Assembly: GCA_019695055.1 (NCBI GenBank)
Contig: JAIBAT010000135.1
Location: 1 to 64,000 of the forward strand
DNA: 64,000 bases
Direction: 5' to 3'
From: Candidatus Sumerlaeaceae bacterium
GTDB lineage: Bacteria > Sumerlaeota > Sumerlaeia > Sumerlaeales > Sumerlaeaceae
Positions 1 through 64,000 of this stretch are shown piece by piece. The notes below the pieces were generated by a model that saw nothing but the letters and a program-made list of their open reading frames with translations, had not been told where the DNA came from and made no database searches. The first letter of the stretch is position 1. The number at the start of each line of letters is the position of its first letter. Position numbers and translations under genes: made by a program.

Positions 1-2184
1 CAGTACCAGGAACTGCACGAGTTGACGGGTGCGTCGGGCGGCAAGATCAAGGTTTACACGTTCGATGGCGACACGCCGTCCAACGCACGTCGCGCGATCC
101 GTATGGCGGGCAACATTGTGCTGACCAATCCTGATATGCTGCACACAGGCATCCTGCCGAACCATACGGGTTGGATCAAGCTGTTCGAACGGCTGCGATA
201 CATTGTGATTGATGAGGTCCACCACTATCGGGGCGTTTTCGGTTCTCATGTGGCGAACGTCATGCGGCGGCTGGCGCGTATCTGCGAATTTTACGGTTCG
301 AAGCCCCAGTTCATCTGCTGCTCGGCCACCATTGCCAATCCCGGCGAGGTGGCGGGGCGATTGACGGGGCGAAACTTCCGGGTGGTGGACGACAACGGCG
401 CGCCGTCGGGGGAAAAGTATTTTCTTTTTTACAATCCGCCGGTCGTGAACGAGGAATTGGGCATCCGGCGCGGAGTGGTGAACGAAGCGCGACGCCTGGC
501 CACGCGTTTCCTGGCAGCAGAGGCGCAGACTATCGTGTTTGCGCGGAGCCGGATGCGGGTGGAGGTGCTGTTGAATTACCTCAAGAAAACCATGGTCAGG
601 CTGCACAAGAATCCCGCGCGCATCGCGGGGTACCGCGGCGGGTACCTGCCAAACGAGCGACGGGCCATCGAGCAGGGAATCAAGAGCGGGGAAATCCTTG
701 GAGTGGTCAGCACAAACGCACTGGAGCTTGGGATTGATATCGGCCAGCTTCGCGCGGCCATCATTGCGGGGTATCCAGGTTCAGTGGCCAGCACATGGCA
801 GCAAGCCGGGCGCGCAGGACGCAAGGCGGAGACGGCCGTGATTGTGATGGTGGCCAACTCGTCGCCGCTGGACCAATACCTGATCACCCATCCCGACTAT
901 TTCTTTGGCAAGGCACCTGAGACCGCCATCGTCAATCCGGACAACGTGGCCATTCTGGCGAATCACATCAAGTGCGCTGCATTTGAACTGCCCTTTGCCG
1001 AGGGTGAGGATTTCGGCGATGTGAACCCGTTGCCGGTGCTGCAATACCTGACAGACGAGCACGTTCTGCATCATTCAGGCGGGAAGTGGCACTGGTCGAG
1101 CGACGTGTATCCGAGCGAGCACATCTCACTGCGGAGCGCGAGCGCCGAGAACTTCGTCGTCGTGAACGTGGCAGCCAAGAACCAGATCATGGCCGAGATT
1201 GATTACGATTCGGCCCCGTTCCTGATCCACACGGAAGCCATCTATATGCACATGAGCCAGACCTACTACATCGAAAACCTCGATTGGGAACGTCGGACGG
1301 CCTATGCGCGGCCGCAGGAATCGGACTATTATACGGACGCACTGGCAAAGACGGATATCCGCGTCATCCAAACAGATTTGTCCGAGGAATACTTTGAAAC
1401 CGGGGTCGTGGAGGATCCCCTCCCCTCTTCGGCCGTGGATCGTCTGGGCCAGGGCGAGGAGTTCCCCATCAATAAGAAGCCCGAGAAGTATCCGCCAGCG
1501 GCGCGGGATCTGCCTCCGCACGGCCCCGAGGTGGTGGGGCGCAAGATCGAGGAGGCCATCGGGCGCCTGCTGCCGGAGCATGGGCATTCCGACAGCGCTG
1601 GAAAACGCCTTAATATTGCGATCCCCAACCCCTTGCTGTCGCGGAATTTTGGCGAGGTGGCGGTGGTGACACTGGTGGCCAAGTATAAGAAGATCCGATT
1701 TGAAACCCACGAAAACGTTGGCTACGGAGACATCTCCGTGCCGCCGCTGGAAATGCAGACCGAGTCGTACTGGCTGACGTTCACAGAAGAAGCCAAGGCC
1801 TGGATGGACCAGGCGCGGCTGGATCTGGCCTCGGCGCTTGGCGGGCTGGCGTCGTTATTGTCGCATGTGGTGCCGCTTTATGTGCTCTGCGACCCGCGGG
1901 ACGTGGCTTGCGTACCCATGGTGCGGGCCCCGCACGATGAAAGGCCAACGATCTACTTGTTCGACAAATATCCGGGTGGCATCGGTCTGGCCCGCAAAGT
2001 GTTTGACCTGGACATGAAGATTCTGAGGGCAGCGCGTGAGATCCTGGCGGGATGCGGCTGCTCGGAGGGATGTCCGGCTTGCACGGGCCCCGCCGTGGGA
2101 TTGAACAGCCACTCGAAGATTAGTGCGTGGGTCCTGCTTGACGCGATGCTGTCCGGCCCACCGCCGAAGGGCGCGGATGCGTAG
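1..2184 (+). CDS. YprA/MrfA-like superfamily 2 DNA helicase with DUF1998 domain, 5' truncated
   Basis: The frame is open from base 1, so the start and the Walker A motif lie upstream of the window. Visible helicase motifs are DEVH (motif II, about 211-222), SAT (motif III, about 322-330), and STNALELGIDIG followed by QAGRAGR (motifs V and VI, about 710-823). The C-terminal third matches the DUF1998/MZB region and carries a four-cysteine cluster, CGCSEGCPAC, near 2053-2082. This layout is typical of the YprA (MrfA)/Hrq1 group, 3'-5' DNA helicases in which the cysteines bind zinc; B. subtilis MrfA acts in mitomycin-C repair. The stop overlaps the next gene by 8 bases, so the two are probably co-transcribed. 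The family is clear; the exact substrate is inferred. Confidence 0.9.
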   Translation, partial: QYQELHELTGASGGKIKVYTFDGDTPSNARRAIRMAGNIVLTNPDMLHTGILPNHTGWIKLFERLRYIVIDEVHHYRGVFGSHVANVMRRLARICEFYGSKPQFICCSATIANPGEVAGRLTGRNFRVVDDNGAPSGEKYFLFYNPPVVNEELGIRRGVVNEARRLATRFLAAEAQTIVFARSRMRVEVLLNYLKKTMVRLHKNPARIAGYRGGYLPNERRAIEQGIKSGEILGVVSTNALELGIDIGQLRAAIIAGYPGSVASTWQQAGRAGRKAETAVIVMVANSSPLDQYLITHPDYFFGKAPETAIVNPDNVAILANHIKCAAFELPFAEGEDFGDVNPLPVLQYLTDEHVLHHSGGKWHWSSDVYPSEHISLRSASAENFVVVNVAAKNQIMAEIDYDSAPFLIHTEAIYMHMSQTYYIENLDWERRTAYARPQESDYYTDALAKTDIRVIQTDLSEEYFETGVVEDPLPSSAVDRLGQGEEFPINKKPEKYPPAARDLPPHGPEVVGRKIEEAIGRLLPEHGHSDSAGKRLNIAIPNPLLSRNFGEVAVVTLVAKYKKIRFETHENVGYGDISVPPLEMQTESYWLTFTEEAKAWMDQARLDLASALGGLASLLSHVVPLYVLCDPRDVACVPMVRAPHDERPTIYLFDKYPGGIGLARKVFDLDMKILRAAREILAGCGCSEGCPACTGPAVGLNSHSKISAWVLLDAMLSGPPPKGADA

Positions 2185-2839
2185 TCGCCCCCGAATCAAG
2201 ATTTGCTGTATCAGCAGCCTCGAGGAGGCGCACACGGCCATTAAGTGCGGCGCGGATGCTGTGGGACTTGTATCGAAAATGCCCAGCGGGCCGGGCGTAA
2301 TTGATGAGAATCTGATCGCTGAGATCGCGCGCGCGATCCCCCCCGGCGTGGCGAGTTTCCTGCTGACGTCGCTGCAGGATGCGGACGCCATCATTACCCA
2401 GCATCGGCGACTGCGGACCAACACCATTCAGATTTGTGACCGGCTGGAGTCCGGCACCTACGATGACCTGCGCAAGGCCATGCCGGGCGTGGGGCTGGTT
2501 CAGGTGGTTCATGTGTCTGGACCCGAATCCGTCGAGGAAGCGCGCGAAGTGGCACGGCATGTGGACGCTCTGCTGCTGGATTCCGGCAACCAGTCGCTGG
2601 CGGTCAAGGAACTCGGTGGCACCGGCCGCACACATGACTGGCAATGGAGCCGTGAAATTCGCGAGGCGTCTGGCAAACCCGTCTATCTCGCCGGCGGAAT
2701 CAATGGCAGCAATGTGTCGGCGGCTTGGGAAACGGTCCGTCCGTTTGGATTCGACCTCTGCAGCAGTGTTCGAACCAACGGTCTGCTCGATGCAGATAAG
2801 CTTCGCGAATTCATGAACCGGGCCTCGGACCTTGGCTGA
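2177..2839 (+). CDS. trpF: Phosphoribosylanthranilate isomerase
   Basis: This 220-residue protein has the TrpF beta/alpha-barrel pattern. The N-terminal RIKICC strand carries the catalytic Cys (family KICG), GADAVGLV follows, and a central LLLDSGN holds the catalytic Asp. The phosphate-binding end reads LAGGINGSNV, then FGFDLCSSV. TrpF isomerises N-(5'-phosphoribosyl)anthranilate in tryptophan synthesis. I chose ATG 2177 because the protein then begins a few residues before RIKICC; an upstream extension to 2123 would sit wholly inside the helicase gene. The gene overlaps the helicase by 8 bases and no other trp gene is in the window, so trpF is outside a trp operon. The final LCSSV differs from the common DVSSGVE, so a related isomerase is possible but less likely. 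Confidence 0.82.
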   Translation: MRSRPRIKICCISSLEEAHTAIKCGADAVGLVSKMPSGPGVIDENLIAEIARAIPPGVASFLLTSLQDADAIITQHRRLRTNTIQICDRLESGTYDDLRKAMPGVGLVQVVHVSGPESVEEAREVARHVDALLLDSGNQSLAVKELGGTGRTHDWQWSREIREASGKPVYLAGGINGSNVSAAWETVRPFGFDLCSSVRTNGLLDADKLREFMNRASDLG

Positions 2840-2938
2840 TGGAAGACTCCTTGCAAAGAATCTGAAGCATGGGATCTTAATAGAAATCTCACAAAGCTAT
2901 TTTTCGGCACCCGCCCCGAATCCCAAGGAGCCTTTTTA

Positions 2939-3901
2939 ATGACATCGCCCGCACCAAACGCCATATTCACACAAGCGGAACTCTCCAACTCTCACTGGTA
3001 CATGGGCCATTTGATGAGCATACTGGTCGATGGTGGCGACACAGGCGGCGCCTACACATTTACCACCAACATCCAGCGGAAAGGTTTCGAGCCACCGCCC
3101 CACATCCACTCCAAGGAACACGAACTATTCTATCATTTCGATGGCGAGTTTGAGTACTCGGGAGGCAAGGACAAGTTCCACGCCAAGGCCGGGAGTACTG
3201 TCTTTCTTCCGAAGGATGTGGCCCATCAGTTTCAAATCCTTTCCGACCAAAGCCGCATGATCATTCTGCTGACCCCTTCGGGATTCGATCAGTTCTTCCT
3301 GGCCCATAGCAGACCCGCGGAACATCTGGATACCCCACCTGACCCGTCAGAGCCGGTGAACATTCCCCAAATGATTCAGATGGCCACAGAGTTTGGTTGC
3401 TCGTTTCTTCAGCCGGGACAGGTGCCCGCTGATGTGGCGATGCCGGGCGGTGCGTTGAAGCCTGTTCATCAAGCAGCGGGAGCAGGTGAGAAATTGAAGG
3501 TCGTCGGCATGGAAATGACGGTTAAGATCAATGGTGACGATTCGGGCGGCGCCTTTACATTCGTGGAAGTGGTATTGCCTCCGGGGACCGGTGCACCATT
3601 TCATAGCCTGGGCCTACGCGACGAAGCAATCTATGTCCTTGAAGGTGAACTGACGGTGCGGGCAGGGGACGAGACTCGAACTGTAAGTTCTCACAAGCTG
3701 GCGTATATGCCGAGGGGAGTGCCATTCGGTTACTTCAACAATGGACTGTCCAACGTGAAGATGTTGTTACTTATCACACCGGGGCATTTCGAGGAGTTCT
3801 TTCGAGAAATCGCCAGCGCCGTGGCACCAACGCCCGGACAGATCGGCGAAATTTCCGCGAAGCATGGCGTGACAATCCTTGGTCCGCCGCCAATAACCTG
3901 A
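2939..3901 (+). CDS. Double-cupin protein, quercetin-dioxygenase-like
   Basis: The protein has 320 residues and two cupin halves. The first (about 30-130) has the metal-site pattern PPHIHSKEHELFY, with the last histidine in VFLPKDVAHQF. The second (about 175-290) keeps the fold pattern (PFHSLGLRDEAIYVLEGEL and AYMPRGVPFGYF), but the final histidine is replaced by Phe-Gly and the first pair is reduced to one histidine, so its metal site looks degenerate. AAGGAG at 2925-2930 lies 8 bases before ATG 2939, which fixes the start. There is no signal peptide. Double cupins include quercetinases and many proteins of unknown function; no substrate can be named here. The gene converges with mgtE, whose end lies only 6 bases away. 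Confidence 0.75.
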   Translation: MTSPAPNAIFTQAELSNSHWYMGHLMSILVDGGDTGGAYTFTTNIQRKGFEPPPHIHSKEHELFYHFDGEFEYSGGKDKFHAKAGSTVFLPKDVAHQFQILSDQSRMIILLTPSGFDQFFLAHSRPAEHLDTPPDPSEPVNIPQMIQMATEFGCSFLQPGQVPADVAMPGGALKPVHQAAGAGEKLKVVGMEMTVKINGDDSGGAFTFVEVVLPPGTGAPFHSLGLRDEAIYVLEGELTVRAGDETRTVSSHKLAYMPRGVPFGYFNNGLSNVKMLLLITPGHFEEFFREIASAVAPTPGQIGEISAKHGVTILGPPPIT

Positions 3902-3907
3902 ATCGGG

Positions 3908-5287
3908 CTACAAAAGGGTGCCGTGAAGAATGACGAGGGCCACTGAGAAGTAAATCACCAGCCCCGTGACGTCGACCATGGTTGCCACAAAAGGAGCTGA
4001 CGAGACGGCGGGGTCCAATCCCACCCGGCGCAGGACCAGGGGCAGCATAGAGCCGGAAAGAGTTCCCCAGAGAACCACGCCGATCAACGTGAAGAAAATT
4101 GTGATCGCCACGAGCAGCCAGTGCGGGCCGTAAATTGTGGAAAAGGTGGACCATACGGCGATCCGGGCGAATCCTATTGCGCCAAGGAGTGACCCAAGGG
4201 CCAGGCCACTCAAAATCTCCCGCTTCATGACCCGCCACCAGTCACGAAGCCGAATTTCACCAAGACTCAGCGCACGAATGACCAGGGTGGAGGCCTGGGA
4301 CCCACTGTTACCGCCACTGGAAATAATCAGGGGGACAAAGAGCATGAGAACAACCGCCTTCTTTAGCTCGTCCTCGAAAAAAGCCATCGCCGTGGCGGTC
4401 AGCATCTCGCCCAGGAATAGGACCACGAGCCATGTGGCGCGCTTCTTGATCATTCGCTGGAAAGGGGTGGTCATGTACGGTTCATCAAGAGCTTCCATAC
4501 CACCGATTTTCTGGATGTCCTCGGTGGCCTCGTTTGTTGCCACGTCCAGCACGTCGTCACCTGTGATGATTCCGACCAGCATCCCTTCCGAATCGGTGAC
4601 CGGGAGGGCGGAACGGTCGTACTTCTTAAAGGCGGCAATGGCGGTTTCCTGGTCGTCTGTCGCCATTAGCGCCCGCACCGTGCTGCCCATCAGGGCCTCC
4701 ACCTTTGAATCCAGCGGGGCCATGAGGATTTTTCCGATGGTGATATCGTCGAGAAGGGTTCCCGAGGAGTCCACCACATAAATCACATTCAACGTTTCAC
4801 TTCGCCGCCCGTAGGCGCGGATATGATCCAGTACCTGCTGTAACGTCCAGTTGGGTTGGACTGCGACATAGTTGGGCGTCATGCGGCGCCCGACGCTTTC
4901 CTCCGGATAGCCCAGAAGTTTCTTGGCAGTTTCCAGTTCCTCCGGGGACAACAGCTCCAACATCCGGCGCGTGGCCTGGGCCGGCAATTCCTCGAGAAGG
5001 GCAGTACGGTCGTCGGGGGACATGCAGTTTAGAATATCCGCCGCCTGCTTCTCGCTCATGGCCCGCAGCAGATTCTCCTGTTCTTCCAGCGGCAGGTACT
5101 CGAACACATGAGCCGCCTGTACCCGGGGAAGAATTCGGAATATGACGGCCTTATCCTCTGCCGGCAGGTCCATCACGATGTCTGCCGCGTCGGGGGGATC
5201 CAAATCCTGCATGACTTCGCGCAGTGAGGCAAAGTCCTGCGCGGCAATCATTTCCTTTATTTCTGGGAGCAGCAGATTCCCGAGCAT
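3908..5287 (-). CDS. mgtE: Magnesium transporter MgtE
   Basis: This 459-residue protein has the full MgtE plan. An N-terminal helical domain (about 1-130) contains repeated DPPDAADIV and LLEELPAQ-type segments. A CBS pair (about 135-260) follows, including LDDITIGKIL and DSEGMLVGIITGDDVLDV. Five membrane helices (about 280-459) complete it. The pore signature GGNSGSQA and the helix with ATMVDVTGL, whose Asp lies at the ion site in the family, are present. MgtE is a homodimeric inner-membrane Mg2+ channel gated by Mg2+ binding to the N and CBS domains. The start is ATG 5287. A hairpin lies in its leader at 5311-5335. The gene stands alone between convergent and tandem neighbours. Confidence 0.95.
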   Translation of the reverse strand: MLGNLLLPEIKEMIAAQDFASLREVMQDLDPPDAADIVMDLPAEDKAVIFRILPRVQAAHVFEYLPLEEQENLLRAMSEKQAADILNCMSPDDRTALLEELPAQATRRMLELLSPEELETAKKLLGYPEESVGRRMTPNYVAVQPNWTLQQVLDHIRAYGRRSETLNVIYVVDSSGTLLDDITIGKILMAPLDSKVEALMGSTVRALMATDDQETAIAAFKKYDRSALPVTDSEGMLVGIITGDDVLDVATNEATEDIQKIGGMEALDEPYMTTPFQRMIKKRATWLVVLFLGEMLTATAMAFFEDELKKAVVLMLFVPLIISSGGNSGSQASTLVIRALSLGEIRLRDWWRVMKREILSGLALGSLLGAIGFARIAVWSTFSTIYGPHWLLVAITIFFTLIGVVLWGTLSGSMLPLVLRRVGLDPAVSSAPFVATMVDVTGLVIYFSVALVILHGTLL

Positions 5288-5310
5288 TACAAAGTCCGAT
5301 CCTGATTATC

Positions 5311-5335
5311 TCAGATAGGGGCGGGAGCTATCTGA
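5311..5335 (-). promoter_or_regulatory. 8-bp inverted repeat in the mgtE leader
   Basis: TCAGATAG (5311-5318) and CTATCTGA (5328-5335) form a perfect 8-bp stem around a 9-base purine-rich loop, 24 bases before the mgtE start codon. It could be an operator or an RNA hairpin that affects translation. It is far too short to be an M-box riboswitch, and no U-run follows, so it is not a classic terminator. Function is unknown. Confidence 0.35.
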
Positions 5336-5406
5336 CGGGAGCGGCGACCATTGCCCGCCTCCCTCACCGTTGCAAGCGGCAAGTGCAGGCCGCCGGCCGA
5401 AAAGTC

Positions 5407-6501
5407 TCAGCGGGATTCCAACGCCGCAACAATGGCGGTCAGGATCATTCCGACCTGGGTTGAAAAGGGCACGGGGCGTAAATGATACGCCTGAAGTAGT
5501 TTTCTCAAAGCTTCTGTGCGGTTTGGTCCGGCGAGTGCCCTGGCAGAAACGAGAGAGGCGCGAAAACGGGTGTATGCGGTGTCTGGGCCCGGAGGGTTGG
5601 AACGGGTTTGCGCCCCATCAATTAAGAAAATCGGCATTTCCGTTACCATGACACGGGGATCCCCGCCAAGGGATTGGACGTACTCCATGGAACTGGGACG
5701 GAAAAGGCCCGCCGTGTCCACGTCGTTTTGTGACAGGAAGTATTCACGCATCGCGGTGCAGGTCGGGGTGGTGCAAAACCCAGGGGCAATTCGATGAAAC
5801 CCCTTTTCCCCGTGTCGTTCAATATCGTGCAGGGGCAGGTTTCTGACAGCGGCCTCGGCTGCCATGATAGCCTGGAAGGATGCGCTTTCCCCGACCCAAT
5901 CGCGACCAATGAGAAACCAAGCTCCCTCCGCAAAGGCCATCCCATGAAGGGAACCATGAAGGTGAAACGGGGCTCCCTGTTCAAGGAAACCGGCGACCGC
6001 AATATTCTCAGGCCTTGGAGGCATAGAGCACGCCGGGGCCAATTTAGACCAATTCTTCGGCTCCGGGTAACCAAACTCGATGTCATCACCGGGCAGTTCC
6101 CTGATGACGTTTTGAAAATAGGCGAATGGGTCTGCCGGATCAGAAAACCAGGCGCAATTTGCCGCCGCACCGTCGGGATTGATCTGCGGGCAGACGAAAA
6201 ACGTGAAATCCCGCAACAATTCCTGCCCCCGTGAATCCGAAATCAGCCACCGTGAAAATGCGACTGCAGCCATGGGCCCGGCAGGTTCGTCCGCGTGGGC
6301 TCCGGCTGTGATGCTGACATGCCGGGTTCCAGAGCCGAAACGATAGCCCCATAGCGGCAAACCAGCCCTCGAATTGCCAATGCGATTCACCGCAATTTTA
6401 GCCCCCGAACGCCCGGCTACCGACCGAAGTTCCCCCCCAACCCTCTCGGGGACATCCTCGATCACAAAATCCAACGGAATGGAATAGGGGTCGATGTGCA
6501 T
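5407..6501 (-). CDS. M14-family zinc carboxypeptidase-like protein
   Basis: The 364-residue protein shows the M14 (carboxypeptidase A/succinylglutamate desuccinylase-like) pattern. GAHADEP supplies the HxxE zinc ligands, CPQINPDG is the Asn/Asp-Gly strand seen after the substrate pocket, and FHLHGSLHG supplies the third zinc histidine. VTEMPIFL near the C-terminus is a candidate for the catalytic Glu. No signal peptide is evident, so it is probably cytoplasmic. Such enzymes trim C-terminal residues from peptides or cell-wall fragments; the substrate here is unknown. The start is ATG 6501, with no strong Shine-Dalgarno. It lies upstream of mgtE on the same strand, 119 bases away, and could be co-transcribed with it. 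Confidence 0.75.
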   Translation of the reverse strand: MHIDPYSIPLDFVIEDVPERVGGELRSVAGRSGAKIAVNRIGNSRAGLPLWGYRFGSGTRHVSITAGAHADEPAGPMAAVAFSRWLISDSRGQELLRDFTFFVCPQINPDGAAANCAWFSDPADPFAYFQNVIRELPGDDIEFGYPEPKNWSKLAPACSMPPRPENIAVAGFLEQGAPFHLHGSLHGMAFAEGAWFLIGRDWVGESASFQAIMAAEAAVRNLPLHDIERHGEKGFHRIAPGFCTTPTCTAMREYFLSQNDVDTAGLFRPSSMEYVQSLGGDPRVMVTEMPIFLIDGAQTRSNPPGPDTAYTRFRASLVSARALAGPNRTEALRKLLQAYHLRPVPFSTQVGMILTAIVAALESR

Positions 6502-6624
6502 ACCGTGCTTACCAGAAAGGGAACAAGTCTGGCTTAACAGGATATTAGCAAGTGAGAAGGTTCAAGGGAACCGTTGGCTTGGCCCGCAAAATCACCAAGA
6601 CTGAAAACGGGGGTAAATCGATAA

Positions 6625-7149
6625 GTGGCAAGGCTTGAATTCTCAAGTTCCTCCAGTGGCGAGGAATCGGGACTGCCGTGGAAGGCCATTGGGCTTGTGT
6701 TGCTAATTGGGTGCAGCGGCGCGTATGGCTGGTACCAATACGTACAACTCAATCCACGGCCAAAACAGAACATCATGGCGCCGCAAGGCCGAATGACTGC
6801 TGCGAACAAGGGCAAGAACCCAGCCGCTCCCATGCTGGATAAGCTCAATCTGACCGATGCGCAGAAGGCCCAGATCGCTGCCATTGAGAAAGAAACCACA
6901 AATCCGGCCAAGATCCGGCGCGAAGTTGCAAAACTGCTGACTCCCGAGCAACAGGCCAAATCCAAACTGCTACGTGACGAAGCCGAAGCAGAACGCAAGC
7001 TGCGCCAGGAGAAGAAGGATCGCATGATTAAGGCAGCCGGTGGCGATCCAAACGCCATCAAGGAGAGAGACAAGCAATTGCAGGAGGCGCGCAGGGCCCG
7101 AAAGCAGGCTGCTGAGGCTGCGGCATCAACACCAGGAACCGCCAAATGA
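6625..7149 (+). CDS. Single-pass membrane protein with charged coiled-coil tail
   Basis: I do not recognise a family. The 174-residue product begins with a short Ser-rich cytoplasmic stretch, then one membrane helix (about 20-40, IGLVLLIGCSGAYGWYQYV). A linker leads to an Ala/Lys/Glu/Arg-rich helical tail (about 75-170) with coiled-coil character and a segment LNLTDAQKAQIAAIEKE. That segment recalls the LTxxQxxxI repeats of CpxP/Spy-like periplasmic proteins, but this is only a resemblance. The start is GTG 6625. The stop overlaps the pseudopilin start (ATGA at 7146-7149), which indicates translational coupling and suggests a role near the pilin or secretion machinery. Confidence 0.65.
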   Translation: MARLEFSSSSSGEESGLPWKAIGLVLLIGCSGAYGWYQYVQLNPRPKQNIMAPQGRMTAANKGKNPAAPMLDKLNLTDAQKAQIAAIEKETTNPAKIRREVAKLLTPEQQAKSKLLRDEAEAERKLRQEKKDRMIKAAGGDPNAIKERDKQLQEARRARKQAAEAAASTPGTAK

Positions 7150-7709
7150 TTTCCGTGCGAAGAAATGCATTTACACTCATAGAGCTTCTCGTGGTTGTGG
7201 CCATCATTGCCATCCTGGCGGCCATCGCTGTTCCGAATTTTCTCGAGGCGCAAATTCGCGCGAAGGTCACACGGGCGAAATCGGACATGCGCGTCATTGC
7301 CACGGCGCTGGAATCCTACCATGTGGACAATAACCACTACCCGGAAACCTATGTTACGCCACGCTGGGAGCGTTTCTTTCCCCTAACCACGCCCATTGCG
7401 TACATTAGTGCGGTCCCCGAGGATCCGTTCCAACTGGCCGTTGACGATGGCAACGTCATTGATTGGGGCCCGCGCCATGGGGGGTACAAGATGGGGGCCA
7501 CCCCAATCGACGCTCCCTCACGATTCGCGATATCGGGAAACGGTCCGGACAGGGATGAGGACTCGGTCCCCATCAAACTGTATCCGGGTTTCAGTTGGGC
7601 CGTCTTTACGGGTCAGGACCCTGACTATGATTACATGATCTATGATCCGACGAACGGCACGGTAAGCAGCGGAGATGTTTGGCGATGCAGCGACGCGCAG
7701 ATTCCGTGA
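7146..7709 (+). CDS. Type IV pilin/type II pseudopilin-like protein
   Basis: The 187-residue protein opens with a prepilin leader (MISVRRNA), then FTLIELLVVVAIIAILAAIA, the prepilin peptidase site and N-terminal helix, with the conserved Glu at mature +5. The residue before the cleaved bond is Ala in place of the usual Gly. The globular part has PNFLEAQIRAKVTRAKSDMR and HVDNNHYPE, close to GspG-like pseudopilins, followed by an Asp/Gly/Pro-rich C-terminal region. Such proteins are abundant in PVC-like and Sumerlaeota-like genomes. It is coupled by ATGA to the preceding membrane protein. Whether it joins a pilus or a secretion pseudopilus cannot be told from this window, which has no other pil or gsp gene. 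Confidence 0.85.
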   Translation: MISVRRNAFTLIELLVVVAIIAILAAIAVPNFLEAQIRAKVTRAKSDMRVIATALESYHVDNNHYPETYVTPRWERFFPLTTPIAYISAVPEDPFQLAVDDGNVIDWGPRHGGYKMGATPIDAPSRFAISGNGPDRDEDSVPIKLYPGFSWAVFTGQDPDYDYMIYDPTNGTVSSGDVWRCSDAQIP

Positions 7710-7718
7710 TTGATTTGA

Positions 7719-9374
<1,656 letters not shown>

Positions 9375-9401
9375 CCCATCCCAGCAATACCATGAGTTCC
9401 C

Positions 9402-9438
9402 AAACGGGGCGGACAATTTGTTCGCCCCGTTTTTCTTT
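9402..9438 (+). terminator. Intrinsic terminator after atpD
   Basis: AAACGGGGCG (9402-9411) pairs with CGCCCCGTTT (9423-9432) in a 10-bp stem with an 11-base loop, and the T-rich run TTTTTCTTTT follows. It lies 28 bases after the atpD stop and ends transcription before the convergent U32 gene. Confidence 0.9.
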
Positions 9439-9440
9439 TC

Positions 9441-12005
9441 TCAGGCGTGGTCCAGGCTGCCGCGAGTCACACCGAGCTTGCTGACTGCGCGAAGCTGCTT
9501 CCAGAGCTGGTGCCCATCCTGGTCCCCGCGGATTGCCGGGAGATAGGCGCTGATGGCCTTCTCAACCTGTTCGGCGTTCTCGGTCAGGAAATCCAGGCGG
9601 TACTTCCGAACTCCGGCTTCGCGCAACGCATCAAGGTATTCGCTGCCGCTCTGCGCGACGGCATTGAATACGGTATTTCGGCACCCAGCATCGGCTTTCA
9701 CCGGGTGGGAGTAGCCCATGCGGTCTCGCAAGGCCAGCGTGTGTGTGTCACATGGGCGTCCACAGTTGGTGAAGTCTGTACCGGTGCTTAGAAATCGGCA
9801 GAAAACACAGTGCTCCATGTGAAACATTGGCATGTACTGGTGGATTGTGACTTCAAACCAATCCGGGTCCGCGTGGCGCAAGAGATCCAGAAGCTGGCCA
9901 ATATTCAAGTCGTAGCTGGGAACAAGCTGTGAGAAGCCATGGGCCCGGAGCAGGCGCGCCGTTAAGTCATTCGCCACGTTCAGGGAGTAATCTCCGAGTA
10001 GCTCAAGCTGCGGCTGCTCGACACGAAGGACTTGCCACGCTGCGAGGTTTCTCACAAGGACTGCGTCGGGGTTCGCTTCCATCAATTTCCGCGCGATGGG
10101 TGCTTCGCCGGGTTTCATGACACGGAGGGTCGCGGGAACGAATCGTGGTCCCCCGCAAGGCACCAGCTTTCTCGCCTCACGGTGAAGACGGGCGTCTTCG
10201 AAATCCGTGTAGATGGTGTAAACATTGCTGTTGGCAGCAGCGGCAGAGACTTGTTCAAGCGTCCTGCAAAGGACTGAGAGCTGCTGGTCCTTTACTGTGG
10301 TACCACCCTCTCCCTTACCAAGTTGCTGGCGCATTTCCTCCAACGACACCACAACCTCCCGCCTCTCCCGCGGGACGCGCCGCCTCAGTTCCAAGGCCTC
10401 TGCAGCCCTTCGCCTCAGGCTGTTCAGTCTGCTGAACGGCACCATGATTTCGCCCTCAATTTGATTGTTCAGGCCGGCGAGGCTGAAGGGAGTATTTCCA
10501 AACCTGTCCAGTTGGGTTCGCAGAACCTCACTGGTGAGCGGACGTTCGGCGGCTGCTTCCGCGGGATTGGTGTCCGTCACCTCCACGGTAATTCCGTTTT
10601 CGTCGGACAAGGCAAGCCGCAAAGGCTGCCCAGCCTGCCCAGACACCCTGGCCCACACGGGGCGACGAAAGTGAACCTTCCCCTCCGAGTAGCTCGCCGC
10701 GAGTTCTCGGTCCAGTTCCGGGTCGCTGGTCTTCCAGACTCGGTCGCCCACACTAATTTTATGGAAATTAACCCGCCCGCGACCAAACGTCAGGGTGATT
10801 TCTTCCGATTTGCCAGCCTTGTGAGGTTTGAAGTCCTTGAGTCCGCCTTTCGGGGATTTCATTTCGTAGACGCGTCCGCCTTCCTCGTCCCGGTCGGGGT
10901 GGCCACCATCGAAAACAATCCCATCTCCCAGCTTGAGAGGGCCTTCGAGCGAAACTCTTACTTCCTGTTTGCCGACAGCTGTCACTCGCCCGAGAAAGAT
11001 TCCTCGCTTCTTGGGAAAGCGCCCCTCAACGACCGCCTGGTGATCAATGTCATGCAGATACCCGCCGGTAAAGCCGCGGCTAAAAGTCATCTCAAGACGT
11101 TGCCTGGTCGCCTCATCCATGACTGGACTTCCGAGGTGGTCCCCACCATCAGCAAAAACCTGATCGATGGCCTCGCGGTAGCTACGCACAGTGGCGGCAA
11201 CATACAGAGGGGATTTCAGTCGCCCCTCAATCTTCAGACTGACGATACCCGCCTCCACAAGGCGTCCGATATCCTCGTAGGCGGCAAGATCCTTGGGGGA
11301 TAGCAAATATTTAACATCTGCCATGTCGCGAACCTCGCCATCCACAATTAGATCATAGGGCAAACGGCAAGCCTGGGCGCACTCGCCGCGGTTGGCGCTA
11401 CGCCCGCCAAGGGCTTCGCTGGTCAGGCACTGACCGCTGTACGCCACACAGATGGCGCCGTGAACAAACACCTCAATGTCGCGTGACGTGGCGCGTCGCA
11501 GTTTCTGAAGCTCCTTTATGCTCAATTCACGGGCTGCCACAATCCGCTCCAACTTCAGCCCCAAGGCTTCTGTGGCTTCCACGGATTCCCCGGAGGTCAG
11601 AGTCATCTGTGTCGAGGCGTGTATGGGGAGGTCAGGGAACAGTTGGTTTGCCAGCGCGGCGATGCCCAGGTCCTGCACTAAAACAGCATCCACGCCAGAC
11701 TGCGAGCAGGTGCGCAGCACATGGGTGGCATTGTCCAGTTCGCTGCAAAAAACCAGGGTGTTCAACGTGACATAACCCCGAACTCCGCGCTCGTGCAGCC
11801 ACCCCATGAGGCGCGGCAGATCTGCCGCCGCAAAGTTGTCCGCACGCAAACGTGCATTAAAATCCTGCAGGCCGAAATAGACCGCATCCGCGCCATTTTC
11901 GACCGCGGCGCGCATCATTTCCTCGTTTCCCGCCGGGGCGAGAATCTCCGGCCGCCGAAATCGCGATTCAGATGGTGACGCTGGAGTGGAAGTTTCGGTA
12001 AGCAT
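9441..12005 (-). CDS. U32-family peptidase with DUF3656 (collagenase-like) domain
   Basis: At 854 residues this is the long form of the U32 family. The N-terminal barrel starts PEILAPAGNEEMMRAAV and carries the signature EVFVHGAICVAYSGQC, with further cysteines in GECAQACRLPYDL. DUF3656 follows at about 390-500. The C-terminal part repeats a barrel-like segment and has a second Cys cluster (HCVFC then NCGRPC). Known relatives include bacterial collagenase-like PrtC and the RNA hydroxylation proteins RlhA and TrhP, which use cysteines to hold an iron-sulfur cluster. A role in 23S rRNA or tRNA hydroxylation is therefore as likely as proteolysis. The start is ATG 12005; no clear Shine-Dalgarno is visible. 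Confidence 0.85.
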   Translation of the reverse strand: MLTETSTPASPSESRFRRPEILAPAGNEEMMRAAVENGADAVYFGLQDFNARLRADNFAAADLPRLMGWLHERGVRGYVTLNTLVFCSELDNATHVLRTCSQSGVDAVLVQDLGIAALANQLFPDLPIHASTQMTLTSGESVEATEALGLKLERIVAARELSIKELQKLRRATSRDIEVFVHGAICVAYSGQCLTSEALGGRSANRGECAQACRLPYDLIVDGEVRDMADVKYLLSPKDLAAYEDIGRLVEAGIVSLKIEGRLKSPLYVAATVRSYREAIDQVFADGGDHLGSPVMDEATRQRLEMTFSRGFTGGYLHDIDHQAVVEGRFPKKRGIFLGRVTAVGKQEVRVSLEGPLKLGDGIVFDGGHPDRDEEGGRVYEMKSPKGGLKDFKPHKAGKSEEITLTFGRGRVNFHKISVGDRVWKTSDPELDRELAASYSEGKVHFRRPVWARVSGQAGQPLRLALSDENGITVEVTDTNPAEAAAERPLTSEVLRTQLDRFGNTPFSLAGLNNQIEGEIMVPFSRLNSLRRRAAEALELRRRVPRERREVVVSLEEMRQQLGKGEGGTTVKDQQLSVLCRTLEQVSAAAANSNVYTIYTDFEDARLHREARKLVPCGGPRFVPATLRVMKPGEAPIARKLMEANPDAVLVRNLAAWQVLRVEQPQLELLGDYSLNVANDLTARLLRAHGFSQLVPSYDLNIGQLLDLLRHADPDWFEVTIHQYMPMFHMEHCVFCRFLSTGTDFTNCGRPCDTHTLALRDRMGYSHPVKADAGCRNTVFNAVAQSGSEYLDALREAGVRKYRLDFLTENAEQVEKAISAYLPAIRGDQDGHQLWKQLRAVSKLGVTRGSLDHA

Positions 12006-12375
12006 GGGTTCAAAGTGTCCGCTTCAAGTAGGTTCCCATATCCCCAAATCATTCAAGATAGAGAACGGCCACACCCCTTGGCACCAACTCGACTTCTCCA
12101 ATGGAACGAATGCTCAAAAAGCACCAGATAGCCACATATTTTGCCAATTAGTGTTCTGCTACGGGAATTTCAATTTCTCATATTCCATTGGCTCTCATGG
12201 CTTCCCATCGCAAGGCCGGGTGCCGATATTTCCTGCCCTTTCGAGATAATATTGCCGTCACCATAAAGCAGAAATTTCTTGAGGGGAGACATTCGACCCA
12301 TTAGCGCCTCACTATGTTTGTCGTATTGCGCCTCGCCAGCCGCTTCCCGAACCCTTTAAGAGGGGAATGCCTCCC
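12006..12375. other. Divergent intergenic region, no gene seen
   Basis: The stretch between the U32 gene (minus) and the ATP-grasp operon (plus) is richer in A and T than its flanks and must hold both promoters. A TAATAT-like element lies near 12248-12253, but I see no matching -35 hexamer. The only notable open frame (11986-12249, plus) has no family pattern and no ribosome site, so I do not call it. Confidence 0.5.
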
Positions 12376-13884
12376 ATGACCCTGCCCGCCACGGGTCTGC
12401 CCGAACGATTTGCGGCTTACGAATTGGGTGCCGCCTACGACGAGATGTTTACACCCGAAATGCGACCTCGGGCCCATTACCAGACCCTTTATGAAAGCCT
12501 TCTCGAACTTCCCCCCGAGGAAATGAGGCGCCGCCAGGAGGCTGCCGACCTTAGCTTCTTGAACCAGGGCATTACTTTTACGGTTTATGGTCGCGACGAA
12601 GGAACCGAGCGGATTTTTCCCTTCGATTTGCTGCCCCGCATCATCACCCATGCAGAATGGGACACTGTGGAGCGCGGGCTCACGCAGCGGATTACGGCGC
12701 TTAATTTGTTTTTGAAGGATCTGTATCACCACGGCAAGATTCTTTCGGACGGCGTGGTGCCCCGTGAGCTTATTTACACCTGCAAGCATTTCCGCCGCGA
12801 TATGCGTGGCCTCCAGGTGCGCCGCGACATCTATGTGTCGGTGGCAGGCATTGACCTGATACGAACCCCGGACGGAAGTTTTGCAGTCCTTGAAGACAAC
12901 CTGCGCGTGCCGAGCGGCGTATCGTATATGCTGGTCAATCGCCAGGTAATCATGCGTGTCTTTCCCCACCTGTTTCGCAATTACGGTGTACGCCCGATTG
13001 ATCACTACAGCCAGGCCCTACTGGCAACATTACGCGCACTGGCGCCGGACAATCATCCCGACCCTAACATCGTCGTGTTGACCCCGGGCGTGTACAACTC
13101 CGCGTATTTCGAACATGCCTTTCTTGCGCGCCAGATGGGGCTCGAACTCGTCGAGGGGCGCGATCTGCTGCTCCACGACAATGTCGTCTATATGCGCACC
13201 ACTGCCGGGTTGAAGCGCGTGGACGTCATCTATCGCCGCATTGACGACGATTTCGTTGATCCGCTGGCCTTCCGTCCTGACTCCATGCTGGGCGTGGCGG
13301 GCCTGTTCAATGCCTACCGAGCCGGTAACGTGGCCCTCGCAAACGCCATCGGGACAGGCGTAGCCGACGACAAGGCCATGTATGCCTATGTGCCCAAGAT
13401 CATTAAATATTATCTTGGAGAGGATGCCATCCTCCAGAACGTGGATACGTACCTTTGCGGCGACGACTCCCAACGAGCGTATGTTCTGGCCAATCTCGAC
13501 AAGATGGTCGTCAAGCCCGTAGGCGAATCTGGCGGCTATGGAATGCTGATCGGCCCTCACAGCACGCGCAAGCAGCAGGAGGAGTTCCGGCACCTCATCT
13601 CCGCGACACCACGAAACTACATCGCCCAGCCCACCGTGCAGCTGTCCTGTGCGCCATGCTCGGTGGACGGCAGCGTCGAACCGCGCCACATTGATTTGCG
13701 CCCCTATGTGCTCCATTCCGCCGAACGCACTACTATTGTGCCCGGCGGACTTACCCGCGTCGCCCTGACCAAGGGGTCTCTCGTGGTCAATTCCTCCCAG
13801 GGTGGAGGAAGCAAGGACACCTGGGTTCTGTTTGATCCTCGCGATCGCATTGATGGGGAAACGTCCCGAAGGAGTTTCCTCTGA
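12376..13884 (+). CDS. Circularly permuted ATP-grasp protein (DUF404/DUF407)
   Basis: About 502 residues. The family pattern is clear: [14 protein letters not shown] near the start, [26 protein letters not shown], then [18 protein letters not shown]. The ATP-binding half carries [18 protein letters not shown], and [12 protein letters not shown] and [15 protein letters not shown] lie near the end. These proteins are predicted ATP-dependent amide or peptide ligases and usually sit beside an alpha-E protein and a transglutaminase, as here. The segment AGGGG (12361-12365) suits ATG 12376; ATG 12367 is also in frame but lies too close to it. The stop overlaps the next start (TGATG), so the three genes form one operon. 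The reaction product is not known for the family. Confidence 0.9.
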
Positions 13885-14846
13885 TGCTCTCGCGCGTCGC
13901 CGACAGCCTATACTGGATGAGCCGCTACCTTGAGCGCGCCGAGCACACCGCGCAGGTGCTGGACGTGAATCTGCAACGCATGCTGGAGCAGGCCCCACGC
14001 CACGCTGCCCGCCGCTGGGAGCGTGTCATGAAGACTTTGCGGCTCGTAAAGACCAAGCCCGAAAAGCTCGACGCGTTTACGCTCACTTCGGAACTGACTT
14101 TCAACCCCTCGACCCGCGAATCCATACTAGCTTGCATGGCCGCGGCCCGCGAGAACGCCCGGCAGGTGCGCGAGCAGATTCCGTCTGAAATGTGGGAGAA
14201 GATCAACAAACTCTATCTGCGCGTAAAATCTGCGACGATGGAAGATGTCTGGCGCGGGGAATCCCACGAGTTTCTGTCCGGAGTTCGGGAAGGTATCCAT
14301 CTGTTTCATGGCATTACGGATGGATTGATGAATCACAACGAGGGATGGCATTTCATCCAGGTGGGACGCTTCATCGAAAGGGCACAATCCACTGCAGCTT
14401 TGCTGGGAGCGTACGGTCCCGATTTGGTCAACGCTGCGGACCGTATTGCCGACGTGCGTGACTACTTCGAATGGGTTGGCATGTTACGCTCATGCATGGC
14501 CTTCGAAGCCTATTGCAAAGTTTACACAGCGGACCTTCGCCCCGAACGCATCACGGAGTTCCTGTTGCTGAATGCCGAGTTCCCGCGTTCCGTTCATTTC
14601 TCAGCGATCATGGTGCAGAGCGCGCTCAACGCCATTGCCGAATTTACCGGTACAAAGAAGGCTTCCCGCGCCAACCGCCTCGCCGGCCGGTTGCGTTCCA
14701 TGCTCGGGTTTAGTCAAATTGACGAAATCCTTGGTGAGGACTTGAACACCTATTTGGACGATATCCAGCACCACTGCGCGCAAATCCACGTTGCCACGCA
14801 CCAGATTTACATCTCCTACCCCATTGAGTCGGCCTTGGCATCCTGA
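13884..14846 (+). CDS. Alpha-E domain protein (DUF403)
   Basis: The 320-residue, mostly helical protein opens with [23 protein letters not shown], the hallmark of the alpha-E (DUF403) family, and keeps the matching HFIQVGRFIERAQST motif midway and Glu/Arg-rich helices throughout. AAGGAG (13869-13874) precedes ATG 13884. It overlaps both neighbours by one base in TGATG junctions, so translation is coupled. Alpha-E proteins have no proven activity; their constant pairing with the permuted ATP-grasp protein suggests they act as partner or modifying subunit in the same peptide-bond-forming system. That role is inference from gene context. Confidence 0.9.
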   Translation: MLSRVADSLYWMSRYLERAEHTAQVLDVNLQRMLEQAPRHAARRWERVMKTLRLVKTKPEKLDAFTLTSELTFNPSTRESILACMAAARENARQVREQIPSEMWEKINKLYLRVKSATMEDVWRGESHEFLSGVREGIHLFHGITDGLMNHNEGWHFIQVGRFIERAQSTAALLGAYGPDLVNAADRIADVRDYFEWVGMLRSCMAFEAYCKVYTADLRPERITEFLLLNAEFPRSVHFSAIMVQSALNAIAEFTGTKKASRANRLAGRLRSMLGFSQIDEILGEDLNTYLDDIQHHCAQIHVATHQIYISYPIESALAS

Positions 14847-15811
14847 TGCACTATACGATTCGCCATATCACGCGCTTCCACTATACGCACCCGGTTAGCG
14901 AAAGCCTCACCGAGGCGCGCATGCAACCGATCACCGATGCAAACCAGCGCTGCCTGAATTTCGAGCTTTCGACCAGCCCCGAGGCGCGGATCATGTCCTA
15001 CCGCGATCACCTCGGCAACATTGTCCACAATTTCGATATTCCGGGCCATCACTCCAAACTCACTATCACCGCAAAAGCACTGGTGGACGTTCAGGATCCG
15101 GCGCCATTACCAGACAGCCTGCCCATCTCCGCCTGGAAAGAACTGGATTCCATCGTGTCTCGCGATGACTTCTATGAAATTCTTGTCCCCAGCCCCTTCA
15201 CGCAAGCGACACCATTGCTGGCCGAGTTTACACGTGAGTTGGCTGTTGGGCGCGACGACGACCCGCTTACCCTGCTGCACCGGATTAACAGTGGAATCTT
15301 TCAGCGATTCGACTACGCTCCTCAAACCACCCGAGTGGATTCGCCTATTGATGATGCCCTCCGGGCCCGCAAAGGGGTGTGCCAGGACTTCTCTCACATC
15401 ATGATAGCCCTCGTGCGCCAGGTGGGCATCCCCTGCCGCTATGTCAGCGGATACCTGTTTCACCGCACCGAGGACCACGATCGCTCCGCGGCGGATTCGT
15501 CCCACGCTTGGGTGGAAGCACTGCTGCCGGGTATCGGGTGGGTCGGTTTTGACCCGACCAACAACCTGGTTGCCGGGGGGCGCCATATCCGGGTGGCCGT
15601 TGGGTGCGACTATGCGGACGTGCCTCCAACACGCGGTGTGTTCAAGGGGCAGGCCAAAAGTGAACTGTCGGTCGCCGTGAGCGTTTTGCCCTCCACAGAA
15701 CCCGCTCCTACCCAGATGAACTACTCCCCCATCCTGTCCATTGGGAGCCACGGTGCCGAACCAGACTGGGCGTCCGAGGAGTTTGCGCAGCAGATTCAGC
15801 AGCAACAGTAG
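14846..15811 (+). CDS. Transglutaminase-like cysteine protease family protein
   Basis: The 321-residue protein has the bacterial transglutaminase N-terminal domain (MHYTIRHITRFHYTHPVSES) and then the transglutaminase core. The catalytic Cys is in RKGVCQDFSHIM, the His in SSHAWVEALLPG and the Asp in WVGFDPTNN. No signal peptide is present. Members act as proteases, amidases or peptide cross-linkers. It is the third gene of the ATP-grasp/alpha-E operon, with a TGATG overlap; the likely picture is a ligase that makes, and a thiol enzyme that cuts or transfers, the same amide-linked product. The substrate is unknown. Confidence 0.9.
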   Translation: MHYTIRHITRFHYTHPVSESLTEARMQPITDANQRCLNFELSTSPEARIMSYRDHLGNIVHNFDIPGHHSKLTITAKALVDVQDPAPLPDSLPISAWKELDSIVSRDDFYEILVPSPFTQATPLLAEFTRELAVGRDDDPLTLLHRINSGIFQRFDYAPQTTRVDSPIDDALRARKGVCQDFSHIMIALVRQVGIPCRYVSGYLFHRTEDHDRSAADSSHAWVEALLPGIGWVGFDPTNNLVAGGRHIRVAVGCDYADVPPTRGVFKGQAKSELSVAVSVLPSTEPAPTQMNYSPILSIGSHGAEPDWASEEFAQQIQQQQ

Positions 15812-15828
15812 TCCAGTATATCCAGCTT

Positions 15829-15881
15829 GGGGGGGGGTGTTTTGTTAGGTCTGCTCACATTATTGCTTGCGCCATGTGAGC
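15829..15881. repeat. G9 tract and 8-bp inverted repeat downstream of the triad operon
   Basis: A run of nine G lies at 15829-15837. GCTCACAT (15853-15860) and ATGTGAGC (15874-15881) form a perfect 8-bp stem with a 13-base loop. The T-rich TGTTTTGTT lies before the stem, not after it, so it is not a classic terminator for the plus strand. It may be a weak processing or operator site. Homopolymeric G runs can be slippage-prone. Confidence 0.35.
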
Positions 15882-15903
15882 GACTTTCTCAATCACTTTG
15901 CTG

Positions 15904-16497
15904 ATGCCACGAGTCGCTGCCGAAAACCTCCAACTCATCCTCCTGATCCTTGGCGCTGCGCTTTGTATCGGAGGGTGGGTTCTATTTTACGTAGGCACCC
16001 GATTGCTCGGCATCGGTTTTGGGTTGGGCTTCGGATTCGCGTTTGGGGCCATACTCTGCGCAGTTATCAAATTGCAAGGGCCGCAGGAGCAGGCTCTGAT
16101 CCTAATTTGCTCCGCCATCGGTGCTGTCGGCGGGATCTTTCTGGCCCGTTTTGTTACTTCCTTTCTGTTTTTCCTGATAGGTTTTCTCTTCGGCGCCATG
16201 CTGGGCCGCATCGGTACTGAACTTTACTTCAATGCCACCTCGCAGGTTTTCACTTGGACACCGGCCATTGGCGCTGTTGTGGCAGGCTCGGGTTTAGCCA
16301 TCGGCCTGCTCAGTATGTGGCTGCAGAAGTACGTCATGATTGTGATCACCAGTTTCATCGGCGCGACCTACCTTGTGGCGGGAATTCCCGCACTGGCGCG
16401 GCACCGTGAACTCGCCTTCCTCGCCATTTTTGTGGTGTCTGTCGGATGGCAAGTCATTCTCACAACGCAGCTCCTGAGCCGCAAAACCCCCGAGTAG
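15904..16497 (+). CDS. Multi-pass membrane protein, DUF4203-like
   Basis: About 197 residues with six to seven membrane helices and Gly-rich segments such as IGFGLGFGFAFGAILCAVI and FFLIGFLFGAMLGRIG. The pattern resembles DUF4203/TMEM198-like membrane proteins, for which no bacterial function is established. I place the start at ATG 15904; TTG 15898 in the same frame adds two residues. No Shine-Dalgarno is evident. It follows the ATP-grasp/alpha-E/transglutaminase operon by about 90 bases on the same strand, and a link to that system is only a guess. Confidence 0.7.
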   Translation: MPRVAAENLQLILLILGAALCIGGWVLFYVGTRLLGIGFGLGFGFAFGAILCAVIKLQGPQEQALILICSAIGAVGGIFLARFVTSFLFFLIGFLFGAMLGRIGTELYFNATSQVFTWTPAIGAVVAGSGLAIGLLSMWLQKYVMIVITSFIGATYLVAGIPALARHRELAFLAIFVVSVGWQVILTTQLLSRKTPE

Positions 16498-16624
16498 GCC
16501 CGGCCATGAATGCCCCTCGCCGGGGACAGTAAACCCACCTGAAAACCAAATCAGTGCAGGCATAGGCAGCCCCGCCCAGGGGAGGGACGGCATGCCGCCG
16601 CCTGCTGACCAAGGAAGATTAGAA

Positions 16625-17080
16625 ATGTCGAACCCCTTTCAAATGGCTCCCCAATACCCTGCGGAGATGACCGAACCCATGCGCGCCGAATTGACACGTT
16701 TTGGAGTTGAGGATCTGCGCACGGCCTCCGCCGTGGACGAAGTCCTCGCGCCGAAGTCCGGCACCGTCCTCGTCGTGGTCAATTCCGTCTGTGGATGCGC
16801 TGCCGGAAATGCGCGCCCCGGCGTAGCAAAGGCTCTGGCCCACTCCGTACTGCCTGACCGCATTGTGACTGTTTTCGCAGGTGTCGACAAAGACGCCGTT
16901 GCCGCGGCCCGCGGTTACTTCACGGGTTTCCAGCCCTCATCGCCCCAAATTGCCCTCCTGAAGGACGGCGAGGTGGTGGCTATGCTTGAGCGACGCCACA
17001 TTGAAGGCGCCAGCGCGGATATGGTTGCCGATGCGTTAACGTCGGCCTTCGACAAGTTTTGCGCCACGGCAAAAGCCTGA
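16625..17080 (+). CDS. brxA: Bacilliredoxin (BrxA/BrxB, DUF1094 family)
   Basis: The 151-residue protein matches the YphP/YqiW family: PQYPAEMTEPMRAEL near the start, then the active site VVVNSVCGCAAGNARPG with the Cys-Gly-Cys motif, VFAGVDKDAVAAAR, and SSPQIALLKDGEVVAMLERRHIEG near the end. Bacilliredoxins remove bacillithiol from S-bacillithiolated proteins, the first Cys making the mixed disulfide. AAGGA (16611-16615) sets ATG 16625; an upstream ATG at 16592 lacks a ribosome site. The presence of bshC at 60955 supports a working bacillithiol system. BrxA and BrxB cannot be told apart here. Confidence 0.92.
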   Translation: MSNPFQMAPQYPAEMTEPMRAELTRFGVEDLRTASAVDEVLAPKSGTVLVVVNSVCGCAAGNARPGVAKALAHSVLPDRIVTVFAGVDKDAVAAARGYFTGFQPSSPQIALLKDGEVVAMLERRHIEGASADMVADALTSAFDKFCATAKA

Positions 17081-17110
17081 CGCTGGAATCCCGGCCCGAA
17101 ATCCACGGCG

Positions 17111-17602
17111 ATGTTGCATAACTTCAGCTTCGTCATCGAAGGCTTTCTGGCCGGGTGTGCGCACCCTGGTTCCTACGGCGATCCCGGCGAGGGACTGCTG
17201 GAATTGTCCGAGCAGGGCATCTCGTCCGTCGTTTCGCTGGACGAGTTCGGCCTTCCCGCTTACCTCGTTGCCGAGCACGGCATGAGGCATCTCCACCTGC
17301 CCATTCCGGATTTCGAAACGCCCACCGCCGGCCAGGCGCGGCAATTCGTGGATTTCCTGCGCCGCGAGCACGCCGAGAACCGCGCAGTGGCCGTGCATTG
17401 CCGGGCCGGGATGGGCCGCACCGGCACCATGCTGGCCATTTACCTGGTGGCTGAGGGCGAGGAACCCAACCGTGCCATCTCAATCGTGCGTAGAAAACGC
17501 CCGGGATCCATTGAAACAATGGAACAAGAGCAGTTCATCATCGACTTTGCGCGGGACCTTGAATCCAGTCGAAACAAGCAGCCCCGCAAGCACCAAAAGT
17601 AG
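17111..17602 (+). CDS. Dual-specificity protein phosphatase
   Basis: This 163-residue protein has the cysteine-phosphatase signature HCRAGMGRTG (CX5R plus Thr, about residues 97-106) and a plausible general-acid Asp in LPIPDFETP about 38 residues earlier. The N-terminal NFSFVIEGFLAGCAHPG resembles the DUSP23/VH1-like group. It should dephosphorylate Tyr or Ser/Thr residues, or a small phosphorylated substrate such as a phosphoinositide. There is no signal peptide. ATG 17111 lies 30 bases after the bacilliredoxin stop, and the SRAP gene follows 9 bases after, so the three may share a transcript. Confidence 0.85.
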   Translation: MLHNFSFVIEGFLAGCAHPGSYGDPGEGLLELSEQGISSVVSLDEFGLPAYLVAEHGMRHLHLPIPDFETPTAGQARQFVDFLRREHAENRAVAVHCRAGMGRTGTMLAIYLVAEGEEPNRAISIVRRKRPGSIETMEQEQFIIDFARDLESSRNKQPRKHQK

Positions 17603-17611
17603 AATTCGGCC

Positions 17612-18325
17612 TTGTGCGGACGATTCGCCCTTAAGAAGATTGACGAGGAACTCGCGGAACTACTGGAGCTGGATGAGGTTCCAGACATTCCGCCGCGATA
17701 CAACATTGCACCAGGCCAGCTCATTTTTGCAATACGCCCCGATCGCGCCGGTACAGGGCGCAAGCTCGTGCTGTTTCACTGGGGCCTCATTCCACCGTGG
17801 GCCAAGGATCCCTCCATTGCAAACCGGCTCATCAATGCACGGGCGGAAACCGCCTCCGAGAAACCGGCTTTCCGTTCTGCGTTGAAGCGCCGCCGTTGCC
17901 TTGTTCCGGCCGACGCGTTCTACGAGTGGCAAAAAACCGGCAACAAGAAGCGGCCGTTCGCCATTGAAATGAAGGACAAGCGGCCCTTCACGTTCGGTGG
18001 AATCCACGAGCACTGGATCGGGCCAAATGGCGAGGAAATGGAAAGCGTTGCCCTTCTAACCACGGATGCGAATGACGTCCTGAGACCCATCCACGATCGT
18101 ATGCCAGTCATCATTTCCAAGGCGGATCACGCGCAATGGCTTGATGTGTCGACCGACAACGCGGAGTCCATTAAGGGTCTGCTCGTACCCTACCCGGCCA
18201 GGGGAATGACTGCCTATCCTGTTAGTACAAAGGTCAATAATCCCCGGAACGATACACCCGAGTGCGCCCTGCCCGAATCGGTGGAAGAAATTCGCGAGGC
18301 GAACACCCCGGATTTCTTTGCCTGA
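17612..18325 (+). CDS. SRAP-domain protein (YedK/HMCES-like abasic-site DNA-protein cross-linker)
   Basis: The 237-residue protein starts MCGRFA, the hallmark of the SOS-response-associated peptidase family. Cys2 becomes the N-terminus and makes a thiazolidine cross-link with abasic sites in single-stranded DNA. Other conserved active-site residues are visible: Asn in RYNIAPGQ, Glu in INARAETASEKPAFR and His in RPIHDRMP. LVPADAFYEWQ is also typical. The start codon must be TTG 17612, because the conserved Cys is the very next codon and no ATG or GTG is in frame there. No strong Shine-Dalgarno is seen, so expression may rely on the phosphatase gene ending 9 bases upstream. It is a repair protein of the nucleoid. 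Confidence 0.93.
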   Translation: MCGRFALKKIDEELAELLELDEVPDIPPRYNIAPGQLIFAIRPDRAGTGRKLVLFHWGLIPPWAKDPSIANRLINARAETASEKPAFRSALKRRRCLVPADAFYEWQKTGNKKRPFAIEMKDKRPFTFGGIHEHWIGPNGEEMESVALLTTDANDVLRPIHDRMPVIISKADHAQWLDVSTDNAESIKGLLVPYPARGMTAYPVSTKVNNPRNDTPECALPESVEEIREANTPDFFA

Positions 18326-18390
18326 TTCGCAGAAATCCCCCGCCCGCAACTATCTCCTTTTCTGAAGCGAAGTCCCTGGGAGTACTCCAA

Positions 18391-19272
18391 ATGAAGAAAC
18401 GACAATTCGGCAACACGGGTATTGAGGTTTCAGTGCTTGGCCTTGGCGGCGGGCAAGTCGGTAGCGATTCCCTGTCCGACGCAGACGCCGATAGATTCCT
18501 GAACACGGTTCTCGACCTTGGCATCACGCTCATCGATACGGCCCGGATGTATGGCCACAGCGAGGAACGCATCGGCAAGTACATCTCCCATCGACGCGAC
18601 GAGTACATTCTTTCCAGCAAATGCGGCTACACCATTCCCGGTTATGAGGACTGGACCTACGACTGCGTCATTGCGGGCGTGGATCGCGCCCTTGACCTCA
18701 TGAAGACCGATCGAGTGGACATCATGCACCTGCACTCCTGCCCCAAAGAGGTCCTGGAGCGCGGTGACGTGATTCAAGCTTTGGAAGACGTCGTAAAAGC
18801 GGGCAAAGTCCGGTTCGCAGCCTACTCAGGCGAGAATGAGGCGCTGGAGTACGCTATTGGGACCGGTCGATTTGCCAGCCTGCAAACAAGTGTCAATTTC
18901 TGCGATCAACGCGGCATATCTCAATACCTGCCAGAAGCGACCCAGCGAGGTATGGGAGTCATAGCCAAGCGGCCGCTGGCCAATGCCCCGTGGCTCTACG
19001 ACCAGCGGCCTGTGGGACAGTATGTCGAGGTTTACTGGGAACGTTTCCATGCCATGGGATTGCCGACTTTCGACTTGCCATGGGATGAGGTTGCCCTGCG
19101 ATTCGCAGCTTTTGCGCCAGGGGTCTCGTCCATCATTTCCGGCACGGCAAAGCCCGATCACATTCGCCGAAACGCGGAAATTTTGGCCAAAGGGCCTCTG
19201 CCCGAACCAATTATCATAACCATGACCGAAACGTATGCCAGCCACGGCGACTGCTGGCCGGGCCAGATATAG
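18391..19272 (+). CDS. Aldo/keto reductase
   Basis: The 293-residue protein has the AKR barrel: MKKRQFGNTGIEVSVLGLGG at the start and the catalytic tetrad as Asp and Tyr in LIDTARMYGHSEERIG, Lys in YILSSKCGY and His in VDIMHLHSC. The C-terminal part with SSIISGTAKPDHIRRN supplies the NADP-binding loop. It should reduce aldehydes or ketones with NADPH; the substrate is unknown. ATG 18391 gives the normal family start. It follows the SRAP gene by 65 bases and precedes a HAD phosphatase by 17 bases, so sugar or aldehyde metabolism is a reasonable guess. Confidence 0.9.
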   Translation: MKKRQFGNTGIEVSVLGLGGGQVGSDSLSDADADRFLNTVLDLGITLIDTARMYGHSEERIGKYISHRRDEYILSSKCGYTIPGYEDWTYDCVIAGVDRALDLMKTDRVDIMHLHSCPKEVLERGDVIQALEDVVKAGKVRFAAYSGENEALEYAIGTGRFASLQTSVNFCDQRGISQYLPEATQRGMGVIAKRPLANAPWLYDQRPVGQYVEVYWERFHAMGLPTFDLPWDEVALRFAAFAPGVSSIISGTAKPDHIRRNAEILAKGPLPEPIIITMTETYASHGDCWPGQI

Positions 19273-19289
19273 AAAGACCATCAATTATC

Positions 19290-19874
19290 ATGAATCTTGT
19301 ACCAAGCCACGTTAAGGGTCTCATCTTCGATTGCGACGGTACTGTCGCGGATACCATGCCCCTGCACTATCGTGCATGGGTTGCCGTGCTTAATGAACAC
19401 AACGCCGACTTCCCCGAGGCCATGTTCTACGAAATGGCAGGCATGCCAACCAGGACCATCATCGAACTCCTGAACCAGCGCCACGGCTACAACATTAATT
19501 ATGTGGAAGCCGCTGGCAGGAAGGAGGAGGTCTTCCTCAACTCGCTCCACGAGGTGCTGCCTATCGAGCCCATTGCGACCGTTGTGCGCGAGTATGCCGG
19601 TAAACTCCCCATGGCCGTGGCTACTGGAGGCACCCGCGCCATCTGCGAAAAAACGCTCCACTTTCTCGGCCTGAAGGAGCATTTCGATGCCATCGTCACC
19701 GCCGATGATGTGAAACACGGCAAGCCCGCACCCGACATTTTTCTCGAAGCTGCGCGCCGCATCAATGTCGAACCTGTCCACTGCCTTGCCTTTGAAGATG
19801 CCGACCTCGGCCTCGAGTCCGCCCGTGCAGCCGGGATGGAGGTCGTAGATATCAGGCCATTGCGCAAGCCATGA
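19290..19874 (+). CDS. HAD hydrolase, beta-phosphoglucomutase/YqaB-like
   Basis: 194 residues with all HAD motifs: motif I GLIFDCDGTVADTMP with two catalytic Asp, motif II MAVATGG, motif III Lys in KHGKPAPDIF, and motif IV CLAFEDADLGLESARAAG. The cap domain is the small helical C1 type. The DGTVADT and RAWV pattern fits the beta-phosphoglucomutase/fructose-1-phosphatase (YqaB) branch, so it is a sugar-phosphate phosphatase or mutase. It lies 17 bases after the aldo/keto reductase, probably in one transcript. The exact sugar is not predictable. Confidence 0.88.
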   Translation: MNLVPSHVKGLIFDCDGTVADTMPLHYRAWVAVLNEHNADFPEAMFYEMAGMPTRTIIELLNQRHGYNINYVEAAGRKEEVFLNSLHEVLPIEPIATVVREYAGKLPMAVATGGTRAICEKTLHFLGLKEHFDAIVTADDVKHGKPAPDIFLEAARRINVEPVHCLAFEDADLGLESARAAGMEVVDIRPLRKP

Positions 19875-19956
19875 GTCTGATTCCAGTTGCGGACCCCATA
19901 ACCGGCGCTCCATACTTCCCCAGTCAGTTCAACACTCCCGCATTGGGGTATTTGTA

Positions 19957-22521
19957 ATGTTTTGTCTCCCGCCACGAATCGCAGCAATCTGTGCATTTGT
20001 CTTCCTGTGCTCAGCAGTACAGGCACTGGATCCGCCCGAGCATCGCGCATTCTACGCTGCGACGTTCGACATCAACACACAGTCGAAGTGCGACACCATC
20101 ATCGCGAAAACCCTCGCAAGCAACGTGAACGAAATCTTTGTAGAGGTGCGCGGTCGCGCCGACGCCTACTACTACCCCAACCGCGAGGATTCCACCTACC
20201 CAAACACCGAGCCCCGCGGCGAACTTTATGCTATTAGCCCGGCTGGTTTTGACGCCCTTCAGTACTTCATCGACAAACTTCACGCTGCGAATCCGCGCGT
20301 TGAGGTGCACGCTTGGTGCACAACCTTCAATACCTGGAACCGCTCCACTCCCCCTTCAAGCGCCAGCCATGTCTACAATGCTCATCCCGAATGGATCACC
20401 GAAAGTGCCACGGGGATAACCTACACCTATTCGGACGACGCTCCGCTCGATCCCGGCATTCCCGCCGTGCAGGATTATATCACGAATGTATTTATGGATA
20501 TTGTCCGCAACTACGACGTGGACGGCATCCACTTTGACTATGTCCGCCTCCTCGGGACAGACTCCGGGTTTGATCCCGTCGCCAAGGCCCGTTTCCTCGC
20601 CGAAACCGGCTGGAACTACGACACTGATAACACCGGCAACCGCCTCGGCGAGGTTTACGAGGCCTGGCGTCGCGATCAAATCTCCCGCGTTGTCCAGCGG
20701 GTCCATACCCAAACCATGCTGGAAAAGCCCTGGGTGGAAGTTTCCGGCTTTCTCGTTAATTTTGACGACTCGGTGGAATTCCTCGCTCAAGGCTATAATT
20801 GGTGGGTCGCCCATGGCGCCATTGATGTTCTTCACCCCGGCTGCTATTCATCGACTGTTTCCGGAACAGTGGCCGATTGGGATTTCTATGTCTCAAAACT
20901 CGCCCAGAACGGTGATCAGAACAAGCGTCCCCTGGTCTGTGCTGTCGGTGACTATCTCCTTACCGCCTCACTCGAAAACGCCCAGGCTGTAACCACCCTG
21001 CGCACGAACAGTCGTGTCCCCGACGGCTTTAACTTCTTTGATTACGGCTCTTTGTTTGTGGATGGCGCATCGCTAAACGCCGGCGATCCGGCGGACAAGC
21101 ACGCCCAAAACCTCTTTAATGCAGGCGGCCCCATGGATGACGACGCCCCTGTTCCCACCATAACCCACAAGATTCCGCTGGGAGAGGAAACCACTCCGCC
21201 CAGTGCGCCAGCATCTGCTGCTGTGACGCTTGTCGGCGGTACGCCGCGAATTACCTTCAACCGTCCGGCTGCAGCCGGAGACAGCGACCTGCCTGTTCAT
21301 TACCGGATTTACCGCGACACGGCAAACCCGGTAAACCTCACCTATGCCAACATGAAAATGGAATGGTGGGACCTCGCATCCTCGCGCAGTTCCTTCACGT
21401 TTGATGATGCCCTGTGCCCGGCGGGAACCTACCGCTATACAGTAGTATCCTACGACAATTGGAACAACGAGGCTGCGGTCACAGTGGGGCCCGTGACGGT
21501 TTCCACCTCGGGCGAATACATTATCGAGACCCGCACGGGTGGTCAGCACGTCTCCGATTATTCGGAATCCGGCACATTCTCCGACAGCTCATCCCACAGC
21601 ACGGCCGCAGGCTGCACCGCGGCCATCGGAAGTCGGTTTGCCCTACCCGCTGATGGGAACGGACGCAATGACAAAGCCCGCTTTACACCCAGCGCCATGG
21701 CCACCGGAACCTACAACGTTTACGTGACCAGCTTTAACGTCTCCAGCGCCAATGCCCTCGGGGTCACTTTCCGCAAGAACGACGGGGGCGGCGTCGCCAC
21801 CTCGACATTCAATCTTACCTATACCGCCACGGGAAACCAGTGGTTCCTCGTTGGGGCGGTCAACTTCACGGCTGGATCCGGCCACTATGTGGAATTCGAC
21901 AACGCCACGCAAACCAACCTCGGCGATTCCACCAACGCCCGCATGAACGCCGCCGCAGTACGATTTGTCCGCACAAATGGTACACCCAAGGAATCCAAGC
22001 CCGCCGTGTCCGCCTCCGCCAGCACTGCCACTCAGGTTATTGTGGACAGCACGCCCCAAGCTCTCGACTATGATGATGACGGCTCCTCTGGGAAATGGGC
22101 CACCAGTTCACTTTCGGGCTACTATAATGGCAACGCCCGCTTCTACTCCTCGGCCAACACCTTTCCGATGAATTCCTACGCCGTCTGGCTTATCGACCTT
22201 CCCCGCTCTGGCAACTGGGCCATTGATGGCTGGGTCCGCAACAATACATCTTTCGCCACCCAAGCGCAATACCGCTTCGTGGATGGCACGGGGACTGTCC
22301 GTAATGTGACCACCACTCAGCGCTCTGCCTTCGACTCCACCACCACCGGTGACTGGCTTATCAATGTGGACGGGGTCAGCGATGCCAGCGCGTACTACTT
22401 TAACAAGGGGCACAATTACGTCACGATCTATGGCAACGCCGCTGGGGCTCAAACAGTCGTAGCCGATGCCCTGCGCTTCCGACTGATTTCCACTGGCGTG
22501 AATGACTGGCCGCTTTACTAG
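19957..22521 (+). CDS. Secreted family-10-like glycosylhydrolase (GHL10/DUF187) with FN3-like and golvesin-like domains
   Basis: 854 residues. A signal peptide (about 1-23) ends at VQA before LDPPEHRAFYA. The GHL10 barrel (about 30-370) shows VNEIFVEVRGRADAYYYPN, VHAWCTTFNTWN and the strand VDGIHFDYVRL with acidic residues. An FN3-like module follows (about 415-515). Two golvesin/xanthan-lyase-type carbohydrate-binding-like segments come next (about 520-675 and 690-850), each with an IIETR or VIVDST start and a final YVEFDNAT or YVTIYGNAAG strand. It should act outside the cytoplasm on a glycan; GHL10 substrates are largely unproven. The stop overlaps that of the convergent aldolase by 4 bases. 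A shorter paralogue lies at 44929-46431. Confidence 0.88.
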   Translation: MFCLPPRIAAICAFVFLCSAVQALDPPEHRAFYAATFDINTQSKCDTIIAKTLASNVNEIFVEVRGRADAYYYPNREDSTYPNTEPRGELYAISPAGFDALQYFIDKLHAANPRVEVHAWCTTFNTWNRSTPPSSASHVYNAHPEWITESATGITYTYSDDAPLDPGIPAVQDYITNVFMDIVRNYDVDGIHFDYVRLLGTDSGFDPVAKARFLAETGWNYDTDNTGNRLGEVYEAWRRDQISRVVQRVHTQTMLEKPWVEVSGFLVNFDDSVEFLAQGYNWWVAHGAIDVLHPGCYSSTVSGTVADWDFYVSKLAQNGDQNKRPLVCAVGDYLLTASLENAQAVTTLRTNSRVPDGFNFFDYGSLFVDGASLNAGDPADKHAQNLFNAGGPMDDDAPVPTITHKIPLGEETTPPSAPASAAVTLVGGTPRITFNRPAAAGDSDLPVHYRIYRDTANPVNLTYANMKMEWWDLASSRSSFTFDDALCPAGTYRYTVVSYDNWNNEAAVTVGPVTVSTSGEYIIETRTGGQHVSDYSESGTFSDSSSHSTAAGCTAAIGSRFALPADGNGRNDKARFTPSAMATGTYNVYVTSFNVSSANALGVTFRKNDGGGVATSTFNLTYTATGNQWFLVGAVNFTAGSGHYVEFDNATQTNLGDSTNARMNAAAVRFVRTNGTPKESKPAVSASASTATQVIVDSTPQALDYDDDGSSGKWATSSLSGYYNGNARFYSSANTFPMNSYAVWLIDLPRSGNWAIDGWVRNNTSFATQAQYRFVDGTGTVRNVTTTQRSAFDSTTTGDWLINVDGVSDASAYYFNKGHNYVTIYGNAAGAQTVVADALRFRLISTGVNDWPLY

Positions 22522-23153
22522 TTTCTCGCCTTGCGCGCAGCTTCCATGTAACGCTTCGCTGCCTCGGCAACCTCGATGATGGGTTTCCCGACTTCATAAA
22601 ACGGGCGTCCGATGCCCACACCTTGGGCCAACGCGAGGTATTCAGCCATATTCTCGGGCGTTACCCCACCCACAACGATGATTGGGTCCTGCATCACGAA
22701 GCGAAGGTCTTTCAGGTACGCCGACCCGAAACGGTTTGCGGGAAAAAGCTTGAGGAAATCTGCCCCTGCATACAGCGCTGCAAAGGCCTCTGACGGGGTG
22801 AAGAACCCCGGGACCGAAACCAGGTTGAATTCCTTTGTGCGGCAGATGACGCCCGCATCCACATTCGGTGAAACGATGTAAGTCCCACCCGCACGGGCCA
22901 CCTTGTCCACTTCATCAGGTTTAATGACCGTCCCAGCACCAATTAGCACATCCGTGCCGCGATAATGGCGTGCCGCCGCTTCGATGCTCTCAAGCGGCCT
23001 CGGAGAATTGAGCGGAATCTCGATCAGGCGCACTCCGCCAGCCGTCAGGGCCTCGCAGACCGGGATCACGTTTTCCGGCAATACGCCACGAATGATGGCG
23101 ACTATCGGTGCTGCCTTCAAGGCCGCTGCGAATCGTGTCTTGTGATTTGTCAT
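22518..23153 (-). CDS. KDPG/KDPGal aldolase family protein
   Basis: The 211-residue barrel has RGVLPENVIPVCEALTAGG, the active-site Glu in LIEIPLNSPRPLESI, the LIGAGTV strand, and the Schiff-base Lys in GADFLKLFPAN. The EIPLNSP form is closer to 2-dehydro-3-deoxy-6-phosphogalactonate aldolase (DgoA) than to classic Eda (EITLRT), so galactonate catabolism is favoured over Entner-Doudoroff. It cleaves the sugar acid phosphate to pyruvate and glyceraldehyde 3-phosphate. The start is ATG 23153 (MTNHKTRF); an upstream extension to 23189 is less likely. No dgo or edd partner lies nearby. Confidence 0.9.
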   Translation of the reverse strand: MTNHKTRFAAALKAAPIVAIIRGVLPENVIPVCEALTAGGVRLIEIPLNSPRPLESIEAAARHYRGTDVLIGAGTVIKPDEVDKVARAGGTYIVSPNVDAGVICRTKEFNLVSVPGFFTPSEAFAALYAGADFLKLFPANRFGSAYLKDLRFVMQDPIIVVGGVTPENMAEYLALAQGVGIGRPFYEVGKPIIEVAEAAKRYMEAARKARN

Positions 23154-23272
23154 GGGCGCGTGTCTTTCCCATCCCCGGCTACAATTCAATCCCTTTTGAA
23201 GGAAAGGGGGTCCGATTCCCCAAAAGTGCTTGCGCGGACTTGCGTTCCTGTGTGGTTAGTTGCCGGTTCATA

Positions 23273-25759
23273 ATGCGAAAAATAGCGCCAACCCCAATCG
23301 TTCGACGGCTCCCGTGGGGCCTGCTGCCGCGCCTTGCAGTTTCCACCGTTGCGCTTGGGGCATGGATCGCCGGCGAACTGGGCGTACTCATGGCCTATGC
23401 CCCCGAAGGTGCCTTTGGTACCCGCTGGAAGTGGATGATCGTTTCCGAGTTCTCCGGTCGTAATTCCTGGGTTCTCATCTCCGGCTTTTTGCTGACCTGT
23501 GGAATGTTAATGGTGGCATGGACACGCTGTCGACTTGGCGGGAGTGGATTGAACCGCAATCTTGCCTCCCGTGTGCTCGGGCCCGGGCTCATTCTCGGCC
23601 TCGCAGATGCGGGCTGCCTGACCGCCCAGCTTCACCAAGATGGGCGCACCGCCGTTTACGCACAAATGGTCTTTCTTCTTTCCGGACGGCTGTGCGTTGG
23701 CGCAATGCTTTGGGAAGCCGCCGATCTTGGGGGGTTATTCCGTGCCCTTGTGCGTGCCCCTGGCCGGGCACCCCGTGCCGCTCTCGCTGTGCTGGCCGTC
23801 GCACCAGTTATTTTTCTCCGCGGGATTTCCGCCACCCCCACCGGAGATGAACCTTCGTATACCTTCTACGCTACGTCCCTTGTGCGCGATGGTGACTTTC
23901 AATTCAACGACAAGGAACGGATCAAATTTAACCGGGAGATGGGGTTCCCACTGGAACAATTGCCTCATTATCCCCCGTTGTTCGGAGGCCGCCAGGTCCC
24001 AGGCCATTTTCTTGGCACCACGTTCATGATCCTTCCAGCCGTTGCGATCGGGAACTTATGCCATGCCATTCTGCCTTCAATCCGGATCGCGATGTTGATT
24101 TTCGACGGTATCACGCTACTGTTGTGCGGCCTGCTGGCCATGAAGCTCACCCGCCTGCCGGGACCTTCCATCATGGCCGCGGCCATCGTCGGGATATCCT
24201 TTCCACTGCTCGGGATGAGCTATCAGGCCTATCCCGATCCCTTTGTTGCCATGCTTGTTGCGGCTGCCATGGTTTTGATGGCGGATTCCATGGCTGCTCG
24301 AACCACGCTGCCATTGCGCAATGCACTGTGGGTTCTTTTCATTTGCGGACTTTTCCCATGGTTCCATACGAAGTATGCCTCCCTCTCCGTGGCCTTTGGC
24401 ATTTGTGCATTTCTGTTCCAGTGGCCCTGGAGAATCAGAAACCTTGCCCTGAGCGCGACAGTTGTCGCCGGAACCGCCGCCATTTTCTTCCTCGTTCATT
24501 TGCCGATGTTTGGGGAGTTCATGTGGAAACAGTCCGCCATGTATGCCAAAGTATCATATGGGGCCACAGGATTTCTCACGGACAGCCACTTTGGGGTCAT
24601 ATCCTACCTTCCCTGGGTTGTCGTGGTTCCCGTCGGCTTTTGTATGGGTTGGCGACGCATTGGAGGCTGGCGATACTTCCTGTCAGCATTGTTGGTGGTC
24701 CTGGCAGTTGTCGGCCCGTCGGCTGCATTTGTCTGGGAGGGTGGAGCCACAGCTCTTCGCTATTTCACGCCAGTCATTCCAATCATGGCGCCGCTGCTGG
24801 CCATTGCGCTTGCAGGTTTGGGCCGGCGGGCCCTCTTTGTTGCGGCGGCAACCCTCATGGTCCCACTGCTCACCTGCATGGTCTTCTTGAACGATCCTTG
24901 GAGCGCATACACCCCCTATGTCCAGGGTTTGCGCGTCATCCTTGACAAGATTCTGGTCCCCATTTCGTGGCGGGAGTTTTTCGCCCCCATGCAGTTTTAC
25001 AGACTTGGCACTGAGTCCGCCATGGGACAGTATCAAGGCACTGTGATCCTCATCGTCACCATTGCGGTGTCGCTGGTTTTGTGTCTGAGAAGGGTTAAAA
25101 ACTGGTTTCCCCTCGCCGCTATGGTCATGTCGCTATTTGCCCTCGCTGGCGCTGCCCGCGTTTACGAAAGCCCCAATTGGGGAATCAGCGCCACTCGCTT
25201 TTTCCTGTCACAGGTTCAGCAGTTTGCCCGCGTTGAGGAACGCCGACCGCGACGGGTGAAAAAGTTGTTTCCCAGGCAAGATGACGGAACAACTTCCCCG
25301 GCGCTTGCACGGCTTGCCCTGCCGGCGAAGGTCAAACCAGTGGAGCGGGAATTCTACAATACGGATTTCAGCCGGGTTGGCGTTCGCGTGCCCTTAATGC
25401 ACGGGGATGGCTATTTCTTCCATGGTCCGGAGTTGTTGCTCCCCCATTCGAATTACCGTCTTCAGATTCTCGGCAGTATAAATCCACTGGACAATGGCGA
25501 AACTTCGACGGGAACCATCGAACTCGTTGTCCATGGCCTCACCAAGGAGCGCCAGTTGGTCTACCGCAAGGTGGTGCCTGCCACGGACTTGCCAGCCCCC
25601 GATCCCAACGGCAAAACACAAGTTCTGCTTGAATGCACCTTCGCCCATAAACCCAGTGCTGCCACCATGGACTACTCCATTCACCGCATCGGAAACGTCG
25701 ACTTTAACTATGAACGCTACCAGCTGGATTACCTTGGTGGTGCCCCGCAGGAAAACTGA
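23273..25759 (+). CDS. GT-C-like polytopic membrane glycosyltransferase
   Basis: 828 residues with about a dozen membrane helices up to residue 690 and a soluble C-terminal domain of about 140 residues. The first large loop after residue 180 has TPTGDEPSYTFYATSLVRDG, an acidic motif typical of GT-C enzymes (ArnT/GT83, GT39 types) that use polyprenyl-phosphate sugars. LPHYPPLFGG in the same loop also fits. It would transfer a sugar on the outer face of the inner membrane; donor and acceptor are unknown. ATG 23273 starts before the first helix. The divergent partner is the aldolase gene and the convergent neighbour is an FkbM methyltransferase, which suits glycan assembly. Confidence 0.72.
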   Translation: MRKIAPTPIVRRLPWGLLPRLAVSTVALGAWIAGELGVLMAYAPEGAFGTRWKWMIVSEFSGRNSWVLISGFLLTCGMLMVAWTRCRLGGSGLNRNLASRVLGPGLILGLADAGCLTAQLHQDGRTAVYAQMVFLLSGRLCVGAMLWEAADLGGLFRALVRAPGRAPRAALAVLAVAPVIFLRGISATPTGDEPSYTFYATSLVRDGDFQFNDKERIKFNREMGFPLEQLPHYPPLFGGRQVPGHFLGTTFMILPAVAIGNLCHAILPSIRIAMLIFDGITLLLCGLLAMKLTRLPGPSIMAAAIVGISFPLLGMSYQAYPDPFVAMLVAAAMVLMADSMAARTTLPLRNALWVLFICGLFPWFHTKYASLSVAFGICAFLFQWPWRIRNLALSATVVAGTAAIFFLVHLPMFGEFMWKQSAMYAKVSYGATGFLTDSHFGVISYLPWVVVVPVGFCMGWRRIGGWRYFLSALLVVLAVVGPSAAFVWEGGATALRYFTPVIPIMAPLLAIALAGLGRRALFVAAATLMVPLLTCMVFLNDPWSAYTPYVQGLRVILDKILVPISWREFFAPMQFYRLGTESAMGQYQGTVILIVTIAVSLVLCLRRVKNWFPLAAMVMSLFALAGAARVYESPNWGISATRFFLSQVQQFARVEERRPRRVKKLFPRQDDGTTSPALARLALPAKVKPVEREFYNTDFSRVGVRVPLMHGDGYFFHGPELLLPHSNYRLQILGSINPLDNGETSTGTIELVVHGLTKERQLVYRKVVPATDLPAPDPNGKTQVLLECTFAHKPSAATMDYSIHRIGNVDFNYERYQLDYLGGAPQEN

Positions 25760-25786
25760 CAATCACTGGTGGTGACGCGCAGAGGT

Positions 25787-26839
25787 TTACCCAAGCCGGG
25801 AGAGAACCTGCTCCTGACGTCCCTTGGGAACGCAAAGGACATTCCCCTCATAAGGGCCCAAATCTGTTTCCAGGGCGGAAACGCCAATCCTTTCCGACTC
25901 GGGATTTTCGGAAATGGCCAGGAGGTCGTACTCCCACTCCCCCAGCAGTCCGAAAAGTTCCCGCTGACCAATCCCTCTCCGGTTCAGGCCGGCTTCAAAC
26001 ACTTCCAGCACCATGATAGGTTTGCATCTCGCCACCAACTTTGTCATGCCTTGCAGCGTATGATACTCGCCACCTTCGATGTCCATCTTCACAAAATCAA
26101 TGGACTCAGTGCTCACAGGGCTATCATCCAGGGCCGTCATGGGAACCTGGGTCGTCTGCAGGCCCCCTGTCTCATCCACCGGCCCCGCAAATACGAAGGA
26201 TCCACCCCAGTTGTTCGTATCCGCGGCGTGGAGCAGAGTGATGGTTCCGCTCGCATCTGAACAGGCACACTGGGATGCCGTAACGGTGGCCCCAAGGCCG
26301 CTTTCGCCAATGGTGGTTTCCAACATTCCGAAAAGAGCCGGGTGCGGCTCAAAGGAGAAGACTCGCCCCGTGCTACCACAGGCTCGACCAAGAATCGCGC
26401 TGAAATAACCGAGGTTTGCCCCGATATCGAGACATCGCCATCCAGGTTGGACAAGGGACTCCACGATGCGTCGCGTCGTCAACTCATAGACTCCATTGAT
26501 GATTGACCATCCGATCACCAGGTCATGGAGGTTCACTGAAAATCGCAGGTCACCATCACGCACAATAACCATGTGCCCGTCCGGGCGATTGCTGTGCCCA
26601 TAGTACCTGCTTCGGAACTCCCGCGATGCGGTGAAGCCAAACAGCAACGCCTGTAAAGTCGGGAATTCAGCGGCACGTTGCCGAAGGTTTTCAATGCTCG
26701 AATCCTCCGGAAGACGGTTCAGTAACAATCGGTAGGCATGAAAGATGTCGAGGGCACTGGTTTTCTCACAATGAACACCCTGCTTCGTATCATCCCACAG
26801 TTTCTGGAAAATCGTGTTGGCCGATTCGGGCAATTCCAT
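25787..26839 (-). CDS. FkbM-family methyltransferase
   Basis: About 350 residues. The C-terminal two thirds form a class I SAM methyltransferase: motif I CLDIGANLGYFSAIL, then SFEPHPALFGMLE, and the FkbM signature VKMDIEGGEYHTL with PIMVLEVFE. The N-terminal third has a helical segment (YRLLLNRLPEDSSIENLRQRA) seen in other glycan-cluster FkbM proteins. Such enzymes often O-methylate sugars of surface glycans or glycolipids. I prefer ATG 26839; a TTG at 26890 would add 17 residues but lacks a ribosome site. It converges with the GT-C-like gene, 27 bases apart. Confidence 0.88.
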   Translation of the reverse strand: MELPESANTIFQKLWDDTKQGVHCEKTSALDIFHAYRLLLNRLPEDSSIENLRQRAAEFPTLQALLFGFTASREFRSRYYGHSNRPDGHMVIVRDGDLRFSVNLHDLVIGWSIINGVYELTTRRIVESLVQPGWRCLDIGANLGYFSAILGRACGSTGRVFSFEPHPALFGMLETTIGESGLGATVTASQCACSDASGTITLLHAADTNNWGGSFVFAGPVDETGGLQTTQVPMTALDDSPVSTESIDFVKMDIEGGEYHTLQGMTKLVARCKPIMVLEVFEAGLNRRGIGQRELFGLLGEWEYDLLAISENPESERIGVSALETDLGPYEGNVLCVPKGRQEQVLSRLG

Positions 26840-26890
26840 GAAGTCGTATCCAATAGTCTGATGTGATTTCGTGGAGCACTTGGCGGGCAA

Positions 26891-27194
26891 TTTCGAGAAA
26901 CGCCCGGATCACCTGTTGGAAACCATGCTGCACGATTCAGAGCGCATTCTCCTAATCCTTGTCGGCCGGATCCTGCAATGGCAAACGACACCACAACGAA
27001 GGAGCGTCAAGGGATGAGGGAGAATTGCACGGGAATGGGGAAACTCGATTTTCTGTACCAGTGGGCGGCTTAAACTACTATCAACAGTCCAACTAGAGAC
27101 CTCAAAATCACAGCCTGCCACTGACACTAATTGCCACAGGTAACGGCGATTCATCCCCTAGGTTGGGGACCAGACTCCCGCACAGGCGGCAAGT
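26891..27194. other. Intergenic region, no gene seen
   Basis: This gap lies between the DUF853 gene and the FkbM gene, both on the minus strand. It contains an imperfect inverted repeat at 26885-26905 (GGGC, TTTC, GAAA, GCCC) just before the FkbM gene and a short CCCC/GGGG hairpin near 27155-27169 just after the DUF853 stop. Neither has a T-run. Open frames here show no family pattern. Confidence 0.5.
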
Positions 27195-28700
27195 TCAGCG
27201 ACGGGTTCTCGCACGCCCTCCAAGCATTCCCCGAGTAATCTGGTGGCCCAGCTGGGTCCCAACGCTACGGGCAGCGCTTTTCAGGAAAGCACCGGCAATG
27301 GCAAGGAGCCCACCCATGGCACCGGCAACCACCGCACCGGTAGCTGCACCAGATTTTTGTGGAGCCTCGGGCTCGGGTACAGGAGCTTCGCTCGAGGCGC
27401 CAGGTCCAGCAGCGCCGCCGGCGGCGCGCTTTTTCAGCATTTCGTAAGCCGACTCGCGGTCCACGACTTGGTTGTACTTTAAGCCTACAGCGCTGGCGGC
27501 AGCCGCTTTGGTGCGCTCCGCTTCATCAGCCGGTCCCAACCGGCTGGATGGCGGTCGCACGAGAATGCGGTCAACCGGCGTAGGAATGCCCTTATCGTCG
27601 AGCATGCTGGCCAGGGCCTCGCCGACGGCAAGTTCGGTGATTGCCGTGGCTGTGTCGATCTTCGGGTTTTCGCGGAAAGTCTCGGCGGCGGCGCGCACAG
27701 CTTTCTGGTCGCGGGGCGTGAACGCGCGCAGGGCGTGCTGAACGCGGTTGCCAAGCTGGCCGAGAATCTTATCGGGTACATCGAGAGGATTCTGGGTGAT
27801 GAAGTAAACTCCTACGCCCTTCGAGCGAATGAGGCGGACGACTTGTTCGACCTTTTGAACCAGAGAGTCAGGCGCACCATCGAAGAGGAGGTGGGCTTCG
27901 TCAAAAAAGAAAACCAGCTTGGGCTTTTCGGGGTCACCGACCTCGGGCAATTCCTCAAAGAGTTCACTGAGCAACCAAAGAAGGAAAGTGGCGTAAAGGC
28001 GCGGATTCTGCATAAGCTTGTCGGCGCAGAGGATGTTGATGATACCGCGGCCGTCGGCCGTCGCCCGCATGAGATCGGCAAGCTCAAGGGCAGGCTCGCC
28101 AAGGAACTTCTCGGCACCCTGCTGTTCGAGAACCAGCAGGTCTCGCTGTATGGCCCCGACGCTTGTCGCGCTGATGTTTCCGTATTCGGTCTTAAGCTCT
28201 GCGGCGTGTTCCCCGACAAAATCGAGAATGGCGCGGAGATCCTTGAAGTCGATAAGAAGGAGCCCCTGATCGTCGGCGAGCTTAAAGGCGATGTTGAGGA
28301 CACCCTCCTGCGTGTCGTTCAGGTCGAGGAGACGGGAGAGGAGGAGGGGGCCCATGTCACTAACGGTGCCGCGAACGGGATGGCCTTTCTCACCATAAAT
28401 ATCCCAAAACTCCACCGGGAAGCCTTCGTTGCGATAGTCGGTTAGGCCGATGGCCTGGGCGCGTTCCACGAGCTTGGGCTTGTTTTCGCCTGCCTGGCAA
28501 ATGCCGGAGAGGTCGCCCTTCACGTCCGCCATGAAAACGGGGACTCCCTTGGCACTGAAGCCCTCGGCGAGCACCTGAAGCGTGACGGTTTTGCCGGTGC
28601 CAGTGGCCCCGGCGACCAGTCCGTGGCGATTGCCGAGGTGGGGTAAAAGTTGGACGGGGCCTTCGCCTTTGCCAATGAAGATGCCGTTATCGTCAGCCAT
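27195..28700 (-). CDS. HerA-like P-loop ATPase, DUF853 family
   Basis: 501 residues. Walker A is GATGTGKT at 31-38 (after NRHGLVA), with [13 protein letters not shown] just behind; Walker B is [13 protein letters not shown]. Further family segments are [26 protein letters not shown] and [14 protein letters not shown], which carry the sensor and arginine-finger region. DUF853 proteins belong to the HerA/FtsK ATPase class and are thought to be DNA-translocating motors; their role is not settled. The C-terminal 60 residues add an Ala/Gly-rich hydrophobic stretch. I chose ATG 28700, which has GGGAGG just upstream; an extension to 28922 has no family match. The divergent neighbour is the MFS-HEAT gene. 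Confidence 0.9.
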
Positions 28701-28927
28701 CAGGTAACCCTCCCGATTGAAATGGAAGGATAGTGTGCAGCACTTTCGCTTTGTGCGGCAACAAACAAATGCATTGGATGGCCAATAATCAGAGGGAGGG
28801 AACTGTTGGTAACTTATCAGAAACGTGGCCATCGCACTCGCCCCATGGGGAACCACAGCCGCGCCGAGACAGCCGGCGCATGAACTGCCTGCCGCCAGCC
28901 AGCGCGCCACAGGAAAGCGCAACTGCC

Positions 28928-30811
28928 ATGGAGGGTGACCAACAGCGCCACTCCCCCGCCGAGATAGGGCGCATCTGGAAAACTGTGTCGTGGGCCGGAC
29001 TGCTGGGAACGATATACGGCATCATATGCATGACGGGCGCGCCGCGGGTCAAGTTTCTGACGGATCTGAAGGCCACGGCTTTCGATTTTGGGCTCATCGC
29101 AGGCCTTTGCAGTTTCGCGATCGCGTTTCAGGCGGTCGGAAGTCTGCTAAACAGTCACCTCCGGCGGCGGAAGGTGCCGTGGATGATCATCACCATTGCG
29201 CACCGCCTCCTGTTTGCCGGTGTACTGGTGGCGGCTTTCGTGCTGCCGCAGGGGCACACACAAATGGCCGTCATCATCTCCGTGATATTCGTGCACGATG
29301 CGCTGGCGCAGACATCTGTGCCCATGTGGCTTTCGTGGATGACGGATCTGATTCCCGAGCGCGCGATGGGGCGTTACTGGGCGCGCCGGCAGAGATTTAT
29401 CACGATATTGAGCATCGGTGCAATGCTGGCGATTGCCTTCTATTTCAACTGGTACGAGAAGGCCGGGCAGGTGCAACTTGGTTTCCTGATATTGGGAACA
29501 ATTGGCATCGTGCTTGGCGTGACTGACATTTTATTGTTTGTGGCCGTGCCGGAGCCATCGCGCTCCGATGTCAAGGGGGCGGGGGTCTTGCACTCTCTCG
29601 CGGAACCACTTTGCGACAGAAACTATCGGCCGTTTCTCGTCTACATGAGCTATTGGCACTTTGCGATCTTTGTGTCGGCGCCGTTCTTTGGCCTCTTCAT
29701 GATCGAGAACCTCGGGTATAGCGTGATGACCTACCAGTTGCTGAACGTGGTGGGGGCCGTGGGCGTGGTACTGACGTCAAACTTCTGGGGTGTGCTGTGC
29801 GACTTGTGCGGTTATCGCCCCGTGCTGGTGGTGCTGTCCCTGGGCAAGGCAATCACGCCGCTGGCATTCATGCTCGCGCCCAAGTATGATCCGGTGGGCA
29901 TACCGTTTCTCGTTATCATGTTTTTCCTGGATGGCATTTGCAACTCGGGCTGCGCGCTGGCCACCCAGGGCGCCATGCTGAAGTTCGGCCCGCGGCACAA
30001 TCGCGCAGCTTATGTGGCCGCGGCAAATCTTCTTGCGGTGGGGATTGCGGCGGGAATATCGCCCATGCTGGCGGGGCCCATGATTGATGCGGTGAACAAA
30101 CGGGTTCAGATTGATGTTGGTTGGTACTCACTCAATGGTTTCCACCTCGCGTTCTTCCTGAGTTTTTTGCTGCGCCTCGGCAGCATTTATCTCGCTGCGA
30201 AAATTCACGAGCCGGGCTGCCTGAGCGTGGGGGCAATGTGGGCACAGGTGCGCGCGCGTAACTCGCTACGCACCATCGGCATGGTCAACCGTTTGCATGC
30301 GACGTCGCGTGAAACACAGCGACTGCGCATCATTGATGGGCTGACGGAATTGCGCCACCCGCTGGCCATTGGGGAACTCATCAGCGCCTTGGAGGATGAG
30401 AGCCGACGAGTACGCGCATCTGCAGCGGACGCACTTGGTTGGATCGGCACTTCGGACGCCACGCGGCCACTGGCCCGGGCACTAAGCGATTCGGGCTCCG
30501 GGATACAGCCAAAAGCGGCGCTGGCCCTTGGGCGTATCGGGGGAATGGAATCGCTAAAGGCCCTGCTCGCGAATCTGGTGCATGAGGATCCCGCGGCCCT
30601 GGGCGAAACGATTGATGCACTGGGCGAGCTCGGCGACGGCGCGGCGATTGTGCCGCTCATCTGCCTTTTTCACGAAACAAACAATGAGGCATTGCGCAAC
30701 CGCATAGCGACGGCACTCGGCCGATTGTCGTCTATGAACTCGGTGGATGAGGTCATGGACGCGCTTGGCGACGAGCGCAAGTTCACGCGCCCTGCGCCTG
30801 CAATGGGTTGA
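28928..30811 (+). CDS. MFS transporter fused to C-terminal HEAT repeats
   Basis: About 627 residues. Residues 10-460 form a twelve-helix MFS-type transporter with [21 protein letters not shown] in the loop after helix 4 and a matching DLCGYRP loop after helix 8. Residues about 485-620 carry four to five HEAT/PBS-lyase-type repeats, for example [40 protein letters not shown] and [17 protein letters not shown]. The repeats face the cytoplasm and should bind a partner. The start is uncertain: ATG 28928 places the protein just before the first helix, while ATG 28880 and 28733 are in frame. The substrate is unknown. The fusion is uncommon. Confidence 0.82.
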
Positions 30812-30876
30812 GTGGGCATAAGGCCAACTCGCCATTTGTAATTTAAGGTAACCGGATTGGGAGGGAGGGTAAAGCC

Positions 30877-31227
30877 ATGAAAATGAGGTCAAGGTGGTTC
30901 TATGGAACGGTGATTGCCGGACTAGTCCTAATGGTGCTCGGGGCAGTGGATCCTTTGGAAGGGTCGCTGGTGATTCTTGCTGGCAGCGCCCTTGTGGCCG
31001 TCGGCGCGTTACTCTGCCACAGCAGGTCTCAACGGGTGGCTTGGTGGGCTCTGGGGCTAACGTCTACCGGCGTAGCACTGATGATTGTGCTGAGCCAGTT
31101 GGGCGGCCTGGGAGGATCGCGTGGCGTATCCGTTTGGTGGGGTTTGCTGTTACTGCCCTACCCGATTGGCTGGCTGCTGGGAATTGCCGCCGCAACGCGG
31201 ACATTGCTTCGGGCACGCCATCCTTAA
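30877..31227 (+). CDS. Small four-helix membrane protein, unknown
   Basis: 116 residues with four predicted membrane helices and little soluble sequence. I do not recognise a family. GGGAGGG (30859-30870 region) lies at good distance before ATG 30877, which supports translation. It follows the MFS-HEAT gene by 65 bases on the same strand. Its stop codon overlaps the stop of the convergent small gene. Confidence 0.6.
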   Translation: MKMRSRWFYGTVIAGLVLMVLGAVDPLEGSLVILAGSALVAVGALLCHSRSQRVAWWALGLTSTGVALMIVLSQLGGLGGSRGVSVWWGLLLLPYPIGWLLGIAAATRTLLRARHP

Positions 31228-31472
31228 TCCATCGGGGGTAATTCTGCCTCGCGCTGTTCCCGTTTAGATTTGGCGTCTGTGTACTTAGAGCCTAAAGAGG
31301 GCGACCTGCGTCGTTCGAGTGCGGCCACGTATTCGGAAGTAATAAACACCAGAATCCAAACCGGCCAACCATAGAAGATCAAAATTGGAACGAGGCCCTT
31401 GCCCAAGTCTGTCATAGCACCGACAATACTCATGGCCAGCACAATGAGTAGAAATCTGCTGAAAAGGGTCAT
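31224..31472 (-). CDS. Small membrane protein, unknown
   Basis: About 82 residues from ATG 31472 with two hydrophobic segments (RFLLIVLAMSIVGAM and LVPILIFYGWPVWILVFI) and a charged cytoplasmic tail. TTG 31511 in frame would add 13 residues. There is no strong ribosome site and no family match, so this is a tentative gene. It converges with the four-helix gene (overlapping stops) and is divergent from ddl. Confidence 0.45.
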   Translation of the reverse strand: MTLFSRFLLIVLAMSIVGAMTDLGKGLVPILIFYGWPVWILVFITSEYVAALERRRSPSLGSKYTDAKSKREQREAELPPMD

Positions 31473-31669
31473 GTTCACCCGATTGCTGAGTGCGGCAAGC
31501 CAATCAGTCAATTTGTTTCAAGAATTCGAGACACCGATTTAAATCCAAGAACCCACCGGTTGCTCTCGCCTCCCTCCAATTCTACCTTAAAAATCACAGA
31601 AACCAAACAAGACTATTTCCTGACTGTAGAAAGGCGCTGGCACCATTTCCCGTTGTCGAGGTTCTGCGA

Positions 31670-32749
31670 TTGAAGAAGATCTGGGTTCTCTGCGGGGGCC
31701 CTTCCACGGAGTTTGAGGTTTCGGTCAATTCCGGCCGGGTGATTTGCGAGGAGATTGACCTGAAGAAGAACCGGGTTCGGCCCGTGGTGATCACGCGGCT
31801 GGGGCGTTGGATCATCGGGGGACGCGAATTGGCCTCGGAGGCCGACCGCACCTACCTCGACGCCTATTTCGAGCGAGCAACGTCACCCAATATGACGGTT
31901 TCCAGCGCCAACATATCAGCGGCGCTCAAACAGATGACCACTGAACATGTGGATTGCGCAGTCCTGGCCTTACACGGGCAGTATGGCGAGGATGGGCGCA
32001 TGCAGGGATTCCTCGAAATGGCGGGAATCCCCTACACCGGGGCACGATGTCTTTCGTCGGCCCTGGCGTTCAACAAAATCCTGTCGCTGGATGTGTTTCG
32101 CCGCGCGGGGTTGACCACCCCCAAGGGTGTTCACATTACCAAAACTAATCGAAAGGCGGCGGTTGCAGCCGCCAAGGAACTGGCGTATCCCGTGTTCGTG
32201 AAACCGGTGTGCGGTGGATCAAGCGTGGGCTTGACCTTGGTTCACAAGGCCTCGGAACTGAACGCGGCCATTGATGCCGCACTGACAACGGACGAGGAAG
32301 CCCTTGTGGAATCGCGGGTGGACGGCGTCGAGGTTTCCTGTGGGGTTCTGGATGTGGTCAAGGGGGACAAGGTGGAAACTATCACCCTGCCGCCAACGGA
32401 GATCCGACCCATGGAGGCAGAGTTTTTCGACTATACCGCAAAATACGTGGCTGGGAAATCGAAGGAAATCACGCCCGCAGACCTGCCCAAGAAGGTCCTT
32501 GCGGCAATCCAGGAATGCGCCCTGAACGCACACCGGGCTCTGGGATGCGAGGGAGTGTCGCGGACGGACATGATCATTCCGTCCAAGGAACCGCGGACAC
32601 CGGTGGTGCTGGAGACCAACACGCTGCCAGGCATGACGCGGACGTCTTTGCTGCCCCAACAGTGCGCGGCCACGGGAATCAAGTTTGGGGAGTTCGTGCA
32701 GGGAATGATCGACCACGCCATCCATCGGCACAAGACACGACGACATTAG
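31670..32749 (+). CDS. ddl: D-alanine--D-alanine ligase
   Basis: 359 residues of the ATP-grasp Ddl type. The N-terminal domain has IWVLCGGPSTEFEVSVNSG (normally GGxSxExEVSxxSG) and ALHGQYGEDGRMQGFLEMAGIPYTG. The ATP loop is VFVKPVCGGSSVGLTLV. The metal and substrate end is SRTDMIIP and VLETNTLPGMTRTSLLPQ. It joins two D-alanines for peptidoglycan precursors in the cytoplasm. The start is TTG 31670, with GAGG (31658-31661) at proper distance; the longer open frame from 31490 holds no family sequence. The gene is not in a mur/fts cluster here. Confidence 0.93.
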   Translation: MKKIWVLCGGPSTEFEVSVNSGRVICEEIDLKKNRVRPVVITRLGRWIIGGRELASEADRTYLDAYFERATSPNMTVSSANISAALKQMTTEHVDCAVLALHGQYGEDGRMQGFLEMAGIPYTGARCLSSALAFNKILSLDVFRRAGLTTPKGVHITKTNRKAAVAAAKELAYPVFVKPVCGGSSVGLTLVHKASELNAAIDAALTTDEEALVESRVDGVEVSCGVLDVVKGDKVETITLPPTEIRPMEAEFFDYTAKYVAGKSKEITPADLPKKVLAAIQECALNAHRALGCEGVSRTDMIIPSKEPRTPVVLETNTLPGMTRTSLLPQQCAATGIKFGEFVQGMIDHAIHRHKTRRH

Positions 32750-32830
32750 ATGCGCCCCGGCCAGTCGAAGGCTTGCCCACCTGCCGATTTCTGATGATTT
32801 TCCCGACAGGCTGGCAATATTTGGGTGCAA

Positions 32831-34888
32831 ATGAAAGAGTATGGCGATTTTGAGCTGAACTCTGCCGATGCCATTTTTCAGCAGGGTCTGGACCTGCTGG
32901 AATGCGACCACTTTGAGGAGGCGCTACGGGCGTTCGACTTTGTCGTCAGCCAGCAGCCTTACAATGCTGATGCCTTTTTTCACCGCGGCATTGCGTTGGT
33001 GAACCTGAACAGGAGCGACGAGGCGGCGGGGGCATTCAAGATCGCGGTGGAGCTTGCCCCGACGGAGGCCCTCTTTCACACACACTTTGGCTATGCCCTG
33101 ATGCTTTCGAGCAAGCTCGTGGATGCGATTGAACAGTTTGACAAGGCCTTGGAATTGTCGCCTGACAACTACCAGAACAAGATTTACAAGGCGTGCGCCT
33201 TGGCGGAAAATCGCAACCTACATGGTGCCCGGGCGTTGCTGAAGGAAGTGCTCGAAGAGCACCCTGATGACCTGGATGCCCGACGCAATCACGGGAACAT
33301 TGCCGCGGCAATGGGCGATGATGAACTGGCGATTGAGGAATACTCCGTGGTGCTGCGAAAGCAGCCAAACAATCTCGATGTACTGCGTCGGCGTGCGGAG
33401 ATCTTCCAGCGGCAATCGAGGCAGGACGACGCAATCCGGGCTTACCGCGAAATCGTGGCAATCGATCCGCGCGACCGGACAACGTGGATGACGCTCGTGC
33501 GTGTCCTTGGGGAAACAGGCGACCGCCCGGCGGTGATTGCCCACGCAACGGAGGCCATCGACCTTGGCCACGAGACGGCGGAAATTTACGTGATGCGCGG
33601 CAAGGCACTGCTGGAGCAAAAGCAGACGGAGCAGTCCATAACGGACCTGCGCCGGGCACGGGAGCTGAATGATCGGCTGCCAGAGGCGCACCACCTTCTG
33701 TCACGTGCTTTCATGGAGTCGGGTCGGCTGGGACAAGCCGTGAAGTGCGCAAGCCGGGCGCTACAACTTAATCCACGGGACATCCGTTTCCTGTTGATGA
33801 AGGCGGCGCTTCACCACCGCCTCGGGGAGTACGACGCAGAGTTCCAATACCTGACCGCGATCGCCGCGGAGATTCCCGGTGATTTCGAGATCACTCGACG
33901 CACCGTGGAGAACCACCTCCTGCGCAAGCAACCGCAACAAGCTGTGACCGTGCTCGAGGAGTTTCTTGGCAAGGATCCCGACCACTCACGGGCACTGCTC
34001 CTGTTTTCGGAACTGAACGAACGCCTCGGGAACGTGGGCCAAACGCTGTGGGCGTACCGCCGAATTTTCAGCCAAAAGCAGGTCGAAGTGGAGGCCTTTC
34101 TGGCGTTTGCGCGTTTTCTGGTCAGGCAGGCCGACACCAATCAGGCACTTCAGGTTCTGGATCGCGGTGCGGCAATCTACCGCGACCACGCGGCCATCCA
34201 CCTTTGGCGGGCGGAGATATATCACTCGCTGGGGCGCCATGAGGAGTGCATCGCGAGGATACAGGAATTCGGGCCGGGGCCTGTACGGGCGCCTGCCATG
34301 TACTGGCTGCTGGGCAAGAGTTACTACGCCATTGGCGGTTTCCAGCAGGCGCTGAAAGCATTTGGCGAGGCGCGAAAGCACGAGGAACAAGCGGGACGTG
34401 CCAGTGTGCCGCCATTTCGGTGTCTTGTGGCTGAGGCATGGACACTCCATCACCTTGGGCGCACCGGCGAAGGCATCGCACTGCTCGGAAGGTACGCGGG
34501 GAAATTCGACCAGTTTGAGCGGGAGTACCACGAGGTTCTCGGCGAACTCTATGAAAACGCCGGGACGCCGGAGCGGGCTCTGGAAGTCTACTCCGAGGGA
34601 TTGCGAAAATATCCAAAGGCCGCAACACTGCACTATCGCATGGCGCGAACCGCTGCGGCCACAGCCGATCGCAAACTCCTAATCAAGCATCTGGATGCCG
34701 CCGTTGCTAATGATGGCACGCTGGCGGATACTGCGGCAAATGATCCCGTTTTCCAAAAATTCGCTTATAGCCCATCCCTCAACCGGGTATTGGGTTTCCG
34801 CTTTTACCGTCGGCGGGCGAAGCTGCTCACGTTGATGGGGCTGTGGATTGTGGCGCTTCTGGTAACGGTTTACCTGGCGAATCATTGA
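32831..34888 (+). CDS. TPR-repeat protein with C-terminal membrane anchor
   Basis: 685 residues. From about 10 to 620 the protein is built of tandem tetratricopeptide repeats (for example EEALRAFDFVVSQQPYNADA and DAIEQFDKALELSPDN). The last 20 residues (LLTLMGLWIVALLVTVYLANH) form a single membrane helix, so the repeats should lie in the cytoplasm, tail-anchored. No enzymatic domain is seen. Such proteins serve as scaffolds for envelope, secretion or glycan complexes. ATG 32831 is preferred; GTG 32825 is also in frame. The 3' end overlaps the convergent GT87 gene by 62 bases. It follows ddl after 81 bases. Confidence 0.85.
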   Translation: MKEYGDFELNSADAIFQQGLDLLECDHFEEALRAFDFVVSQQPYNADAFFHRGIALVNLNRSDEAAGAFKIAVELAPTEALFHTHFGYALMLSSKLVDAIEQFDKALELSPDNYQNKIYKACALAENRNLHGARALLKEVLEEHPDDLDARRNHGNIAAAMGDDELAIEEYSVVLRKQPNNLDVLRRRAEIFQRQSRQDDAIRAYREIVAIDPRDRTTWMTLVRVLGETGDRPAVIAHATEAIDLGHETAEIYVMRGKALLEQKQTEQSITDLRRARELNDRLPEAHHLLSRAFMESGRLGQAVKCASRALQLNPRDIRFLLMKAALHHRLGEYDAEFQYLTAIAAEIPGDFEITRRTVENHLLRKQPQQAVTVLEEFLGKDPDHSRALLLFSELNERLGNVGQTLWAYRRIFSQKQVEVEAFLAFARFLVRQADTNQALQVLDRGAAIYRDHAAIHLWRAEIYHSLGRHEECIARIQEFGPGPVRAPAMYWLLGKSYYAIGGFQQALKAFGEARKHEEQAGRASVPPFRCLVAEAWTLHHLGRTGEGIALLGRYAGKFDQFEREYHEVLGELYENAGTPERALEVYSEGLRKYPKAATLHYRMARTAAATADRKLLIKHLDAAVANDGTLADTAANDPVFQKFAYSPSLNRVLGFRFYRRRAKLLTLMGLWIVALLVTVYLANH

Positions 34889-36158
34889 CGCAACCGGCAG
34901 CAACTGCGAGACACTGCAGGTAGAGGCCAAGCACGGGTAGCAATTTGATGGACATTCCAGGTATGCCCGCCCCTGACCGAAACATCTCCGAACCAAAATT
35001 CCATGGAACAGCGGCCATGATGGCCCACAAACAGGTTTGCGCCACACTGGGTACATTTCGGGTCTCAAGTGCATTTCGCATCAGCCATGCCATGGGTAGC
35101 AGCAACAGAATCAGGTAGTGATCCCAGAGAAGAGACGGGATCAGGAGTGAAAGTAGAATCGTGCATTGAAACAGTGCCTGTTCCGAAAGCGTCATGGTCC
35201 TGGGCGAACCCAGAGGCCGAAGAGCACTTCGGGATTTCCACCACGCCGCCACAATCAGGAGAAGAAGGGCGGCGGTTGCGACTCGGGTAGCCGTATTGGC
35301 AGCTTCCTGGGAAAGGGCGAGCCATGGCTGCGTGATGCCGTTGTCCGCCACCATCAGGTGGGTGAACAGCGAATTCAGACTTTGGTTCGACGGTTCCTTC
35401 CAGAAGATCGCCTTGTATTGCTCAAAGGTCGAATGACCGTAGCCCATCTGGCGAAGCATGGGCAGGAAGTCGAGGTGGATGTCCCACCCCACGCAAATCA
35501 GCGAAATGGCAATGCATGCAGCGGCACTTGCGACCATTGTTGCTGCCGCGCGCCAGCGGGCCACGGCAATAAAGTAGAAAATGAACAGGGCCGGCGAAAG
35601 CTTATAAACGGCAGCGAACCCAAGGACCGCGCCTGCTGCGACGTCGCGACCCCGCATCAGCAAGGCCAGGGCGCCACAGTAGGAAAGGAGTAAGACGAAG
35701 TTGAGTTGGCCCGCAGTCAAGGTTCGCACCACAGGAAAGTTGAGAGCCGCCGCAACAAGAAGAGCCCCGATTGCCCTGAGGCGGGATTCAGGAAAGAGAC
35801 TGCCAGCCATGATCCAGAGGCATGCGAGGAGCATTGCCTGATTCAAACAGAACCAAACCACGGACGCCGCGGGAAACGGCAGGGGATGAAGAAAGATCAT
35901 CGAAAGGCCAGTAAACGGAAGATATACATACGGGTTAATGGCTGCATCCCGCATTCCCGCACGATGGGCCTGCAGCAGAAGATTTTCTGCCGGGTAGGGA
36001 CTCTCCCGCTCTGCGAGCGCCTGAATTCCGAGATAAATGTGTCGAAAGTCGTTGTCGTGGCGGCCATGAAAGGCGAACCAGCCGGGAATGGTAAGATAAA
36101 GGGTCAACCCGAGGAGCAAAACAACAAGCGTTGCTGGCTGTCGCGTGGAAGGGCTCAT
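34827..36158 (-). CDS. GT87-type (DUF2029) polyprenyl-phosphate-dependent glycosyltransferase
   Basis: 443 residues with about ten membrane helices. The first outer loop has GRHDNDFRHIYLGIQALAE, the Asp-rich catalytic site of the GT-C fold, followed by INPYVYLPFTGL, typical of DUF2029/GT87. The known GT87 enzymes are polyprenyl-phosphomannose-dependent mannosyltransferases. ATG 36158 overlaps the stop of the preceding gene in ATGA (36155-36158), so translation is coupled. The C-terminal 20 codons are antisense to the end of the TPR gene. Together with the next gene it forms a glycan-assembly pair. Confidence 0.85.
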   Translation of the reverse strand: MSPSTRQPATLVVLLLGLTLYLTIPGWFAFHGRHDNDFRHIYLGIQALAERESPYPAENLLLQAHRAGMRDAAINPYVYLPFTGLSMIFLHPLPFPAASVVWFCLNQAMLLACLWIMAGSLFPESRLRAIGALLVAAALNFPVVRTLTAGQLNFVLLLSYCGALALLMRGRDVAAGAVLGFAAVYKLSPALFIFYFIAVARWRAAATMVASAAACIAISLICVGWDIHLDFLPMLRQMGYGHSTFEQYKAIFWKEPSNQSLNSLFTHLMVADNGITQPWLALSQEAANTATRVATAALLLLIVAAWWKSRSALRPLGSPRTMTLSEQALFQCTILLSLLIPSLLWDHYLILLLLPMAWLMRNALETRNVPSVAQTCLWAIMAAVPWNFGSEMFRSGAGIPGMSIKLLPVLGLYLQCLAVAAGCVNDSPGKPLPEAPQSTAPST

Positions 36159-38311
36159 TTGGAGGCTGTCACGTCCCACCTGTATATGGATACTCCGGGA
36201 GGAATTGTATGACGGTTGGTTTCATGGCGCTTCAGGAACGATTCGAGAATCTCCCATTCCGCGGAGGAGAAGCGTGGCTTAAAGTAGCGGTCTTTTTGTC
36301 CGCCGGCGGAAAGTTCAGCGTCGTTGACCAAAATGCATGCGACTTTCTCCTTCCTCAGGGCAGCCTCAAGATCCTCAACGGACTTGCAGTTGTGTTGGCG
36401 CAGGAAGTACGCCGCAGCAGGGGTGTCGAACCAATCGCTCCAAATCGCACGGAAATTTGCGCCGTAAATTCGGTGTTCGCCCACAAGGAGAACTTTCTCG
36501 TCGGGTTGCACGGTCTCGTTGAGTTTCTGGTAGGCCTGCCAGTAATTCAGCGACTCGCTCATGTAACGTTCGCGGGAGTTTCCACCCAGCAGATACTCCA
36601 GAGTCGGGGGCGCCACACGGGTGTACTCCTGCTGCACTCCCCAGGATAGGCCATATGCGACGGACATTGTGAGCGCCCCGGCCGCCACACGAAATGCCGA
36701 TAGTCTGGTGTCTGAAGCCAGATAAAGCAAAAAGCAAAAGACTGCGGGAAGCACGAGAGGAATCCAGGTCATAAGCATGCGGTTGCTCTGATAGGTGAAG
36801 AACCACAGGACATAGTAGACAAGGGCCAGAACGGTGGACCAGACAACAGGGCGTGATTCCGGTCGCCCGCGCAACACGGCAATGCCGGCAACACCAGCAA
36901 TCAGCAGGACAAGCAACCACGGGCCAAGGTAGTTGTTCTCATAGCGGTAGAACTGGAAGGTTGCGTCCATCGGAGACAGGCAAAGATTGAGCAAAGACTT
37001 TGGCAAACCCTTCTCCGCCATTTTCGCGGCATAGAATTGGGTGTTTCCGGAGGACCACTCGCCACCACCAAAAACTCCATGGGCGAGCGGATAAAATGGA
37101 TTTCCGGTCAACTGGAAATTCTTCAGGTACCAGACTCCCCCCGTAAGAAACGCCGGGATGGTCCATGCCACGGCGCACTTCCCGGGGCTGCGGGATGATC
37201 CTGGTGGCATGCGACCACCAACAATTTCGGTAAGCCCAATGACACCCACCAGCACTGCCAGCGGCCCGGCCGTGTACTTTGTTCCCATCAAGCCGCCCGC
37301 AAGCAACCCAGCCACGGCGAATGCACTGACCGTTCCTCCACGTGAAGCCAGAAGTACCGCATAAAGGGCCACGAGAAGGAACAACGTCACAGCATGATCA
37401 ATAAAGGGCCAGGAAGCCACCACAAACGAGACCGGAACCGCCGCGTAGGCCAATCCGACAACAGCGCGTACTGTGGACAGGCTACATCCGTCCGCCGCCG
37501 GGAACAGTGGCTCTGCAAATCGCCGACAGAATGCGAGCACCGCCAGGCATGAGATTATCATGACAGTGAAGTGCATGAGTTGGGCCGCCTCGGGTGCGGC
37601 GCAACTCATGGCAACCAGAAAATGCATTTCGACAAGGAACGGGAAGTTACTCGCTGAGTTGAGTGGAAGGTAGCCAATACGCCCGTTCTTAAGGTACTCT
37701 TGCAATGCCCCGAGGTGATAGCGAACCGCATCCGACTGGGACGGCGGAACGAGGGCATAACAGGCGCCCATAAGAATCGCCACAATTCCGAAAACAGACA
37801 GCGCATTGCGTGCTCGATACGCACCAAGGGGGCGGCGAAGCACTCGTGGCAGGGATCGCACGGCAGCAAGTATCGGCTTGGGCCAGAAACCGGGAAGCAA
37901 AACCCATGCGCTTACCCAGGGACCACAAAACACCGTCCCTGTCGCAAGAGTCGCAAGTCCGAGCATTACAAAACCAACCGAGAAGTTGAACACTGTTTGC
38001 TCGAGGGGTTGCAGACTCGCCAAACCGAGCCTCACCGTTAAGAACGAACCTACGCAAATCGCAGACGAAAGCCAAAGCCCCCAAACAGCAATTGCGACAA
38101 CGGGGACGTTAAAATGGGCGAAGGTATCGGTTCTCTTCAGGAGCGTCCCAAGTAGGGTAAGGTCCTTTAGCGGCGTCAGGGCTGCGGCGCGGCTGGCGTC
38201 CGTCGCGCCGATCTGCGCCCACCCGATCACCCCCAGAGCCGCGGCCGCCATCGCCAGTGCCCCGAGTAGTGGATACACGCTTCCGCCCCGATTTGGTTCC
38301 GGTTCGTTCAT
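36155..38311 (-). CDS. GT-C-like polytopic membrane glycosyltransferase with C-terminal soluble domain
   Basis: About 718 residues. Some twelve to fourteen membrane helices cover residues 15-560. The loop after the fifth or so helix has PPSQSDAVRYHLGALQEYLKNG, a GT-C type acidic site with a following His. The last 150 residues (from about YMSESLNYWQAYQKLNE) form a soluble domain. The start is ambiguous: ATG 38311 or ATG 38344, both inside the D-aminoacylase frame. The function is likely sugar transfer to a surface glycan or lipid, but a flippase-like role is possible. It is coupled to the GT87 gene by ATGA. Confidence 0.7.
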   Translation of the reverse strand: MNEPEPNRGGSVYPLLGALAMAAAALGVIGWAQIGATDASRAAALTPLKDLTLLGTLLKRTDTFAHFNVPVVAIAVWGLWLSSAICVGSFLTVRLGLASLQPLEQTVFNFSVGFVMLGLATLATGTVFCGPWVSAWVLLPGFWPKPILAAVRSLPRVLRRPLGAYRARNALSVFGIVAILMGACYALVPPSQSDAVRYHLGALQEYLKNGRIGYLPLNSASNFPFLVEMHFLVAMSCAAPEAAQLMHFTVMIISCLAVLAFCRRFAEPLFPAADGCSLSTVRAVVGLAYAAVPVSFVVASWPFIDHAVTLFLLVALYAVLLASRGGTVSAFAVAGLLAGGLMGTKYTAGPLAVLVGVIGLTEIVGGRMPPGSSRSPGKCAVAWTIPAFLTGGVWYLKNFQLTGNPFYPLAHGVFGGGEWSSGNTQFYAAKMAEKGLPKSLLNLCLSPMDATFQFYRYENNYLGPWLLVLLIAGVAGIAVLRGRPESRPVVWSTVLALVYYVLWFFTYQSNRMLMTWIPLVLPAVFCFLLYLASDTRLSAFRVAAGALTMSVAYGLSWGVQQEYTRVAPPTLEYLLGGNSRERYMSESLNYWQAYQKLNETVQPDEKVLLVGEHRIYGANFRAIWSDWFDTPAAAYFLRQHNCKSVEDLEAALRKEKVACILVNDAELSAGGQKDRYFKPRFSSAEWEILESFLKRHETNRHTIPPGVSIYRWDVTASK

Positions 38312-39956
38312 TGGCTTTGGACGGCACCACGCCTTTGGCCCCATGGTCAACTGCCGTTGATGACGCAGTGTTGGCCCCTGTCCACCCCGGACCGTGGAGG
38401 ATTTGGCCGGGGCGCTTGCCGGTTAGCTTGCCGTCGTCGATAACGAGGTCCCCATTGACCATCACGTAATCGAATCCGCGGGAAAAGGCGTGGGGTTTCT
38501 CAAAAGTGGAGTCATCCTGAACCTTCGCCAGATCAAACACAACGAGGTCGGCTGCGGCACCCGGGCGCAGAACGCCGCGATCGAAGAAACGAAATCGCTG
38601 GGCTGGTAGGGATGACATTTTGCGAATGGCATCCTCAAGGCGAAGCAAGCCCGTGTCGCGCACATAGCGCGCCAGCACTCGTGCATTATTGCCGTATCCT
38701 CGGGGGTGGGGAACTCCCTGGCCCATCTCGCGTATACCGGAATCACTGGCAAACATGGTCCATGGGTACGCAGCAATATTGCGAACATCGCCCTCGTCCA
38801 TGGAGTGGAAAACCATGCTGGCTCCGCCGCTGGTTACGATATCTGCCACAGTTTCAGCCTGGGCTTCCCATGTGTCGCTGTTACGCCACTTCTTCGCGAT
38901 TTCGACAATGTTCATTCCGTTGATCGATTTGTCGGCCTTGAAATTCGAAACGAAAGCGTACGCGAGGCTGGGGCGCCCGCCCTCATCACGGCGGGATTTG
39001 ATGATGGATTCTACAATCTTTGCCCGCTGCTGGGGATCCTTGACCCGATTTTGAACGTCGGTCGTGGTTCCCTCCACAGCCCAGTCGGGAAGCATCGTGT
39101 TAATGCCCGTGGAGGACGCCGTATAGACATACTGGTCCACCGTCACGTCCTGCCCGGCTTTGCGTGCCTCTTCCACCATCTGCAGGGTCATGGTGGAGAG
39201 CCCAAATCGTTTTGGGGAGGTTATCTTAAAATGGGAGATTTCCACCGGCATATGATTCGTGCGCCCTATTTCGAGGGCTTCATTGATGGCCTTTTCTATT
39301 TCTCCCCCTTCACTGCGCATGTGTGTCGCGTAGAGGCCCCCATATTTGGCAACCTCGCCAGCAAGAGCCACCAACTCATAGGTCTTGGTGTAGGTGCCGG
39401 GGGTGTAAATAAGACCGGTGGACATCCCAACCGCCCCGTCGCGCATGGCCTGGGCTACGATTTCCTTCATCGCCTCAATTTCAGTAGTGACGGGGTCACG
39501 ATTGCGGTTTCCCATGACTTCGCGCCGGACAGTCCCCTGCCCCACCAGCGAGGCCATATTGATGCCAATGCCAAGCTGGGTGTGGGAGGTAAATGCTTTC
39601 GCAAGATCTGCGTAGGAACTGCCGCAGTTCCCCGTCACGACCGTCGTGACACCCATGCGGACAAAACTTTCCGCCTCGGGGTTCTTAGCGAAGTCGCCTT
39701 CACAGTGCGTATGAACATCAATAAATCCTGGGGTGACATAGCGCTCGGCGGCATCTATCACAATTGGAGCCGTCGTGCCTGGGCTCAAATTCCCGATCTC
39801 GGCAATCCGCTTGTCCCGAATGGCGATCTCCCCACGATACCAGGGGTTCCCTGCCCCATCAATAATGCGGGCATTCTTAATGATGATATCGGCGTCCTTG
39901 GCTTCCAAATTGGACGCTAGGGAAAGCAGAAGTAAAAGACGGGCGAAGCGGGTCAT
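38109..39956 (-). CDS. Exported D-aminoacylase/N-acyl-D-amino-acid deacylase with overprinted C-terminal tail
   Basis: The 615-residue frame has a signal peptide (about 1-19, ending NLEA) and a full amidohydrolase domain: DIIIKNARIIDGAG, metal site GFIDVHTHCEGDF, TGNCGSS, MSTGLIYTPGTY, THMRSEGGEIEKAINEALEIG, VEISHFK and the last Asp in MFASDSGI. Similar enzymes end shortly after LVIDDGKLTGKRPGQILHGPG. Here the frame runs on for about 90 more residues, rich in Gly, Arg and Thr, and these overlap the 5' end of the next gene by about 200 bases. It cleaves N-acyl-D-amino acids or D-amino-acyl peptides, probably from wall debris, in the periplasm. The extension is likely not functional. Confidence 0.9.
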   Translation of the reverse strand: MTRFARLLLLLSLASNLEAKDADIIIKNARIIDGAGNPWYRGEIAIRDKRIAEIGNLSPGTTAPIVIDAAERYVTPGFIDVHTHCEGDFAKNPEAESFVRMGVTTVVTGNCGSSYADLAKAFTSHTQLGIGINMASLVGQGTVRREVMGNRNRDPVTTEIEAMKEIVAQAMRDGAVGMSTGLIYTPGTYTKTYELVALAGEVAKYGGLYATHMRSEGGEIEKAINEALEIGRTNHMPVEISHFKITSPKRFGLSTMTLQMVEEARKAGQDVTVDQYVYTASSTGINTMLPDWAVEGTTTDVQNRVKDPQQRAKIVESIIKSRRDEGGRPSLAYAFVSNFKADKSINGMNIVEIAKKWRNSDTWEAQAETVADIVTSGGASMVFHSMDEGDVRNIAAYPWTMFASDSGIREMGQGVPHPRGYGNNARVLARYVRDTGLLRLEDAIRKMSSLPAQRFRFFDRGVLRPGAAADLVVFDLAKVQDDSTFEKPHAFSRGFDYVMVNGDLVIDDGKLTGKRPGQILHGPGWTGANTASSTAVDHGAKGVVPSKANERTGTKSGRKRVSTTRGTGDGGRGSGGDRVGADRRDGRQPRRSPDAAKGPYPTWDAPEENRYLRPF

Positions 39957-40097
39957 GTTTGGCGGAATCTTTCCGGGAATTTGGTTTGGTTAGCAAAGAT
40001 GGGGCACAAACCGATTGCAAGAGGCGACTGTCGAGGGCGAACCCGTTACTCTTTCCTTGCGAATGCACGGCGGGGGTCCTGTTTAGACTGACACTCG

Positions 40098-41840
40098 ATG
40101 AACATTCTCGGCATATCGGCCTTCTACCACGACTCGGCGGCTGCGCTGGTGAGCGATGGCCAACTCATTGCTGCGGCGCAGGAGGAACGTTTCTCACGCC
40201 GCAAACACGATGACCGCTTTCCGCGGCTTGCCGTGGCCTATTGCCTCAAGCAGGCGGGAATAACCATCGCCGACGTGGACCATGTGGTGTTCTACGACAA
40301 GCCATTCACCAAATTTGAGCGCCTGCTGTTCACCTATTTGCAGGAGTTCCCCCGCGGTTTTCGCTCTTTCCTGTGGGCCATGCCAATCTGGATGAAGGAC
40401 AAGCTCTGGATCAAATCGCTCATACGGCACGACCTTCAATATAAGGGGAACATCCTGTTTTGCGACCATCACGTCTCCCATGCCGCCAGTGCGTTCCTGG
40501 TTTCGCCGTTCCAGGAAGCAGCGCTGATTACGGTGGACGGTGTCGGCGAATGGAGCACATCGACCTGGGGCGTTGGCCGTGGCTCGAAAATTGAGTTGAT
40601 GCATGAAACGCGCTTTCCCCATTCACTGGGATTGCTTTACAGTGCATACACTTATTATCTGGGATTCAAGGTCAACAGCGCGGAATACAAGGTCATGGGG
40701 CTGGCGCCTTATGGGCAGCCAACCTATTATGACAAGGTCCGCCAGACGGTGGACTGGAAACCGGATGGCAGCTTCCGGCTGAACACAGAATATTTCGATT
40801 ACATGTCGGGCCTGCGGATGACCAACGAGAAGTTCGACGCCCTTTTTGGAGGCCCGCCGCGCAAGGGGGAAACCTGGCTGACCCAGCGGGAGTTCGATAT
40901 CGCAGCAAGCATCCAGAAGGTTACCGACGAAATCATGGTCGCCATGGCCACCCATGTGCGCAAACAAACGGGCATGAAGCACCTTTGCATGGCCGGAGGG
41001 GTGGCGTTAAACTGCGTGGCCAATGCGCGGGTGCTAAAGCAGGCCGGATTCGAGGAAATCTGGATCCAGCCCGCCGCGGGCGATGCGGGCGGGGCGCTTG
41101 GGGCGGCATTCTACGCGTACAACACCATACTCGGCAATCCCAGGGAGTTTGAGATGAAGCACGCCTATTGGGGGCCGGAGTTCACAGACGCGGAAAGCCG
41201 CAGCTATCTGGATTCCATCGGCGCAAAGTACCGCGAGCTCAAGCCCGACGAACTCACCCGGGAGGTTGCCAGTGCTATAGCGGCGGATAATGTGGTGGGG
41301 TGGTGCCAGGGACGCATGGAGTTCGGCCCGCGTGCCCTTGGTTCTCGCAGCATTCTTGCTGACGCGCGGGACCCGGACATGAAGGACAAGCTAAATCAGA
41401 AGATCAAATTCCGCGAAGGCTTCCGTCCCTTTGCGCCAAGTGTCCTCCTGGAAAGGACGCCCGAGTTTTTCGACCTCGAAACGCCCCACCAAAGCCCCTT
41501 CATGCTGCTCGTGGCGGACGTGCGTCCGGACAAGCGCGTCATCCCATCGGTAACCCACGTGGACGGCAGCGCACGCCTGCAGACCGTGGCCAAGGCCACG
41601 AATCCAGCCTACCACGCGCTGATTGAGGAGTTCGGCCGGCAAACCGGGGTGCCTGTCATTATCAACACCAGTTTCAATGTTCGCGGTGAGCCCATTGTGT
41701 GTACGCCAGCGGACGCCTATCGCTGCTTTATGCGCACGAACATGGACTTCCTCGTTGTGGGGAATCTGCTGATGGACAAGAAGGAACAGCCACCCTGGAA
41801 GGAAGAGGGCGACTGGCGTAAGGAATTCGCGCTGGATTAG
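40098..41840 (+). CDS. Carbamoyltransferase, NodU/CmcH family
   Basis: 580 residues. The N-terminal Kae1-like domain starts NILGISAFYHDSAAALVSDG, then QEERFSRRKHDDRFP. The metal site is DHHVSHAASAF and LITVDGVGEW. LCMAGGVALNCVAN and PAAGDAGGALGAA are the ATP and substrate strands. The C-terminal YrdC-like-associated domain has RMEFGPRALGSRSILADAR and VIINTSFNVRGEPIVCTPADA. These enzymes use carbamoyl phosphate and ATP to carbamoylate a hydroxyl, for example in nodulation factors, antibiotics or surface sugars. With GT-C genes next door, a glycan O-carbamoyl group is the most likely product. The start is ATG 40098. Confidence 0.93.
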   Translation: MNILGISAFYHDSAAALVSDGQLIAAAQEERFSRRKHDDRFPRLAVAYCLKQAGITIADVDHVVFYDKPFTKFERLLFTYLQEFPRGFRSFLWAMPIWMKDKLWIKSLIRHDLQYKGNILFCDHHVSHAASAFLVSPFQEAALITVDGVGEWSTSTWGVGRGSKIELMHETRFPHSLGLLYSAYTYYLGFKVNSAEYKVMGLAPYGQPTYYDKVRQTVDWKPDGSFRLNTEYFDYMSGLRMTNEKFDALFGGPPRKGETWLTQREFDIAASIQKVTDEIMVAMATHVRKQTGMKHLCMAGGVALNCVANARVLKQAGFEEIWIQPAAGDAGGALGAAFYAYNTILGNPREFEMKHAYWGPEFTDAESRSYLDSIGAKYRELKPDELTREVASAIAADNVVGWCQGRMEFGPRALGSRSILADARDPDMKDKLNQKIKFREGFRPFAPSVLLERTPEFFDLETPHQSPFMLLVADVRPDKRVIPSVTHVDGSARLQTVAKATNPAYHALIEEFGRQTGVPVIINTSFNVRGEPIVCTPADAYRCFMRTNMDFLVVGNLLMDKKEQPPWKEEGDWRKEFALD

Positions 41841-41890
41841 CGGGACTAGGATTCAGGTTTTGATTCGCGGAATACTCGAAAAAAGAAAGA

Positions 41891-41916
41891 AGGGCGGTCC
41901 AATGATGGACCGCCCT
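41891..41916 (-). terminator. Bidirectional intrinsic terminator between carbamoyltransferase and Kelch gene
   Basis: AGGGCGGTCCA (41891-41901) and TGGACCGCCCT (41906-41916) form a perfect 11-bp stem with a 4-base loop ATGA. On the minus strand the run CTTTCTTTTTTC follows, so it ends the Kelch gene; on the plus strand CTTGCTTT follows, so it may also end the carbamoyltransferase transcript. Confidence 0.9.
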
Positions 41917-41955
41917 CTTGCTTTACTCAGACTATTTTGAACTGGAGAACGGCGC

Positions 41956-43122
41956 TTACTCGTAAAGCGACCATTCCTTTTCCGCTGCCAGCGGAATCGG
42001 ATCGCGGGGGAACAGAGGGGAGGAAATGAAAACCTGATTCTGGGGCGTGGTGCCGGTAGCCGGTGTCCGCGGAGCCAAGACATAGATGCTGCGACTGTCT
42101 GGGCTATACAGCGCCTCCTGGTAGTGAGTTGCACTCGGTAGTTGGGCATCCACTATGGTCCATGGGCCCAAAGTTCCGGTGCTTGTGTTAAACGTTGATC
42201 TGTAAACTACATTTTGGGCAGCGCCACCGTTTGTGCGGCCGGCAATGCAGAAAACCGTATCGTTTACTGCAACCAGCTCGGCTCCGTAGAGATTAATTGG
42301 AAGCGGCGCAGTGGTTTGTTCCGTCCATGATGTAATTGCCCCGGTAGCCGGATTCGTCGAAGCCACATATACCTTGTTGATTGCGTCCGCATTGAGTTGC
42401 GATGAGTTGGGAATCCCTACACCGGAAATAACGTAATTTCCCACTGAGCAGGCGGAAGGAAACCACCAGCCAGTTAGCCCTGTAGCATCCGGATCAGGAA
42501 CCGGCAGGGTGGTTGAGAATGCACCAAGGTCGCCGTTAGGTTGGATTTTGGCCACCACGCATGTGTCATAGGTAACTGGTGTGCCTGATTGGCTATCGCC
42601 AGCCCAAGCGTAAAAGTAACCTGCGGATGTAATCGCAGCGCCACCAAGTTCGGGATCATATGGTGAGGGAAAGAGGGAGGTTGTTATGGTATCGATTACG
42701 CCCGTGCCGTTATTGATTTTCACAATAGTTGTCACGTTTCGATTGGGTCCACCAGTATTCCAACCGCCGCCTGCAATATACACAACACTATTTGTGGTAA
42801 CCGTTTGCGCATTGATGTAGGCATAACGCTGGGTTCCGTTGGCGGGAAGATCTGTCAAGGCATCAGATTGGTAAATCTGGCCATTGTACTTATTGACCCG
42901 CAAACGCCAGCTCTTACGAGTATCCCCATCCGTGGCATTGTTTCCGCCGAAAACATATATGCTGTCGCCACTATAGACTGCCCCATGCATCTGGGCGGCA
43001 AATCCCGTCGGATATATCGCTGTCTGGGTTGTCCAGCTTGTTATCAGTGCTGGTGTTTGCGCGGACGCCAAGGCGGCGGACAGCGCAACGCCTGCGAGCA
43101 AAAGACCAATTCTTAGCCGCAT
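41956..43122 (-). CDS. Secreted Kelch-like beta-propeller protein
   Basis: 388 residues. A signal peptide of about 21 residues ends ALASA before QTPALITSW. The rest is repeated beta-strand sequence with Kelch-like motifs (DSIYVFGGNN, SVVYIAGGGWNTGG, DTVFCIAGRTNGG, RSIYVLAP) spaced by about 50 residues, and is rich in Thr, Asn, Ser and Gly. It should be a periplasmic or extracellular propeller that binds a glycan or protein. AAAGGGG stands 9 bases before the start ATG 43122. TAATAT and TATAAA overlap near 43128-43143 as a possible -10 region. The gene looks less GC-rich than its flanks. It is monocistronic, with a terminator right behind. Confidence 0.8.
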   Translation of the reverse strand: MRLRIGLLLAGVALSAALASAQTPALITSWTTQTAIYPTGFAAQMHGAVYSGDSIYVFGGNNATDGDTRKSWRLRVNKYNGQIYQSDALTDLPANGTQRYAYINAQTVTTNSVVYIAGGGWNTGGPNRNVTTIVKINNGTGVIDTITTSLFPSPYDPELGGAAITSAGYFYAWAGDSQSGTPVTYDTCVVAKIQPNGDLGAFSTTLPVPDPDATGLTGWWFPSACSVGNYVISGVGIPNSSQLNADAINKVYVASTNPATGAITSWTEQTTAPLPINLYGAELVAVNDTVFCIAGRTNGGAAQNVVYRSTFNTSTGTLGPWTIVDAQLPSATHYQEALYSPDSRSIYVLAPRTPATGTTPQNQVFISSPLFPRDPIPLAAEKEWSLYE

Positions 43123-43264
43123 TGTTTGTGCCCCTTTATATTAAAGTTGTGATACTAAATCCACAGATGAAAACGCTTCCTCGGGAAGGCGGTTGTCAAC
43201 GATTTCCGACAGGGATTTGGCGTAATTGTTCCGCCCCTCGGGGATGACCGGAACAAAAAGAAAA

Positions 43265-43283
43265 GGCAGGCGTTGCGCCTGCC
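43265..43283 (-). terminator. Intrinsic terminator for the tRNA-Ala transcript
   Basis: GGCAGGCG (43265-43272) and CGCCTGCC (43276-43283) form an 8-bp stem with a 3-base loop. On the minus strand it is followed by TTTTCTTTTTG. It lies 165 bases downstream of tRNA-Ala, and nothing else is transcribed into it from that side. Confidence 0.8.
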
Positions 43284-43447
43284 CAATTCGGGGTGGCAGC
43301 CAGAACCGTTTCCGAGGCTCTTGGCGCGCCTTTTTGCTGTGGTTATCGTGACATAAAGCAAGGCGTATGCCACCCCCAAAACGACGGGAAACGCAGCAAT
43401 CTGCGCTTCGTAATGGGCCACAATTAGGTCACTGAATCGGGGAAAAG

Positions 43448-43523
43448 TGGTGGAGGTAAGGGGATTCGAACCCCTGACCTATACGTTGCGAACGTATCGC
43501 TCTCCCAACTGAGCTATACCCCC
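43448..43523 (-). tRNA. tRNA-Ala (anticodon CGC)
   Basis: Read on the minus strand, the 76-base gene folds as a standard cloverleaf. The acceptor stem is GGGGGTA with TACCTCC, including the G3-U70 wobble pair that marks alanine tRNAs. The D arm is GCTC/GAGC. The anticodon arm is ATACG-TTCGCAA-CGTAT, with anticodon CGC for codon GCG. The T arm is AGGGG-TTCGAAT-CCCCT. The 3' CCA is encoded. It lies 76 bases downstream of the radical SAM gene on the same strand and has its own terminator at 43265-43283. Confidence 0.97.
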
Positions 43524-43599
43524 ACACAGGTTTGAGGCTCTCTGCTATACTGGGCCGCGAAACCCCTATTCAGCCAGCCCGCAGCCGCGGCTCAGTGGC

Positions 43600-44856
43600 T
43601 TAAACTTCAAGGGTTCCATTGTGGTCGAGGTCTACCCGGCAATGTTTGCCCTGACAGGATTTGGGGATGTGGTTTCGGAGAAAATCCTCACGCATTGTAA
43701 TGGCATGCTCGCCGTTCCACATGTCTTCAAAGCTGTAATTATTGAGGTTACCAAAGCTGTTGGAGGCCCAGCAGCACGGACGCACGTCACCGTCGGTGTC
43801 GATGAGCATGAAGTACCAGGGGTAATGGCATTTCTCGGTCAGGTGGGCGCCGTGGGTGGAAAGGGACTGCAAATCGCCCTCGGGGGAGCCGTGGACGCAG
43901 TCGGGTTCGGCTCCGTTCCAAAAGTTGTCGGCCTCCCCTTCCCCGAAAGCCGACAGCTTCTTCCTTTCGGGCAGGGAAAGCGCCTGGGTCAGCAGGTTTC
44001 GCATGGCGAGGTGGATACGCACGTCCACTGGCTTGCCTTCGGCCCTGCGTAAGGTCTCCAGGACCATGTCGCGAGCCAGCGGGACATGATGCCCCAGAAA
44101 CTCGGCGTCGAGGTCGTGGTTTTCCATTTCCATGAGTTGGACGCTGTAGGTCTGGAACTTGTGTTTCACGGCGAAGTCCACGAGGTCGGGCATCTGGCGC
44201 ACGTTGCGCTCCATGAAGGTCGAGGCGAGCGTCATTGTGGGACGCGGCGAATTAAGGCGGTCCTTCCAACGGTTGATGCGCTCCAGCGCCGCCTCGACCT
44301 TGTCGAGTTGTCCGAGAACACGCATGGATGCGTAAATCTCAGGGTCGGAGGAGTCGATGCTTACAAACAGATGATTGACGCCCCCCTCGACGATCATTCG
44401 CGCGCGGTCGTCGTTGATAAGGTTGGCATTGGTGGTCATCGCGAGGTTGCGACTGCCAATTTCGCGGTGACGCTCCAGTATGCGGCCAAGTTTCGTGTAA
44501 AGTAACGGCTCGCCGAGGGGTGTGAGCGTGATAGTCTCAGGGAACGGCATTAGCTCCATAACGGTTTCAAAAACCCGGGGACTGATCTCGAGTTCGTTCT
44601 TCGGCAACTGCTTGAGGGTATCCTGAGTCTCGTCGAGTGTGAGCCGGCAAAAATTGCACTTCAGATTGCAGGTCCAGTTGGTAGCAACCTGCAGCAGCCG
44701 CGGGTAACTTTCCAACTGTGTCTTCTTATGCCAAAATTCACGCCAATTTAGGTCCGAATTGGCCCATTTCACCCGTTCGCCACTGGCCCTATCGAGACGC
44801 CACCGCAGGTGCTGGCGCTTGCCCCAGCGCGCAGCTTCCCTCAGTACCGATGGCAT
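43600..44856 (-). CDS. Radical SAM/SPASM-like protein
   Basis: 418 residues. The radical SAM cluster motif is CNLKCNFC (CX3CX2C) after VATNWT, followed by the GEPLLY motif in TLTPLGEPLLYTKLG and the TTNANLI strand. The C-terminal part has a SPASM-like cysteine set (CHYPWYFMLIDTDGDVRPCCW, then CQGKHC), which would bind a second iron-sulfur cluster. SPASM enzymes modify peptides or oxidise carbohydrates and alcohols. ATG 44856 gives MPSVLREAARWG; a start at 44907 is possible. It is the last protein gene of the wzm-wzt-GHL10 cluster, 72 bases behind GHL10, so a role in surface-glycan or exported-peptide modification is suggested. Confidence 0.88.
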   Translation of the reverse strand: MPSVLREAARWGKRQHLRWRLDRASGERVKWANSDLNWREFWHKKTQLESYPRLLQVATNWTCNLKCNFCRLTLDETQDTLKQLPKNELEISPRVFETVMELMPFPETITLTPLGEPLLYTKLGRILERHREIGSRNLAMTTNANLINDDRARMIVEGGVNHLFVSIDSSDPEIYASMRVLGQLDKVEAALERINRWKDRLNSPRPTMTLASTFMERNVRQMPDLVDFAVKHKFQTYSVQLMEMENHDLDAEFLGHHVPLARDMVLETLRRAEGKPVDVRIHLAMRNLLTQALSLPERKKLSAFGEGEADNFWNGAEPDCVHGSPEGDLQSLSTHGAHLTEKCHYPWYFMLIDTDGDVRPCCWASNSFGNLNNYSFEDMWNGEHAITMREDFLRNHIPKSCQGKHCRVDLDHNGTLEV

Positions 44857-44928
44857 ATGCTTTTTCCCGGCTTCATGGTGGGTTGAATTGCAAGCCCCTG
44901 CGGGCAAAAATTCAGGCTTACCCGAGTC

Positions 44929-46431
44929 CTATTGGGCTCCACCCGCATTGAGTGCCTGGTAAGACTTCTGACTTTCGTTACCAACACGATCCACTGCGCC
45001 GACGGCCACTGCGCGAACGTCACCGCCGAGCTTTGCTGGGCTGATGCTATAAGTGTTATTCCCGCCGGGCACCACGTCCATCAGCCATGAATTGCCAATC
45101 TGCAGGTAAACTGTCCATAGCCAAGGTGAGCGCCCACCCGCGTCCATACCAATGGCAATATCATTCCCGCTTTTCCCAACTTGTATTCCCGGAGCGGCTG
45201 GCGCCTTGTTGCCAAGCCACGGTGAGGCGGGAACAAGAGCCGGGAGAGCGTAGGGTTTCGTCCGAAGCTGCTCCTCCATGCCACCCTTATTTTGCATAAC
45301 AGTCTTGGCGCTGAAATGGATGTGACCCGTAGCGCCGCGCTGTTTTCGGGTGGCACCGATTTGCGCCACAATTTCACTCGGCTCAAACTTGGAGGTAAAC
45401 AGGCCGGGCCATAGGTGATGATTGCGTGTGTTCTGCTCCACCCACCAATTCAACAGAGATGGGAAACTTTGCTGGGGTGCGGAGATTTTCCAATAGAGTT
45501 GGGGTGACAGATAGTCCACCCACCCCTCCTGTAACCATTTGCGGGAATCGGAAGCCAGTTCTTCATAGGAATTCAGGCCTACAACTCCCTGTGGGTTTCC
45601 AGGTTTCCAGATCCCGAAGGGACTGATGCCAAATTTGACCTGGGGCTTGGCCTGGTGAATCCCCTGGGAAACGAGCTGAACAAAGGAATTGATGCTTTCG
45701 CGACGCCATTCCTTCTTTTCCAATTTGCCGCCCGCCGCCTGGTACTTCTTGTAACTGACATCATCTGGAAACTCGACAATCTGTTTCTTGGAATCCTTCA
45801 CGAGGTAGGGATAGAAATAGTCGTCAAAGTGGATGCCATCCACATCGTAACGCCGCGCCACATCGAGGACCACGCTCGCGGAGTAATCCTGGACGTCTTT
45901 CTCGCCTGGATCCAGCCACAGGTAATCTCCGTAATCGCGCACCAAGTCGGGACGACGCTTGGAGATGTGATTGGAAGCAAGCGGAATACTGGAACCCTTG
46001 ATGGCAGCCCGAAACGGGTTAAACCACGCATGAAGCTCCAGCCCGCGGCGATGGGCTTCCTGTATGGCAAATTCCAATGGATCATAGCCGGGATTTTGAC
46101 CCTGCTCGCCGGAAAGGTACCCGGACCACGGCTCAATTCTCGACGCATAAAGGGCGTCACAAGCCGGGCGGACCTGGAATATGATGGCATTCATCCGCAT
46201 CTGGCGCGCACGGTCCAGAATGCCGATAAGCTCCTGCCTCTGTTGTTCGGCGCTCAATCCGCGCTTGGACGGCCAGTCGAGATTTCCCACCGACGCCACC
46301 CAAAGTCCGCGGAATTCGCGCGGAGCCTCGGGAATGGCAGGAGCTGCTACAATAGACGGGGTTAAGGCTAAGCAGCACAGGCCAAGAACAAGGCCCACAA
46401 CAGGAGCAAGGCGGGTGACGGCGTTCTTCAT
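44929..46431 (-). CDS. Secreted family-10-like glycosylhydrolase (GHL10/DUF187)
   Basis: 500 residues. A signal peptide (about 1-28) ends SIVAA before PAIPEAPREFRG. The GHL10 domain has FRGLWVASVGNLDWPSKRGLS, MNAIIFQVRPACDALYASR, LELHAWFNPFRA and YDVDGIHFDDYFYPY, then the VKFGISPFGIW strand and VDYLSPQLYWKI. This is the classical FenI/YngK-like form. The C-terminal 100 residues resemble an FN3-like module. It lies 85 bases behind wzt on the same strand, probably in one transcript, and would process the exported polysaccharide or wall. Unlike the paralogue at 19957 it lacks golvesin-like modules. Confidence 0.92.
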   Translation of the reverse strand: MKNAVTRLAPVVGLVLGLCCLALTPSIVAAPAIPEAPREFRGLWVASVGNLDWPSKRGLSAEQQRQELIGILDRARQMRMNAIIFQVRPACDALYASRIEPWSGYLSGEQGQNPGYDPLEFAIQEAHRRGLELHAWFNPFRAAIKGSSIPLASNHISKRRPDLVRDYGDYLWLDPGEKDVQDYSASVVLDVARRYDVDGIHFDDYFYPYLVKDSKKQIVEFPDDVSYKKYQAAGGKLEKKEWRRESINSFVQLVSQGIHQAKPQVKFGISPFGIWKPGNPQGVVGLNSYEELASDSRKWLQEGWVDYLSPQLYWKISAPQQSFPSLLNWWVEQNTRNHHLWPGLFTSKFEPSEIVAQIGATRKQRGATGHIHFSAKTVMQNKGGMEEQLRTKPYALPALVPASPWLGNKAPAAPGIQVGKSGNDIAIGMDAGGRSPWLWTVYLQIGNSWLMDVVPGGNNTYSISPAKLGGDVRAVAVGAVDRVGNESQKSYQALNAGGAQ

Positions 46432-46516
46432 CGTGCGTCCAATTGGAGTAATGTGTTGTAAAACCCGAGCCACTGGGACCAATACCGCTGGATTCTGCAA
46501 GACCAATTCACACCTC

Positions 46517-48232
46517 TCACTCTGCAGCAATCTTCGAAACGAAGATGCTCAGCGCACGGGAATCCGTGGAGTCCGGGTTGTACTCCAGCGGAACCCATGT
46601 CCGGCTCGCGCGCAGGTGAATTTGGGATACGCCGGAGGTCCCCGCCTGCTTGAGCGGAAACTCCAATGCTTGAGTCTGAGTGGAACGCAGTTCCCCACTT
46701 CCCAGCAGGCAGTCGCCAATCAGCGCATCCACAAGAAGTGGTTCCTGGCTGGCTTTCGGATCAAAGGTTTGCGCATTGACCACAATTTTTGTGGCTCCCT
46801 CTGGAATGCCCAGGAAAACCTGGCCATGGCCGCCCATCCAGCGACAGACCCTCCCCTCGGACACCTGAGGGGCAAACCACTCCCCCGCCAGGTAGGGTTC
46901 GCTTTCCTCACCCATTGCAAGCTCGACTGGCGCATTGGAATACACCTTCTTCCAGATCGGTTCATCACTAAGGCGGTTGCTGTCCACCGGCTTAATCCCA
47001 ATTGTAGTGGGAAGATGGACAATACCGCCGGATTCCGGCGAAGGCAGGATTTCAATGACGCGAACGTCGTTTCGATAATCATAGAAATGGCCATCGGCAG
47101 AATGAACCGCAAGGGAAACGCTGTAGGCGCCACCTCCCAACTCCAGCGGCATCTGAAAGTTCACCTCAAGGGCCGTCCCGGCTTTCACGTCCCCCGTTTC
47201 CATCTTTCGGAGGTGTGTGTTGGTTCCGAAGATCTCAATCCCATAGCGATTCCGCAGCATGACCCCAAACACCGGATTCGACATCGGAGCATCAAACCGG
47301 ACAAACATTCGAAACCGCACCACCTGGGATGTCAGGAACTTCGTGGTCGCTTTTCCCGCATAGTCTTCGACGAAAATGTCCGTGATGCGGGCCTGAAACG
47401 AACCGAACCGCCGTTCACCGGTTTCAGTGGCGCTTTCCACCGCCCCGACTTCGTGAAACTTCGAGGCCATGCGATCGCGACTTTCCCCCAGAGTTGTGAG
47501 ACGTTCGGCAACCTGCAATAGGTATTGATGAATGACGTCCCTTGGCGGCCCCTCCGCAGTGAGCCGGCCGCGCTCCAGTAGAATCGCCTGATCACAGACT
47601 TGTGAAACCATATTTGTGTCGTGACTGACGAAAACAATGGTAACTCCGTTCTCGCGCATGCGTCGAATGCGGCCAAGACAACGATGCGAGAAGACCGCGT
47701 CCCCAACGGCGAGGGCTTCATCCACCAGCAGGATATCGGGCTGTGCACTCACGGCCACGGCGAATGCAAGACGGACAAACATCCCCGACGAATAGGTTTT
47801 GACAGGCATTTCCAGATAGCGCCCCAGTTCGGAGAACTCCGCAATTCCATCGTAGGCGGCCCGGGCATGGTCCGGGGAGAAACCCATGATGGAAGCGTTC
47901 AAAAAGACATTTTCCCGTCCCGTGAACTCCGGATGAAACCCGGTGCCCAACTCAATGATGGATGCCACTCGACCCGCCATTTCCACCGTGCCGGTGGTGG
48001 GCTCCACGATTCCCGCAAGTATTTTGAGTAGGGTGCTCTTCCCCGCCCCATTTGCACCCAGTACACCCAGCGCACCCCCACGGGGTACCTCGAAACTCAG
48101 GCCTTCGAGGGCAACAAACTCGCGGTGGGGCGCCGCCCCCCCAAGGAGGGTCTCACGCAAACGCCCCCAGGCGCCAGGGTAGCTGCGGTAGGTTTTCGTG
48201 ACATTGGCCACATGAATGGGATGCCGGCTCAT
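46517..48232 (-). CDS. wzt: Polysaccharide ABC exporter ATPase, Wzt-like, with extended C-terminal part
   Basis: 571 residues. The ATPase (about 1-240) has Walker A GANGAGKST, signature YSSGMFVRLAFA, Walker B ILLVDEALAVGD and H-loop VSHD, and the family's TYRSYPGAWGRLRE start. A Wzt-type C-terminal beta domain follows (about 280-410), which in Wzt reads the end of the glycan chain. A further region of about 140 residues has no clear counterpart in standard Wzt (about 430 residues). Its start overlaps the wzm stop by one base (TGATG). It drives export of an O-antigen- or teichoic-acid-like polymer across the inner membrane. Confidence 0.92.
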   Translation of the reverse strand: MSRHPIHVANVTKTYRSYPGAWGRLRETLLGGAAPHREFVALEGLSFEVPRGGALGVLGANGAGKSTLLKILAGIVEPTTGTVEMAGRVASIIELGTGFHPEFTGRENVFLNASIMGFSPDHARAAYDGIAEFSELGRYLEMPVKTYSSGMFVRLAFAVAVSAQPDILLVDEALAVGDAVFSHRCLGRIRRMRENGVTIVFVSHDTNMVSQVCDQAILLERGRLTAEGPPRDVIHQYLLQVAERLTTLGESRDRMASKFHEVGAVESATETGERRFGSFQARITDIFVEDYAGKATTKFLTSQVVRFRMFVRFDAPMSNPVFGVMLRNRYGIEIFGTNTHLRKMETGDVKAGTALEVNFQMPLELGGGAYSVSLAVHSADGHFYDYRNDVRVIEILPSPESGGIVHLPTTIGIKPVDSNRLSDEPIWKKVYSNAPVELAMGEESEPYLAGEWFAPQVSEGRVCRWMGGHGQVFLGIPEGATKIVVNAQTFDPKASQEPLLVDALIGDCLLGSGELRSTQTQALEFPLKQAGTSGVSQIHLRASRTWVPLEYNPDSTDSRALSIFVSKIAAE

Positions 48233-49044
48233 CAGACTTCGTCCGCAAACACCCGGCGTCCGCGCATGAAAAGCGTACGCCCCGCATGATAGAAGATGAT
48301 GGAGACAAGTCCCACATACAACACGCTCTCCAATTGCGGATGGCGATGCGCAATGATCGCGTCGCGATAGGCCCCCATCAGGTGGGCCACCGGATTGATC
48401 TCAAACCACCATCTGGCCGCCGGAAAAACTCGGGTAATCTGCTCCTGCTGGTAAACGATGGGGGTTCCCCAGAACAGGAACTGGAGCCCCGCCACGAGAA
48501 ACTGGGAAGTATCCCGAATCGCCACGTTGAGGGCCGCCAGCGCATAGGCCAGGCCAACCATGAGTCCCAGTTGCATCATGCAGACGAATGGCAACCAAAT
48601 CAAAGTGCCGAATCCAAACGCCCCCCTGAACACCACAAAAACCATAAACAACACCATGGCAACCAGGAATGGAATTGCAGCCGAGAGGATGCCAGTCAGG
48701 GGAAGTATGGAGGCGGGAAAGGCCACTTTGCGAATGAGCGATGCGTTGTTCGTAACGGAGCCGCAAGCACCCGCGAGGCTTTCATTGAACCAGTTCCATG
48801 CGAGAATGGCGGGACAAAGAAAGATGGCGTAGGTCGCCACATGGTCCCGCACAGACACGCTGGCCCCGCGCGGCATGAGCGTGGAAAAGACCATGATGTA
48901 TAGGAACAGCATGATCAGCGGGTGAATGACCGACCAGAACGCGCCAAAGGTGGAACCGGCATAGCGGGTGCGCATTTCGCGACTTACGAACGCTGCCATT
49001 AAATGCCGGTTCCGCGCCACCTCGCGTTCAATGGGCGCGCTCAT
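48232..49044 (-). CDS. wzm: Polysaccharide ABC exporter permease, Wzm-like
   Basis: 270 residues with six membrane helices of the ABC-2 type. The N-terminus MSAPIEREVARNRHLMAAFVSREMRTRYAGSTFGAFW is split by the classic RYAGSxLGxxW pattern of Wzm/KpsM/TagG permeases. A downstream INPVAHLMGAYRDAI is also typical. The start is ATG 49044, since ATG 49086 adds a non-family leader. It is coupled to wzt by TGATG. Together they make the pump for a polymer made on undecaprenyl phosphate. Confidence 0.93.
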   Translation of the reverse strand: MSAPIEREVARNRHLMAAFVSREMRTRYAGSTFGAFWSVIHPLIMLFLYIMVFSTLMPRGASVSVRDHVATYAIFLCPAILAWNWFNESLAGACGSVTNNASLIRKVAFPASILPLTGILSAAIPFLVAMVLFMVFVVFRGAFGFGTLIWLPFVCMMQLGLMVGLAYALAALNVAIRDTSQFLVAGLQFLFWGTPIVYQQEQITRVFPAARWWFEINPVAHLMGAYRDAIIAHRHPQLESVLYVGLVSIIFYHAGRTLFMRGRRVFADEV

Positions 49045-49165
49045 GCGGGAACTGCCTGGATTTTTGCCGATAACAAACTCACACAAGGGGTCAACCGGAT
49101 TGGCGGAAGGGTGTCAACATTGGCGTGGGCCGAAAAGACCATCGCCGTTGCGCACCTCTTCAGGC

Positions 49166-51856
49166 TTACGTGGCCGACTTGGCGGACTTGCGGGTGGTTT
49201 TCCTTGGTGCCGCAGCTTTTTTGGGGCTGGCCGTTTTCTTCGGGCTGGCGGCCTTGGCAGTTCTCGTGGTGCGCCCCTTGGTCTTTCCCTTTCCGCGAGC
49301 CGCTGCGTCCGCCAGCAATTCCACGGCCTGCGGAAGCGACACTTGCAGCGGATCCGTGCCGCGCGGGATGGTCGCGTTGACCTTTCCGTCCGAAACGTAG
49401 GGACCGTAACGGCCGTCGAGCACCAATATGGCGTTTCCGGACTCGGGGTGATTCCCAAGTTCCTTGAGTGATTTTTTTGCCGCCACGGCACGGCGTCCCT
49501 TGGGCTTGGCAAAAAGCTCCAACGCACGATCAAGGGTGATGGTCAGCACGTCATCCGTAGCCTCAAGGCTGCGATACTCGCCATTGCAAACCACATACGG
49601 GCCAAACCGCCCAAGGCTGGACGCAATCACTTCTCCCGAATCAGGGTGCTTGCCAAGTTCCCGAGGCAGTGAAAGCAGTTCGAGAGCCTTTTCCAGGGTC
49701 ACCTGGTCGCGCTCGAGGCCCTTGGGCAATCCCGACCGCTTTGGCTTCTTCTTTTTCTCGCCTTCCCCAAGCTGCACATAGGGTCCCAACGGGCCCTCAA
49801 TCAGATAAATATTTTCATTGGTGTCCGGGTGCTGGCCCAATACGACTTTACCCTGGCCCTTTGCGGCCAATATCTCGAGGGCCTTCTCTGCCGTAAGCTC
49901 ATCAGGCATGACTTCGGGTGGAATCGTCGCGGTGTTCCCGTCGCCACCGGCCCCGCGTTGAACAAATGCGCTCATCTTCCCGACGCGCACGCGGAGGGGT
50001 TCCCCAGAGGCAGGATCGGCTCCCAAATCGATCGCCGGAAACTCGATCTTGGGGAGTTCCTCTTTGATCGTATGCTCAAGCCCATGGCCAAACTGGCCAC
50101 CACCGCGATAAAACGCCGAGAGGAAGTCTACCCAATCAAGGCCGCCCGCGGCGATATCGTCGAGCGCATCCTCCATCCGCGCTGTGAACTTTACGTCCAC
50201 GTATTCCTGGAAATGCCCGCGCAGGAGAGATGTCACGGCCATTCCCACGAAAGTGGGCACCAGTGCATTCCCCTTCTTCGTCACATACTGCCGCTGCTGA
50301 ATGGTGGTGACAATCGTTGCATAAGTCGAAGGCCGGCCAACACCCTCCTCTTCAAGCTTTTTGATGAGTGAAGCCTCGGTGTAGCGCGCCGGCGGCTGCG
50401 TCTCATGGCGCTCCGGGGTCACGGAGACGATTGTGACGGCCTGGCCAGGACCAATAAGCTGCCCCGATTCCAGTGCCGGAAGCACAACGTCCTTCTGGCC
50501 ACCACTCAACACCTTCAGATAGCCGGGAAACTTTACCACAGAACCCGTGGCACGGAAGACCGTGTCTGCCGCCTCAATATCCGCGCCGGTACGAGTCAGT
50601 CGGGCATCGGGCATCTGCGACGCCATGGTGCGACGCCAGATCAATTCATACAGTGCCAGTTCGTCCTCGCTCAGCGCGTGGGCCACGGATTGCGGTGTCT
50701 TCAGAAGATGCGTCGGACGGATCGCTTCATGGGCTTCCTGCGCAGCCTTGGACTTGGTTTTGTAGCGCTTGGGCCCCTCGTAATACTGCTCGCCAAACTC
50801 CTTCTTGATGAACCGACCGGCCTCTTCAAGCGCCTTCTCGCTAAGCGTCAGCGAGTCGGTGCGCATATAGGTGATCAATCCTTCGCGCTCGCCGTGTCCA
50901 AGGTCCACGCCCTCGTACAACTTCTGGGCAATGGTCATGGTCCGTCGCGGCGACATTCCCAACTGGCCGCTGGCGGCCTGCTGGAGGGTCGAGGTCGTCA
51001 AAGGCACCGGTGGCCGCTGTGTCGCATCCTTTTGCTCCACGTTTGCCACCCGCCACGGCTGGCCGGCAAGGGCCCTTTGGACGGCGGCATGGGCTTCAGC
51101 CTCGGTCAATGCCAGAACGTCGGCATCGGCCTTGAGGTGGCCCGTCGTGGAATCAAAATCTTTTCCGGTGGCAAGTTTTTTCCCGCCGACCGCCGTCATT
51201 GTCGCGGTGAACTCCTTGCCATCTCCCGCGAGTTTGGCCTCGGCGTCCCAATATCCAGCCTTGTGAAACGCCATGCGTTCCTCTTCGCGCTCCACCACAA
51301 GGCGCAGAGCAACGCTCTGAACCCGCCCCGCGCTTAGTCCCGTGCGCACCTTTTTCCATAGCACGGGTGAAAGCTGGTAACCGAACAAACGATCGAGAAT
51401 CCGTCGTCCCTCCTGCGAACGAACGAGCTTATCGTCCACATCGCGCGGATTCTGCACGGCCTCGTCGATGGCTTCCTTGGTAATCTCATTGAAGGTGATC
51501 CGGCGAACCGGGATTCTCGGGCTCAGCACTTCGAGCAAATGCCAGCTGATGGACTCCCCTTCGCGGTCCTCGTCCGTCGCGAGCAGTATCTCCGTCGCAT
51601 CCTTGATTTGCTTCTTCAGCTCATCAACGCGCTTCTTCTTGTCAGCCGGGACTACATAATAGGGAGTAAAGTCGCTCGCGGTGTTGACCGCCATGCGGGC
51701 CCAAGGCTCGGATTTGATATCCTCGGGGATTTCCTCCGCCGATCCCGGTAGATCCCGGATGTGGCCGTACGATGCCACGACCTTATAGTCCGATCCGAGA
51801 AATTTCTCGATCGTCTTGGCCTTGGCTGGCGACTCCACAATGACGAGCTTTTTCAA
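49166..51856 (-). CDS. topA: DNA topoisomerase I with C-terminal repeats and basic tail
   Basis: 896 residues. The Toprim domain starts LVIVESPAKAKTIEKFLG and has DEDREGESI; the catalytic Tyr is in GLITYMRTDSL. After the core (about 1-590) come four TopoI C-terminal repeats in place of zinc fingers; the last three share LGxHPxSGxxI and GPYV. The final 50 residues are Lys/Ala/Thr/Pro-rich with SPKK repeats, as in histone H1-like DNA-binding tails. It relaxes negative supercoils in the nucleoid. The start is TTG 51856, with AGGAG 8 bases upstream. No CX2C zinc motif is seen. Confidence 0.96.
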   Translation of the reverse strand: MKKLVIVESPAKAKTIEKFLGSDYKVVASYGHIRDLPGSAEEIPEDIKSEPWARMAVNTASDFTPYYVVPADKKKRVDELKKQIKDATEILLATDEDREGESISWHLLEVLSPRIPVRRITFNEITKEAIDEAVQNPRDVDDKLVRSQEGRRILDRLFGYQLSPVLWKKVRTGLSAGRVQSVALRLVVEREEERMAFHKAGYWDAEAKLAGDGKEFTATMTAVGGKKLATGKDFDSTTGHLKADADVLALTEAEAHAAVQRALAGQPWRVANVEQKDATQRPPVPLTTSTLQQAASGQLGMSPRRTMTIAQKLYEGVDLGHGEREGLITYMRTDSLTLSEKALEEAGRFIKKEFGEQYYEGPKRYKTKSKAAQEAHEAIRPTHLLKTPQSVAHALSEDELALYELIWRRTMASQMPDARLTRTGADIEAADTVFRATGSVVKFPGYLKVLSGGQKDVVLPALESGQLIGPGQAVTIVSVTPERHETQPPARYTEASLIKKLEEEGVGRPSTYATIVTTIQQRQYVTKKGNALVPTFVGMAVTSLLRGHFQEYVDVKFTARMEDALDDIAAGGLDWVDFLSAFYRGGGQFGHGLEHTIKEELPKIEFPAIDLGADPASGEPLRVRVGKMSAFVQRGAGGDGNTATIPPEVMPDELTAEKALEILAAKGQGKVVLGQHPDTNENIYLIEGPLGPYVQLGEGEKKKKPKRSGLPKGLERDQVTLEKALELLSLPRELGKHPDSGEVIASSLGRFGPYVVCNGEYRSLEATDDVLTITLDRALELFAKPKGRRAVAAKKSLKELGNHPESGNAILVLDGRYGPYVSDGKVNATIPRGTDPLQVSLPQAVELLADAAARGKGKTKGRTTRTAKAASPKKTASPKKAAAPRKTTRKSAKSAT

Positions 51857-52074
51857 TGCAGGGACTCCTGGGCTTCGTTTGTCTGGCTAATGTTATATTT
51901 CAAATTGAGACGGGCCGTCGAAAACGGGCCGTGGCGGGCGCACTCCCCGGACAAAATCATGGAAAAGCGTGCGCACTGAATTCGCGTCCTACATTCCCCG
52001 CCATTCAGAAATTCGCCGGGGCCGACAGCCGTTTTTGTTCGACATGGCGGTCTCACCCAGTATCTGTGCGCCCC

Positions 52075-52818
52075 ATGTCCCTCTTGCGAGAAGTAAAAAT
52101 CATCTTTTTCGATGTTGGAAATGTTTTTGTTTCCGACGACCCGTCCGCATTGTTCATCTTTCGCCGCCTCTATGATTCCATGGGCGGCAGCGGCACGATA
52201 TCCAAAGAGGAATTCTTTGCCCGACGGGTGGAGTACGCAAAGCAAAAACGCGGGCTTTGGGCCTTTGTGCGGGATCATTTGCCGGAGGGTACGTTTGAAG
52301 CTTTTCAAAAAGGCACGCGTGCTGATCTTTATGACCAATGGGGTATCTACTCCCCCGAAATTCCCGAAACGCCGTCGGCAGCACGGCAACTCGCCACAAA
52401 GTGGAGAATGGGCATCATAGCAAACCAGCCGGCGCAAATCGAAGGCGTCCTGCGTGATCGCAATCTGTGGAATTCATTTGGACTTCACATTATCAGCCAG
52501 ATCGTCGGTTGCGAGAAACCGGGGCAGCGCATTTTCGAACTGGCATTGGAACAGGCAGGAGTCGCCCCGGAGCAGGCTCTCATGGTGGGAGACCGCATCG
52601 ACAACGACATTATCCCTGCAAAACGCGTGGGTATGAAAACGCTTTGGTTAAGCCTTGGTTACAAGGATCGGGGATGGCGTCCGGCAGATGAATTTGAAAG
52701 TGCCTACGTGGACAGTCTCGCCCGCCACGACCTCTCCCTTGTGCCTCCAGAGAACCCCGAGTGCGAACCGGATTTCATGGCAACCTCAGCGCGGGATCTC
52801 TTGAAGATTCTCGGATGA
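52075..52818 (+). CDS. HAD-superfamily hydrolase
   Basis: 247 residues. HAD motif I is IIFFDVGNVFVSDDPS, in which the second catalytic Asp is replaced by Asn (DVGN), as in several YjjG/epoxide-hydrolase-like HADs. Motif II is GIIANQP (Asn for the usual Ser/Thr-Gly-type end), motif III Lys is in CEKPGQRIFELA, and motif IV is ALMVGDRIDNDIIPAKRVG. These features fit haloacid dehalogenase-type or nucleotidase-like members, yet the weak motif I suggests altered chemistry. I chose ATG 52075; the frame opens earlier but the extra 73 residues have no family match. The divergent partner is topA. Confidence 0.82.
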   Translation: MSLLREVKIIFFDVGNVFVSDDPSALFIFRRLYDSMGGSGTISKEEFFARRVEYAKQKRGLWAFVRDHLPEGTFEAFQKGTRADLYDQWGIYSPEIPETPSAARQLATKWRMGIIANQPAQIEGVLRDRNLWNSFGLHIISQIVGCEKPGQRIFELALEQAGVAPEQALMVGDRIDNDIIPAKRVGMKTLWLSLGYKDRGWRPADEFESAYVDSLARHDLSLVPPENPECEPDFMATSARDLLKILG

Positions 52819-52837
52819 AAACCCTCGGCCGGCCGGA

Positions 52838-53638
52838 TTAGAAATCCTTTAGCGGGCTACTGGCCGTCGCATAACGCTTTTTCGGAATGCGCCCCGAAAG
52901 GAACGCATCACGCCCCGCCTCGCAGGCCGCTTTCATGGCCCGCGCCATTCTCACTGGGTCCTGTGCACCAGCAATTCCAGTATTCAGCAGGACGCCCCCA
53001 ACCCCCAATTCCATCGCCACACACACGTCTGACGCGGTACCAACGCCCGCATCCACAATGATCGGCACAGAAGCCTGCTCGAGGATGATGGCTATATTAT
53101 TGGGGTTCAGAATCCCCAGTCCACTTCCGATGGGGGACCCCAGCGGCATGACCGCCGCCGCCCCTACGTCCTCCAGCTTCTTGGCCATGATGGGATCGTC
53201 CGACGTATAGGCCAGTACCGTGAACCCCTCTGCCACCAGCACCTTGGTCGCTTCAAGGGTCTCAATGGGGTCGGGAAGCAGCGTTTTTTGCTCGCTCAGA
53301 ACCTCCAATTTCACCATATCCCCTATTTCGAGCTCGCGGGCCAGCCGGCAAATGCGAATGGCGTCTTCCTTGTTAAAGCAACCCGCCGTGTTTGGCAGCA
53401 AGGTGTACTTCGACGTGTCGAGGTAATCCAGCAGGTTCTTCTCCCCACGTCCGTGAGCTTCCAGGTCCACCCGCCGCAATGCCACGGTCACAACCTCACA
53501 CCCCGACACTTCGAGCGCCTCCTGCATCAATTCAAAGGTCGCGTATTTCCCGGTGCCCACAAGCAGTCGCGAGGTGAACTCATGTTTGCCAATCTTCAGC
53601 TTCTTGTCGCCTGTTGCCGGTTTTGTTGCCTGTGCCAT
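52838..53638 (-). CDS. thiG: Thiazole synthase
   Basis: 266 residues of the ThiG barrel: [50 protein letters not shown], the Schiff-base Lys in [24 protein letters not shown] and [30 protein letters not shown]. It forms the thiazole phosphate of thiamine from deoxyxylulose phosphate, dehydroglycine and ThiS thiocarboxylate. GGGAAG sits 5 bases before ATG 53638. It follows thiS by 30 bases. No thiF, thiH or thiO is seen nearby, and no TPP riboswitch. Confidence 0.95.
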
Positions 53639-53668
53639 GATTCTTCCCTGTTCTTGTTGATTGGTGCG

Positions 53669-53869
53669 TCAGCCGCCGCCCACCATGGTGATGACTTCCA
53701 CGATATCGCCATCTTTGAGAGGTGTCGCGTCAAGATTAGCCCGTCGCAGAACTTCGTTATTCAGCATGACAGCGACCCGTTCCCGCCGGATTTCAAGCTT
53801 TTCAAGCAGATCTGCCGCCGTGTGTACGGAATCGAAGGAGCGTTCGGCCCCATTTACGTTCAGCTTCAT
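53669..53869 (-). CDS. thiS: Sulfur carrier protein ThiS
   Basis: 66 residues with the ThiS pattern: MKLNVNGAERSF, the helical TAADLLEKLEI, VAVMLNNEVL, and the end DGDIVEVITMVGGG, whose terminal Gly is adenylated and thiocarboxylated. It gives sulfur to ThiG for thiazole synthesis. There is no Shine-Dalgarno before ATG 53869, and a promoter-like pair ends just upstream (53878-53907), which suggests a nearly leaderless transcript. Confidence 0.93.
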   Translation of the reverse strand: MKLNVNGAERSFDSVHTAADLLEKLEIRRERVAVMLNNEVLRRANLDATPLKDGDIVEVITMVGGG

Positions 53870-53877
53870 CGAACCGA

Positions 53878-53907
53878 GTTACACTTCGGGGCCGGAAACC
53901 TTGTCAA
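53878..53907 (-). promoter_or_regulatory. Possible sigma-70-type promoter for thiSG
   Basis: On the minus strand a perfect TTGACA (-35, 53902-53907) is spaced 18 bases from TGTAAC (-10, 53878-53883). Transcription would begin at about 53871, one to two bases before the thiS start codon. ThiS lacks a ribosome site, which agrees. The -35 lies between the upstream membrane-protein gene and thiS. Confidence 0.35.
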
Positions 53908-53931
53908 GGCGCGAGCCGCGCTCATTAATCA

Positions 53932-54732
53932 TCAGGGAAAGATCCTGCGGCGTGCCCGGTCCGCAAGACTGTGGCGCAGGGAACGGTGCGCCACCATGCC
54001 CACCACCACCATGGCCCCCAGAAACATCCAGTGGAATCCCTCCCATTCCATAAGCCCGCGAACCCACTGGATATCAAACAGTCCCGATATGAAAAGAGAT
54101 ACGTACACTATCAGGAACAACGCCGGATAGATGACATAGACGCCTCCCCCGACACCTCCCCAGTAAAAAACCCAGATTGCCCCCCAAATGAAGAGGTGAA
54201 TCAGTAGGAATATGCTGTAATCCGCGGACGATTTCGGAAATGGCAGGGACGAGAACTTCTCCACCAGCCCTGTCACCACAACCATGAAGGTCCACAGTTG
54301 CAGGTAGAGAAGCGCAAAGACCAGAGACACCCCCAAAAAGAACAGCAGCATTGCTCCGGAAAACGTCTCATTCGAGATCGGCGCCGTCAGGAGATCCGAT
54401 GCAGTCTCTTGTTTCTTCAGTTGGGATACCAATGTTGGGCCGGTTTTCAGAACAATAAGGAATTTTCCGAAGAGGAAGAAAATCATGCCAATTGATAGGG
54501 GCCCGAACGTCCGGTTGTGAAGCAAGCAAGCCGCCACAAGGTTCCCAAGGGTTAGCCACAGAAGCATCCGATCATTTAGACCGGCCCGGCTCGCATTCCT
54601 GACCGTAAGCTCCCATACCACGTTCTCATCCCTGGGAACAAAGGGCCGCAGGATTCGCCGCGTAAACCGTGTCGAACGCACTTTTCCATGCACGACACGA
54701 CTCGAATCCTCGGCGGTAATACCTTCGCTCAA
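53932..54732 (-). CDS. Multi-pass membrane protein, possible ABC-2-type permease relative
   Basis: About 266 residues with six to seven membrane helices. A cytoplasmic segment after the second helix, QLKKQETASDLLTAPISNETFSG, resembles the ER..GTLELLLTTPLS loop of ABC-2-type permeases, so a remote link is possible. No ATPase gene is next to it. The start is uncertain: TTG 54732 has GAAGG 9 bases upstream and begins after the stop of the small upstream gene, while the open frame extends to 54828. It lies directly downstream of the small gene and upstream of thiS. Confidence 0.6.
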   Translation of the reverse strand: MSEGITAEDSSRVVHGKVRSTRFTRRILRPFVPRDENVVWELTVRNASRAGLNDRMLLWLTLGNLVAACLLHNRTFGPLSIGMIFFLFGKFLIVLKTGPTLVSQLKKQETASDLLTAPISNETFSGAMLLFFLGVSLVFALLYLQLWTFMVVVTGLVEKFSSLPFPKSSADYSIFLLIHLFIWGAIWVFYWGGVGGGVYVIYPALFLIVYVSLFISGLFDIQWVRGLMEWEGFHWMFLGAMVVVGMVAHRSLRHSLADRARRRIFP

Positions 54733-54763
54733 AACACCGGACCTTCGGCGGGGGAGGAACCCA

Positions 54764-54928
54764 TCAGTGAGCCTGGCCGATGAGTGGATGAAGGATGTGG
54801 TAAAGCCAGAACACGCCTCCCGCCACAAGCAACCAGCCCAGTTTGTTGTTGGCCTTCAGGGCCAGCGCGACTCCTGCCGCAAGCAACGCAACCGCTCCCA
54901 GCGCGGGATAAAGAATACTGTCAGGCAT
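54764..54928 (-). CDS. Very small membrane protein
   Basis: 54 residues with two hydrophobic stretches (ILYPALGAVALLAAGVALAL and LGWLLVAGGVFWLYHIL). GGAGGCGGAGAA directly precedes ATG 54928 and strongly supports translation. I do not recognise a family. It lies between the solute-binding lipoprotein (48 bases upstream) and the putative permease-like gene. It may be a subunit or regulator of its downstream neighbour. Confidence 0.65.
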   Translation of the reverse strand: MPDSILYPALGAVALLAAGVALALKANNKLGWLLVAGGVFWLYHILHPLIGQAH

Positions 54929-54976
54929 TTCTCCGCCTCCCGTCAAATTTGGCCGGCGCCCATGCGACGCCTCAGC

Positions 54977-56380
54977 CTACTTCTTCTCCGTTTTGACCGT
55001 TGCGTATCGCGCCACGCGCTCGCGCGCCTTGGCTTCGGTGTCCTTCAATTCCTGCGCAGGATCAGTCCCTTTGCTCAACACGCGATCCACCATCTGGCTG
55101 ATATCTTCGCGCACGCCTTCCCACACGGCCACCTTTGGCTCGGCCTTGCCCAGGTCATTGAACACGAAATTGCTCAGCGTGGCGTAGCGGGGATTCTTGT
55201 CCATGTACTCCTTCATGCGCGGATCACTGAGGATCGAGTAGCGAATGGGCATGTACCCCGTCTGCGTTGCAAACCGCACTGAACTGTCCTTGCTTGTCAG
55301 GAACTTCACGAATTTCCAGGCAGCCTTGCGCTCGGCTTCCGAGTGGCTTTTGAAGATGGCGATGTTCGTTCCCTGCATCACATAGCGGGGCGGCTTGGCA
55401 GGGTCACCGGGGATACCGGCCACTGTCCACTTGAACTTGCCGCCGACAGCCTTGTCGTTAAACGGAAAGCTGGCGCTGCTGTAAATGAACAGCGCAATCT
55501 GCTGGTTGCCGAAAGGCGTGCTCATGTAGTCGGTGCTGACGTAAAGGTACTTCTCGGGATACTGCAGGTCATGCAATAGTGAAAGGGCTTTGAGCGCCTC
55601 GGGATTGTTCAGGGTAACGTTGCCTTTGTCGTCCATGTATTCGCCACCGCAGGCAAAATAGAGCGAGGTGAACGCTTCGCTGGCCGGGATCAGGCCCATG
55701 CCAAAGGTCTTCGTGCGGTTCTCCTCACGGACAGTCATCTTCTTGATGGCATCTTTCAGTTCGTCGAGGGTCTTGGGAGCCGTCGTCAGGCCAGCCTTGG
55801 CCAACATGTCCTCGTTAAGATACATGGTGTACATGCTCTTGTTGAACGGCAGGGTGTACATCTTGCCCTCAAACGTGTTGGCCTCACGGTATACCTTCAC
55901 GAAGTCATTGATGTCATCCTGGGAAAGCCCATCCGGTCCGGAAAAGTAATTCTCGACTGCATCAAGGTACCCCTTGGAGACGTAGTCACTGGTCCAGTTC
56001 TCATAAACGAGGGAAATGGCTGGGTTGTTTGGCGGAGTGGCTGCAAGTGCGCCACTCAGCTTCTGGGACAACTGCTGCGGGTTCCCCTGGAAAATTGACC
56101 GGACGGTTATGCCGGGGTTTTCCTTCTCAAAATCCGCGATTATCTGCTTAATGACCGCCTCATGGGCCTGGTTGAGGTAATGCCAGAACTCAAGAGCCAC
56201 CGGCGCCGAAGCTGAGGCACCAGCGCCCGCCGCAGGCCCCGTCTCCACTTTCGGGGCATCCCCGCCCTTGGATTCGACCGCCTGTTTCTGTTCCCCGCAC
56301 CCACCGAATAGCCCCGCAAACGCGACCGCGGCCGCGCAAGTAAACAGTTTCGCGAAACTCCGAATTGAAGCACCCCGCAT
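54977..56380 (-). CDS. Extracellular solute-binding lipoprotein, sugar type (UgpB/MalE-like)
   Basis: 467 residues. A lipoprotein signal (about 1-28) ends FGGC followed by GEQKQAVESKGG, a flexible linker. The binding domain starts ALEFWHYLNQAHEAVIKQIIADFEKENPGITV and has LYFACGGEYMD and TNIAIFKSHSEAERKAAWKFVKFLTS, the pattern of family 1 sugar-binding proteins. It should bind a sugar or glycerol phosphate for an ABC importer. ATG 56380 has GGGAG 8 bases upstream. No permease or ATPase partner is adjacent. Confidence 0.92.
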   Translation of the reverse strand: MRGASIRSFAKLFTCAAAVAFAGLFGGCGEQKQAVESKGGDAPKVETGPAAGAGASASAPVALEFWHYLNQAHEAVIKQIIADFEKENPGITVRSIFQGNPQQLSQKLSGALAATPPNNPAISLVYENWTSDYVSKGYLDAVENYFSGPDGLSQDDINDFVKVYREANTFEGKMYTLPFNKSMYTMYLNEDMLAKAGLTTAPKTLDELKDAIKKMTVREENRTKTFGMGLIPASEAFTSLYFACGGEYMDDKGNVTLNNPEALKALSLLHDLQYPEKYLYVSTDYMSTPFGNQQIALFIYSSASFPFNDKAVGGKFKWTVAGIPGDPAKPPRYVMQGTNIAIFKSHSEAERKAAWKFVKFLTSKDSSVRFATQTGYMPIRYSILSDPRMKEYMDKNPRYATLSNFVFNDLGKAEPKVAVWEGVREDISQMVDRVLSKGTDPAQELKDTEAKARERVARYATVKTEKK

Positions 56381-56459
56381 GAGACAATCTCCCATTTCGT
56401 GATTAGTAATCCGGCAGTGGGTGGGCGGCAAAACCAAATGTAAAGGACTGTCCGACTGC

Positions 56460-56840
56460 CTAAGGCAGGGTTATGCGTTCCTCGTAGCGTCGTGCGTCGC
56501 GCTCCAACGGATGGTTATAGTAGCCCCGGACAGCCAACAGCAGGAAGTACACGGGGAGAAACAGCGGACCTAGGATGTGATATTGCCACACATGGCGATA
56601 CTCATGGGCGCGGATCGCAGCGTTCGGTTTGGCGGCATAAATGACGCAGTCACCGAGCGTAAACGCACGGATCCGCAAGCCCTCGCAAATGGCTCTAACG
56701 ATACCTCGCCTGCAATGGAAGTTCAACGCACCGTGGGAAATCTCGGGAGAACCGAGGCCTATCAGGCCGATGATGACCCCAAGCAACGTGTTTGGCAGGG
56801 TCCAGAGCATTCCGAAACCCACAAGAAACCGGCGGCCCAT
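56460..56840 (-). CDS. Small membrane protein with HEXXH zinc-peptidase-like motif
   Basis: 126 residues. An N-terminal helix (FLVGFGMLWTLPNTLLGVIIGLIGLG) is followed by a short soluble part and then AAIRAHEYRHVWQYHILGPLFLPVYFLLLAVRG. HEYRH fits HExxH and is set at a helix edge, and the later ERDARRYEE contains a possible third ligand Glu, as in gluzincins. I do not know a named family, though DUF4157-like proteins share the general look. ATG 56840 lies 8 bases after the MFS stop, so it is probably cotranscribed. An upstream extension to 56933 overlaps that gene. Confidence 0.65.
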   Translation of the reverse strand: MGRRFLVGFGMLWTLPNTLLGVIIGLIGLGSPEISHGALNFHCRRGIVRAICEGLRIRAFTLGDCVIYAAKPNAAIRAHEYRHVWQYHILGPLFLPVYFLLLAVRGYYNHPLERDARRYEERITLP

Positions 56841-56847
56841 TGAGAGA

Positions 56848-58131
56848 TTACGGCGCCTCGTCAGAATCTTCGTGGTGGGCCGTGTCGAGGCGACCAAATT
56901 TGCGTAGGGGCGGGAAGGCCCAGGCGCAGACACCCACTACCACGAGTGTGCAGATTCCCCCCACGACTGCCGCGGGGACTGTGCCAAACCACTTGGCCGT
57001 CAAGCCCGACTCGAACTGACCGAGTTCATTTGACGCCCCGATGAAGACCAGGTTCACAGCGCTGACCCGGCCTCGCATGGCAGGCGGGGTCTTGAGTTGC
57101 ACGAGCGTATGGCGAACGACCACGCTGACCATGTCAAAAGCCCCGAGCAGGACGAGACACGCGAGGGAGAGAAAGAAGTTTTTGGAGAGAGCAAACACGA
57201 TGGTGAAAAGCCCGAAACCGGCCACGCACCAAAACATGGTGGCTCCGGCCTTTCTGAACGGGGGCAGATGGGTGAGGGTGATGGCCATGAAAGCCGCTCC
57301 CAATGCCGGTGCGGCCCTGAGGGCACCAAAGCCCCGCTCACCAACTTGCAGGACCTCCTTGGCAAAAATGGGCAACAGGGCCTCAACTCCCCCGAAAAGA
57401 ACTGCAAACAAATCCAACGAGATTGCGCCGAAGAGCACCGGATTCCTGCGCACATACTTGAGCCCGGCAATCAAGGTCTCCCAAGTTGCGGCTGCAGTTT
57501 CCATTCGCCCCGTACGGGTCTTGATGGCCAGGAGTAGAAGCAGTCCAAGGCCCGTAAGAATCGCGTCTGCCGCGTAGACCGAAGCCGGTCCGTGCCCATA
57601 ATGGAGAATCACCCCTCCAAGGCTGGGACCCGCGATTCTCGCGAGCTGCCACATCGAGGAATTCCAGGTTACGGCATTGTGGAAATGATGCTGGGGAACG
57701 AGTTGCGGCATCAGTGCCTGGCTTGCAGGCCCCACGAAGGCATGCGCGGTCCCGATAAAGAACAGAAGGAAGTAAATCGGCCAAAGATTGGACAGTCCGC
57801 GATTCGTCAGGAACAGCAGTGTCAATGAACTGAGGGCAAGTGCCGAGAAGCAGACTATCATCACCTTCCGGCGATCGAATCGGTCCGCCGCGTGTCCGGT
57901 GGCGAGGGAAAACAGGAACGCGGGCATGAACAATACGAGCCCGATGAATCCAAGGTCCATGGGTTTCTTCGTGAAGTCATAGACCTGCCAGCTGACCGCC
58001 ACGAACTGCATTTGCCCGCCGATTGTGAACAGGAACTTCGCTGCCTGGAAGAAGGTAAAGTCGCGATGCTGAAAAGCCGCCCTTGGGTGGATGCGTTGCG
58101 GCGGGTCTGTCGTATCCTCGGGCGCGCTCAG
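56848..58131 (-). CDS. MFS exporter (EntS-like, MFS_3), probable CTG start
   Basis: 427 residues from CTG 58131, with twelve membrane helices of the MFS_3 type. The frame upstream of the first ATG (58011) reads FQHRDFTFFQAAKFLFTIGG, then MQFVAVSWQVYDFT, which is the family's first helix, so ATG 58011 would delete helix 1. No ATG, GTG or TTG occurs between there and the in-frame stop at 58138. CTG overlaps the stop of the MoxR gene in CTGA, and GAGG lies about 10 bases before it. The loop HAADRFDRRKVM is a classic MFS motif A. It should export a small molecule or siderophore-like compound. Confidence 0.82.
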   Translation of the reverse strand: MSAPEDTTDPPQRIHPRAAFQHRDFTFFQAAKFLFTIGGQMQFVAVSWQVYDFTKKPMDLGFIGLVLFMPAFLFSLATGHAADRFDRRKVMIVCFSALALSSLTLLFLTNRGLSNLWPIYFLLFFIGTAHAFVGPASQALMPQLVPQHHFHNAVTWNSSMWQLARIAGPSLGGVILHYGHGPASVYAADAILTGLGLLLLLAIKTRTGRMETAAATWETLIAGLKYVRRNPVLFGAISLDLFAVLFGGVEALLPIFAKEVLQVGERGFGALRAAPALGAAFMAITLTHLPPFRKAGATMFWCVAGFGLFTIVFALSKNFFLSLACLVLLGAFDMVSVVVRHTLVQLKTPPAMRGRVSAVNLVFIGASNELGQFESGLTAKWFGTVPAAVVGGICTLVVVGVCAWAFPPLRKFGRLDTAHHEDSDEAP

Positions 58132-59612
58132 CGTCCGTCATCCTCGTCGAGCTGGTCCATCATGTGACTGACGGTGTCGGTGTAGACCACCTTCTTGCCA
58201 ACCTGCATCTTTGTGATGAGGAAATTCTGGTGCAGCCCCTCCACAATGAACTCCATGGCAGCGGCAAGGTCGTTCGGCTCATTCACGTGCATCTCGCGCT
58301 GGGTGATGGCCTCAAGGCCATCCACAGCCCTCAGAGCTGCAACGTACTCGCTGTGCGGCATTTCGTCGCTGATGTCGAGCGTGTGGCCGGTCTCAAACCA
58401 GTTCACGATGGGCTGGAACTTGGGAAACGCGAATTTTTGTTCGCGGCCGGGCTTGTAATTGGGAATGTAACGCCGATTGAACGCATCCTTGATGGCTTGC
58501 CCGATGAGGTACTGGGCCACATTTGAGATTCCCTCCTGCTCCCCCTTGTAAACCAACTCGACTTTGCCCGTTACGGCGGAAATCGATCCAAAAAGATCAA
58601 CGATTCGGGCACTCACCGTCTTGTCCCCGTTAATCAAGGCACGGCGTTCGGCCGTGGAGATGACGGTTTCCAGGAACGTGATGGGCATGCGCGCACTGAC
58701 GCCGGAATTGCGATCGACATACTCGCTCTTGCGCGCCTCAAAAGCCGTGCGCTCGATCAATTCGCGAAAAAAGTCGGGCACATGCACCGGCTCCCCGGCA
58801 CCGCTCCTGTCCGTCCAGGCCTCCTGCCGGGTAATGCTTATGGCATCGTCAATTGTTTCGGGATAGTGGGTGATAATCTGCGCGTCGATTCGATCCTTGA
58901 GCGGCGTAATGATATTCCCACGATTCGTATAATCCTCCGGATTGGCCGTATAAACAATGCACAGGTCCAGAGGGATGCGGATCGGAAATCCCCGGATCTG
59001 GATATCCTTTTCCTCCATGATGTTCAGCAATCCCACCTGGATGCGAGGCTGCAGGTCGGGCAGTTCATTGATGGCAAAAATTCCGCGGTTCGACCGGGGA
59101 ATAATCCCGTAGTGAATGACTTCCTCGTCGGAGAAATCGAGTTTCTTGCTCATTGCCTTGATGGGATCCACATCGCCAATGAGGTCGGCCACGGTCACGT
59201 CCGGCGTTGCCAGCTTCTCATGGTATCGCCGATCCCGTGGAATCCACTCGATCGGGGTGGCGTCACCCAACTCCATGATCAGGGTACGCGCCATCTTGCT
59301 GATGGGATGAAACGGATTGTCGTTGATGGGCGACCCCGCCACCACGGGAATCTCATCATCCAAAAGATTCACCAGCGCCCGGACGATACGGGTCTTTGCC
59401 TGGCCGCGAAGGCCCAGCAGCAGGAAGTCGTGTTGCGCGAGAATGGCGTTCTGAATCTGGGGAACCACGGTTTCATCGTAACCGATGATGCCGGGGAACG
59501 GAAACTCGCCCGCGCGCAGTTTCGCAATCAGATTGCGCCGCATCTCCTCTTTGACGCTGATGACGTGGTAACCGGATTCCTTAAGTTCGCCGAGGGTGCA
59601 GGGACGCTCCAT
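58128..59612 (-). CDS. MoxR/ChlI-type AAA ATPase
   Basis: 494 residues. The P-loop is LLLGLRGQAKTRIVRAL, with AKT as in MoxR-like proteins; the Walker B region is RGIFAINELPDLQPRIQ; the insert and sensor 1 motif is LCIVYTANPEDYTNRGNII, followed by PLKDRIDAQI. This is the magnesium-chelatase ChlI/BchI and MoxR branch. Members often work with a VWA-domain partner as chaperones or chelatases; none is adjacent, and the next gene is the MFS exporter. ATG 59612 has GGAG 5 bases upstream and I prefer it to the earlier ATG 59627 and 59645. Confidence 0.88.
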   Translation of the reverse strand: MERPCTLGELKESGYHVISVKEEMRRNLIAKLRAGEFPFPGIIGYDETVVPQIQNAILAQHDFLLLGLRGQAKTRIVRALVNLLDDEIPVVAGSPINDNPFHPISKMARTLIMELGDATPIEWIPRDRRYHEKLATPDVTVADLIGDVDPIKAMSKKLDFSDEEVIHYGIIPRSNRGIFAINELPDLQPRIQVGLLNIMEEKDIQIRGFPIRIPLDLCIVYTANPEDYTNRGNIITPLKDRIDAQIITHYPETIDDAISITRQEAWTDRSGAGEPVHVPDFFRELIERTAFEARKSEYVDRNSGVSARMPITFLETVISTAERRALINGDKTVSARIVDLFGSISAVTGKVELVYKGEQEGISNVAQYLIGQAIKDAFNRRYIPNYKPGREQKFAFPKFQPIVNWFETGHTLDISDEMPHSEYVAALRAVDGLEAITQREMHVNEPNDLAAAMEFIVEGLHQNFLITKMQVGKKVVYTDTVSHMMDQLDEDDGR

Positions 59613-59740
59613 TAAAACTCCAGACATGGGTTTAAGCAGGGCCATTTCGGCTCGAAAACACCGAAATGGGATGCCCTCTCAGATACCCAACCCGCACAGC
59701 GGGAATTCAAGGGGACGTGCACACCGCCAAAGCCGCGTGG

Positions 59741-60814
59741 CTAAAGCGGAAAATCCTCACCTTCGGGGCCGATTTTGATTTCGCCCGCGATCCCGGGATA
59801 GACCACGTAAAGCCGCGGCGTGGCGGACTTCTCCACATAGGCGCTGATTGGGGCGGACGTCTTTCCCGCGGTTACGTCTCGCAGCACATGGTAGGATCGA
59901 ACCTCAGCCCCGACTTTGCGACGGTCTTCGCCAATGTATCTGAGCGTGCGAACAAAGCTTCTCTTTACGATGAACGCCCGATGCGTTGAGGACAGGGTGT
60001 ACTCCACATTCCCCGAAGGATCCTTGAGTGTGGAGAGGGTCAGCGCGCCGGACCCGATTCCAAGACCATTCCAGCTCACGCGTGACTGTTGGGACATCTC
60101 CAGTTCCGGACCGGTCTGGCTGACGGCCTTGAAGCCCTTCTTTGAAGAGTCCTCAAGATTTTCCGAAACACCAGCCCCCTTCAAGCCAAGGCGGTCCGCC
60201 ACCAGCTCTTCATCCGACATAATATTGGACTGCTCATTGAGCTTCTGCAGGATCCGGGAGGAAATTTCGCGGAGCGTTTCCTTGATCCCGATTCCCTCCG
60301 TGGCCACGGCCTCAAAGACCGGGAATCGGCTGGCGGGGTTGAGAAACTTGTTCAGTTCCTCCAACGGCAGCGCCGTGGGCAGGTCGCGCTTGTTGTACTG
60401 CATGACCAGCGGCGTCGTGTCGAAATCCAGCCCGTACTCGCGCAGATTGTCCATCAGGTTGTTGAAACTCTCGATATTGTCCTTGAGGCGGCTTTCCTGG
60501 GAGTCCGCCACAAAGACAATTCCGTCCACGCCGCGAAGGACCAGCTTGCGCGTGGCATTATAATAGACCTGGCCGGGCACCGTGTAGAGTTGAAACTTGG
60601 TCTTGTAGCCCTTTACCTCACCCATGTCGAGAGGCAGGTAATCAAAGAACAGGGTCTGGTCCTGCTCCGTGGCCAGCGACACCAGTTGCCCACGGTGCTT
60701 GTCGGGCACGGCGCCGTGAACCAGCTGCAGGTTGGTGGTCTTGCCGCCAAAGCCTGGCCCATAGAATACGATTTTGCAGATGAGTTCCTTGAACGACTGG
60801 TTAATGCTGGGCAT
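59741..60814 (-). CDS. MglA-like Ras-family GTPase with C-terminal extension
   Basis: 357 residues. Residues 1-195 form the MglA-type GTPase: VFYGPGFGGKTTNLQLVH (P-loop GPGFGGKT), SLATEQDQTLFFDYLPLD, LYTVPGQVYYNATRKLVLRGVDG (switch II) and MQYNKRDLP. A linker rich in Ser and Glu leads to an extra domain (about 235-357) of beta character with no recognised family. MglA sets polarity and drives gliding or pili in Myxococcus; its GAP, MglB, is not visible here. The pilin at 7146 suits a motility role. The start is ATG 60814. The extension is unusual, as MglA is about 195 residues. Confidence 0.88.
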   Translation of the reverse strand: MPSINQSFKELICKIVFYGPGFGGKTTNLQLVHGAVPDKHRGQLVSLATEQDQTLFFDYLPLDMGEVKGYKTKFQLYTVPGQVYYNATRKLVLRGVDGIVFVADSQESRLKDNIESFNNLMDNLREYGLDFDTTPLVMQYNKRDLPTALPLEELNKFLNPASRFPVFEAVATEGIGIKETLREISSRILQKLNEQSNIMSDEELVADRLGLKGAGVSENLEDSSKKGFKAVSQTGPELEMSQQSRVSWNGLGIGSGALTLSTLKDPSGNVEYTLSSTHRAFIVKRSFVRTLRYIGEDRRKVGAEVRSYHVLRDVTAGKTSAPISAYVEKSATPRLYVVYPGIAGEIKIGPEGEDFPL

Positions 60815-60954
60815 CTTCCGCTTAAGCCACTTCCCTGTATTGACTGGATGAGACGGTGCAATTGTAAAAACCCCAATACCACGCCAATTGCCCAGAATTT
60901 ATGCAACTACTTTGTCAGGCTTTCGGTGTAGTCAGTTTGCAATAGATCGAGACC

Positions 60955-62613
60955 ATGCCACCATCAACTAATAGCAACCTAATCTCGAGTCCACTTTCGG
61001 ACTTTGGATTCACCCGGGACCTTATCTCCGGAAAGGATTCAGCGACCGCATTCCTTCCGGATTTTGGAGCGGATTGGGACAAGCTTGTGGCCCGGCGAAA
61101 GCACGGCCAATTCGCCCCGTGGCAACCGCACGAAATTGCCGAACTAACGGACTTCAATGTCGAAGTCGGCAATGACGGTGGCGCTGACCTTGCCCGCCGA
61201 CTCGCCGACCCCGATTGCCTTGCCGTCGTGACAGGGCAACAGCCCAACCTGTTTGCATCTCCGATGTACAATATTTTCAAGGCCATTTCCGCCGTGGCCC
61301 TTGCAAAACAGATTGCGGCGGAATCGGGCCGTACCGTCGTTCCAATCTTCTGGGTGGCCTCAGACGACCATGACTTCGCCGAACTCAGGGACTGTTTCCT
61401 TCCTGCCGGAGACGGCAGCCTCGAGAATCTCGGCGATTTGGTTTCCCGCGGCGACAGGAATCAGCCTGGAAGCCCCGCCTACACATGGGATGTGACCGGG
61501 GCAGCGCCCCGATTGGTCGCGGCGCTCATCCGATTGATTCCAGACGGACCCGAAAAGGCCCGCAATATGACCACTCTCGCCGCCGCGCTGGCGCCTGATG
61601 CATCGTTCGAAACGCTTTTCTGCAGGCTCATGGCCATTTGGATGCGCAAGCAACCCATGATCCTCGTCGCGCCCCGCCTCCGGGCGATGCGCCGTCGGCA
61701 GGTTGCAATCCTGAAGCGCGACCTTGAACTCGGAGACCGTCCCGCGCGATTTCTCGCCGAATCAGGCCGGCGCATGGAAGCCGCCGGCTACGAGGCACTC
61801 CTTCAGCGCGACCCGGCACTTGCAAATTTCTTTACCCTCATCGACGGTCAGCGCTGTCGCCTGAAACGCGAAGGAGGCAATTTCGTCGCGGAGCAGGTCG
61901 CCACCCGTGAACCGCTCGGGAAATTTTCCCAGGCCGATCTCGCCAAGGCACTTGAAGATTGCCCGGCGAACTTCTCCCCAAACGTGGTCACCCGCCCCAT
62001 GGTCCAGGACTCAGCTCTGCCGACAGTGGCCTATGTCGGCGGGCCGGGAGAGGTGGCCTATCTGGCCCAACTGCGATCCGTTTACCCGGAATTCGGCGTT
62101 GCACCCTCTGCAGTCCGTCCGCGCGTGTTCGCTACCGTCGTCGACCGCACCACTGCGGCCTTCTTTCGGGAGGAAAAGATCTCCCCCACCGATGCCACCA
62201 ACACCGAAACCATCCGCGAGCACCTGGCCGGCCTCGACTCGGTCATGGCGCCTATGCTTTCCGGGATCGCCTCCCTTGAAAGCCAGCTCAAGGCGGCGCG
62301 TCGAGCGCTGGAACATACGGACGCTGCCGCAAATCCCCACGTCGAGGTTGCACTTCAGAAGACCTTTCGCACCATGGACGACGCCCTCGCCAAATTCCGC
62401 GCACGCCTCCTGCGTCAGGGGCCCGCAGCCAACAACCTGAAGTGGCAGGCCCTAACCCGCGCATCGGCGATTCTTTCCCCCCGCGGCTTGCCTCAGGAGC
62501 GAATCCTGAGTCCGGTGGCCTTTGCCGGGGAAATTCCAATGGAGGGATTGGGCGAGCACATTGCCGGAAAGATTGCCCCTGAGACTCTGGATCCCCAAGT
62601 TCTGGAGATCTAA
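60955..62613 (+). CDS. bshC: Bacillithiol biosynthesis cysteine-adding enzyme BshC
   Basis: 552 residues. The family start is PLSDFGFTRDLISGKDSA and the central nucleotide-binding-like core has VVTGQQPNLFASPMYNIFKAISA, then VPIFWVASDDHDFAELRD, a variant of the BshC (S/A)EDHDF motif. A helical coiled-coil segment follows, and PRGLPQERILSPVAF is the C-terminal family mark. BshC adds cysteine to glucosaminyl malate, the last step of bacillithiol synthesis, in the cytoplasm. The divergent neighbour is the MglA-like GTPase. The bacilliredoxin at 16625 supports a functional pathway; bshA and bshB are outside the window. Confidence 0.95.
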   Translation: MPPSTNSNLISSPLSDFGFTRDLISGKDSATAFLPDFGADWDKLVARRKHGQFAPWQPHEIAELTDFNVEVGNDGGADLARRLADPDCLAVVTGQQPNLFASPMYNIFKAISAVALAKQIAAESGRTVVPIFWVASDDHDFAELRDCFLPAGDGSLENLGDLVSRGDRNQPGSPAYTWDVTGAAPRLVAALIRLIPDGPEKARNMTTLAAALAPDASFETLFCRLMAIWMRKQPMILVAPRLRAMRRRQVAILKRDLELGDRPARFLAESGRRMEAAGYEALLQRDPALANFFTLIDGQRCRLKREGGNFVAEQVATREPLGKFSQADLAKALEDCPANFSPNVVTRPMVQDSALPTVAYVGGPGEVAYLAQLRSVYPEFGVAPSAVRPRVFATVVDRTTAAFFREEKISPTDATNTETIREHLAGLDSVMAPMLSGIASLESQLKAARRALEHTDAAANPHVEVALQKTFRTMDDALAKFRARLLRQGPAANNLKWQALTRASAILSPRGLPQERILSPVAFAGEIPMEGLGEHIAGKIAPETLDPQVLEI

Positions 62614-62930
62614 TCGGCTCCCTTCAACATCACAATCCCAAGGACTATCAAAGCCACCGCGGCCACCTTAACCATGTTGGCGCTTTCTCTGAAAATGATC
62701 AGGCCCAGGACAAATGCCAGTACGGCCTCAAGGCCGAGAACAAATACGTAGGCCGTACCAAGGCCGGTCTTTCGCATGGCGATGGTCTGGAGCGCCGCAC
62801 CGGCACAGAAGGTAACGAAGACCAAGATGCTTGGCCACAAACGAGTTAGACCATCCGATGTCTTCATGAAGACCCCACCGCTAACGTAACAAATTGAGGC
62901 AAGGATCATAAGCAGAATGGGGAAATTCAT
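62610..62930 (-). CDS. Small multidrug-resistance (SMR/EmrE-like) family protein
   Basis: 106 residues with four membrane helices. The first ends SICYVSGGVFMKTSDG, the second TIAMRKTGLGTAYVFVLGLEAVLAF, the third is LGLIIFRESANMVK and the fourth is VAAVALIVLGIVML. This fits the SMR/EmrE fold, although the usual Glu14-type residue in helix 1 is not obvious, so drug export is uncertain and guanidinium- or lipid-related export is possible. The start is ATG 62930. Its stop overlaps that of bshC. Confidence 0.8.
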   Translation of the reverse strand: MNFPILLMILASICYVSGGVFMKTSDGLTRLWPSILVFVTFCAGAALQTIAMRKTGLGTAYVFVLGLEAVLAFVLGLIIFRESANMVKVAAVALIVLGIVMLKGAD

Positions 62931-63291
62931 CGTTCGGGTACCCGTTGGTGGCATTGAATGCCGATGTAGTCGGGATACATTGGGGGTGCAAGCAAACATA
63001 TTCGCAAAACAGCACGATTGTTGATTGCCTACTATCAATAATGCGTTGCCTATGTTTAAGGAACCCCAATTCTATTGTGTGGCGCAGGGGGCAATTTTTT
63101 TCGTCGCAAGGGCCCGAATAAATGCTTTGGCACCTGCTAATGCAGTAGGCCGTGTACCATCCGCAAGAGTGGGAAGCAAATTCGTCGTGCTTACCAGACC
63201 CAGTTATAAACCGGTTTAGCAAGCTATGTCTGCGCATTGCGGACATTTCCAATAACTCGTTTTACCAAGCGTCCAGGAGGATTTACGCCTA
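62931..63291. other. Intergenic region upstream of rpoB
   Basis: This 361-base stretch separates the SMR gene (minus) from rpoB (plus), and both promoters must lie here. No rplJ or rplL is present, unlike the usual order. A TATAAA at 63205-63210 is a possible -10 element but lacks a good -35. Open frames in the region show no family pattern. Confidence 0.5.
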
Positions 63292-64000
63292 ATGGCAAGA
63301 GCAGCCAGCCGCCAGTCCGCGGCATCAGAGAACCGGCACAGCTTCGCGAGAATTCCAGAAATCATGGAAATTCCGTACCTGCTGGAGACCCAGAAGAAAA
63401 GTTACGAGGAGTTTCTCCAGTTCAACATTCCGCCCGATATGCGGCAGAATGCCGGCCTGCAGGAGGCTTTTACCAGTATTTTCCCGGTGACCAGCCCCTC
63501 GACACCCAGCACACTGGAGTTTGTCGAGTACGCCTTTGGCGCACCCAAGTATAACGTCAAGGAGTGCATGGATCGCGGCATGACCTATGCCGCACCGTTG
63601 AAGGTTAAACTTCAGCTTATCGTGCGCGAGACAAATCCCGAAACCAACATCACCGAGATCAAGGACATCAAGGAGCAGGAAGTATACATGGGCGAAGTTC
63701 CGCTCATGACCGAGCAGGGAACGTTCATCGTCAATGGCGCCGAGCGCGTCATTGTCTCTCAGCTTCACCGCTCGCCCGGTGTCTCCTTCAGCTCTGCCGT
63801 TCATCCCAACGGCAAGACAACATACAGCGCCCGCGTGATCCCCTATCGTGGTGCCTGGGTGGAGTTCGAGGTCGACATTAACAATGTCATGTACGTCATG
63901 GTCGATCGCAAGCGCAAGATCCCGGCCACCACCTTCCTCCGCTGCTTCAACGTTTCCGACGACGAGCGCATCGCGAAGGAATTCTTCGAGACGGAGAAGC
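63292..64000 (+). CDS. rpoB: RNA polymerase subunit beta, 3' truncated by the window edge
   Basis: About 236 N-terminal residues are visible. Family marks are SFARIPEIMEIPYLLETQKKSYEEFLQ, GRG-free AYGA-type FVEYAFGAPKYNVKECMDRGMTYAAPL, EVYMGEVPLMTEQGTFIVNGAERVIVSQLHRSPGV and PYRGAWVEFEVD, as in the beta protrusion and lobe. The longest motif is given here only to fix the family, in parts. AGGAGG (63275-63280) lies 11 bases before ATG 63292. The gene starts its own transcription unit, without rplJ-rplL directly upstream. Confidence 0.96.
   Translation, partial: MARAASRQSAASENRHSFARIPEIMEIPYLLETQKKSYEEFLQFNIPPDMRQNAGLQEAFTSIFPVTSPSTPSTLEFVEYAFGAPKYNVKECMDRGMTYAAPLKVKLQLIVRETNPETNITEIKDIKEQEVYMGEVPLMTEQGTFIVNGAERVIVSQLHRSPGVSFSSAVHPNGKTTYSARVIPYRGAWVEFEVDINNVMYVMVDRKRKIPATTFLRCFNVSDDERIAKEFFETEK

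Follow-up and report, generated by a model that had tools for sequence, protein, structure and literature searches.

An MFS carrier fused in frame to a HEAT-repeat solenoid in a Sumerlaeaceae bacterium and its relatives

The gene and its two domains

Here we describe a transporter gene with a C-terminal repeat domain from a Candidatus Sumerlaeaceae bacterium, whose genome assembly comprises 4,337,004 bases in 172 contigs. The gene is located at positions 28928-30811 (+) of the window, the whole stretch of 64,000 nucleotides that was analysed, and consists of a single open frame of 627 amino acids that opens with an ATG at 28928 and whose stop codon ends at 30811. An upstream in-frame GTG at 28733 also opens the frame; because the alignments to relatives start 4-14 residues past the ATG, 28928 is the likely start. 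The gene is divided as follows:

28928..30811 (+): MFS-HEAT fusion gene; single open reading frame, Pfam MFS_1 and HEAT_2 above their cut-offs, fused relatives in the phylum
28961..30226 (+): MFS domain, residues 12-433, with 12 transmembrane helices; structure model, hydrophobic peaks, matches to solved MFS structures
30227..30301 (+): junction, about residues 434-458, with two short helices (434-442 and 446-458); structure model, comparison of junction identity and length
30311..30769 (+): HEAT solenoid, residues 462-614, five helix pairs, probably cytoplasmic; profiles, structure model, lysine/arginine count, fold matches

A sequence-only reading of the locus had proposed twelve membrane helices followed in the same frame by four to five HEAT/PBS-lyase-type repeats. 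Both parts were recognised by Pfam within the one open frame, with scores of 63.0 bits for MFS_1 (cut-off 33.4), 73.8 bits for HEAT_2 (cut-off 27.7) and 37.1 bits for HEAT_PBS (cut-off 20.9); the HEAT_EZ and HEAT profiles scored below their cut-offs. In a set of 22 aligned proteins that includes the one from the window, MFS_1 matched all members (E <= 0.01) and HEAT_2 matched 19. At E <= 1, the membrane part of the window protein matched MFS_1 and no other Pfam family; a few relatives also match MFS_1_like, MFS_2, BT1 or LacY_symp. The gene thus encodes a twelve-helix MFS carrier whose reading frame continues into a HEAT solenoid. The Pfam cut-offs and the fused copies in 13 genomes rule out chance or a frame artefact, and the fusion of 22 out of 32 related loci rules out an assembly error.

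The full-length AlphaFold2 model (22 aligned sequences) had a mean pLDDT of 89.2 and a pTM of 0.83. It contains twelve membrane helices, followed by the two junction helices and the five helix pairs. Average pLDDT values of the ten-residue blocks from 431 to 600 were 85-95, and the last half repeat was modelled worse, with values of 74 and 59 for blocks 601-610 and 611-620. Folded alone, the tail again gave ten helices in five pairs (mean pLDDT 91.0), so that it forms a HEAT solenoid both on its own and in the full-length model; the repeat type proposed earlier was confirmed and the number fixed at five, and a tail of some other fold, which would have refuted the proposal, did not appear in either model. 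The twelve membrane helices were likewise borne out by the model and by hydrophobicity, since 12 of the 13 hydrophobic 19-residue peaks lie within residues 20-423; the thirteenth, at residues 562-580, is a HEAT helix.

Among solved structures, the best matches of the tail-alone model were alphaRep and other HEAT-repeat proteins, and its fold matches include the designed HEAT homotrimer 6veh and the CpcE/F structure 5n3u. The membrane part matched YegT, a nucleoside:H+ symporter (8zoj, TMt 0.78), SLC37A4 (9w1r, Z 34.0, rmsd 3.1 over 370 residues) and, among many other MFS carriers, NupG and SotB; the MFS fold matches cover model residues 7-431 in at least a fifth of the rows. A search of PDB chains with the MFS profile gave no match at E <= 0.01.

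An even number of helices places both termini on the same side of the membrane. With helix ends set from the AlphaFold2 model and the hydrophobic peaks, 20-25 lysine and arginine residues were counted on the inner loops versus 1-6 on the outer loops in each of 17 fused proteins. The inner loops are longer (125-137 versus 43-45 residues), and the density of lysine and arginine per residue is also higher inside. By the positive-inside rule, the HEAT tail is predicted to be cytoplasmic.

Directly upstream in the window, a HerA-like ATPase (27195-28922, -; HerA_C, 752 bits) is encoded divergently from the fusion gene, with its true start probably at an ATG near 28700. The window also encodes a TPR-repeat protein of 687 amino acids (32825-34888, +), which has a hydrophobic segment close to the C-terminus, and two GHL10 glycosyl-hydrolase-like proteins (19957-22521, +, and 44929-46530, -), one of which has a golvesin C-terminal domain.

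Distribution of the fusion and changes of the tail

Matches at E <= 1e-30 were obtained in 15 of 40 genomes of the phylum. Thirteen of these genomes, including all eight of the window's own family, encode the fused protein, with a total of 15 proteins (the window's included; two genomes have two copies); one further match was cut by a contig end (G027), and another genome (G013) had an unfused relative only. A profile search of contigs recovered 32 related loci, of which 22 were fused, nine lacked the HEAT part and one was cut by a contig end; these were found with an alignment as query, whereas a single-protein query of the same contigs found no relative. Half of the fused loci (11 of 22) come from genomes of the 40-genome set. 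The fused loci carry the titles Sumerlaeota/BRC1, Hydrogenedentota/Hydrogenedentes, Armatimonadetes, Planctomycetota and Verrucomicrobia, plus one titled only 'bacterium'. A sample of 213 genomes, about 190 of them outside the phylum, contained at least nine proteins of 765-824 amino acids that match both parts, in at least seven genomes outside the phylum, which is a lower bound because mostly five candidates were scored where there were many; seven of the nine were fetched as loci, and all had HEAT scores.

Beyond the window's clade the tails of fused relatives are longer: the MFS domain is followed by about 330-370 residues (L085, L090-L093, L096, L098-L101, L103, L106 and L112), in which Pfam named HEAT-type repeats alone (five scanned). 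Sequence comparison indicates that the fusion is old. The earlier statement that transporters rarely carry such a domain was too strong, given the 22 fused loci out of 32 and the published NTT-HEAT fusions.

A tree of the MFS part with 60 rows, 58 of them labelled (33 fused, 25 not), requires at least five changes of the tail; its deep end branches are long and several of its forks weak. Three tail-less proteins titled Lentisphaerae or Victivallales (L081, L082 and L084; 39-42% identical) nest in the fused clade, where they form a branch of seven rows with four fused proteins (support 98/90). The tail can therefore be lost and is dispensable in that lineage. The best tail-like matches elsewhere in these three genomes had 31-36% identity and lay in other frames. 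In the controls for this search, two fused genomes returned their own tails at 52-55% and the divergent tail of L090 was missed at the threshold used, so that a divergent separate tail could be overlooked. Likewise, the 900 bases past the stop codon of eight tail-less relatives held no convincing HEAT remnant (best E 0.68). On one Victivallales contig, the tail-less relative is directly preceded by a second MFS gene (L082:2288-3625).

Comparison of the related loci revealed no neighbour at a constant place that recurs beyond close genera, and the neighbours yielded neither a clue to the cargo nor a gene for a partner enzyme or regulator of the tail. The adjoining families vary and include PdxA, T2SSE, inositol monophosphatase, efflux genes, a second MFS and, in three cases, an S13 carboxypeptidase. 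Two groups of open reading frames, one present in 7 of 37 loci (with a histidine kinase among its members) and the other in 5 of 37, recur at shifting distances and strands and were taken as common families. The S13 (D-Ala-D-Ala carboxypeptidase) frames (L048:6690-8378, L073:7785-9845 and L074:1066-2772) share the strand of the MFS-HEAT open frame and precede it by 3-80 bases; the three genomes belong to two genera. The S13 frame of L048 was assigned by Pfam, and those of L073 and L074 by their similarity to it. In the window, a D-Ala-D-Ala ligase is encoded downstream of the fusion gene, behind two small open reading frames. Among the 37 loci, the S13 search matched just these three and the ligase search just the ligase itself, which is at most a hint of a link to peptidoglycan. 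In Verrucomicrobia, separate HEAT-repeat frames (L090:9695-10813, L092:3273-4532 and L096:8542-9837) lie directly upstream of the MFS-HEAT frame on the same strand in three of four fused loci; the fourth (L093) starts inside the gene. Because of a lipobox-like G-C-G-S-S near the N-terminus, their products may be exported lipoproteins and not partners of the tail.

Constraint on the tail and its possible role

Sequence comparison points to constraint on the tail. In 13 of 14 relatives, identity to the window protein was 41-58% for the HEAT part and 34-53% for the MFS part (29% and 36% in L060). The HEAT value equalled or exceeded the MFS value in 11 of the 14, and the tail was the less similar part in L053, L054 and L060. 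In every one of the 14, identity fell to 14-24% in the junction region (residues 434-470). Averaged over the columns of an alignment of 17 fused proteins, conservation was 0.595 for the MFS part, 0.458 for the junction and 0.619 for the HEAT part. Pairwise identities of tail versus MFS part were 70% and 77% for L073/L074, 45% and 67% for L070/L077, and 88% and 83% for L071/L075. The last pair, two copies from one genome with the lowest dS and the sole pair leant on for dN/dS, had values of 0.24 (tail) and 0.25 (MFS). For L070/L077, at a dS of 1.3-3.0, dN/dS was 0.17 (MFS) and 0.21 (tail), and L073/L074 gave an infinite dS in the MFS part as well as in the tail.

In a set of 33 distinct fused proteins, which span down to about 20-30% identity with the window protein, the first HEAT D..VR motif follows the end of the MFS domain after 61-63 residues in 31 cases and after 65 and 69 residues in the other two; the value is exactly 62 in 26 of the 33 (79%). 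For these values the end of the MFS profile was extrapolated where the match stopped short, L064 and L112 were counted once as one protein, and the script's result of 93 for L069 (one repeat too far) was read by eye as 62. As a calibration, the length of each of the eleven loops within the MFS part is shared by 47-100% of 32 of these proteins. The constant length of the junction is thus supportive but not unique, since several MFS loops are equally constant; by this comparison, the junction resembles an ordered loop rather than a free tether. Its net charge (residues 434-460) ranges from 0 to +6 in 17 proteins. The stretch after TM12 of the tail-less relatives L086-L089 and L097 resembles the start of the junction, which suggests an older C-terminal helix onto which the HEAT array was built, or from which it was lost.

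HEAT repeats are established protein-binding modules. The best explanation of the fusion, though still a tentative one that we would put a little below even, is that the HEAT tail of the MFS carrier, held in a defined pose, serves as a docking platform for a cytoplasmic protein. Both folds, the occurrence of the fusion in many genomes, constraint on the tail and the near-constant junction length have computational support. The carrier would move a probably polar solute, and its C-terminus would run through the short two-helix junction into a five-repeat solenoid in the cytoplasm. Held in its pose beneath the carrier, the solenoid would dock a regulator, or an enzyme that uses the solute, which would allow transport to be regulated or coupled. 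The sequence-only reading had likewise suggested that the repeats bind a regulator or connect transport to an enzyme; a cytoplasmic binding tail is still the best reading, but the search for a partner came up empty. A more far-reaching version, which we consider rather unlikely, is that the window protein belongs to the short-tailed branch of an ancient, multi-phylum, non-NTT MFS family, whose nearly fixed solenoid would relay the movement of the carrier to a cytoplasmic protein docked on it, or act in the opposite direction.

The main rival of the docking platform is an action of the tail on its own carrier, as a gate or autoinhibitory cap at the cytoplasmic mouth or by joining two carriers as a dimer. 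The near-constant junction length and the pTM of the joint model suggest a defined pose, as such an action would need, and the homotrimeric 6veh is among the fold matches; set against the tail-less putative carriers within the fused clade, this leaves cis gating or dimerisation an improbable account. That the tail has only a minor role in stability, insertion or localisation of the carrier, with no specific partner, would agree with its loss in the three Victivallales/Lentisphaerae proteins, with the lack of a partner gene near related loci, and with a conservation that mostly reflects the HEAT core: the invariant residues of the tail mostly look like ordinary core positions, and no binding patch was identified from sequence conservation. 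Tail similarity that equals or exceeds that of the transporter in 11 of 14 relatives, and fused forms under five phylum names, argue against so small a role, which we judge less probable again.

A binding scaffold fused at a constant distance would also suit a sensor (transceptor), whose MFS part would recognise a solute while transporting little or none of it, and whose tail would pass the signal to a cytoplasmic protein. This is quite unlikely, as the loop 8-9 stretch G..CD..G.R, which we take to be the MFS 'motif A' pattern, is kept in the alignment rows inspected, and the unfused relatives stop soon after TM12, as plain carriers do. Least probable by far is that the tail works as an enzyme resembling the HEAT-type bilin lyases, or binds a ligand, in the manner of CpcE/NblB: NCBIfam gives scores for both NblB (47.6 bits) and CpcE (29.1 bits), and the tail also matches CpcE/F (5n3u) in fold, but the equivalog cut-offs are far higher (300 and 330 bits, respectively), and the protein was rejected as a phycobilin lyase CpcE or NblB enzyme.

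Comparison with known systems

Solenoids of the alphaRep/HEAT_PBS type (6fsq, 3ltj and MTH187, 1te4) share the repeat type, and 6fsq and 3ltj also the fold of the tail; unlike these proteins, which are soluble by their molecule names and many of which are designed binders, the solenoid described here is attached to a membrane carrier. With YegT, NupG, SLC37A4 and SotB, the membrane part shares the MFS fold at an identity of 9-14%. At sequence level it does not belong to the YegT/NupG family, since MFS_1 is its only Pfam match and the likeness is one of fold.

The closest layout is that of the NTT-HEAT proteins, in which, according to Major et al. (2017; PMC5381601), a membrane transporter is followed by HEAT repeats (PF13646/PF02985). 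These authors present both NTT-HEAT and NTT-HEAT-cNBD fusions, whose partners they give as unknown, report that NTT-HEAT is broadly distributed in bacteria with one reversion to the unfused state, and argue for protein binding by the HEAT repeats. In contrast to NTT-HEAT, the membrane part here matches MFS_1 and no TLC/NTT model: PF03219 (NTT/TLC) had no match in the window protein (E <= 1) or in the 22 aligned proteins (E <= 0.01), so that by this profile the protein is no member of the NTT family. A PF03219 search of the phylum genomes was given no weight, as the control genomes were silent. Unlike NTT-HEAT-cNBD, none of the 22 proteins scanned from the MFS-HEAT set has a cyclic-nucleotide-binding domain. 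Among the titles and abstract openings listed by our literature searches, PMC5381601 was the report of a transporter-HEAT fusion and none dealt with an MFS-HEAT family, which does not imply its absence from print; the term 'MFS' does not occur in the main text of PMC8092238.

The family extends the HEAT layout to MFS proteins beyond the reach of NTT profiles, under several phylum names and with natural tail-less relatives in the same clade, and its fused and tail-less members offer a ready comparison for studying the effect of a cytoplasmic scaffold on a carrier. From the sequences compared, MFS-HEAT is a real and conserved fusion and appears to be a new variant of the transporter-HEAT design, with the layout of NTT-HEAT but not its NTT transporter.
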